Source: a virus. Taken from it: a stretch of DNA of 26,260 nt. How positions within the stretch are numbered: the stretch's first letter is position 1; the number at the start of each line of letters is the position of its first letter. The stretch covers positions 1 to 26,260 of IMG/VR virus record IMGVR_UViG_3300046010_013188, one strand, 5' to 3'. Under the pieces are notes generated by a model. It was not told where the DNA came from, made no database searches, and worked only from the letters and a program-made list of their open reading frames with translations. A program made the translations under genes and the position numbers. Shown here one piece after another: positions 1-26,260 of the stretch.

Positions 1-2
1 AC

Positions 3-905
3 TATTTTCCTCCTATCAACGTATGGAATAGTACACACCATAACGCTATTCCAGATAACGTAAACTATATTAATATACCAAAAAGTCAGCAGCGAGACTA
101 TGATACTACCTCTAAAGGAGGAGCTATCAGGAGAGTAAGCGACGAGGGTACTAATATAGATTTAGGAGTAACTTTCAAAGAGAGCAATAAAATATATCCC
201 CTCATACCTTATGAAGGAGATTTGATATTTGAGAGCAGATTTGGTAGTTCATTGAGGTTTTCTAGTACTATAAAAGGCAGTAATAATTTTTGGAAGGGTA
301 AACCAGGCCCCATTACCGTACTATCAAATGGCCATAACCCCAGTCTCAATCAAGCGGGATGGTTACCGGTTTCAGAAAGCATTGATAACGATCAAACTAC
401 CCTAGTTTTATCAAGCAATCAAGTACTATCCTACTCCCTTCCGGTTGTAGGTACCGGATTACAAAAGCTTAAAGTTGAAGGAATTAACTCATTCTCTCAA
501 CCGCAACTAGTCTTAAGTTCCGATAGAATAGTTTTAAATGCAAAGAACGAAAGCCTAATAGCAAGTGCTAGAAACTCTATAAACCTAAGCTCTACAAAAG
601 TATCAGTAGAGGCGAACGAGACTTTTTTTGTAAACGGCAGTGAGATTTTCCTAGGTTTAGATAATGAAAAGTACCCAACCGAACCAGTCATACTTGGTAA
701 AGAATTTTTAGATGATTTTCAAAAACTTCTTAATCAGATTGATAACCTAGCATCTAAATTTGAAACTTTTATAGCCCTACCGGCAGGAAGTCCATACACA
801 GGCATATCAACAGCCGCTATAAAGCTTAGAATTACAACCAGTAAGATCGATAAGAGATTAAAAGGAGACTTGTATAAATCTAAAAAAGTATTTGTAAGTC
901 GATGA
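3..905 (+). CDS. Baseplate hub protein, gp5/VgrG-like C-terminal part (5' end outside window)
   Basis: The reading frame is open from the first complete codon at 3 to the TGA at 903-905, so the gene enters the window from the left; the TTG at 222 is internal and I see no reason to start there. About 300 residues are visible. Visible residues 71-110 contain EGDLIFESRFGSSLRF followed by a PITVLSNG segment, a pattern I associate with gp5-like hub proteins of T4-type marine phages. Residues about 169-219 alternate short hydrophobic strands with polar turns (LVLSSDRIVLNAKNESL, then SINLSSTKVSVEAN), as in the VgrG/gp5 beta-helix spike. The end (TEPVILGKEFLDDFQKLLNQ) is helical, as in VgrG-like tails. 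Known role of the family: central spike/hub of the contractile baseplate that pierces the cell envelope. The baseplate wedge genes downstream support the call. The lysozyme domain of T4 gp5 is not in the visible part. Confidence 0.7.
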   Translation, partial: YFPPINVWNSTHHNAIPDNVNYINIPKSQQRDYDTTSKGGAIRRVSDEGTNIDLGVTFKESNKIYPLIPYEGDLIFESRFGSSLRFSSTIKGSNNFWKGKPGPITVLSNGHNPSLNQAGWLPVSESIDNDQTTLVLSSNQVLSYSLPVVGTGLQKLKVEGINSFSQPQLVLSSDRIVLNAKNESLIASARNSINLSSTKVSVEANETFFVNGSEIFLGLDNEKYPTEPVILGKEFLDDFQKLLNQIDNLASKFETFIALPAGSPYTGISTAAIKLRITTSKIDKRLKGDLYKSKKVFVSR

Positions 906-1639
906 GCATAGGTTCAATCATATTAATAATTTTAAGACGGCAACTTCAACTTGAAGATAGGCTTCTAATAGCTATTGATACTGAGATTAATAAGTTTAAG
1001 GATAGCTGCCCCCCTAAGGAGGTACTATTAAAGACCATTGAGATAAAAAATAATATTAACTCCGGACTAAGTAATCTTCAGAACGCTATAAAGAGTATTT
1101 CACTAACTGGGATTACTAACGAAGCTAGTGTAAGAGCAATAGAATTATTAATTGAGTTAACAGAATCCCTTCCTGTACCTAACCAAACAACCACCCTAGG
1201 TACTACTAATACTTTTGCTGTAAAATTAATAGACCTGAAGGAAGACCTTAAAGAAAAAAAAGGTCTTAACGTAGGCTTAGGTCAAATTTTAACAGCCTTA
1301 GGAGGAGTAATATCATCAGTACAGGCAAAAATCGATATATTAGATCAAGGAATACTTCAATGTACTGAAGAAACAGATATTGCTTTTCAAGCTACAAATA
1401 ATACTATAAACGATTTAACTGAAAATACTACTGAACAACTCTTTAATAGTTCGGTATTTTATAAAGGGTTAAGCCTTGAGATAGTCTTTGATGAGCAAAA
1501 CTTTACTACTTTAAAAAAGCGTTTTGGAAGAGCGACTGACCCAAGAGGCGTGGTAAAGTTTAAAACTAACGTAACTTTCTCAACCGATAGTAATATTATT
1601 ATCGAGGAATTAAAACTTTTAATTGATAATCAAGTATAA
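902..1639 (+). CDS. Uncharacterised tail/baseplate-region protein
   Basis: The 245-residue protein overlaps the hub gene by four bases (ATGA), which suggests translational coupling. I do not recognise a named family. The first two thirds look helical and rich in Leu, Ile and Asn, with a Gly-rich hydrophobic stretch near residues 125-140 (GLNVGLGQILTALGGVISS). The last third, from about residue 185, looks like a separate beta domain (SSVFYKGLSLEIVFDE, then RGVVKFKTNVTFSTD). Its place between the hub and the gp25-like wedge gene points to a virion role, perhaps in the hub or tail tip. The evidence is context only. Confidence 0.6.
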   Translation: MSIGSIILIILRRQLQLEDRLLIAIDTEINKFKDSCPPKEVLLKTIEIKNNINSGLSNLQNAIKSISLTGITNEASVRAIELLIELTESLPVPNQTTTLGTTNTFAVKLIDLKEDLKEKKGLNVGLGQILTALGGVISSVQAKIDILDQGILQCTEETDIAFQATNNTINDLTENTTEQLFNSSVFYKGLSLEIVFDEQNFTTLKKRFGRATDPRGVVKFKTNVTFSTDSNIIIEELKLLIDNQV

Positions 1640-1666
1640 TTTTTAGAATCAAAAATATATATAATT

Positions 1667-2074
1667 ATGAAGCCAAGCGAATTTAAAACCTTAATCAAAG
1701 AAGCAGTAAGGGAAGCTATCCAAGAAGAGTTGAAAGACATTCTACTTGAAGCAGTAAGGGGTAACAGAAACACCATTTCTGAAGTTCAATATAGAGCTCC
1801 TATTTCACAACACCAACCCACTACTCCGAACCTAGCTCCAGCACATCACCCTAGATCTACCAACGTAGAAATACCTAGTAGATTAGCCGCTACTCCCTTA
1901 CAGGAAATGCTAGCACAAACTAGAGCTAGTATGAACTCTTCTGAATACAAAACCATTCTAGACATCGACTCGGGTAACGCACCAGGTATGAGTAATGTAG
2001 ATCTAATGAACGGAAAATTGCCCGAAGGCGAAGTTTCAATGAATACAATTATGAAGCTTGTAGGTAGGAAATAA
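1667..2074 (+). CDS. Small protein with repeated amphipathic leader motif, baseplate locus
   Basis: This 135-residue protein begins MKPSEFKTLIKEAVREAI and continues as one long charged amphipathic helix to about residue 33. The rest is Pro/Thr/Gln-rich and looks disordered (residues 40-70), then a helical tail ends MKLVGRK. The N-terminal helix has several [I/L]-x-E steps (IKE-A, IQE-E, LLE-A), the kind of site cleaved by T4-type prohead proteases. A similar helix recurs in other proteins of this window. The gene ends in TAATG, sharing one base with the gp25-like gene. It could be a minor head or tail protein or a scaffold-like piece; I assign no function. The start is preceded by an A/T-only leader with no Shine-Dalgarno. 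Confidence 0.6.
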   Translation: MKPSEFKTLIKEAVREAIQEELKDILLEAVRGNRNTISEVQYRAPISQHQPTTPNLAPAHHPRSTNVEIPSRLAATPLQEMLAQTRASMNSSEYKTILDIDSGNAPGMSNVDLMNGKLPEGEVSMNTIMKLVGRK

Positions 2075-2487
2075 TGGCATATCAAGTTAAACAAATTAGC
2101 CCACTAGACCTAAAACCTTCAGTAGGGGTTGGGGTAAATATACCTTTCTCAGGAAAGGCGGTATTTAATATCACCTATACAACTAAAGAAGCAATACGTG
2201 CTAATATAATTAACTTCTTACTAACCAATCAAAACGAAAGAGTATTTAATAATAATTTTGGTGCAAATATAAGAGCATTTATTTTCGAGATGATTAGTAA
2301 TTCGTCATTAGATGGATTACAAAAGAGATTAAGCGATTTACTAGTTCAGTATTTCCCCAATCTCACTATCTCAACACTTACGGTAAGTGGAGACCCTGAT
2401 TCAAACTCAGTGTATATAAACCTTGGTTACGCTATAAAATCCTATGCAATAGAAGACAACTTCACAATAGCAGTAACAAATGGCTGA
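2074..2487 (+). CDS. 25: Baseplate wedge protein, gp25-like
   Basis: The 137-residue protein matches the compact GPW/gp25 family in length (T4 gp25 is 132 residues) and in its core signature: a helix followed by NQNERVFNNNFGANIRAFIF, corresponding to the family's conserved turn after the 'xxER(V)' step. It then continues with a helix (LQKRLSDLLVQYFPN) and two beta strands. In contractile tails gp25 is a central component of the baseplate wedge and helps start sheath assembly. The neighbour downstream is the gp6-like wedge protein, the same pairing as in many contractile tails. It overlaps that gene by eight bases. This is one of the safest calls in the window. Confidence 0.85.
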   Translation: MAYQVKQISPLDLKPSVGVGVNIPFSGKAVFNITYTTKEAIRANIINFLLTNQNERVFNNNFGANIRAFIFEMISNSSLDGLQKRLSDLLVQYFPNLTISTLTVSGDPDSNSVYINLGYAIKSYAIEDNFTIAVTNG

Positions 2488-4345
2488 GAAAAGAGATATA
2501 AAATACGTAAATAGGGAATTCGAAAGCTTCAGACAGGGGCTTATTGAGTATACTAAAACCTACTTCCCTACTACCTACAACGACTTTACCCCAGCATCAC
2601 CGGGTATGATGTTTATGGAGATGTCTGCTTATGTAGGAGACGTCCTGTCGTTTTACTTGGATAATCAGATTCAAGAAACCTTCCTACAATATGCCCGACA
2701 GCAGGAAAATATATACAGTCTAGCCTATACAATGGGCTATAGACCTAAAGCAAGCTCAGCAGCCATCGCTACCCTTACCTTCTATCAACTCATACCCGCT
2801 ACTGTTAGCTCTAGCGTAACCATTCCTGATTTCAGATTTACCCTAAACGTACCTCCTAACACTCAAGTAGCTTCAGCTATAAACCCTAACGCAACGTTTC
2901 TTGTAAGAGATAGGGTAGACTTTAGCTTTTCTTCTTCTGAAGATCCAACAAACCTTAGCGTATATCAGGTAAACTCAACTACTGGACAACCTGAATTCTA
3001 TCTTTTAGAGAAAACTAGAGAAGCAATATCAGCAACTACAACTACATTTTCTGCTTCATTTGGTGCAAGTCAAAAGTTCTCAACTATAACTATCTCAGAT
3101 ACAAACATATTAGGGATACTAGACGCAACTGATTCTAGTGGTAACACTTGGTACGAGGTTCCTTACCTAGCTCAAGAAATGATCTTTGATGAAGTAAAAA
3201 ATACTAACACTAACGACCCTAATTTCTCATCAGGAACTGATGCTAGATTTTTGCTTAAATTAACCAAGCAACCTAGAAGATTTGTAACTAGATTTAAAGA
3301 CTCAAGCAATCTAGAGGTTCAGTTTGGTGCTGGAACTGTAGGTAGCACTCCGGAAAACATAGTACCAAATCCTGAAAACGTTGGATTAGGTCTACCGTAC
3401 AAGAAAGAAAAGCTTACTACTGCTTTTGCTCCTTCTAATTTTTTATTCTCTAGTACCTATGGAATAGCCCCCTCTAATACTACTCTAAGTATTAGGTACT
3501 TGAAAGGTGGCGGAGCAGTAGCTAACGTAGCAGCTAATGAACTAACTACAATTACGACAGGGGGAACTTTGTTTAATAACTCAGGACTACCAGCAGGAGC
3601 GGGTACCGATGCTATATTTAATTCCTTAGCAGTAAATAATCTTGCAGCAGCAACTGGAGGAGGAGATGGAGATAGCTTAGAAGATATAAGACTTAACTCA
3701 ATGGCTGCATTTGCCTCTCAGTTAAGATCAGTAACAAAGGAGGATTATCTAGTCCGAGCATTAAGTATGCCTGCGGACTATGGAACAGTAGCTAAAGTTT
3801 ATGCTCAACCTACTATGCGATCGGATGTTAGTACTGGGGAAACCCCAAGCACCCTTGATCTCTTTATCTTATCTTACGATAGTATAAAGAACTTAAGAAC
3901 GGCAAGCTCTGCTATTAAAAACAATCTAAGGACCTACCTCACACAGTATAGAATGCTTAATGATTCAGTAAGGATTAAAGATGCATTTATTATAAACATT
4001 AGCGTAAACTTTGATATCATAACTCTACCAAACTTTAATAACAATCAAGTAATTCTAGAGTGCATAAATCAAGTGCAAGGTTTCTTCAATATCGATAACT
4101 GGCAGATAAACCAACCTATCATACTGAGAGAGCTTTACGCTCTCCTAGATTCAGTTAAAGGAGTACAGACGGTAAAAAATATTGAAATTCTTAACAAAGC
4201 AGGAACCGCTAATGGTTATTCAGTTAACGCTTATGATATTAAAGGAGGTACGTTAAACAATATTATATACCCTTCTTTAGATCCAAGTATTTTTGAAGTT
4301 AAGTTTTTGGAGTCCGATATTCAAGGAAGAGTAGTAAATCTCTAG
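2480..4345 (+). CDS. 6: Baseplate wedge protein, gp6 / baseplate J-like
   Basis: The 621-residue protein is close in size to T4 gp6 (660 residues). Residues 14-63 carry FESFRQGLIEYTKTYFP and then SPGMMFMEMSAYVGDVLSFY, the typical start of gp6/baseplate-J proteins, in which a helical segment precedes 'D..G..l.e..a...D.l.yY'. Residues about 396-432 (GDSLEDIRLNSMAAFASQLR, then SVTKEDYL) match the baseplate-J core, where a D/E-E-x-R segment leads to R-x-V-T-x-E-D-Y. The protein forms the wedge ring that clamps the baseplate together. It starts inside the end of the gp25-like gene (AATGGCTGA overlap), so translation is probably coupled. Confidence 0.88.
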   Translation: MAEKRDIKYVNREFESFRQGLIEYTKTYFPTTYNDFTPASPGMMFMEMSAYVGDVLSFYLDNQIQETFLQYARQQENIYSLAYTMGYRPKASSAAIATLTFYQLIPATVSSSVTIPDFRFTLNVPPNTQVASAINPNATFLVRDRVDFSFSSSEDPTNLSVYQVNSTTGQPEFYLLEKTREAISATTTTFSASFGASQKFSTITISDTNILGILDATDSSGNTWYEVPYLAQEMIFDEVKNTNTNDPNFSSGTDARFLLKLTKQPRRFVTRFKDSSNLEVQFGAGTVGSTPENIVPNPENVGLGLPYKKEKLTTAFAPSNFLFSSTYGIAPSNTTLSIRYLKGGGAVANVAANELTTITTGGTLFNNSGLPAGAGTDAIFNSLAVNNLAAATGGGDGDSLEDIRLNSMAAFASQLRSVTKEDYLVRALSMPADYGTVAKVYAQPTMRSDVSTGETPSTLDLFILSYDSIKNLRTASSAIKNNLRTYLTQYRMLNDSVRIKDAFIINISVNFDIITLPNFNNNQVILECINQVQGFFNIDNWQINQPIILRELYALLDSVKGVQTVKNIEILNKAGTANGYSVNAYDIKGGTLNNIIYPSLDPSIFEVKFLESDIQGRVVNL

Positions 4346-4346
4346 C

Positions 4347-4703
4347 ATGTCACAAATTAACATTGACCTAGTACGCGAGCAGTTTAGTAAAGCGGCATTT
4401 AGTAAGGTAGTTGATACTAAAATTACTAAATTAGTAACTACTGAAGTAACCACTGTTGAACCTACTACTGAAAACATTCAGCTATTCTTTCAAGCCTACG
4501 ATACCCTTTTCACTGCAATACCGAAATTTGGAGCTACTAATTCTCATGAATACCTAGTTCAGCAATCAGGGAATTATATCGACGCTAACAACCAACAAGA
4601 AGAAATTGCTCTTTTATTAGAAGAAATCAATAGTCTGAGAAACGAATTACTTGAGTCAAATAGAACAAACCTAGAATTAGAAAGCAAACTAACCAATGGA
4701 TAA
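4347..4703 (+). CDS. Small tail-region protein with C-terminal coiled coil
   Basis: The 118-residue protein begins one base after the gp6-like gene. Residues 44-80 include FFQAYDTLFTAIPKFG and SHEYLVQQSGNYID. Residues 85-115 form a strong heptad-type coiled coil (EEIALLLEEINSLRNELLES). I recognise this arrangement as a recurrent small protein beside baseplate genes in environmental T4-like phages, but know of no assigned function. The coiled coil suggests oligomerisation or attachment to the large structural protein that follows, with which it overlaps by eight bases (AATGGATAA). Confidence 0.65.
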   Translation: MSQINIDLVREQFSKAAFSKVVDTKITKLVTTEVTTVEPTTENIQLFFQAYDTLFTAIPKFGATNSHEYLVQQSGNYIDANNQQEEIALLLEEINSLRNELLESNRTNLELESKLTNG

Positions 4704-7700
4704 TATAACGGTAGTAGATCTAGGAACTGGAGGAGAACTCAACTCTCAAGATATTAACATTCTGGAGGGCTCATTCTCTACCTCCTTATTTACCCCAGGT
4801 AGAGATAAGGTAGAGATTACTATAACCAGCCTCAATGAAGAGCTTCTAATTAGCGATCCAGAGTTTATCCTCTACTCGGTAGAAAACGATCCCTCTCTAC
4901 AAAATACAAGCCAGATATCGACGGTAAGTATTGATGTACAAAGAGTCTTAGATTATTACGAATTCGATAGAGGAATTTTAAACTTAAAGTTTGACTTTTA
5001 TACCCCCCTATTCTTTACTAGTGAAAATAATAAGTTCTATATCTCTGAGATATCAACAGATAGAACTGAAGCTAGATTAGATAGTCTATCTCTAGACGAT
5101 CCTACAGTACTAAAGAGCGTTCAAGATTTTATCGATGAGATAAATACTAGCGCTACTATAGTCTACTTCTACTTAAACTTCGGAGGAAACGAACTTATTC
5201 CTGCAGTTAACCTTATACTAGATAACGGCTCTATTGTTGTTAAGTTATACGAAACTCTACCGGCCGAGTATGAGTTAAAGAATACTTTCTTCTTAACTCA
5301 AAAGATAGCTGAACCGGTTAATTATCAAGTAACAATCTCTGATACCGTAGTTGACGATCTAGAACCTGTTTTCAATCTAAAAGGACCTAACCTTAATTTA
5401 GATATTAAAAACCAGATAGGAGTAACAAGTAACTACTTCAACGCAAGCAACTTACTAGCAACTACTCTAACAAGCTCATTCTCGCAATTAAGCTCACTGT
5501 TGGTTGATAAAGGAGTAGAGGTAAATATAGATTACACCGACTACTCAAACTTTGTACATTATTCTTCAGCAAGACAGAGAGTCTTAAACTTCTATCAGAA
5601 GGTTTCGTTGCTTGAAGACTACCAAAACGAACTAGGACGGACGGTCTTTAATGTTACAGGAAGCACTTCGTCTTCTTTATTTGTTAGTCAATCTAAGGTA
5701 ATTATTCAAAATAAGATTAATGAGATTAAGACTAATCTAGATGGTTACGAATATTTTCTCTACTACGAAAGCGGATCAAAAGCATGGCCAAAAACAACCT
5801 CTACCCAACCCTACACTCTCGCCGGTACAGGAAGTGCTGCGGTAATCAGCTGGATAGGAAGCTCCAATTCAGCATCACCAGCATATGGAGGGCAGCTATA
5901 CACCGGATCTTTATACGACGAACTAAACAAGGATAACTTACTTTTTACCGTACCTGAGTACCTGAGAGAAGATAGTGCTAACCTACCCTACGAGCTGTTT
6001 ATTAGCATGATAGGTCAGCATTTTGATAATCTATGGATATATTCAAAAGGAATTACCGACAGATTAGATTCAGATAACAGACCTGACTTCGGAGCTCCTA
6101 AAGCTTTGATGGGTGATATTTTAAGATCATTTGGACTTAAAGTTTATACCAATCAATTCTCAGGCGATGATCTATATTCTTCATTAACGGGTTTTTCAAT
6201 TTCAGGTTCAGGAACACCCAGCACAGGTAGTGAAAAAATTACTTCCTACGTTACTGCTTCAACCTTTATCCCTGCAAGTGATATAACAGTTGAAGTTTAT
6301 AAGAGACTATACCACAATCTACCTTATCTCCTTAAGAAAAAAGGAACGGTAGAAGGAGTAAGAGCTCTAATCAATATTTACGGAATACCAGATACTATCC
6401 TTAGAATCAATGAGTTCGGAGGAAAAGATAAGGTAAATACTAACGATTTTGATAATTACCAGCAAGTCTATAACCTAGCATATTTTACAGAAGATAGCGG
6501 CTTTGTAAACTCACCCTTTATAACCCCTTCATGGAACAGTACTAACGTACCAAATACAGTATCGGTAAGATTTAAACCCGTTAACAGCAATAGCCTTCTT
6601 ACACAACGCTCCCAATCTCTATGGGATGTAGAAACCTCTAGCACTCCTACTCTAGGTTTAGTTTTAGAGTACTCAGGAACAGGTAATATATCAGGAAGCT
6701 TTAGCGGATCCATAGCAACGACGGGCTCTGAATTCACGACCCTTAAGTTCTATGCAAATTCAACTACTTCAGCTAGTATAAACTTACCTATAAATAACGG
6801 TGAATGGTGGACAGCAGTAGTATCAAAAGTAGGAACAACCTGGTATCTATACGCAGGATGCAATCTATACAACGGGTATACTGGAACTCTTCCAGGATTT
6901 TATGCTTCAAGTTCAGTTACTGGTAATGATACAGTTTATACAGGTGGAGAGAATATTTTCTTCCCTTCAAATACAAGACAGCAAGTTACACTAGGCGGTA
7001 AATTATACAATCCGTTTACCGGTTATTATCAAGAAATAAAGTACTACGGAGTAGGTATTAGCGAAAGCATAGCTAGATCGTTGATTGCTAACCCTTCGTC
7101 AATTGAGGGAAATAATATATCATCATCCTACCAGCAATTAGCAGCAAGACTTCCTTTAGGTAGTGAATTATATACCGGATCAATATCCGTTCATCCAGCA
7201 GTATCAGGATCGGGAGTTAAACAAAATTCCTTCACTTCCAATAGCAACTTTACCATTACCGCTGGAGAGTGGGTTAATAACGAAGAAACTTTCTTCTTAG
7301 AAGAACCTATTGCAGGTATAAAAAACAGAGTCCCTGATAAGATCAGATCAGTGACTCCTACTTTAGTAGACGGGAACACCTTATCAAGCTATATCAGCAT
7401 TCAAAAAGATAACGATGAAACTGAAACTTATACTCGAGATATAAACTACGTTGAAGTTGCATTCTCACCCACCAATGAGATAAACGACGATATAGTAGCT
7501 CAATTGGGTTTCTTTAATATAGGAGAGTTTATCGGAGACCCAAGACATCAGTCAGCATCCTCCTATAACGACCTTACTCCTTTAAGAGAAGATTATTTTA
7601 AAAAGTACGTTGATAATTACGATTTTAACGACTACATCAGAATACTAAAGTACTTTGATAATACTTTATTTAAGCTGGTTAAAGATTTTGCTCCTGCTAG

Positions 7701-8190
7701 ATCATCAGTTGCAGCAGGGGTAGTAATAAAGCAGCACATACTGGAGAGAAGTAAGTACCCCGTACCTCAAGTAGGATCAACAGAGCTAGTATATTCTGGC
7801 TCAATAGATGTTGGTACCTTTAATGGAGGTGCCGGAGGCTCTGTAAATGCTATTAATGGTCTCACCAATAATAATTACGTTACCCAAAGCTGGGTAGAAG
7901 CCATACTTACTCCCGTTGGATTAGTAACTCAAACTGTAACTTCTCAAGAAGAATTCTATACCGGAGAGTATAGTGGAAGCGATATTGCAGCTACTACAGG
8001 AGATCTATCAACCAACAATCCCTTTCGATTGGTTGATCAACCTTCTATAAGGTATAACACCACTTTATTTGATGCTAATACCGATAGTTTCCAAGTCTTT
8101 CTAGCGGCTAATCCCAGCAGTGGAGGTTGCAATATATTTTTCGATAGAGGAACTTTAGCAGATCCTAAAACACCAATACTACCAGCTTAA
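4696..8190 (+). CDS. Large tail/baseplate structural protein with lectin-like domain
   Basis: This 1164-residue protein is the largest gene here. It is Ser/Gly/Thr-rich with recurring YTGS/YSGS tetrapeptides, common in secreted phage fibres. Residues about 535-579 (YKRLYHNLPYLLKKKGTVEG, then GIPDTILRINEFGG) form a conserved helical block I associate with large structural proteins of environmental myophages. Residues about 615-805 look like a concanavalin/laminin-G jelly roll: alternating strands, a central GEWWTAVVSKVGTTWYLYAG segment, then an IKYYGVGISESIARSLIANP tail. Residues about 955-1005 are helical (EDYFKKYVDNYDFNDYIRIL). The final 150 residues contain a Gly-rich turn and an EEFYTGEYSGSD segment. 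A role in the distal baseplate or fibre attachment, with possible glycan contact, is inferred; no enzyme motif is visible. Confidence 0.75.
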   Translation: MDNITVVDLGTGGELNSQDINILEGSFSTSLFTPGRDKVEITITSLNEELLISDPEFILYSVENDPSLQNTSQISTVSIDVQRVLDYYEFDRGILNLKFDFYTPLFFTSENNKFYISEISTDRTEARLDSLSLDDPTVLKSVQDFIDEINTSATIVYFYLNFGGNELIPAVNLILDNGSIVVKLYETLPAEYELKNTFFLTQKIAEPVNYQVTISDTVVDDLEPVFNLKGPNLNLDIKNQIGVTSNYFNASNLLATTLTSSFSQLSSLLVDKGVEVNIDYTDYSNFVHYSSARQRVLNFYQKVSLLEDYQNELGRTVFNVTGSTSSSLFVSQSKVIIQNKINEIKTNLDGYEYFLYYESGSKAWPKTTSTQPYTLAGTGSAAVISWIGSSNSASPAYGGQLYTGSLYDELNKDNLLFTVPEYLREDSANLPYELFISMIGQHFDNLWIYSKGITDRLDSDNRPDFGAPKALMGDILRSFGLKVYTNQFSGDDLYSSLTGFSISGSGTPSTGSEKITSYVTASTFIPASDITVEVYKRLYHNLPYLLKKKGTVEGVRALINIYGIPDTILRINEFGGKDKVNTNDFDNYQQVYNLAYFTEDSGFVNSPFITPSWNSTNVPNTVSVRFKPVNSNSLLTQRSQSLWDVETSSTPTLGLVLEYSGTGNISGSFSGSIATTGSEFTTLKFYANSTTSASINLPINNGEWWTAVVSKVGTTWYLYAGCNLYNGYTGTLPGFYASSSVTGNDTVYTGGENIFFPSNTRQQVTLGGKLYNPFTGYYQEIKYYGVGISESIARSLIANPSSIEGNNISSSYQQLAARLPLGSELYTGSISVHPAVSGSGVKQNSFTSNSNFTITAGEWVNNEETFFLEEPIAGIKNRVPDKIRSVTPTLVDGNTLSSYISIQKDNDETETYTRDINYVEVAFSPTNEINDDIVAQLGFFNIGEFIGDPRHQSASSYNDLTPLREDYFKKYVDNYDFNDYIRILKYFDNTLFKLVKDFAPARSSVAAGVVIKQHILERSKYPVPQVGSTELVYSGSIDVGTFNGGAGGSVNAINGLTNNNYVTQSWVEAILTPVGLVTQTVTSQEEFYTGEYSGSDIAATTGDLSTNNPFRLVDQPSIRYNTTLFDANTDSFQVFLAANPSSGGCNIFFDRGTLADPKTPILPA

Positions 8191-8191
8191 T

Positions 8192-10123
8192 ATGTCAGCA
8201 CCAGTTCAATTTGTAGACGGTATAAGGTACTTAAAGTTTAATAAGACCGATCTTGCCGGACGAAATAATGTATTTACACTTAAATCTATTCAAAAGATTA
8301 GAATGGGTGTCGGCAGTGGAGCTACATTCATTGACCTAATAGTTACAGGAGTTACTGAACTATCAAACTCAGTTTTAGTTCAAGTAGCTCCCTTTAATCT
8401 AAATCCTGTAAATTTAGGATTTCAAGAGAACTTTAATTTCGACCCTTATCTACCTGAGGAATTTACAAACTCCGATTATAACGCTCTACAGAATAATGCG
8501 TTTGAAGCTGAAAGAAGTGAAATTCTATCTGAAGCTGATTACAGTATATCACAAATAACAGCTAGCAATATAAACGCCATACTATCAGGTTCAGCACAAC
8601 TGGCGGAATTTAATGATTACTACTTGAGTTTGAATAGCTTTAAGAACCCTAGATACGACGGGTCAAGATTAGAGGGTGCTGAGTTAAATAAATTTACTCA
8701 AGGTGATTCAAGTTACGGAGGAGATCCGGTAATAAATTATACCGATTCAACCTTTGCGTACTTTAATTTTATAGGAGGAACCTCTCCTGAAAGGAACGAC
8801 ACGGTTGCCGCTCACATAGGCTATATTATAGATAGGAACGGAGAAGCTTTAGAACCAGGAGTATCCCAAACCGGGTACTACGATATGCTTAACACCTACA
8901 AGACTGGCAATAAGATAGAAGTAGTTCTCGAAGATCCCCAAGCTTTTGACGTTAATATGTCTATTTTAAATGGTATGCAGGAAGTGGTTAGAGCTGGAGC
9001 TAGAATTGAACCTATTGTATACTCCCAAACAGGATCTCAACTAGGTAACAGAGCAGGAACCTTGACCTTTGGATCAGATGTAACGGTTAACGAAAACTTT
9101 AAAGCATTTGCTGTCTATAGCGGATCATATGTAATAGTAAACCCGAGCGCTACTGCCGTTATTCCGTATAATGACGAAGTCTACGATATACCGTCAGCAT
9201 TTAATCCAGTCTCGTATGAATATAAGGTCCCCTTTACGAGTTCAACCCTAATAAATATAGTTGCTTCAGCTGTATTACGGAAGAACGGAGGACCTAGTGA
9301 AAGAAGAGTAATTTATGAAATAGTCTTACAGAGATCTGGATCTGATACTGGAGGGGGTTTTGTTGATATAGTAAATAAAATACAAGAACTTCCCGCCGAC
9401 CCTTCTCGGTCTGGGTCAACTACAACGTTAACGGTCTTTGTAGGTACAGGTCCAATAGTCGCTTTATCGGGAAGTTTTTATAGAGCAATTTTAAATGTAG
9501 GCAACTTACCCTCATTAGGAGTAAATATACTACCGGGTAGCTTTTTTAAAGTTGATCAATTAATAGAACCTAACATAGCAGTAACAGCTCCGTACTGGAT
9601 TTCAGGAAGCGCAGTTTATTCACAAAGCTATTACAATATCGACGACAAATACGTTTTAGCTCAAGGAACTTTTAAAAATGCATTAGGATTAAATCAGATT
9701 GATATCGCTGGATCTGGGTTTAATACTATAAAATATCCATTTTTAATTCAGGTAGGAGATGAAATCAGGTTTGAGGGTCAAGAGTCAAAGTCACATCTTG
9801 TAGTTAAGGTTTATAATCCTGAAGACCCTTTCAACGACTATACTGTCGGCATTCCACCACCTTTTGGAGCTTACGGTAAAGAACCTAATACAGGATTTTT
9901 GATACTGGAGGTACAACCAAGTATTTACCCTAATACTAATATTGACAATTTTGTTGTAAGAAGGTATGTAGAAGATAAAAACTTCATTATATTCAAATCA
10001 CAAAAACCAAGCGGACAAACTTCAGCCGGATTAATTAAGCCTGAATATTTATCACAAGATATACTTGACAATTTTGATCAAATTAACAGAAGATTTAGGT
10101 TGCAAACCTTAAGAAACACGTAA
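8192..10123 (+). CDS. Tail/baseplate structural protein, unassigned
   Basis: The 643-residue protein starts one base after the large structural gene. Its N-terminus (VQFVDGIRYLKFNKTDLAGR) is beta-like. Residues about 105-175 are mixed helix and turn with an NPRYDGSRLEGAELN segment. Residues about 180-270 hold a YFNFIGGTSPERND stretch and an IGYIIDRNGEALEP hairpin. The C-terminal part is mostly beta with YSGSY and SGSAVYSQS turns, and it ends in a helical QDILDNFDQINRRFRLQTL. The composition resembles the preceding gene. I recognise it as a virion-type protein found beside these genes in related phages but cannot name a T4 equivalent. A baseplate or short-fibre role is inferred from position. 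Confidence 0.65.
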   Translation: MSAPVQFVDGIRYLKFNKTDLAGRNNVFTLKSIQKIRMGVGSGATFIDLIVTGVTELSNSVLVQVAPFNLNPVNLGFQENFNFDPYLPEEFTNSDYNALQNNAFEAERSEILSEADYSISQITASNINAILSGSAQLAEFNDYYLSLNSFKNPRYDGSRLEGAELNKFTQGDSSYGGDPVINYTDSTFAYFNFIGGTSPERNDTVAAHIGYIIDRNGEALEPGVSQTGYYDMLNTYKTGNKIEVVLEDPQAFDVNMSILNGMQEVVRAGARIEPIVYSQTGSQLGNRAGTLTFGSDVTVNENFKAFAVYSGSYVIVNPSATAVIPYNDEVYDIPSAFNPVSYEYKVPFTSSTLINIVASAVLRKNGGPSERRVIYEIVLQRSGSDTGGGFVDIVNKIQELPADPSRSGSTTTLTVFVGTGPIVALSGSFYRAILNVGNLPSLGVNILPGSFFKVDQLIEPNIAVTAPYWISGSAVYSQSYYNIDDKYVLAQGTFKNALGLNQIDIAGSGFNTIKYPFLIQVGDEIRFEGQESKSHLVVKVYNPEDPFNDYTVGIPPPFGAYGKEPNTGFLILEVQPSIYPNTNIDNFVVRRYVEDKNFIIFKSQKPSGQTSAGLIKPEYLSQDILDNFDQINRRFRLQTLRNT

Positions 10124-10145
10124 CGTTTTATATTTATAAAGAAAA
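10124..10145 (+). promoter_or_regulatory. Leader with TATTTATAA motif before virion gene
   Basis: The 22-base gap holds TATTTATAA at 10131-10139 and then AGAAAA directly before the ATG. There is no Shine-Dalgarno. The motif core is shared with three other gaps, so it may mark transcription starts for blocks of genes, here the block of repeated virion proteins. Confidence 0.35.
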
Positions 10146-10802
10146 ATGGGATATTTAAACAACTCAGTACTAACCGTTGATGCAATTCTTACCAAGAAAG
10201 GTAGAGAGCTTCTAGCAAAAAACGACGGTACCTTCCGGATTACTCAGTTCGCACTAGCTGATGATGAGATAGATTATACACTCTATAATCCCACGCACCC
10301 CTCAGGATCAGCTTTTTACGGAGAAGCAATTGATAATCTACCCTTGCTAGAAGCATTTCCTGATGAAACCCAGATCATGAAATATAAACTAGCAACCCTT
10401 CCAAGGGGTACTGCTAAGATACCAGTACTTGATTTAGGATACGCCGCCATTTCTCTTAAGCAGGGAGCTTCTTTAGCAATCACACCTCAAACCCTTAACT
10501 ATTTGGGAGGGTCATCAGGCTTTGAACCGTCCGGATATACCGCTATTATTTCTGATGTAAGGCTATTTAACACCTTTACAGGAGTAGGGATTAATACTCC
10601 TCAAGCTCAAGCTCTAAACACCACTACTACTATTGGTACTAACGTATCTAAGACAGTAGTCGGAACTACATTTAACTTGTCTACAACTACTATCAATACG
10701 TTATTTGGTTCAAACACAGCACTTTATGCAACTCTAACAGTAACAGGAAGGGATTCAGGAGCTAGGTTAACCATTCCAATAACTGTAACCAAAGTAAACT
10801 AA
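10146..10802 (+). CDS. Conserved virion-type protein with C-terminal Ig-like fold
   Basis: The 218-residue protein has a very conserved-looking N-terminus (NNSVLTVDAILTKKGRELLA, then ITQFALADDEIDYTLYNP and LPLLEAFPDETQIMKYKLAT) that I associate with tail-region proteins of many environmental myophages. Function there is not known to me. Residues about 150-216 are Thr-rich alternating strands ending TVTGRDSGARLTIPITVTKV, which suggests a small immunoglobulin-like beta sandwich, often used by phages for weak surface contacts. The gene is preceded by a 22-base gap with a TATTTATAA motif and an A-rich leader, so it may start a transcription unit. Confidence 0.7.
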   Translation: MGYLNNSVLTVDAILTKKGRELLAKNDGTFRITQFALADDEIDYTLYNPTHPSGSAFYGEAIDNLPLLEAFPDETQIMKYKLATLPRGTAKIPVLDLGYAAISLKQGASLAITPQTLNYLGGSSGFEPSGYTAIISDVRLFNTFTGVGINTPQAQALNTTTTIGTNVSKTVVGTTFNLSTTTINTLFGSNTALYATLTVTGRDSGARLTIPITVTKVN

Positions 10803-10808
10803 TAAAAT

Positions 10809-11822
10809 ATGTCATTTAAGAGACTAGATTCTGAAGATTTCCTAGTAAGTGCTGATTCAGTTACTGCTGCCTTATTTTCTGGAAACATCGCAACCCTAAC
10901 AACATTCTTCAGCTCATCGGTTCAAGAAGCTGGAGCGTCGGGAGATTACTATTTAAGCGTTTATCAGACAGGATCTGACCAACCCACAGCCGAGAGTCAG
11001 TTTGACATTGCCTTTGGTAATAAAAACGGATCAGGATCTTTGTACTTCAACTCATCAGTACCGGGCTTAACTCCTTCAAGAGCTATTTACGGCCAGTATA
11101 GAACTCTGGTATACGGTAATGAATTAGCAGAGTTCGTTTTTGGTAACGCCACCGGTTCTTCATTCTACGCTATATCATTAGATAGAAGCAGATACAAGGA
11201 GAAACTTCTTGTAGGATCATTCAATCTAAAGCTATCGGGATCCAGTACTGCTTCAATTAATTTAACGGATAATAGCGGAGATACTTCTTCAGTAACATTT
11301 ACCGATTCAGGTAGAGTCTTCCAGATTGTTAGCGGATCGAACGGTAAGGCATATACCGGAACAGGTTATACAGCAGCATCAGGATCCTACGGACTATTCT
11401 TACCAGATATCGGTACCGTCCTTTTAAATGCTCAAGCACTAAATCTATCTGCAGAAAACGGAGGTATAGCTCTATCAACAGGACTATCAGCCAACACTGA
11501 TGATAACAACAACAGAAAGCTATTTAATGTTATTGCTAGAGGAAAATCATTCAGTCTAAACTCTGAAGAAACTCTTACCTCGGATTATGTATTTATAAGA
11601 AGTCGAAACCAGGAGTTTAACTACTCTGAAAACCCTTCTTTTGTTAGCGGATCAACCGGAGAGGTTCTGTACGGTGATTTTATATACAATCCACAGACCT
11701 ATATAACGACCGTCGGACTATACAATGATACTAACGACCTACTTGCAGTAGCTAAACTATCCAGACCCTTACAGAAGAACTTTACAAAAGAGTTCTTGGT
11801 GAGAGTAAAGCTAGACTTCTAA
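10809..11822 (+). CDS. Virion-type protein, paralogue of the next gene (copy 1)
   Basis: The 337-residue protein is beta-rich and dominated by Ser, Gly, Thr and Asn, with many SGS turns. Its C-terminus, PQTYITTVGLYNDTNDLLAV followed by AKLSRPLQKNF and a final RVKLDF, closely matches the end of the following gene. The N-terminus (FKRLDSEDFLVSADSVTAAL) also resembles that gene's start in arrangement. Residues about 90-130 carry RAIYGQYRTLVYGNELAEFV, which fits a conserved structural core. It is probably a tail or fibre subunit. The copies probably arose by tandem duplication and then diverged in the middle. Confidence 0.7.
   Translation: MSFKRLDSEDFLVSADSVTAALFSGNIATLTTFFSSSVQEAGASGDYYLSVYQTGSDQPTAESQFDIAFGNKNGSGSLYFNSSVPGLTPSRAIYGQYRTLVYGNELAEFVFGNATGSSFYAISLDRSRYKEKLLVGSFNLKLSGSSTASINLTDNSGDTSSVTFTDSGRVFQIVSGSNGKAYTGTGYTAASGSYGLFLPDIGTVLLNAQALNLSAENGGIALSTGLSANTDDNNNRKLFNVIARGKSFSLNSEETLTSDYVFIRSRNQEFNYSENPSFVSGSTGEVLYGDFIYNPQTYITTVGLYNDTNDLLAVAKLSRPLQKNFTKEFLVRVKLDF
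11698..11769 (+). repeat. Diverged direct repeat, copy 1
   Basis: This stretch encodes TYITTVGLYNDTNDLLAVAK and the following LSRP. It is clearly related to 12946-13017 at protein level and still visible at DNA level (shared GCAGTAGCTAAACTA). It marks the common C-terminal block of the two tandem virion genes. Confidence 0.7.
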
Positions 11823-11825
11823 TGA

Positions 11826-13070
11826 ATGAGTGCTTACAAACAATTTCTAGCATCAGACGTAATAGTCACTCCGTTTGAGGTAAATAAAAATTTTACTTTC
11901 AAGCAGAGTGAATTTTCTGGTATTGGAATTGATAGATTCTTAGGTACTTCAGGATCCTTTATAAGCAATAAAACAGTAACCGGTACTCTAAGTTCTGAGT
12001 ATCAGGTACTTGTTTATAGCTCAATAAAAGAGCTCTACTACTCCAACTTCTTATCAAGCTCAGTAGGAGATCCTGCTCAAGTAACTACAGTTATTCCGGG
12101 AGTAAACAGAGACTCTGATAGGTTAACAGGTCCTAATCAATCAACAGGCTATTATAATTACCTACAAACCTCTCTCTCCCAGTCAAGATTCTTCTCAACA
12201 GGATCAGGAGCAGAGGTAGCAGTATTTTCTATCCCTAGCTCTATCTTTGGAACTTTTATTAAACCCGGATCTTTTGTATTTGATTATTCATCTAGCTTTA
12301 AAGCATACGATGACCAGGAAGGTAATTTATATAGTTCAGCTAGTTTTGCTTGGACACAAAGCGCAGGTTTATTCAACCAGACCATAACTGCCTCTGCAAG
12401 TTCAATAGTTAACCCTAGTGAAATTGGGTTTACTTCCCCCATTACCCTACCTTCAGGCTATACTTTTATATCAGCATCTTGGGCTAGCGGGAGTGTCAAT
12501 TCCCCTTTTAACGAAATTTCCATTGCCACTTTTGTACCGGTTATAAGTGCTAGTCAGGGTATATCAGTTAGTAGTAATAAATTATCTTCAGATCAGAGTA
12601 TTATAGATTTTCAAGATAATGCTACACCATTCCCTTCAGATATTTATTTATATTTTCAATCGGGGTCTTTAGTTACCACTAGTGGCAGTATATCAGCTAA
12701 TCAAAATGTAGGTAATATAATTTATCAACACGGTATTGCGATTTTTACAAATCAAAATTTACCTCTATCAAGCATAACAACGTTAGCTAATACAACATGC
12801 TCGTTTCAATCTACAGTTACTATATATGAAACTCAGTATAAATGTACTATATCTGAAAACGAATCGAACTACTCCCTCAACCCCTCCCTCAACGCAGGAT
12901 TAGACGGACTCCTGAATACCTTTGCAACAGCATCTTTCTTTTCACCCTACATTACAACAGTAGGACTTTATAATGATGAACAGGAACTAGTAGCAGTAGC
13001 TAAACTAGCACAACCAGTACCTACTTCTGCAACCACAGATATGAGTATCATCGTAAACTTAGATATGTAA
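11826..13070 (+). CDS. Virion-type protein, paralogue of the previous gene (copy 2)
   Basis: The 414-residue protein shares its C-terminal block with the preceding gene (SPYITTVGLYNDEQELVAVA followed by KLAQPVP and a final NLDM) and has a comparable N-terminal layout (YKQFLASDVIVTPFEVNKNF). The middle, about residues 115-330, is longer and different, with Ser/Gly-rich strands and two Cys near residues 320 and 338. This pattern, conserved ends with a variable middle, is typical of receptor-facing or decorating proteins. It ends TAATG, sharing a base with the GIY-YIG-like gene. It closes the run of structural genes. Confidence 0.7.
   Translation: MSAYKQFLASDVIVTPFEVNKNFTFKQSEFSGIGIDRFLGTSGSFISNKTVTGTLSSEYQVLVYSSIKELYYSNFLSSSVGDPAQVTTVIPGVNRDSDRLTGPNQSTGYYNYLQTSLSQSRFFSTGSGAEVAVFSIPSSIFGTFIKPGSFVFDYSSSFKAYDDQEGNLYSSASFAWTQSAGLFNQTITASASSIVNPSEIGFTSPITLPSGYTFISASWASGSVNSPFNEISIATFVPVISASQGISVSSNKLSSDQSIIDFQDNATPFPSDIYLYFQSGSLVTTSGSISANQNVGNIIYQHGIAIFTNQNLPLSSITTLANTTCSFQSTVTIYETQYKCTISENESNYSLNPSLNAGLDGLLNTFATASFFSPYITTVGLYNDEQELVAVAKLAQPVPTSATTDMSIIVNLDM
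12946..13017 (+). repeat. Diverged direct repeat, copy 2
   Basis: This stretch encodes PYITTVGLYNDEQELVAVAK and the following LAQP, the counterpart of 11698-11769. The copies differ mainly at third positions and in the ND-x-x-x-L part, which fits an old tandem duplication under selection rather than recent recombination. Confidence 0.7.
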
Positions 13071-13534
13071 TGATCACTCAAGATCCTTGGACCTATAAAG
13101 GTAGATTTATAACCCAACTTTTAGATATACCACCTAATACTTTTGGCTTTGTATACCAGATAACTAACAATAAAACCAATAAAAAATATATTGGTAGAAA
13201 AGTTTTATATTTTGAAAGAAATAAAAAGCTTACTCAAAAGGAATTAGCTGAACTAACAGGTAAAGGAAGAAAGCCTACTACTAAAAAAGTAGTAACCGAA
13301 AGCGATTGGAAGGACTATTTCGGTTCTAATAAAGAATTTATTGAAACAGTAAAGGCTCAAGGTCGAGGTGAATTTAGTAGAGAGATATTGGAGTTTGCTC
13401 CTAACAGAAAACTTCTCACCTACTATGAATGTAAGTATATTTTTAAGTTCGGAGCAATTGAACCTAGCAGCCTATACTACAACGATAATATTTTAGGTAA
13501 ATTTTACAGAAAAGACTTTCCCAATGAAGCTTAA
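13070..13534 (+). CDS. GIY-YIG-like nuclease
   Basis: The 154-residue protein carries the two diagnostic strands of the GIY-YIG fold: G26-F-V-Y29 and, after a hairpin, K39-Y40-I41-G42-R43-K44. A candidate metal-binding Glu sits at E120 in a helix (LLTYYECKYIF), where the family's catalytic glutamate lies. Residues 76-92 hold a DWKDYFGSNKEFIE segment, common in phage-encoded members. Family members cut DNA using a divalent metal. The protein is a single compact domain with no visible DNA-binding repeat, so a homing endonuclease of the Seg type is possible but not shown; repair or genome-processing roles are alternatives. It overlaps the kinase-like gene by eleven bases. Confidence 0.7.
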   Translation: MITQDPWTYKGRFITQLLDIPPNTFGFVYQITNNKTNKKYIGRKVLYFERNKKLTQKELAELTGKGRKPTTKKVVTESDWKDYFGSNKEFIETVKAQGRGEFSREILEFAPNRKLLTYYECKYIFKFGAIEPSSLYYNDNILGKFYRKDFPNEA

Positions 13535-14042
13535 GGATATTATACTAGAGAATAGTAAAGACAAAAAATACTTAGCTCTTGTAAATGCTTTAAGAGAAAA
13601 GTATAATACAACTGACTTAGGAGTAGGTAGCTTTGGTGTTGCTTTTGATCTTGGAGAAGGAAAAGCTTTAAAAGTCACTACTGATAGTTATGAGATAGAT
13701 CATGCTATAAAGCTTAAAGGGCACTCCTCACCTTTTATTATTCCTATTTTAGGGGTAAAAAGATTTAGCGAGTCATTAGGAGTTATTTACACTAAGGTTG
13801 CCGATCCTATCTCCGATCAAGAGAAGATTCAGATAAAGGAAATAGAAGAGTCTGCTGAAGATTTTCTAAGCCGAGGAGAAGACAAGGAGCTTAACAAGTT
13901 TACTCAAAATATAGAGCTAGTAAAACTCGTTAAAGGCTTAAAATCAGCCTTCAATAGTGTCGGAATATCAGGAGATGAAATCGACTGGTCTCCTGAAAAC
14001 ATAATGAGGTATAAAGGTAATTATGTATTAGTTGACATTTAG
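13524..14042 (+). CDS. Minimal protein-kinase-like protein with capsid-targeting-like leader
   Basis: The 172-residue protein has a recognisable kinase core. There is a glycine loop G33-V-G35-S-F-G38-V-A, a following ALKVT with K50 in the position of the ATP-binding lysine, and a catalytic-loop-like D154-W-S-P-E-N159 matching the D-x-x-x-x-N of 'HRDLKPEN'. A hydrophobic strand then ends in D171, matching the DFG aspartate. The chain stops one residue after that Asp, so activation segment, APE motif and C-lobe helices are absent. The preceding His/Arg of the catalytic loop are not conserved. The N-terminus, MKLKDIILENSK, looks like a short cleavable head-targeting leader. It may phosphorylate a small molecule or protein, or be an inactive ATP-binding domain. 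Confidence 0.65.
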   Translation: MKLKDIILENSKDKKYLALVNALREKYNTTDLGVGSFGVAFDLGEGKALKVTTDSYEIDHAIKLKGHSSPFIIPILGVKRFSESLGVIYTKVADPISDQEKIQIKEIEESAEDFLSRGEDKELNKFTQNIELVKLVKGLKSAFNSVGISGDEIDWSPENIMRYKGNYVLVDI

Positions 14043-14083
14043 AGGTTAGGTTCGTATATTCTTGTATAAGGGTATATAAAATA
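14043..14083 (+). promoter_or_regulatory. Candidate promoter ahead of the primase operon
   Basis: This 41-base gap is one of only two over 40 bases. It holds TATTCTTG at 14057-14064, seven of eight matches to the Bacteroidota -7 element TAnnTTTG. A TTG lies 22 bases upstream at 14032-14034, inside the end of the kinase-like gene. A second AT-rich element, TATATAAAATA, lies at 14073-14083 just before the GTG start. Either could be a promoter; no transcript data are available. Confidence 0.3.
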
Positions 14084-15010
14084 GTGGAAAATCTCGTCAT
14101 ACTAAATTATCTAGAAAAACTTTTAGGTAAGTCTCATAAAAGAGCTAGAGAGAACTACGCATTTTATTGTAGTTTCTGCAACCACCACAAACCAAAGCTT
14201 GAGGTAAACCTTCATACCAATGAAAAGGGAGAGAATCCTTGGGAGTGTTGGGTATGTAATACTAAGGGAAGAACCATTAGATCATTACTTAAGCAACTTA
14301 AGATTGATCAAACCATTATCTCTGAGGTTACCAAGCACATTCTAAAGGGAAGTACTGACGCTCATATTTCCTTTAGTCTTGAATTACCTAAAGGGTTTAG
14401 ACTCTTAAGCGAACCTAGCGGTTCTATTATTATCAACAGAGCTAGAAAGTACCTCTATAATCGAGGGTTAACCGATAACGACTTTATAAAATACAACATA
14501 GGATACTGTCCTTCAGGGGAATATGCTGACAGAATTATAGTACCCAGTTATGATGAGAGAGGAACGTTAAACTACTTCGTAGGAAGAAGCGTTAACCCTG
14601 ATACTTCTTTTAAGTATAAAAACCCAAGCGTTTCAAAAGACGTTATAGGGTTTGAAGCTTTTATAAACTGGGATGTACCTGTTGTACTATGTGAAGGTGT
14701 ATTTGACGCTATGGCTATAAAACGTAACGCTATACCTTTATTAGGAAAAACAATGAGTCAAAGTTTATTAAGAAAACTTGCTCTAAACAAGGTAAAAGAT
14801 GTTTATATAGCATTAGATAGAGATGCTCTGAAAAGCGCTCTAACCATTTCAGATCAATTGCTCTCCATGGGTAAGAGGGTTTACCTGGTTGATATGGCTG
14901 ATAAAGATCCTAGCTCGATGGGATTCAAAGCGTTTACCCAACATATACAAACAGCTGACGAAATAAATTTAAGTAAAATCATGGAATACAAACTATACCA
15001 ACTATGCTAG
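14084..15010 (+). CDS. DNA primase, zinc-ribbon plus TOPRIM
   Basis: The 308-residue protein has the bacterial/phage primase layout. An N-terminal zinc ribbon has C29, C32, C55 and C58. A linker domain follows (residues about 100-190) with RKYLYNRGLTDNDF and ADRIIVPSYDERGTLNYFVG. The TOPRIM domain has E204 in LCEGVFDAMA, a D245-R-D247 acidic pair in IALDRDA, and a DKDPSSMG segment near residue 275. It should make RNA primers for lagging-strand synthesis at the phage replisome; the partner helicase is not in this window. The start is a GTG at 14084, because no in-frame ATG lies close before the zinc ribbon. The gene overlaps the nuclease gene by seven bases. Confidence 0.85.
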   Translation: MENLVILNYLEKLLGKSHKRARENYAFYCSFCNHHKPKLEVNLHTNEKGENPWECWVCNTKGRTIRSLLKQLKIDQTIISEVTKHILKGSTDAHISFSLELPKGFRLLSEPSGSIIINRARKYLYNRGLTDNDFIKYNIGYCPSGEYADRIIVPSYDERGTLNYFVGRSVNPDTSFKYKNPSVSKDVIGFEAFINWDVPVVLCEGVFDAMAIKRNAIPLLGKTMSQSLLRKLALNKVKDVYIALDRDALKSALTISDQLLSMGKRVYLVDMADKDPSSMGFKAFTQHIQTADEINLSKIMEYKLYQLC

Positions 15011-15789
15011 TAAAGGGCTCAAATATATTAAAAGAACATAAACTTAAGAATTTAGACTTTCAACCTAAATTACAGCAAATTAACTTTTTAGACCGTCGGG
15101 TTTATAAGAGATCTGAGGGGAAGTACTATCCATCAGTTACAAGCATTTTACAGTACATGCCTAAGAATAAGTTTTTTGAGCAATGGATTAAAGATGTAGG
15201 GCATAATTCTGATCTCATTATGAGAAAAGCAGGTGAAGAGGGAACCGCCGTTCACAATGCCGTTGAAGATCTCCTTAAGGGAGAAGAAATTACCTGGATG
15301 GATGACTTTGGCAACGCCAAATACTCTCTAGAGGTCTGGAATATGATATTAAAAGCCTATGAATTTTTTGAAACCTATAAACCTGAAGTACTCGCATCTG
15401 AGCATTTCATTTATTCTGATGAGCATGAGTATGCTGGAACTATTGACCTTATTCTTAAGCTTGATGATTTAATTTGGTTGGTTGATATTAAGACTTCAAA
15501 CTCCATTCATAAGTCACATGAGTTGCAACTAGCTGCTTATGCAAGAGGGTGGGAAGAAACCACCGGTCAGAAAATAGATAAGACTGGAATATTATGGTTA
15601 AAGTCAGCTAAAAGAACACCTTCAAAGAAAGCAGGTTCATACCAAGGTAAAGGTTGGGAGATTATAGAGGCAGATGATACAGATAAGAACTTTGGATTCT
15701 TTAAACTTATCTATGAACTGTATAAAATGGACAACCCAACCACCGAGCCTATTTATAATAGCGTACCAACCGCTATAAAACTATCATGA
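15004..15789 (+). CDS. PD-(D/E)XK nuclease, RecB/Cas4-like
   Basis: The 261-residue protein shows the RecB-family nuclease motifs in order: H84 and E88 in GTAVHNAVED, D148 in AGTIDLI, D161-I-K163-T in WLVDIKTS, and Q175-x-x-x-Y179 in LQLAAYARG. These are the metal-binding and catalytic residues of the family. No four-Cys Fe-S cluster is visible, so it is closer to a phage exonuclease than a classic Cas4. Likely roles are DNA end processing in recombination or replication, together with the primase directly upstream. It overlaps the next gene by four bases (ATGA). Confidence 0.85.
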   Translation: MLVKGSNILKEHKLKNLDFQPKLQQINFLDRRVYKRSEGKYYPSVTSILQYMPKNKFFEQWIKDVGHNSDLIMRKAGEEGTAVHNAVEDLLKGEEITWMDDFGNAKYSLEVWNMILKAYEFFETYKPEVLASEHFIYSDEHEYAGTIDLILKLDDLIWLVDIKTSNSIHKSHELQLAAYARGWEETTGQKIDKTGILWLKSAKRTPSKKAGSYQGKGWEIIEADDTDKNFGFFKLIYELYKMDNPTTEPIYNSVPTAIKLS

Positions 15790-16424
15790 AAAACAAAGAT
15801 TTAGATGTAAATTTCCACCTAGCTATAGAAAAAGCTATAGCCTCTCTTGACTTTCCACAAGATATACAACATCTATCTGAAATAATTCAAACTAAAGACA
15901 ACCTCACAAATACCGATAAGGAGTCCCTATATCAACTTAAGGAGCGTCTGCAGGAAATTATACCCAATTCAATGACGGCGGATATTGAGGGGGATAGGAT
16001 TATAGTTCATTTTATAGACTCAACCACCGAACCTATCGATACCCCTACCGATTATACTCCCTTTATGCGAGCGATTATGGAGTATATGGAAAGCAAGGGA
16101 ATGAACGTAAAGCCCTTCCCTAAAATTACTCTTCAGGAAGATTTAGAAGAAGGAAAAAAGATACTAGGCAAAACAGCTTACTACGACCCGGAGTTAGAGG
16201 AAATAGTGCTTTATACTTCAAACAGGCATCCAAAAGATATACTAAGATCCTTCGCTCATGAGATGATACATCATATTCAGAAGCAAGAAGGTAGGATTGG
16301 AAACGGTGAGGTATCAACTACCAACATAAATGAGGATGAGCATTTACGGAAACTAGAGGAAGAAGCATACTTAAAGGGAAATATAGCCTTTAGAGAGTGG
16401 ACTGATAAAACAACTAAGGCATAA
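15786..16424 (+). CDS. HExxH zinc metallopeptidase-like protein
   Basis: The 212-residue protein contains H158-E159-M-I-H162 in SFAHEMIHHIQKQEG, the zinc-binding and catalytic motif of zincins. A downstream acidic helix (LRKLEEEAYLKGNIAF) could supply the third ligand as in gluzincins. The N-terminal 60 residues are helical and charged. Residues about 95-150 include FMRAIMEYMESKGM and LGKTAYYDPELEEIVLYTSN, which fits the pre-catalytic beta sheet. No signal peptide is visible, so it should act in the cytoplasm or inside virions. I associate this combination with environmental phages; the substrate is unknown. It lies between a DNA nuclease and a nucleotidase. Confidence 0.7.
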   Translation: MKNKDLDVNFHLAIEKAIASLDFPQDIQHLSEIIQTKDNLTNTDKESLYQLKERLQEIIPNSMTADIEGDRIIVHFIDSTTEPIDTPTDYTPFMRAIMEYMESKGMNVKPFPKITLQEDLEEGKKILGKTAYYDPELEEIVLYTSNRHPKDILRSFAHEMIHHIQKQEGRIGNGEVSTTNINEDEHLRKLEEEAYLKGNIAFREWTDKTTKA

Positions 16425-16427
16425 AGT

Positions 16428-16973
16428 ATGGGAGATCTAACTCTTTTACTTTTAACATTAGACGACCTCAAACCCGAGTACAAGCTATATGTAGATATGG
16501 ACGGAGTACTTTGTGACTTTACCGGGAGATTCGATCACTTTACCGGAATGAGTCCTTCGATCTACAAAGAAAAGTACGGAACTAAAAGATTTTGGCATTT
16601 AATCGACGGTCAAATAGGTCTTAAGTTTTGGAGCGATATGAAGTGGACTCCTCAAGGTAAAACTCTATGGAACTTTATTGAACCTTACGACCCTATACTC
16701 CTCACATCTCCTTCTGATAACAAAGCAAGTGTTGAGGGTAAATTAGAGTGGGTTGAAAAAAATATACCCGGAACTCCTATTATCTTTAAGCATGCTAAAG
16801 AAAAGCATTTAGTAGCCGGGTTAGGATCTATCTTAATAGACGACAGAGAAGATACTATTGAAAGAGTCAATCAAGCAGGAGGGATTGGAATACATCACCC
16901 AGAAAACACCCAAGAGATTCAACAAATTATAAATGAATTAGAAAAGTACGGTTATGGCAGACAGCTATCTTAA
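16428..16973 (+). CDS. HAD-family 5'(3')-deoxyribonucleotidase
   Basis: The 181-residue protein has the HAD nucleophile motif D23-M-D25-G-V-L in LYVDMDGVLCDF, a second motif with Thr/Ser in PILLTSPSDN, a Lys-containing segment (IIFKHAKEKHLVAG) and an acidic motif in SILIDDREDTIERV. This matches the 5'-nucleotidase NT5C group, which removes phosphate from (deoxy)nucleoside monophosphates. In phages such enzymes are thought to adjust nucleotide pools. Residues 1-18 form a Leu-rich leader (GDLTLLLLTLDDLKP) before the first strand; this is an unusual start, and the true function of the leader is unclear. It overlaps the next gene by twenty bases. Confidence 0.8.
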   Translation: MGDLTLLLLTLDDLKPEYKLYVDMDGVLCDFTGRFDHFTGMSPSIYKEKYGTKRFWHLIDGQIGLKFWSDMKWTPQGKTLWNFIEPYDPILLTSPSDNKASVEGKLEWVEKNIPGTPIIFKHAKEKHLVAGLGSILIDDREDTIERVNQAGGIGIHHPENTQEIQQIINELEKYGYGRQLS

Positions 16974-17532
16974 AAAAGAATTTAAAAGCAGAGACGTAGA
17001 AAGAATACGTAATATCGTCAAGAAAGACTTTAACTCTAAATCAGCACCCAGTACCGGGTACTCTAAGGTTTATGTAGAAAGGATCGAAGGCGATGTATGG
17101 GAGGATAACGGTGTTACTTGGACTATCAAAAACGGCTTACGGCAAAACGTTACTAAATTAGATGCTGTAAAAAAAGCAGCTAGAGTACCCCTAGCCTGTC
17201 CTAAATGTCAGAAAAGGATGAAGCATAGAAATGATCATAAGATGTATAAAATACATACTATGTGCTTTGACTGTGTTATCGACTATGAAGCTCAACTAAG
17301 AAAAGCAGGTTTATTTGAATCATATGAAAAAAATATGATAAACCAAAGTAAAGATGCTTTTGCTAAAGACCTAGAGGGGTACGTTCACGAATTGCTTCAC
17401 GATTCTCTTAACTCTTACGTAACCGAACAAGGGGATTTAGAGGAGTGGAAGAATAATTCCTCAAGAGTAAATGATGAAGTTCTTAAGAAACTTAACGAAT
17501 ATTTAAAGTACTTAAGAGACTCTAAAGAGTAG
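16954..17532 (+). CDS. Uncharacterised zinc-binding protein
   Basis: The 192-residue protein starts MADSYLKKEFKSRDVERIRN, a basic helical segment. Next come a small beta region (GDVWEDNGVTWTIKNGL) and a four-Cys zinc site, C82-x2-C85 and C104-x2-C107, in PLACPKCQKRMK and HTMCFDCVIDYE. The last 80 residues are helical and acidic, with VTEQGDLEEWKNN. I recognise the combination from environmental T4-like phages but know of no function. The zinc knuckle plus basic N-terminus would suit nucleic-acid binding. It begins inside the nucleotidase gene and ends in front of a 34-base gap. Confidence 0.65.
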   Translation: MADSYLKKEFKSRDVERIRNIVKKDFNSKSAPSTGYSKVYVERIEGDVWEDNGVTWTIKNGLRQNVTKLDAVKKAARVPLACPKCQKRMKHRNDHKMYKIHTMCFDCVIDYEAQLRKAGLFESYEKNMINQSKDAFAKDLEGYVHELLHDSLNSYVTEQGDLEEWKNNSSRVNDEVLKKLNEYLKYLRDSKE

Positions 17533-17566
17533 GAGATATTTATAAGCAACTTTTATTGCTCATATT
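17533..17566 (+). promoter_or_regulatory. Intergenic leader with TATTTATAA motif and small hairpin
   Basis: The gap holds TATTTATAA at 17537-17545, a motif also found before the genes at 10146, 21935 and 25932. An inverted repeat follows directly: AGCAA (17545-17549) and TTGCT (17556-17560), with a six-base loop. The hairpin is too short to be a convincing terminator but could shape the leader RNA. No Shine-Dalgarno precedes the ATG at 17567. Confidence 0.3.
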
Positions 17567-17938
17567 ATGTCTGCGTCAAAGCAACTTGAACTACTTGAAA
17601 CAATTGTTTTAGAACTCCATACTCTAAAAGCTAAGATGCCCAACGGCGAGCTTAAAGCAATGGCACGTGATATTGAAGACCTTAAAACATCATACCACGA
17701 TATTAAAGACAACATTTCAGATATAAAATTTACATTACTGAACCCCGAAGACGGTGTTATAGTAAAGGTAAACAAAGTATCGGAGTGGAGGCAGGCTAAA
17801 GAGAAGAAAAGCGAGGAATACGAAAATGCTTTGCAAGAGGTTAGGGATCTTATGAAATGGAAGGAAGGAGCTTCTAAAGCTCTTTGGATTATTTTTACCG
17901 CCATAGTAGGTCTTTCATTTAACGTATTTTTCATGTAA
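17567..17938 (+). CDS. Coiled-coil protein with C-terminal membrane anchor
   Basis: The 123-residue protein has two coiled-coil stretches (residues about 3-55 and 72-97, for example MARDIEDLKTSYHDIKDNIS) and a single hydrophobic segment at residues 104-122 (KALWIIFTAIVGLSFNVFFM) that ends the chain. There is no signal peptide, so it would be a tail-anchored protein with most of the chain in the cytoplasm. The layout resembles XhlA-type haemolysin/holin-associated proteins, known from phage lysis modules, but I see no sequence signature that settles this. Alternatives are a membrane tether for replication or an exclusion factor. It shares one base with the next gene (TAATG). Confidence 0.6.
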   Translation: MSASKQLELLETIVLELHTLKAKMPNGELKAMARDIEDLKTSYHDIKDNISDIKFTLLNPEDGVIVKVNKVSEWRQAKEKKSEEYENALQEVRDLMKWKEGASKALWIIFTAIVGLSFNVFFM

Positions 17939-18507
17939 TGCTACTTACTGAGCATAAGGTTATACCAACTCTTACTGAAGGTTTATATCATCATATAAAC
18001 AACAAAAGACCCTTATACGAGAATATCTATAGACCAGGATCTCAGGCATATTTTTCAACCATTAAGCAAGCCAGACTGCTTGCAAAGACTGGAATACTAA
18101 CTGAGCTATGTGAGGAGGATAAAGAGCTTTTATTTGAAACTGAAGTAGGTGAATTTGAACTATTCGAAGGTAGACAGGTACCCATAGATTATCCTCTCCT
18201 TGAAGAAGAACTCGATGAAGCAAAGCACCAGGGTAAGGATGTAGAGTTGAATAAACCTAAAAGAGGTGGTAGTAAAAAATTTTACGTTTATGTAAGAAAA
18301 CCAGGTGGAGGAATTAAAAAGGTTAGCTTTGGAGATACTACGGGATTAAAAGCTAAAATAAATAATCCTCAAGCTAGAAAAGCTTTTGCAGCTAGACATA
18401 AATGCTCTCAGAAAAAAGATAAAACTAAAGCAAGTTACTGGTCATGCAGACTACCAAGATATGCTAAGCTTTTAGGTCTTAAGTCAAATTTCGGTGGATT
18501 CTGGTAA
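17938..18507 (+). CDS. Conserved basic phage protein, unassigned
   Basis: The 189-residue protein has two parts. Residues 1-85 include YRPGSQAYFSTIKQARLLAK and an acidic stretch (CEEDKELLFETEVGEFELFE). Residues 95-189 are basic: GKDVELNKPKRGGSKKFYVY, then KVSFGDTTGLKAKINNP, a KAFAARHKCSQKKDKTKASY block, WSCRLPRYAKLLGL and a final FW. I recognise the second half as a very conserved small domain in environmental phages, but no function is known to me. Two Cys and His in the basic block could bind metal. It overlaps the GTG-started next gene by fourteen bases. Confidence 0.65.
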   Translation: MLLTEHKVIPTLTEGLYHHINNKRPLYENIYRPGSQAYFSTIKQARLLAKTGILTELCEEDKELLFETEVGEFELFEGRQVPIDYPLLEEELDEAKHQGKDVELNKPKRGGSKKFYVYVRKPGGGIKKVSFGDTTGLKAKINNPQARKAFAARHKCSQKKDKTKASYWSCRLPRYAKLLGLKSNFGGFW

Positions 18508-18784
18508 AAGACCATATACCGATTTAGAAGTTACTTCAACTTATAAGGTTAGGGAGTTTTCCGACGACGTAGAGGAAAAAGAGCTTTACTGGCATAGAGA
18601 TGATGAAGACAGGACTATAGAGGTACTAGAGGTAGGAACCAATTGGAAGTTCCAAAGAGATAATTTTTTACCGGAACCTCTATTACAAAATACTAATATA
18701 TTTATAGAAAGAAACGAGTGGCATCGTGTCTTAAAAGGTTCTGGAAAATTACTATTAAAGATATATCTCGATGGCGAAAAGTAA
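18494..18784 (+). CDS. Small cupin-like protein
   Basis: The 96-residue protein has a cupin-type single-barrel pattern: ELYWHRDDEDRTIEVLEVG, then WKFQRDNFLPEPLLQNTNIF, IERNEWHRVLKGSG and LLLKIYLDG. The first motif's His-Arg-Asp and the late W-H-R are where metal or ligand residues sit in cupins. It may bind a small molecule or metal; no catalytic role is shown. The start is a GTG at 18494 within the previous gene, chosen because no ATG lies in frame before the conserved core. The 3' end overlaps the small basic gene at 18771 by fourteen bases. Confidence 0.6.
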   Translation: MDSGKRPYTDLEVTSTYKVREFSDDVEEKELYWHRDDEDRTIEVLEVGTNWKFQRDNFLPEPLLQNTNIFIERNEWHRVLKGSGKLLLKIYLDGEK

Positions 18785-18914
18785 ATCACAGAGTACTTCA
18801 GTTTTTCTTAAAAAAGAACATAAAAAAAGAGCTGGCGTTCATAGTAAGTGCAAAAGCTCAAACATTAAAAGCAGTGTTAACTACCGCAAAAAATACCGTG
18901 GACAAGGAAGATAA
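18771..18914 (+). CDS. Short, very basic conserved phage protein
   Basis: A 47-residue reading frame runs from ATG 18771 to TAA 18912-18914. It reads MAKSKSQSTSVFLKKEHKKR, then AGVHSKCKSSNIKSSVNYRK and KYRGQGR. About 40% of residues are Lys, Arg or His. I recognise the pattern 'S-x-S-x-F-L-K-K, R-x-G-V-H-x-K, Y-R-G-Q-G-R' from many environmental T4-like phages, where it is a stand-alone small protein. It begins inside the end of the cupin-like gene. It is far more convincing here than the overlapping upstream extension of the next gene, which uses another frame over the same bases. Nucleic-acid or scaffold binding is plausible from charge alone. Confidence 0.75.
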   Translation: MAKSKSQSTSVFLKKEHKKRAGVHSKCKSSNIKSSVNYRKKYRGQGR

Positions 18915-18939
18915 AATTTCTTCAGACCCACTAGCTTTT

Positions 18940-19425
18940 GTGCAGGAATTGATAGATGAAAATCTACGAGACTGGTTTAAGAAAGAGAAATGGGTTAACA
19001 TTTCAACCTCAGGAAAGATAACAGGTCCGTGCGGTACTTCTAAGAATAAAAAGAACCCGGACCGTTGCTTACCTAAAGCAAAAGCACAATCACTGAGCAA
19101 GAGCGAAAGAGCTGCTACAGCTAGGAAAAAGAAAGCAGCAGGAGCTAAAGGCCAGCAAGTAGTACCTAATACTAAGAAAGCAAAAGTAAAAAAAGAAAAC
19201 GTAGCACCCAATCATGACGGTAAAGCAGCTCCATACGGTTCAGGGTATAAAGTAACAAAAGAGGAACTTATTAGAATAGTTAATGAAGTTCTTTCGGAAA
19301 AAAAGTATAAGAAAAAAGATGATCGCTGTATTAGGAGAGCGAAACAAGAATACGATACATGGCCCTCAGCTCTTGCTTCAGGAGCAGTTGTTAGGTGTAG
19401 AAGAGGTGAAATTTGGAAAAAATAA
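18940..19425 (+). CDS. Two-module basic protein (DUF5872-like plus a second Cys-containing module)
   Basis: The frame is open from before 18718, but that part overlaps two better genes. I place the start at GTG 18940, just before the conserved ELIDENLRDWFKKEKWVNIS; GTG 18898 is possible. The first module continues GKITGPCGTSKNKKNPDRCL and SKSERAATARKKK, a DUF5872-like pattern (recognised from memory, not searched). A basic linker follows. Then comes KVTKEELIRIVNEVLSEK at 19246-19305, a leader-like helix, and a second module (DDRCIRRAKQEYDTWPSALA, then SGAVVRCRRGEIW). In relatives I know, the second module's motif occurs as its own small protein, so this looks like a fusion with a targeting leader trapped inside. 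Function unknown; the charge suggests DNA association. Confidence 0.6.
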   Translation: MQELIDENLRDWFKKEKWVNISTSGKITGPCGTSKNKKNPDRCLPKAKAQSLSKSERAATARKKKAAGAKGQQVVPNTKKAKVKKENVAPNHDGKAAPYGSGYKVTKEELIRIVNEVLSEKKYKKKDDRCIRRAKQEYDTWPSALASGAVVRCRRGEIWKK

Positions 19426-19428
19426 AAA

Positions 19429-19656
19429 ATGAAATTAGCAAAAATTCTATTAGAAAAAACTAATCCGGAGGATAGAGTTACTCTAGATATCCCTTTATTT
19501 ATCAGATTACTGGAATATGCAAGAGAGGATGCTAAAGAGGATGTCGATCTACACTACTTAGCTGATAATGCAATCAGACTCTCAGCTGAAGGTAAAACCT
19601 TAAGTATGAATCATTATAACGATATAGTTTCAAAAAATATCAAAAAGATCAAATAA
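19429..19656 (+). CDS. Small helical protein with leader-like N-terminus
   Basis: The 75-residue protein starts MKLAKILLEKTNPEDRVTLD. The first nine residues fit a short leader ending LLE. Mature residues would include VTLDIPLFIRLLEYAREDAK and a LADNAIRLSAEGKTLSMNHY segment. I recognise this mature part as a frequent small protein of environmental myophages, often with a different N-terminal leader, but know no function. It has an A-only leader (GGAAAAAATAAAAA) and no Shine-Dalgarno. It lies in the cluster of leader-bearing genes from 19429 to 24764. Confidence 0.65.
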   Translation: MKLAKILLEKTNPEDRVTLDIPLFIRLLEYAREDAKEDVDLHYLADNAIRLSAEGKTLSMNHYNDIVSKNIKKIK

Positions 19657-19663
19657 AAACAAA

Positions 19664-19993
19664 ATGATGAAACTATTAAACCTCCTTTCCGAAGCAAAAA
19701 AAGCAAATGAAACTTTCGAGGAATTTGCTTCCACAAGAGGTGAAGGTGCTGCTAAGATAGCGTCAACAGCCCATGAAAAGGGCGGGCTAGCTCTTTTGAC
19801 TTGGCACCACTTTAAGGTCAAAGCTCCATACTACAAAAAGGCAACTGCCGGCAAGTTTGATGAAGAAGCTGCTAAAAAAGAATTTGAGAGTACCTTAAAG
19901 GGTATATCACTAGGTATGACTGCTATTGAATTCCAAAGAGAGGTAGGCCGGCTAGAGGTGCTAGGGGAGCTGCTGATTAGAGAAAAAAAATAA
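19664..19993 (+). CDS. Small conserved phage protein with capsid-targeting-like leader
   Basis: The 109-residue protein starts MMKLLNLLSEAKKANETFEE. The leader MKLLNLLSE-A closely resembles the T4 internal-protein leader MKTYQEFIAE-A, including a small residue after the Glu. The mature part has GEGAAKIASTAHEKGGLALL, then TWHHFKVKAPYYKKATAGKF and a helical tail EVGRLEVLGELLIREKK. I recognise that core as common in environmental myophages, function unknown. Two ATGs are adjacent at 19664 and 19667; either could start it. The compact, basic mature part would suit packaging with DNA. Confidence 0.7.
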   Translation: MMKLLNLLSEAKKANETFEEFASTRGEGAAKIASTAHEKGGLALLTWHHFKVKAPYYKKATAGKFDEEAAKKEFESTLKGISLGMTAIEFQREVGRLEVLGELLIREKK

Positions 19994-20001
19994 GAAGTAT
20001 T

Positions 20002-20415
20002 ATGAAACTCTCAAGACTTATAAACGAAGCGGAGGTTAAATGTCCTCCTGCAACACAGGACATCGATCTCAATCTCAAGAACAGACAGAAAGCCATTGAC
20101 GAATACGGATACGGCCCTGCTGACCCCTCCCAAAAGAACGAAAAGTTCTGGAAGAAAAAGATGGATATGTGGCAGGTCGATACTGCTGAAGAGCTGAAAA
20201 AAATGGTATGCGGTACTTGTGCTGCTTTCGATATCACGACTAAGACTCTAGACTGTATTGCAAAGGGTATCGGATCGGACATGGGTTCGGAAGATCCTTA
20301 CGATGTAATTGATGCCGGTGAGTTAGGTTACTGTAGATTTCTAAAGTTTAAATGCGCAGCCTCTAGAACTTGCGATGCTTGGGTAACAGGTGGTCCTATT
20401 AAAGATAAAGAGTAA
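20002..20415 (+). CDS. Cysteine-rich, possibly Fe-S or zinc-binding protein with leader
   Basis: The 137-residue protein begins MKLSRLINEA-EVKCPP, a leader ending INE-A. Seven cysteines are at residues 14, 70, 73, 85, 111, 118 and 124. The order C70-G-T-C73-AAF, then LGYC111RFLKFKC118 and RTC124DAW gives a compact metal-site pattern. The spacing is somewhat like high-potential iron-sulfur proteins (C-x2-C, C, C), but I cannot show that. Residues 25-60 include LKNRQKAIDEYGYGPADPSQ and a FWKKKMDMW helix. I recognise the protein as common in environmental phages with unknown role. If the leader is real, a metal protein would be carried inside the capsid. It shares its last base with the next gene (TAATG). 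Confidence 0.65.
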   Translation: MKLSRLINEAEVKCPPATQDIDLNLKNRQKAIDEYGYGPADPSQKNEKFWKKKMDMWQVDTAEELKKMVCGTCAAFDITTKTLDCIAKGIGSDMGSEDPYDVIDAGELGYCRFLKFKCAASRTCDAWVTGGPIKDKE

Positions 20416-20756
20416 TGAAAACATGCCTTGAAACCTTCAATAATCATTTCGGAACTAACTACAAATTTACCGAAGTCAATGAGCATTTAGCATATGCTGA
20501 TCTTTTAGATTTAGGAGAACTTGATTTAATTATAGATCAAGCTAAGCTTTATGCTTACCATACTAAAAAGCTAGAAGGAACCATATTTGAGGTAGTTTAC
20601 AGGTTTACAGGAGGGCACTTCTCAACCGCTATAGTAGGGAGATCATTAGATGGAGAATTTAAACCTTTTACTTTGCAGTCATTTCCCGAAGATCTTACCA
20701 TTATACCAGATAACGTTTTAGATAAATTGAACTCTGATATAAGCCATGGTATTTGA
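20415..20756 (+). CDS. Unrecognised protein
   Basis: The 113-residue protein starts MKTCLETFNNHFGTNYKFTE. I do not recognise it. It looks like one alpha/beta domain: two helices (residues 1-45), then strands GTIFEVVYRFTGGHFSTAIV and GRSLDGEFKPFTLQSF. The context is a run of small accessory genes with ATG overlaps. The next gene starts inside its end (eleven-base overlap), so the two are probably expressed together and may be partners. No signal peptide or membrane segment is seen. Confidence 0.5.
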   Translation: MKTCLETFNNHFGTNYKFTEVNEHLAYADLLDLGELDLIIDQAKLYAYHTKKLEGTIFEVVYRFTGGHFSTAIVGRSLDGEFKPFTLQSFPEDLTIIPDNVLDKLNSDISHGI

Positions 20757-21402
20757 GTACAGTGATTTTAAAGTTTTAAAAGATATAAAAATTGAAGCTC
20801 CTCTTACAAACGAAGAGCTTTTACTTTTAGTTGATATTGAAAATGTAGATCGAGTAGGGTTTGACCTTACAACTTTAGAGCAAGCCTATTATAAGGCTAA
20901 TGGTATTGATTTAAATACTAAACTATTATTTTCAAAAGATAGCTATAAAAGTTCCTGGGATACCGTCTTTAGTAAATGGATTCTCAACAGTAAAATATCC
21001 GATAATCTATATATCGATCATTCAGGACTGTATGGAATATATCCATTCGAAGGAAGAGCTAGGGAGCAGATAAAGAAGTTTATTCCTCAAAGGAACGAAC
21101 TGGCCAAGCTTTTAAATTTAAAGGGGAAAGTAGGGTATGATGTTTGTATTGATTATATCAAAGGAGAAAAAGTAATTGAGGTTTTACATTTAGAACATGA
21201 CTACGGTATTGAGGAATACGACCTTTTTATGACAAATAAAGAAAGGTTAGAAAATAACCTTCCTGAATATGAATGGGAAGAGGTTATCGAAAAGTTAATG
21301 AATACTATTTACTTAAAGAGTAGTGATTCAATTGAATTAAGCAATTATAAAGCTAGCTTATTTGGATTTCATAAAGCCTTCAGATACTATAACAGAATAT
21401 GA
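20746..21402 (+). CDS. Unrecognised protein, coupled to its upstream neighbour
   Basis: The 218-residue protein is acidic and Leu/Ile/Asp-rich (EYSDFKVLKDIKIEAPLTNE, then LLLLVDIENVDRVGFD). The middle has YIDHSGLYGIYPFEGRAREQ and KKFIPQRNELAKLLN. The C-terminal part has KGKVGYDVCIDYIKGEKVIE, then VLHLEHDYGIEEYD and a final FGFHKAFRYYNRI. I know no family with these features. The codon choice and AT content look like those of the neighbours, so I see no sign of recent transfer. It overlaps the previous gene by eleven bases and the next by four. The D-Y-G-I-E-E-Y-D segment looks conserved-like but is not diagnostic. Confidence 0.5.
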   Translation: MVFEYSDFKVLKDIKIEAPLTNEELLLLVDIENVDRVGFDLTTLEQAYYKANGIDLNTKLLFSKDSYKSSWDTVFSKWILNSKISDNLYIDHSGLYGIYPFEGRAREQIKKFIPQRNELAKLLNLKGKVGYDVCIDYIKGEKVIEVLHLEHDYGIEEYDLFMTNKERLENNLPEYEWEEVIEKLMNTIYLKSSDSIELSNYKASLFGFHKAFRYYNRI

Positions 21403-21908
21403 CTATAAGCGAGCTTTCCTTACTAATAGATGAGATAATCTCGGAAACCATTAAGAAGGTAGATGGCAAGTATGTTGTATACCCAAAAAAAGGAGGTGAT
21501 AGACTAGGAACTCATCCTTCTAAAGAAAAAGCTTTAGCTCAGTTAAGAGCTATTGAAGCTAATAGAGATGAATCCATAAGTGAAATTAAGGATGACGAGG
21601 TTAGATATTGGGCAATGCATGCTGATTTATTCGATCTTTTAAAAAAAGTACCTCACCGCTATTCCGAGCTATCAGCTAAGCTAGATGGAGAGAGAAGAAA
21701 AGCTTTAGATTATTTTTATGGTACTTATTTTCAAGGCAGAAATACAGTTGCTGAAAATGATCATAAACCTATGAACCCAGGCATCCTTAAAAAGAGATTG
21801 GGAAAGCTTTCCTGCAGTAAGGTTAGGGCTGAAAAAAGCAAGTTAAAAGACAAAGGGACTACCTATGCTAAGGCACTTCAAAGGTACCTTAACTATCACT
21901 GCCAGTGA
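21399..21908 (+). CDS. Multi-motif phage protein with leader-like N-terminus
   Basis: The 169-residue protein begins MTISELSLLIDEIISETIKK, a leader-type helix with IDE and ISE steps. Residues 20-50 (VDGKYVVYPKKGGDRLGTHP, then KEKALAQLRAIEAN) form the small 'K-V-x-x-x-G-x-x-L-G-x-H-x-x-x-x-x-A-x-x-x-L-x-A-I' element found in several phage head-associated proteins. Residues 66-110 are helical. The C-terminus, NPGILKKRLGKLSCSKVRAE then GTTYAKALQRYLNYHCQ, is a basic conserved block I have seen in environmental phages without known function. It may be a mosaic of small modules. The overlap with the previous gene is ATGA. Confidence 0.65.
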   Translation: MTISELSLLIDEIISETIKKVDGKYVVYPKKGGDRLGTHPSKEKALAQLRAIEANRDESISEIKDDEVRYWAMHADLFDLLKKVPHRYSELSAKLDGERRKALDYFYGTYFQGRNTVAENDHKPMNPGILKKRLGKLSCSKVRAEKSKLKDKGTTYAKALQRYLNYHCQ

Positions 21909-21934
21909 TCTATTTATTATAAACATTATAAAAA
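21909..21934 (+). promoter_or_regulatory. Leader with TATTTATTA motif
   Basis: This gap contains TATTTATTA at 21911-21919 and a second AT-only element, ATTATAAAAA, just before the ATG. The same core TATTTAT[A/T]A occurs before the genes at 10146, 17567 and 25932, in four of the seven gaps longer than 15 bases. It could be a phage promoter for the head/virion gene that follows. No Shine-Dalgarno is present. Confidence 0.35.
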
Positions 21935-22156
21935 ATGGCAAAAGTAGCTAACTCAGGAGGACTCTTTTTAACAGGCAGTCAAGCGATAACCGGTAGCTTC
22001 ACCGGACTTACGGTTATGAGTACAACTAATATAGGTAATATTACTTTCGGAGAAGGCGGACCTCAAGGACCTATACAAGGTATTCCTGCAGGGACTACAT
22101 TAGACGTTCTTATTCGTGATATTAGAATAACAGGATCCGTATTATTGTATACCTAA
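21935..22156 (+). CDS. Small virion-type protein, Gly/Thr/Ser-rich
   Basis: The 73-residue protein reads MAKVANSGGLFLTGSQAITG, then SFTGLTVMSTTNIGNITFGE and PAGTTLDVLIRDIRITGSVL. It is one small beta domain with T-G-S turns. I recognise it as a frequent small protein of environmental T4-like phages, usually near structural genes. The pattern 'G-x-F-L-T-G-S-Q-A-x-T-G ... P-A-G-T-T-L' is its signature. A capsid- or tail-decorating role is inferred from composition and position. It has its own candidate promoter upstream, which fits a protein needed in many copies. It is separated from the next gene by one base. Confidence 0.65.
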   Translation: MAKVANSGGLFLTGSQAITGSFTGLTVMSTTNIGNITFGEGGPQGPIQGIPAGTTLDVLIRDIRITGSVLLYT

Positions 22157-22157
22157 T

Positions 22158-23981
22158 ATGAATAATCTAGAAAACACTCAATTAGGAGATAATCCTAAGT
22201 ACTATATCGAGGTAACGGCTCAAGACCGTAATAGAGCAGCTGAGGTTTTCAACCGAGAAGCACAACTCCAGCTTTATATTGATAAGGAAGCAAGCCACAG
22301 GTATGTAAGCGATGATTTGAATATGATGATCACCTTCTTGCAAAGGCTAGCTGACGGTCATGTAGAACTAAGTGATTCTAACGTAGGTGAATACATGGAT
22401 GATATGGAAGCCGATTTTGAGTTAGAAGAAAAAAAAGGTAAAGATATGGATGGCGATAGTGATATCGATTCCGACGATTATCTCCTAACAAAAGACCAAG
22501 CAATAAAAAAAGCGATGAAAGGAAAAAAAATTAAAAAATCACAACTCAAAGAGCTTGTTAAAAGAGCAATCTCCGAACAACCCATGGGTATGGGAGGTCA
22601 AGTTAAAGGAGCCGTCCAACTTCCTAAAACTTCCAACCCGGCTGATATTAAAAGGTTAACTAATATGGGGGTTGATGTAAAATTAGCAGAGCTTGAGTTA
22701 AAGCACTTTGACTACACCGATGAAGAGGGAAAGATGGCTAAGAGTGATCTGCTAAAGATATCTAAGTATGCTATAAAGCTTTTCAATATGCTTGATAACC
22801 AAACTCAACTAGAGGGATGGGTGCAAGCAAAACTTACTAAAGCATCAGACTACCTATCTTCAGTATTCCATTACCTAGAAGGAGAAGAAATTTTAGGAGA
22901 AGTAAGCCCAGAATACAAACCTAACACACCAGCTCCGGAAGTAGGAGATCTGGTAGGAAATACAGTTCAAGGATTTGATCATAAAGTACTTGCTATTCAA
23001 GGAGACCATTATATAGTACAGAATACTATTACCGGAAAGAAGATGAAAACCTTCCGTGATAATATGCACAAACCCACAACTATGAAAGAAGGTCTTGGTA
23101 ATGATATTATGACCCTTCAGGAATTTCTTATTCAACTGAACCAGACTCTTGCTTACGAAAAACGTGAGGGAGGCGGTAAAGACCTAAAGCAGATTGCTTT
23201 TTTAGAGGATTGGATTGAAGATACTAGAGCAAAGCTCAAAGAAAAGATTGCACAACACAAGCAGGGTATGAACGAAGCTAGCGTTCCTGACAATATAATG
23301 AAGTTTGCAAAAAAAAAAGGAATTACTCCCCTAGTTAATAAAGTTGCAAGCTGGGCTGAGAGATTAGGAGCTAGAATAACAGGAGGAACTGCTATTGGTA
23401 AAAACTACGATACTCTAGTATTAGATATGGGTTACCAAACCGCTGATATCTACATCGATATTGAGGATCTAGCTATTTCCCTATACGGGCAACCGGCTAA
23501 TAGTTTTGAAGAGTTCAAGGAAGTTTATATGGATCAAATGACTGCCGACGAAATAGATAAAGATCAAAGTCAATTCCGCAGAGAAACAGGCTTAGAAGAG
23601 GCTTACGACGGAATGTACTTTGTAAGAGTAAGTCCTGAGACTTTTAAAAGAGCAGTAGATGTAGTAAATAGAAACTATCCTAAAGCTAACATAACTATTG
23701 AAAGCCCAGACACTTTCAGAACCAAAGACATCCAGACAGCTGAAGACCTTATTATGGATTTCGGAGTAAACGATATAGAGCTAGTTCAAGATAATCTAAA
23801 CGATTTTGGAGACTCGCAAGAAATGTTCGACGATATTGAAAATTATCAAGAGAACCCTGGTATGTACGAGAATAAGTCTACTTGCTGTATGAGATGTGGA
23901 CGTAAGCATGTAAAGGGTACTTCATGCCCAAAACCCTACTTAAGTAAAAGCAATCCTAGGCACTGTAAAAACAGAAAATAA
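22158..23981 (+). CDS. Mosaic protein: duplicated alpha/beta domain, EF-hand-like site, leader motif, zinc knuckle
   Basis: The 607-residue protein is a string of modules. Residues 14-76 (YYIEVTAQDRNRAAEVFNRE onward) and about 494-555 (MYFVRVSPETFKRAVDVVNR onward) look like two copies of one small domain. Residues 96-107 read D-M-D-G-D-S-D-I-D-S-D-D, an EF-hand/dockerin-like calcium loop. Residues 128-140 (SQLKELVKRAISE) match the leader motif of other proteins here. Residues about 175-240 (ELELKHFDYTDEEGKMAKSD, then LEGWVQAKLTKASDYLSSVF) form a helical module common in environmental phages. A beta module follows, then a helical stretch. C577, C580, C590 and C603 may form a C-terminal zinc knuckle. 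No catalytic motif is visible. I infer a virion-internal protein, possibly processed at ISE-Q. Confidence 0.65.
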   Translation: MNNLENTQLGDNPKYYIEVTAQDRNRAAEVFNREAQLQLYIDKEASHRYVSDDLNMMITFLQRLADGHVELSDSNVGEYMDDMEADFELEEKKGKDMDGDSDIDSDDYLLTKDQAIKKAMKGKKIKKSQLKELVKRAISEQPMGMGGQVKGAVQLPKTSNPADIKRLTNMGVDVKLAELELKHFDYTDEEGKMAKSDLLKISKYAIKLFNMLDNQTQLEGWVQAKLTKASDYLSSVFHYLEGEEILGEVSPEYKPNTPAPEVGDLVGNTVQGFDHKVLAIQGDHYIVQNTITGKKMKTFRDNMHKPTTMKEGLGNDIMTLQEFLIQLNQTLAYEKREGGGKDLKQIAFLEDWIEDTRAKLKEKIAQHKQGMNEASVPDNIMKFAKKKGITPLVNKVASWAERLGARITGGTAIGKNYDTLVLDMGYQTADIYIDIEDLAISLYGQPANSFEEFKEVYMDQMTADEIDKDQSQFRRETGLEEAYDGMYFVRVSPETFKRAVDVVNRNYPKANITIESPDTFRTKDIQTAEDLIMDFGVNDIELVQDNLNDFGDSQEMFDDIENYQENPGMYENKSTCCMRCGRKHVKGTSCPKPYLSKSNPRHCKNRK

Positions 23982-24232
23982 TGAAAAGATCGAAACTACT
24001 TGAACTTATTGAACTTACTATAAGGGAAAAAACCGAAAACCCTCAAGTAGATAAGATCTACAATGCCCTAGTAGGTATCAACCCCAACTACCCTCAACTT
24101 GCTAAAGCTCTAGCTAAATTCCTCTCACCCGGTACCCCTGAATCACCGGGCTTTACAAAGGATCAAGCAAGCGACTTCATGAGAATCTTACAAAACGAAT
24201 TAACCTCACAAGATGAAAATAAAACTAAGTAA
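23981..24232 (+). CDS. Small helical protein with leader-like N-terminus
   Basis: The 83-residue protein starts MKRSKLLELIELTIREKTEN, a basic amphipathic helix with an IRE-K step like those in neighbouring proteins. The rest (NPQVDKIYNALVGINPNYPQ, then LAKALAKFLSPGTP and FTKDQASDFMRILQNELTS) looks helical. I do not recognise a family. It shares one base with the mosaic gene (TAATG) and overlaps the next gene by twenty bases, which points to joint expression. A small internal or scaffold-like role is inferred from the leader and the neighbourhood only. Confidence 0.55.
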   Translation: MKRSKLLELIELTIREKTENPQVDKIYNALVGINPNYPQLAKALAKFLSPGTPESPGFTKDQASDFMRILQNELTSQDENKTK

Positions 24233-24764
24233 ACTAAAGAGCTTAGTAACTCAGGCTTTAGGCGAGTTTGGTGCTGAAGAAATCCCAGGTACTGAGATGG
24301 ACGGCGCTATGCTACCTGAAGCTGAAGAAGAGCTAACTGCTAAGTTCCCTGAATTAGAGAGAACTCTTGAAAAGCTCATGACAAATGACTTTAAGACCTT
24401 TATAAAAACTATAGATTATGTAGCTCCCAGACCTACTATGTTTAGGGTTATTTTAAATAACGATCAAACATTTTTTCTAAAGTGGATGGGGGATTACTTT
24501 CAAGCTCAAATAGAAGGAGTAAGGTATGAGCTCAATAACCGAGCTCAACTAGATCAAGCCCTTGATACTTTAGGCGATCTATTTAAATATGGACCAGTAC
24601 CTGCTGATCAATCTCAGCAAATAACCCCTCCAGGTGAAGGACCTACAGGAGGAGTAACAGCCGGAGGAGTGGGCGTTCCTACTCAGATACCAACAGGAGA
24701 TGAAGAAGAAACACCTGCTGAAGATGAAGAAGCAGATGCAATAGCAGCTATTCCTACCGCCTAG
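24213..24764 (+). CDS. Conserved phage protein with leader and acidic Pro/Gly-rich tail
   Basis: The 183-residue protein starts MKIKLSKLKSLVTQALGEFG, a leader-type basic helix with LGE-F at its end. Residues 35-125 form a folded domain: EEELTAKFPELERTLEKLMT, then KTFIKTIDYVAPRPTMFRVI, FFLKWMGDYFQAQIEG and a YELNNRAQLDQALDTLGDLF helix. I recognise this domain from environmental myophages, function unknown. Residues 128-183 are low-complexity, Pro/Gly/Thr-rich then Glu/Asp/Ala-rich, and probably disordered. The arrangement of basic leader, folded core and acidic tail is reminiscent of head core or scaffold proteins, but that is only a resemblance. The 53-base gap after it is the longest in the window. 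Confidence 0.65.
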   Translation: MKIKLSKLKSLVTQALGEFGAEEIPGTEMDGAMLPEAEEELTAKFPELERTLEKLMTNDFKTFIKTIDYVAPRPTMFRVILNNDQTFFLKWMGDYFQAQIEGVRYELNNRAQLDQALDTLGDLFKYGPVPADQSQQITPPGEGPTGGVTAGGVGVPTQIPTGDEEETPAEDEEADAIAAIPTA

Positions 24765-24817
24765 TAGTTGGTAGTTTGAAAAATATACGTTATATTATAT
24801 CATTATAAAAAACCCGT
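24765..24817 (+). promoter_or_regulatory. Longest intergenic gap; candidate promoter
   Basis: The 53 bases are almost all A/T. TTTGAA at 24775-24780 is followed 17 bases later by TATCAT (24798-24803), a spacing typical of a two-box promoter; TATATT at 24791 is a closer alternative. The RNA would begin shortly before the metallophosphoesterase ATG. No terminator hairpin is visible for the gene upstream. Match quality is modest. Confidence 0.3.
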
Positions 24818-25915
24818 ATGCAGACAAAAGTCATTTCGTCTGAAGTTCTAGGAAGAATAGTAACCGTAGACCAGTTACTAGTTATCTACAATATCTCTCT
24901 TGAGGATTGGGAAATAGAACGTCAGATAGTCAACACCTGGGAGGTAGGAGCTAAAGGTCCGGATGATAAAATAGTAACTACTCCATTATTTCAGGTCAAG
25001 ATCTGGCTTAGGAGTAGAAAGGAGATTAAAGATCTACAAGCTATTCGTGAGGAGTTTATTGAAGATCTAAAGCTACTCTCACCTTTATCGAAAAAAATTA
25101 ACTACTCTACTGACTTAGTAGAATCACCTAAACTGTTAGAAGTTAATATTTTCGATCTTCACTTAGGTAAGATTGCATGGGAGCAAGAAGTGGGAGCTAA
25201 CTACGATCTCAAGATAGCCACTCAAAGGTTTAGTGATTGCATAGATCATTTTATTCAAGCATCAAAAGGCTATCAAATAGAGCGAGTAGTAATCCCTATA
25301 GGAAACGATTTCTTTAATTCTGATAGATCTCATCCCTATAACTCAACCACCGCCGGTACCCCGCAAGAAGAAGATACTAGATGGCAGAAGACCTTTAGAA
25401 CCGGAAGACAGCTTATAATCGAAAACGTACAAAAGCTAACCCAAATAGCTCCGGTAGATATAGTTATAATACCAGGGAATCACGACTTTGAAAAAACATT
25501 CTTCCTAGGAGATTCTTTAGAAGGTTGGTTCTTTAATAACGAAAACGTTACCGTTAACAACTCTCCTAATCCTAGAAAATACTACAAGTACGGTAAAGTC
25601 CTTTTAGGATATACTCATGGAGATAAAGAGAAAATGAACGATCTTCCGCTTATTATGGCGCAAGAAGTGCCGTCTGAATGGGCTACTACTCTTTATAGAG
25701 AATTTCACTTAGGGCATTTCCACCATAAGAGAGAGATAAAATATAAGTCTACCGAGGAATACCAAGGAGTCATAGTTAGAATTATGAGCTCGTTATCTGG
25801 TACAGATGCATGGCATCATAGCAAAGGATATATAAGTGCTAAAAAATCAGCTGAAGCACTAATCTGGGATCCTGAAAAGGGCCTTGAATCGCAACTTTAC
25901 TATAACACCATATAA
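24818..25915 (+). CDS. Calcineurin-like metallophosphoesterase
   Basis: The 365-residue protein has the complete set of dinuclear-metal motifs in order: D113-L-H115-L-G, G162-N-D164, G220-N-H222-D, H267-G-D, and G-H300-F-H302. The spacing suits a single-domain phosphoesterase of the Mre11/SbcD superfamily fold. The SbcD capping domain is not obvious. Residues 1-75 form an extra N-terminal region: a helix-turn-helix-like segment (TVDQLLVIYNISLEDWEIER) and beta strands (LFQVKIWLRSR). That region may bind DNA or a partner. Substrate is unknown: a DNA end, nucleotide or protein phosphate are all possible. It probably starts its own transcription unit after the 53-base gap. Confidence 0.82.
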   Translation: MQTKVISSEVLGRIVTVDQLLVIYNISLEDWEIERQIVNTWEVGAKGPDDKIVTTPLFQVKIWLRSRKEIKDLQAIREEFIEDLKLLSPLSKKINYSTDLVESPKLLEVNIFDLHLGKIAWEQEVGANYDLKIATQRFSDCIDHFIQASKGYQIERVVIPIGNDFFNSDRSHPYNSTTAGTPQEEDTRWQKTFRTGRQLIIENVQKLTQIAPVDIVIIPGNHDFEKTFFLGDSLEGWFFNNENVTVNNSPNPRKYYKYGKVLLGYTHGDKEKMNDLPLIMAQEVPSEWATTLYREFHLGHFHHKREIKYKSTEEYQGVIVRIMSSLSGTDAWHHSKGYISAKKSAEALIWDPEKGLESQLYYNTI

Positions 25916-25931
25916 CTATTTATTACTAAAA
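25916..25931 (+). promoter_or_regulatory. Short leader with TATTTATTA motif
   Basis: The sixteen bases between the metallophosphoesterase and the next gene contain TATTTATTA (25917-25925) followed by CTAAAA and the ATG. This closely matches the leader at 21909-21934 and shares its core with those at 10124 and 17533. It may be a promoter or an initiation-enhancing AT leader. Confidence 0.3.
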
Positions 25932-26177
25932 ATGAACTTATTAGATTTAATGGCTGAATTTCTTATCGTAGAAGATGCTAGAAAAATTATTCAGAAATAT
26001 AATTTGGGTAAAGGTTCTAGAGTAAAATTTAAAAATGACGATAGGGTTTACTATATTGATAATGTAGCTGGAGATGGAATTACAGCATTTGTAATCCACG
26101 AACCTACTCAACAGAAATTTAGAAAGCAAATCTTTAAGCTTACCCAAGTAGATGGAAAAACCGTAGAACATGAATAA
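25932..26177 (+). CDS. Small beta-barrel-like protein with leader-like N-terminus
   Basis: The 81-residue protein starts MNLLDLMAEFLIVEDARKII. I chose ATG 25932 over the in-frame ATG at 25884 because the latter lies inside the metallophosphoesterase gene and would skip the leader region at 25916. The first nine residues (ending MAE-F) resemble the leader motif, though weakly. Residues 26-75 (KGSRVKFKNDDRVYYIDNVA, then ITAFVIHEPTQQKFRKQIFK) are strand after strand, like a small SH3/KOW-type barrel. Function is unknown. It overlaps the next gene by eight bases. Confidence 0.6.
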   Translation: MNLLDLMAEFLIVEDARKIIQKYNLGKGSRVKFKNDDRVYYIDNVAGDGITAFVIHEPTQQKFRKQIFKLTQVDGKTVEHE

Positions 26178-26260
26178 ACTAGACCTAGCGACGATAATAA
26201 AGATTGCAATACCGGGACTTATTGTCTTTGCTTTAATTATGTTTATGAGCGGATCCTTCA
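26170..26260 (+). CDS. Membrane protein, N-terminal part (runs off the window)
   Basis: From ATG 26170 the frame is open to the window end, giving 30 residues: MNKLDLATIIKIAIPGLIVF, then ALIMFMSGSF. Residues 8-26 form one clear transmembrane helix after a short charged start. It overlaps the preceding stop by eight bases, the same coupling seen elsewhere. It could be a small membrane protein such as a holin-like or spanin-like factor, but the rest is not visible. Confidence 0.55.
   Translation, partial: MNKLDLATIIKIAIPGLIVFALIMFMSGSF

Follow-up and report, generated by a model that had tools for sequence, protein, structure and literature searches.

The locus analysed here raises the question of whether a phage protein that carries the nucleotide-site residues of kinases, and ends where the DFG motif should be, is the product of a damaged gene or a complete one, and of what it would do for the phage. 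It lies in a viral DNA of 26,260 nucleotides (IMG/VR record IMGVR_UViG_3300046010_013188), referred to below as the window. A prediction made from the sequence alone had described a kinase-like domain of about 160 residues. The kinase-like ORF was confirmed, but its actual length is 172 aa. Translation placed G33, G35, G38, K50, D154, N159 and D171 each at the number that the original prediction had given them, and the chain ends, as claimed, one residue past the DFG-type Asp (...LVD171-I172-stop). The spacing D154-x4-N159-x11-D171 is kinase-like, and the first ten residues are MKLKDIILEN. The features of the locus and of the related loci are listed in Table 1.

Table 1. Features of the mini-kinase locus and of related loci (positions without prefix refer to the window; those with an L prefix refer to other loci).
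Feature	Location	Strand	Remarks
SegE-like GIY-YIG endonuclease gene, upstream	13070..13534	+	PF19835, E 1.6e-27
Mini-kinase ORF	13524..14042	+	172 aa plus stop; 11-base overlap with the upstream GIY-YIG ORF
Leader MKLKDIILE (residues 1-9), capsid-targeting-like	13524..13550	+	IxE site, compatible with a cut of T4 gp21 type
Glycine-rich loop G33-V-G35-S-F-G38	13620..13637	+	G35 and G38 invariant in the 7-row alignment A7
Beta-3 Lys, K50	13671..13673	+	Invariant in 20 immuto-type sequences and in A7
Candidate helix-C Glu, E57, signature K-x-T-x-D-x-x-E	13692..13694	+	Invariant in A7; putative role
Catalytic-loop-like D154-W-S-P-E-N159	13983..14000	+	From translation; N invariant in the family
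DFG-type Asp, D171 (penultimate residue before the stop)	14034..14036	+	27/27 distinct proteins
DnaG-type primase gene, downstream	14084..15010	+	PF08275, E 6.1e-8
ORF with leader MKLAKILLE	19429..19656	+	Strict motif
ORF with leader MMKLLNLLSE	19664..19993	+	Strict motif
ORF with leader MKLSRLINE	20002..20415	+	Strict motif
Broken mini-kinase copies	L032 about 5001-5438; L036 about 5001-5436
Body of gp175, with two leaders	L003:4908-5483; L011:2274-2861; L026:5559-6143; L036:5557-6141
LR756508 short kinase-like ORF and neighbour ORF	L071:541-1323 and 1324-1977

A tblastn search of 50,697 phage records with the window protein returned four records only, all of them Flavobacterium phage immuto (E 5e-3). 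The homologue in this phage, gp177 (QQO92095.1, 146 aa, annotated as a hypothetical protein), is encoded upstream of the primase as in the window, and it is a true relative, although it is 26 residues shorter and lacks the D at position -5 from the catalytic-loop Asn. With gp177 as query, 32 loci were found in IMG/VR; an alignment search added seven more, and a further search repeated the same loci. Together with two window-type loci and immuto itself these gave 42 loci. Identical proteins and two broken copies (L032 and L036) were left out, and the resulting 27 distinct proteins (26 loci plus the window) range from 143 to 172 aa. Profile comparison established the homology of the window type to the immuto family (hhalign E 4.8e-12 over 100 columns). 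MAFFT misplaced the C-termini of window-type sequences against those of the immuto type, and in A7 alone did the catalytic-loop Asn line up across its 7 rows.

Pfam, NCBIfam and PADLOC assigned no family to the window protein, with no Pfam match above cut-off. It matched phrog_34018 (E 7.7e-4), a group for which no function is given and which did not turn up in any of the eight phage records tried. The family was not found in the three phages RaK2, Lacusarx and Presley (alignment A3 search), and a P0003-based scan of viral contigs gave no relative. A cellular origin was considered and rejected, since two pattern scans of a genome collection of 84,980 species gave no cellular relative; to judge from these searches, the family is so far known only from phages. 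The uncultured megaphage LR756508 (484 kb) encodes a short kinase-like ORF of 217 aa (match E 0.04; hhalign 1.2e-4), with GTHLDN where D-x4-N would be expected. The ORF adjoining it resembles an ADP-ribosyltransferase by eye, a guess to which Pfam gave no support.

The short end turned out to be general. In every one of the 27 distinct intact proteins, a single residue follows the DFG-type Asp before the stop. Among the first 35 loci, 33 were intact and all of these end in this way, as do the seven later loci. In L032 and L036 (2 of the 42 loci) the gene is interrupted by an internal stop or a frame break, which could be either a sequencing error or a real loss, and even there the 3' ends still read '...IDV'. 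The window gene and that of its nearest relative, L002, whose protein is 97% identical, differ by 14 synonymous and 6 non-synonymous changes (dN 0.015, dS 0.143, dN/dS 0.104). For 105 immuto-type pairs the median dN/dS was 0.22 and the maximum 0.42. The early stop is a trait of the whole family, which is under purifying selection. A truncation by frameshift or assembly was therefore rejected, given the common end in 27/27 proteins, the purifying selection and the like ending of the two broken copies. The case that had been named as refuting the original prediction, a missing C-lobe encoded in another frame downstream, is excluded because only 41 bp separate the mini-kinase stop from the primase start codon and because all 27 proteins end at the same point. 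The canonical domain of Pfam PF00069, with its activation segment and helices F to I, is thus absent throughout the family, since the chain stops after the DFG Asp in 27/27 members.

Structure prediction, suggested as a check with the original prediction, gave kinase folds for both proteins modelled. The best model of immuto gp177 (20 sequences) had a pLDDT of 84.6 and a pTM of 0.78; three of the five models were weaker (pLDDT 61, 50 and 44). In it a kinase N-lobe with its strands and its helix is followed by a further helix (residues 105-115) and, at the end, by two short strands. A Foldseek comparison with the PDB had protein kinases as its top matches (E 3.5e-5), and all 50 matches listed were kinases, pseudokinases or complexes containing one; a second structural comparison gave best Z values of 9 to 10 over 108-120 residues (rmsd 2.9-3.8). 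The last residue of gp177, number 146, falls on residue 146 of CDK2, the Phe of its DFG motif, and the spacing from N132 to D145 of gp177 is that of CDK2 as well.

The model of the window protein (17 rows, of which 15 were N-terminal parts) reached a pLDDT of 68 and was confident in the N-lobe only, its C-terminal half being unsure (pLDDT blocks of 27-73 from residue 91 on). Its PDB matches were APH(4)-Ia and protein kinases, with a best Z of 8.2; the best was APH(4)-Ia (E 3.3e-4), whose matches cover 84 to 130 alignment columns. Both models, together with the sequence, have the five-strand N-lobe, helix C, Gly loop and beta-3 Lys of a protein-kinase-like fold, and the position of E57 falls within helix 55-64 in each of them. 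For a substrate C-lobe of its own, as in the small kinases APH or HipA, the chain has no residues left. Computation therefore shows, at the level of predicted models, a kinase N-lobe followed by a minimal piece of C-lobe and a stop at the DFG position. The absence of the activation segment and of all beyond it agrees with the original prediction, which went too far in taking the whole C-lobe to be missing: the immuto model retains the catalytic-loop region along with helix 105-115 and two short strands. A kinase of canonical type that lacked helix F and the activation segment would be hard to hold together.

Conservation in the active site was uneven. In the 20 immuto-type sequences G36, G39, K50, E57, N132 and D145 are invariant and G34 nearly so. 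The window type, the immuto type and the 217-aa ORF of LR756508 have in common the K, T, D and E of the signature K-x-T-x-D-x-x-E as well as the Asn and the final Asp. Position -5 from the catalytic-loop Asn, where the catalytic Asp would stand, is occupied in the 27 proteins by S (20), D (2), R (2), L (1), M (1) and K (1); the two D carriers are the window protein, with D154, and the near-identical L002. Further upstream, D120 in the PD[LI]EG loop of the immuto type is invariant in 20/20 and might be a stand-in for the lost catalytic Asp. Since the residues for ATP and Mg are kept and the Asp at -5 is mostly lost, predicted nucleotide and Mg binding looks conserved, whereas canonical catalysis does not. 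The alternative originally left between a mini-kinase and a pseudokinase thus leans, for the relatives, to the latter, because the catalytic Asp is found in two members only. The window protein, having D154, would be the member most likely to phosphorylate.

The N-terminal sequence MKLKDIILE-N had been taken for a head-targeting-type leader, and several observations agree with this. In 25/27 members an [LI]xE has its Glu at residue 9 or 10, most of the immuto type having L or I at 8 and E at 10; the remaining two, L066 and L067, have an uncertain start and LLKE nearby. According to a passage of PMC9026906, T4 IPIII requires no more than its first 10 residues to be targeted to the capsid, and residues 8 and 10 are important for its cleavage. 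Of the 32 window ORFs, 4 carry the strict motif M[KR]L...[LIV]xE: the kinase gene and three ORFs unrelated to it. The mean in shuffles was 0.04, and none out of 10000 reached 4, a figure that is optimistic because the motif was defined after the leaders had been seen. Among immuto genes it was present in 0/61 earlier and 1/54 late ones, and a cruder leader count gave no significant enrichment in this phage (9/58 late and middle genes vs 4/61 earlier ones; Fisher p 0.15). The short kinase-like ORF of LR756508 begins with MVKLKDLLSE, and the one adjoining it with MRLKSVIEE.

Stronger support than that of the motif counts came from the exchange of leaders. The body of gp175 is headed by MKKSELVKLIKEEL in immuto and by M[ED]N(T)FDLKKFLVENKLT in L011, L026 and L036, and the FDLKKFLVENKLT leader also heads several other, unrelated bodies. 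The interval between the mini-kinase gene and the primase varies among loci in length and content, and the genes within it often bear the swapped leader. Judged by this arrangement, the mini-kinase locus is a putative modular island of leaders and cargo in which leaders are exchanged between bodies. The gene order around it is stable: the GIY-YIG gene lies upstream in 40/42 loci, the primase downstream in 40/42, and both in 38/42, with early-ending contigs explaining at least some of the missing neighbours. The locus sits among late genes, past the tail genes and beside other leader-bearing genes. Immuto encodes a gp21-type prohead protease (Peptidase_S77, E 8.9e-35) and a Gp23 capsid protein (E 6.3e-84), and therefore T4-type maturation is available in this sister phage; the 26 kb window is a fragment that does not include the protease region.

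Some additional observations were made on neighbouring genes. The GIY-YIG gene of the window matches phrog_447, labelled 'NAD synthetase', and its immuto homologue is annotated likewise; this label looks wrong, because Pfam gives SegE GIY-YIG. The window ORF at 15786-16424, in the same gene cluster, has a zinc-metallopeptidase-like HEMIHH motif with a weak Pfam match (DUF6782, putative metallopeptidase, E 0.066). The leader-tagged immuto proteins gp178 and gp175 (L003:6420-6968 and 4908-5483), encoded near the mini-kinase, contain glycine-rich hydrophobic stretches that look like membrane segments by eye.

Taking these data together, we lean, with some reserve, to the reading that the family is a head-packaged, nucleotide-binding mini-kinase fold, mostly pseudokinase-like, which serves as leader-tagged cargo of T4-like phages. 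The leader of 9-10 residues would likely be a capsid-targeting sequence bringing the protein into the prohead core, and a gp21-type protease would likely cleave after [LI]xE; the mature chain would then probably ride in the head and enter the cell together with the DNA. Virion carriage and delivery at infection are what we infer from the leader and its surroundings. The protein may bind Mg-ATP, its Gly loop, Lys, Glu, Asn and Asp all being kept, and might, early in infection, act on a target in the host. With the catalytic Asp lost in most relatives, nucleotide-dependent binding or a non-canonical transfer is a more probable common function than ordinary protein phosphorylation, and for the family as a whole we weigh a putative non-catalytic or non-canonical role above an ordinary phosphorylating one.

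How much catalysis remains is the point on which the readings divide. A non-catalytic pseudokinase, that is, an ATP-binding decoy or switch which binds and blocks a host enzyme, is a possibility to be taken seriously, if with doubt: S, L, R, M or K replaces the Asp at -5 in 25/27 proteins, whereas the Lys and the two Mg-binding residues, Asn and Asp, persist. Another acidic residue, however, such as the invariant D120 of the immuto type, could substitute for the missing Asp. An active phosphotransferase using D154, N159, D171 and ATP, with a host protein or small molecule as substrate held by the N-lobe or a dimer, appears rather unlikely. The kinase-like spacing of these residues and the small-molecule kinase APH(4)-Ia as best PDB match of the window model speak for it, and so does HopBF1, an injected effector with a minimal, atypical kinase fold that a passage of PMC9950578 describes as active; HopBF1 is type III secreted, and its likeness to the mini-kinase is by description only. 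Against it stand the loss of the activation segment and all beyond, and a D at -5 in only two proteins that are themselves 97% identical. We consider it distinctly unlikely that the protein is a SelO-like, virion-packaged mini-pseudokinase which, right at the onset of infection, modifies a host protein with a nucleotide or some other group, using an ATP site that lacks the catalytic Asp in a kinase fold ending at DFG; this reading is suggested by the shared residue pattern alone. SelO is a full-length protein with a C-lobe. In a table of PMC12599244 it is listed as keeping the Lys, the Asn and the DFG Asp and losing the catalytic Asp, which is the immuto-type pattern; the likeness is limited to this pattern, and AMPylation here would be speculation.

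Two further readings would do without a host target or without any function. A head structural or core protein, for which the kinase N-lobe was borrowed in assembly, would fit the contact with the prohead core that the leader predicts and the position of the locus among late and leader-bearing genes; it would have no need of invariant nucleotide-site residues, and we regard it as very unlikely. The degenerate remnant of a full-length kinase is hardly credible. The two broken copies and the frequent loss of the catalytic Asp might be expected of a remnant, but the common end in 27/27, the fixed gene order in 38/42 loci and, above all, the purifying selection found (dN/dS 0.10 in the window pair, median 0.22 in the immuto-type pairs) disfavour it.

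If the favoured reading of a head-packaged mini-kinase fold is true, the family shows how little of the kinase fold evolution can retain while preserving the nucleotide site, and the T4-like phages to which immuto is related would possess a group of leader-tagged cargo proteins, whose swappable leaders could help to predict injected effectors from sequence. Should the SelO-like reading be true, few enzymes with a kinase fold would be smaller than these proteins, which would then be a counterpart of T4 Alt. Because immuto has been isolated and its host is named, the claim of packaging is open to direct testing. The comparison with T4 Alt made in the original prediction stands for the logic of delivery and for nothing beyond it. 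T4 IPI-III and Alt share with the present proposal a short N-terminal [LI]xE leader and the logic of injected host take-over, whereas their cargo is an IP or an ADP-ribosyltransferase and that of the mini-kinase is a kinase fold with putative packaging.

Concerning other phage kinases, phrog_15752, the T7 gp0.7 family according to its PHROG description, gave a weak profile match (9/15 members, best E 0.0036, only at a relaxed limit), and phage kinase folds are among the viral structure matches listed. Most phage proteins named kinase among those listed matches exceed 180 aa, unlike the mini-kinases of 143-172 aa, which stop at the DFG position and bear a head-type leader. Paper searches within open-access PMC turned up no phage kinase that stops short at DFG or travels in heads, nor a family combining a stop exactly at DFG with a capsid-targeting-type leader. 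Short phage kinases as such are already known, many being present in the viral structure library. Klebsiella phage RaK2 has a different kinase-like ORF of 194 aa (L082:1438-2022), without a head-type leader, which continues beyond the DFG position and ends about 30 residues past its DYG.

Follow-up and report, generated by a model that had tools for sequence, protein, structure and literature searches.

Exchangeable N-terminal leaders ending in hydrophobic-x-Glu on unrelated small proteins of T4-like aquatic phages: a probable prohead-targeting set

Short N-terminal leaders that end in [L/I]-x-E are carried by a set of phage proteins whose bodies are otherwise unrelated. The set was found in the window, a virus record fragment of 26,260 bases from an aquatic T4-like myovirus with a bacterial host, and the leaders of the short class are genuine. 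Judging from sequence comparison, they very probably target their proteins to the prohead and are cleaved off, in an enlarged form of the T4 loading of cargo by capsid-targeting sequence (CTS) and gp21. The tag would dock a protein on the scaffold core while the prohead assembles, a gp21-type prohead protease would cut the hydrophobic-x-Glu site behind its Glu, and the trimmed protein would remain in the head beside the DNA, probably to be released into the next host. For the window phage we infer targeting, cleavage and injection; injection into the host is plausible by analogy with T4. The principle is already known, and what would be new is its enlargement and the exchangeability of the tags: in T4 the CTS of IPII and IPIII is MKTYQEFIAE, Alt and gp24 also carry one, and gp21 cuts it.

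In the window, a block of small genes follows a stretch with tail genes, a gp25-like gene (2074) and a gp6/J-like wedge protein (2480). Among cultured phages, Flavobacterium phage immuto and Microcystis phage Mel-JY01 are the nearest relatives of this fragment (about 45% identity for the wedge protein), and hundreds of IMG/VR contigs are closer to it than these two. Our genome set comprises the window and eight relatives, six long ones (145-173 kb) and the two cultured phages; genes and starts in all genomes were called with our own simple caller. All N-termini quoted in the initial annotation are present in the sequence. Searches of Pfam and PHROGs did not assign the main cargo bodies a function with confidence. 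The proteins concerned are as follows, a hyphen marking the putative cut.

1667..2074, + strand: baseplate-cluster protein beside the gp25-like gene, conserved N-terminal helix MKPSEFKTLIKEAVREAIQEELKDILLE; excluded from the set
13524..14042, + strand: kinase-fold protein, short leader MKLKDIILE-N
18718..19425, + strand: Lys-rich protein, internal leader motif KEELIRIVNEVLSE-KK before a DRCxRxA domain
19429..19656, + strand: small protein, short leader MKLAKILLE-K
19664..19993, + strand: small protein, short leader MMKLLNLLSE-A
20002..20415, + strand: Cys-rich protein, short leader MKLSRLINE-A
21399..21908, + strand: two-domain protein, long leader MTISELSLLIDEIISE-T; second LxE (NTVAE-N) before an HKPMNPGILK domain
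22158..23981, + strand: polyprotein-like protein of 607 aa, leader-like helix KKIKKSQLKELVKRAISE-QP internal, not N-terminal; C-terminal Cys-rich module
23981..24232, + strand: small protein, long leader MKRSKLLELIELTIRE-K
24213..24764, + strand: acidic protein, long leader MKIKLSKLKSLVTQALGE-F

The small-gene block also holds genes that have no leader (20415, 20746 and 21935). The start at 19667 is the second ATG of its reading frame; the first, at 19664, gives MMKLLNLLSE-A and with it a 10-residue register, as in the T4 tag. The true start of the 18718 frame probably lies downstream of 18914, and its homologue in the relative G012 has a short leader, MIKLTDILKE-V, right at the N-terminus.

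We described the short leader by a regular expression (M, K/R, then [LIVF][LIVF]xE at residues 8-14) built from the window and immuto. It matched 88 proteins in the nine genomes, compared with 15 in composition-preserving shuffled N-termini and about 11 in internal windows, an excess that bears out the claim of a shared leader on unrelated bodies. When four leader types were combined, the eight relatives, with 1,786 genes in total, gave 106 matches spread over 76 body families (12.5 in shuffled sequences), with the patterns for the added types being post hoc, drawn up when the data had already been inspected. In T4 the short-leader expression gave 8 matches (2.6 shuffled), including ipII, ipIII, gp22 and gp24; phage controls gave 0 of 54 for N4 and 1 of 98 for crAss001. 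AT-rich genomes commonly have MK-L starts, so that beginnings of MK plus hydrophobic residues might arise by chance; with the shuffled and internal-window controls, the conservation across dozens of distinct family members and the exchange of leaders on one body family against it, we disfavor this reading as scarcely credible. Individual matches include clear chance cases, for example a clamp-loader-like protein, and some lie far from head genes.

At residues that two leaders of one genome have in common, codon identity does not exceed the expectation from codon usage; in the window, the same codon is used in 8 of 23 cases, compared with 9.5 expected. Recent gene-to-gene copying of leader DNA is therefore rejected. 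Thus, the leaders are not recent copies, and selection works on the peptide.

A conservation profile anchored on LxE, made for the 20002 family (70 distinct members) and the 19664 family (65), shows an invariant P1 Glu; in the 10-residue register, positions 4, 7 and 8 keep hydrophobic residues, with free variation at positions 5, 6 and 9. LxE precedes the body in all alignable members, 70/70 for the 20002 family and 66/66 distinct homologues for the 19664 family; in four 19664 homologues, LEILRG or LEILKG replaces the xE ending and LLE is kept four residues upstream. In the T4 CTS, mutagenesis linked residues 4 and 7 to targeting and residues 8 and 10 to processing (PMC9026906). By comparison, leader positions 4, 7, 8 and 10 are the counterparts of these residues, and the length of the T4 tag (about 10 residues), its [L/I]-x-E cut and its placement on unrelated bodies are also as here. 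The hydrophobic positions 4, 7 and 8 fit a plain amphipathic helix equally well.

The leaders might, alternatively, stay uncleaved throughout and act as amphipathic helices that bind another partner, be it a membrane, a chaperone, a host protein or the tail, with the Glu as simply one residue of the helix. Besides the hydrophobic spacing, which fits, a short helix at residues 4-8 in the AlphaFold model of the 13524 protein (low confidence) and a similar helix kept on the baseplate-cluster 1667 protein are in line with this. We nevertheless consider it unlikely: the Glu is invariant amid variable neighbors, the same motif occurs at capsid-protein and protease sites and is in common with the scaffold C-terminus, and tagged proteins occur in virions of phage S-CREM2.

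Members of the 13524 family are only 23-29% identical, apart from one near-identical member, and only seven residues are invariant: Met1, the leader Glu, two Gly of the nucleotide loop, Lys50, Asp154 and Asp171. The AlphaFold model is confident apart from residues 1-11, the leader, which is the sole part with pLDDT < 50, and Foldseek matched it to kinases and aminoglycoside phosphotransferases (APH). The protein has the Gly-rich loop, Lys, catalytic-loop Asp, DFG-like Asp and fold of a protein-kinase-like protein; since the chain stops directly after the DFG-like Asp, its activity is uncertain. A tblastn search of cultured phages gave no match to this protein. For the 20002 protein AlphaFold yielded no usable model (pLDDT 42); the annotation of its distant homologues in phages is high-potential iron-sulfur protein.

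The initial annotation had distinguished two leader classes, short and long, perhaps for two targeting routes. This division is not supported: there are at least four types, 9-28 residues long, and they are interchangeable on one body family. In the 20002, 19664 and 19429 families, the type differs between phages. Homologues of the 20002 protein carry MDTFDLRQYLAE-G or MKITELIKDLVKE-G, the 19664 homologue of some phages has MDNFDLRKYLAE-A, and 19429 homologues have short or long leaders (MKLIDLLLE-E, MDNLTLRYLIREAVEQVFLE-K, MKKSDFVKLITETLSSKLNE-E). Homologues of the 24213 protein start with MKRSELRDLLLEAYIEVLRE-T, MKKSDLKKVILEAYVEVLKE-A and MKLNKLKDIIQEAYFEVLIE-A; for 23981, one near-identical and one distant homologue (start MSFDVAKWNKKRYLAE-A) were found, and no others. 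One body family has all four types (in L326, G016, immuto and G013). Its members with the scaffold-type leader (L326) and the FDLRKFITE-type leader (G016) have bodies 82.6% identical (E = 5e-115), and its distant members (E about 1e-8) carry the long type in immuto and the short type in G013. That all four types occur on one body family argues that they serve one job and speaks against two routes. The leader is missing from some homologues in phages of other types. Those of the 20002 protein in such phages align only downstream of the leader, and the match to the 19429 protein in a 735-kb phage begins behind it. The 20002 homologues on bacterial contigs, which may be of phage origin, include one with the same leader and four with none.

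The usual C-terminal end of the scaffold proteins is R[MW]QKLAGI(I)K. Across all loci this motif lies near the C-terminus in 39 cases, at the N-terminus of other proteins in 25 and elsewhere in 2, and nearly all of the N-terminal cases have xE a few residues downstream (MKKQILSEQFRRMQKLAGIITE-S). This type 3 leader is absent from the window; in immuto it is found at 111675, in the same island as the 19664 orthologue (112261), which begins MRLLELLRE-A. The immuto orthologue of 13524 begins MISIYNILKE-V. Since it repeats the scaffold C-terminal motif (RMQKLAGI), the leaders are tied to head assembly. We put forward tentatively, at somewhat below even chances, a more specific model in which the tags imitate pieces of the shell and scaffold (the scaffold C-terminal motif; the capsid N-terminus MELNQLLE), a swap of tags loads any protein, and longer proteins are cut internally.

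Location of the prohead protease had been proposed as a check on targeting and cleavage. A gp21-type protease was found in 10/10 long relatives searched; a gene search of the 26-kb window fragment found neither a protease nor a capsid gene. As in T4, the protease of the relatives adjoins the scaffold and the capsid gene. In G009, a close relative (its 20002 protein is 93% identical), window-type leader genes at 146.9-149.4 kb lie directly upstream of the head cluster (terminase at 151.2, portal at 152.9, protease at 156.7, scaffold at 158.1 and major capsid protein at 159.5 kb). The cleavage motif is common to capsid protein and protease in the relatives: [ILV][VI]xE occupies the T4 gp23 cut position in 61 of 62 distinct capsid proteins, the remaining one being a fragment, and [LIV]xE is present in 73/73 protease N-termini. 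The capsid-protein site of immuto reads IVSE-A.

Hydrophobic-x-E sites also lie up to 14 residues upstream of recurring small domains, where the background is 25%. Counting distinct cases over the loci, LxE precedes the Cys-rich module seen in 22158 in 25 of 27, the HKPMNPGILK domain of 21399 in 7/7 and the DRCxRxA domain of 18718 in 10/10; for a fourth recurring domain, hydrophobic-x-E is upstream in 19/26. The window has such internal sites in 21399 (NTVAE-N), 18718 and 22158, and in the last GMYE-NKS stands before the Cys-rich module. In G009 the HKPMNPGILK domain sits directly after a long leader, MKKSEFQNLIQELAAEVLTE-G. These patterns suggest that internal LxE sites may serve to split longer proteins into modules. 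Several longer proteins have many such sites, and the same leaders occur on proteins of the head cluster, namely the scaffold and the 123355/155616 type, as would be expected if the tagged proteins belonged to the prohead core, as gp67 and gp68 of T4 do, and were chopped up after aiding assembly. That they are core parts and not cargo is nonetheless quite improbable, given that the bodies include a kinase fold and a nucleotidase family, that a tagged body in the relative G017 is lysozyme-like and has a LysM-like tail, and that tagged enzymes are present in finished virions of S-CREM2.

For the T4-like cyanophage S-CREM2, which belongs to another phage family than the window phage, a virion proteome has been published (PMC10665884). 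The unchanged expression picked 6 of the 219 S-CREM2 proteins. Five of these belong to the 28 proteins that mass spectrometry detected in addition to those on the structural list, the sixth belongs to the 167 that went undetected (Fisher P = 2.4e-4), and no detected structural protein matches. Four tagged virion proteins have leaders that are near-identical in form, though worded differently from those of the window:

SAM hydrolase, MKDFDSFLEE
kinase, MKRFDAFLTE
cytidylyltransferase, MKNFSSFLTE
small protein, MKDLHSFLTE

The fifth detected pick, ORF17 (one peptide), is an apparent chance match. The accessible part of the report makes no mention of the leaders. A text search of the accessible literature found no match to the tag sequences queried, and a literature search found no publication on virions of immuto or Mel-JY01. 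Packing in the prohead and trimming after [L/I]-x-E, as originally proposed, are thus well supported by comparison, that is, by the T4 CTS residues, the capsid and protease motif, the G009 gene neighbors and the S-CREM2 virions.

The 1667 protein had also been counted among the tagged proteins, probably wrongly. It belongs to a baseplate cluster, its N-terminal helix is conserved along its full length in about 63 orthologues, none of which was seen to swap it for another leader type, and the orthologue in G009 has no LxE end. The protein is therefore probably outside the cargo set, and since a helix resembling the long leaders occurs on it, the long helix motif alone is no proof of head targeting.

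T4 Alt is a head-packaged ADP-ribosyltransferase. Its family, PF03496, scored above the cut-off in T4 Alt and in a head-cluster gene of Mel-JY01, whose product starts MYEYVEYILE-K; the window has no counterpart. A PF03496 candidate in G017 was rejected as a conserved head-cluster protein with a score below the cut-off. In the giant phages SPN3US and phiKZ, ejection proteins have N-terminal propeptides that a T4-related prohead protease removes, but these are mostly longer than 100 residues and end in AxE or SxE (PMC5694885), whereas the leaders described here have 9-28 residues and LxE. In comparison with the T4 CTS, the system would be enlarged to about 7-19 tagged proteins per genome in the relatives, with at least four exchangeable tag types worded differently from the T4 tag, one of which would copy the scaffold C-terminal motif, and possibly with extra LxE sites at the domain borders of longer proteins. 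The four types on one body family, the scaffold-motif leader and the domain-border LxE sites are new.

If this reading is true, a simple sequence rule would sort uncharacterized small genes of a widespread group of aquatic T4-like phages (hundreds of contigs) into virion-carried proteins and provide a list of candidate first-minute effectors. The leader that resembles the scaffold tail offers a testable proposal for the binding target of the CTS, and the interchangeable tags may be of use as building blocks with which proteins of choice are loaded into phage heads.

Three window features are described here:
13524-14042, kinase-fold protein of 172 aa, with the short leader MKLKDIILE-N (hyphens mark putative cut sites after Glu)
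15786-16424, protein containing SFAHEMIHHIQ, a metallopeptidase-like HExxH motif
18771-18914, small ORF of 47 aa, kept in the Flavobacterium phage immuto and the close relative G009

The chain of the kinase-fold protein stops directly after the DFG-like Asp, leaving out most of a C-lobe; all members of its family, which range in length from 142 to 185 aa, end in the same way. Comparison of the 15786-16424 protein with Pfam gave no confident match. The 47-aa ORF, read in another frame, overlaps the ORF ending at 19425 within the latter's upstream portion.

Homologues of the 19664 protein in four loci (L239, L243, L246 and L251) have MIKLLEILRG or MIKLLEILKG before the body, without the canonical Glu and with LLE kept four residues upstream. 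Features in other phages are:
Actinomycetia phage DSL-LC01, L388 5656-6390, leaderless iron-sulfur-like domain of the 20002 type
relative G017, 36997 (L381), lysozyme-like protein with short leader MIRLTTLLVE-A and LysM-like C-terminus
Microcystis phage Mel-JY01, L005 22429-23595, PF03496 (ADP-ribosyltransferase-family) protein flanked by protease and scaffold genes
Mel-JY01, record PP395634, at 52405 (in L006), leader-bearing protein of 428 aa

The DSL-LC01 domain is fused C-terminal to another domain; directly downstream lie genes that carry the annotations capsid maturation protease and major capsid protein.

The Mel-JY01 PF03496 protein, which begins MYEYVEYILE-K, is a candidate counterpart of T4 Alt. 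The 428-aa protein ends in the long-leader-like MKITREQLKEKIRIIVKRVLNE-AMK; this C-terminus, with its putative site, resembles the C-terminal cut of T4 Alt.
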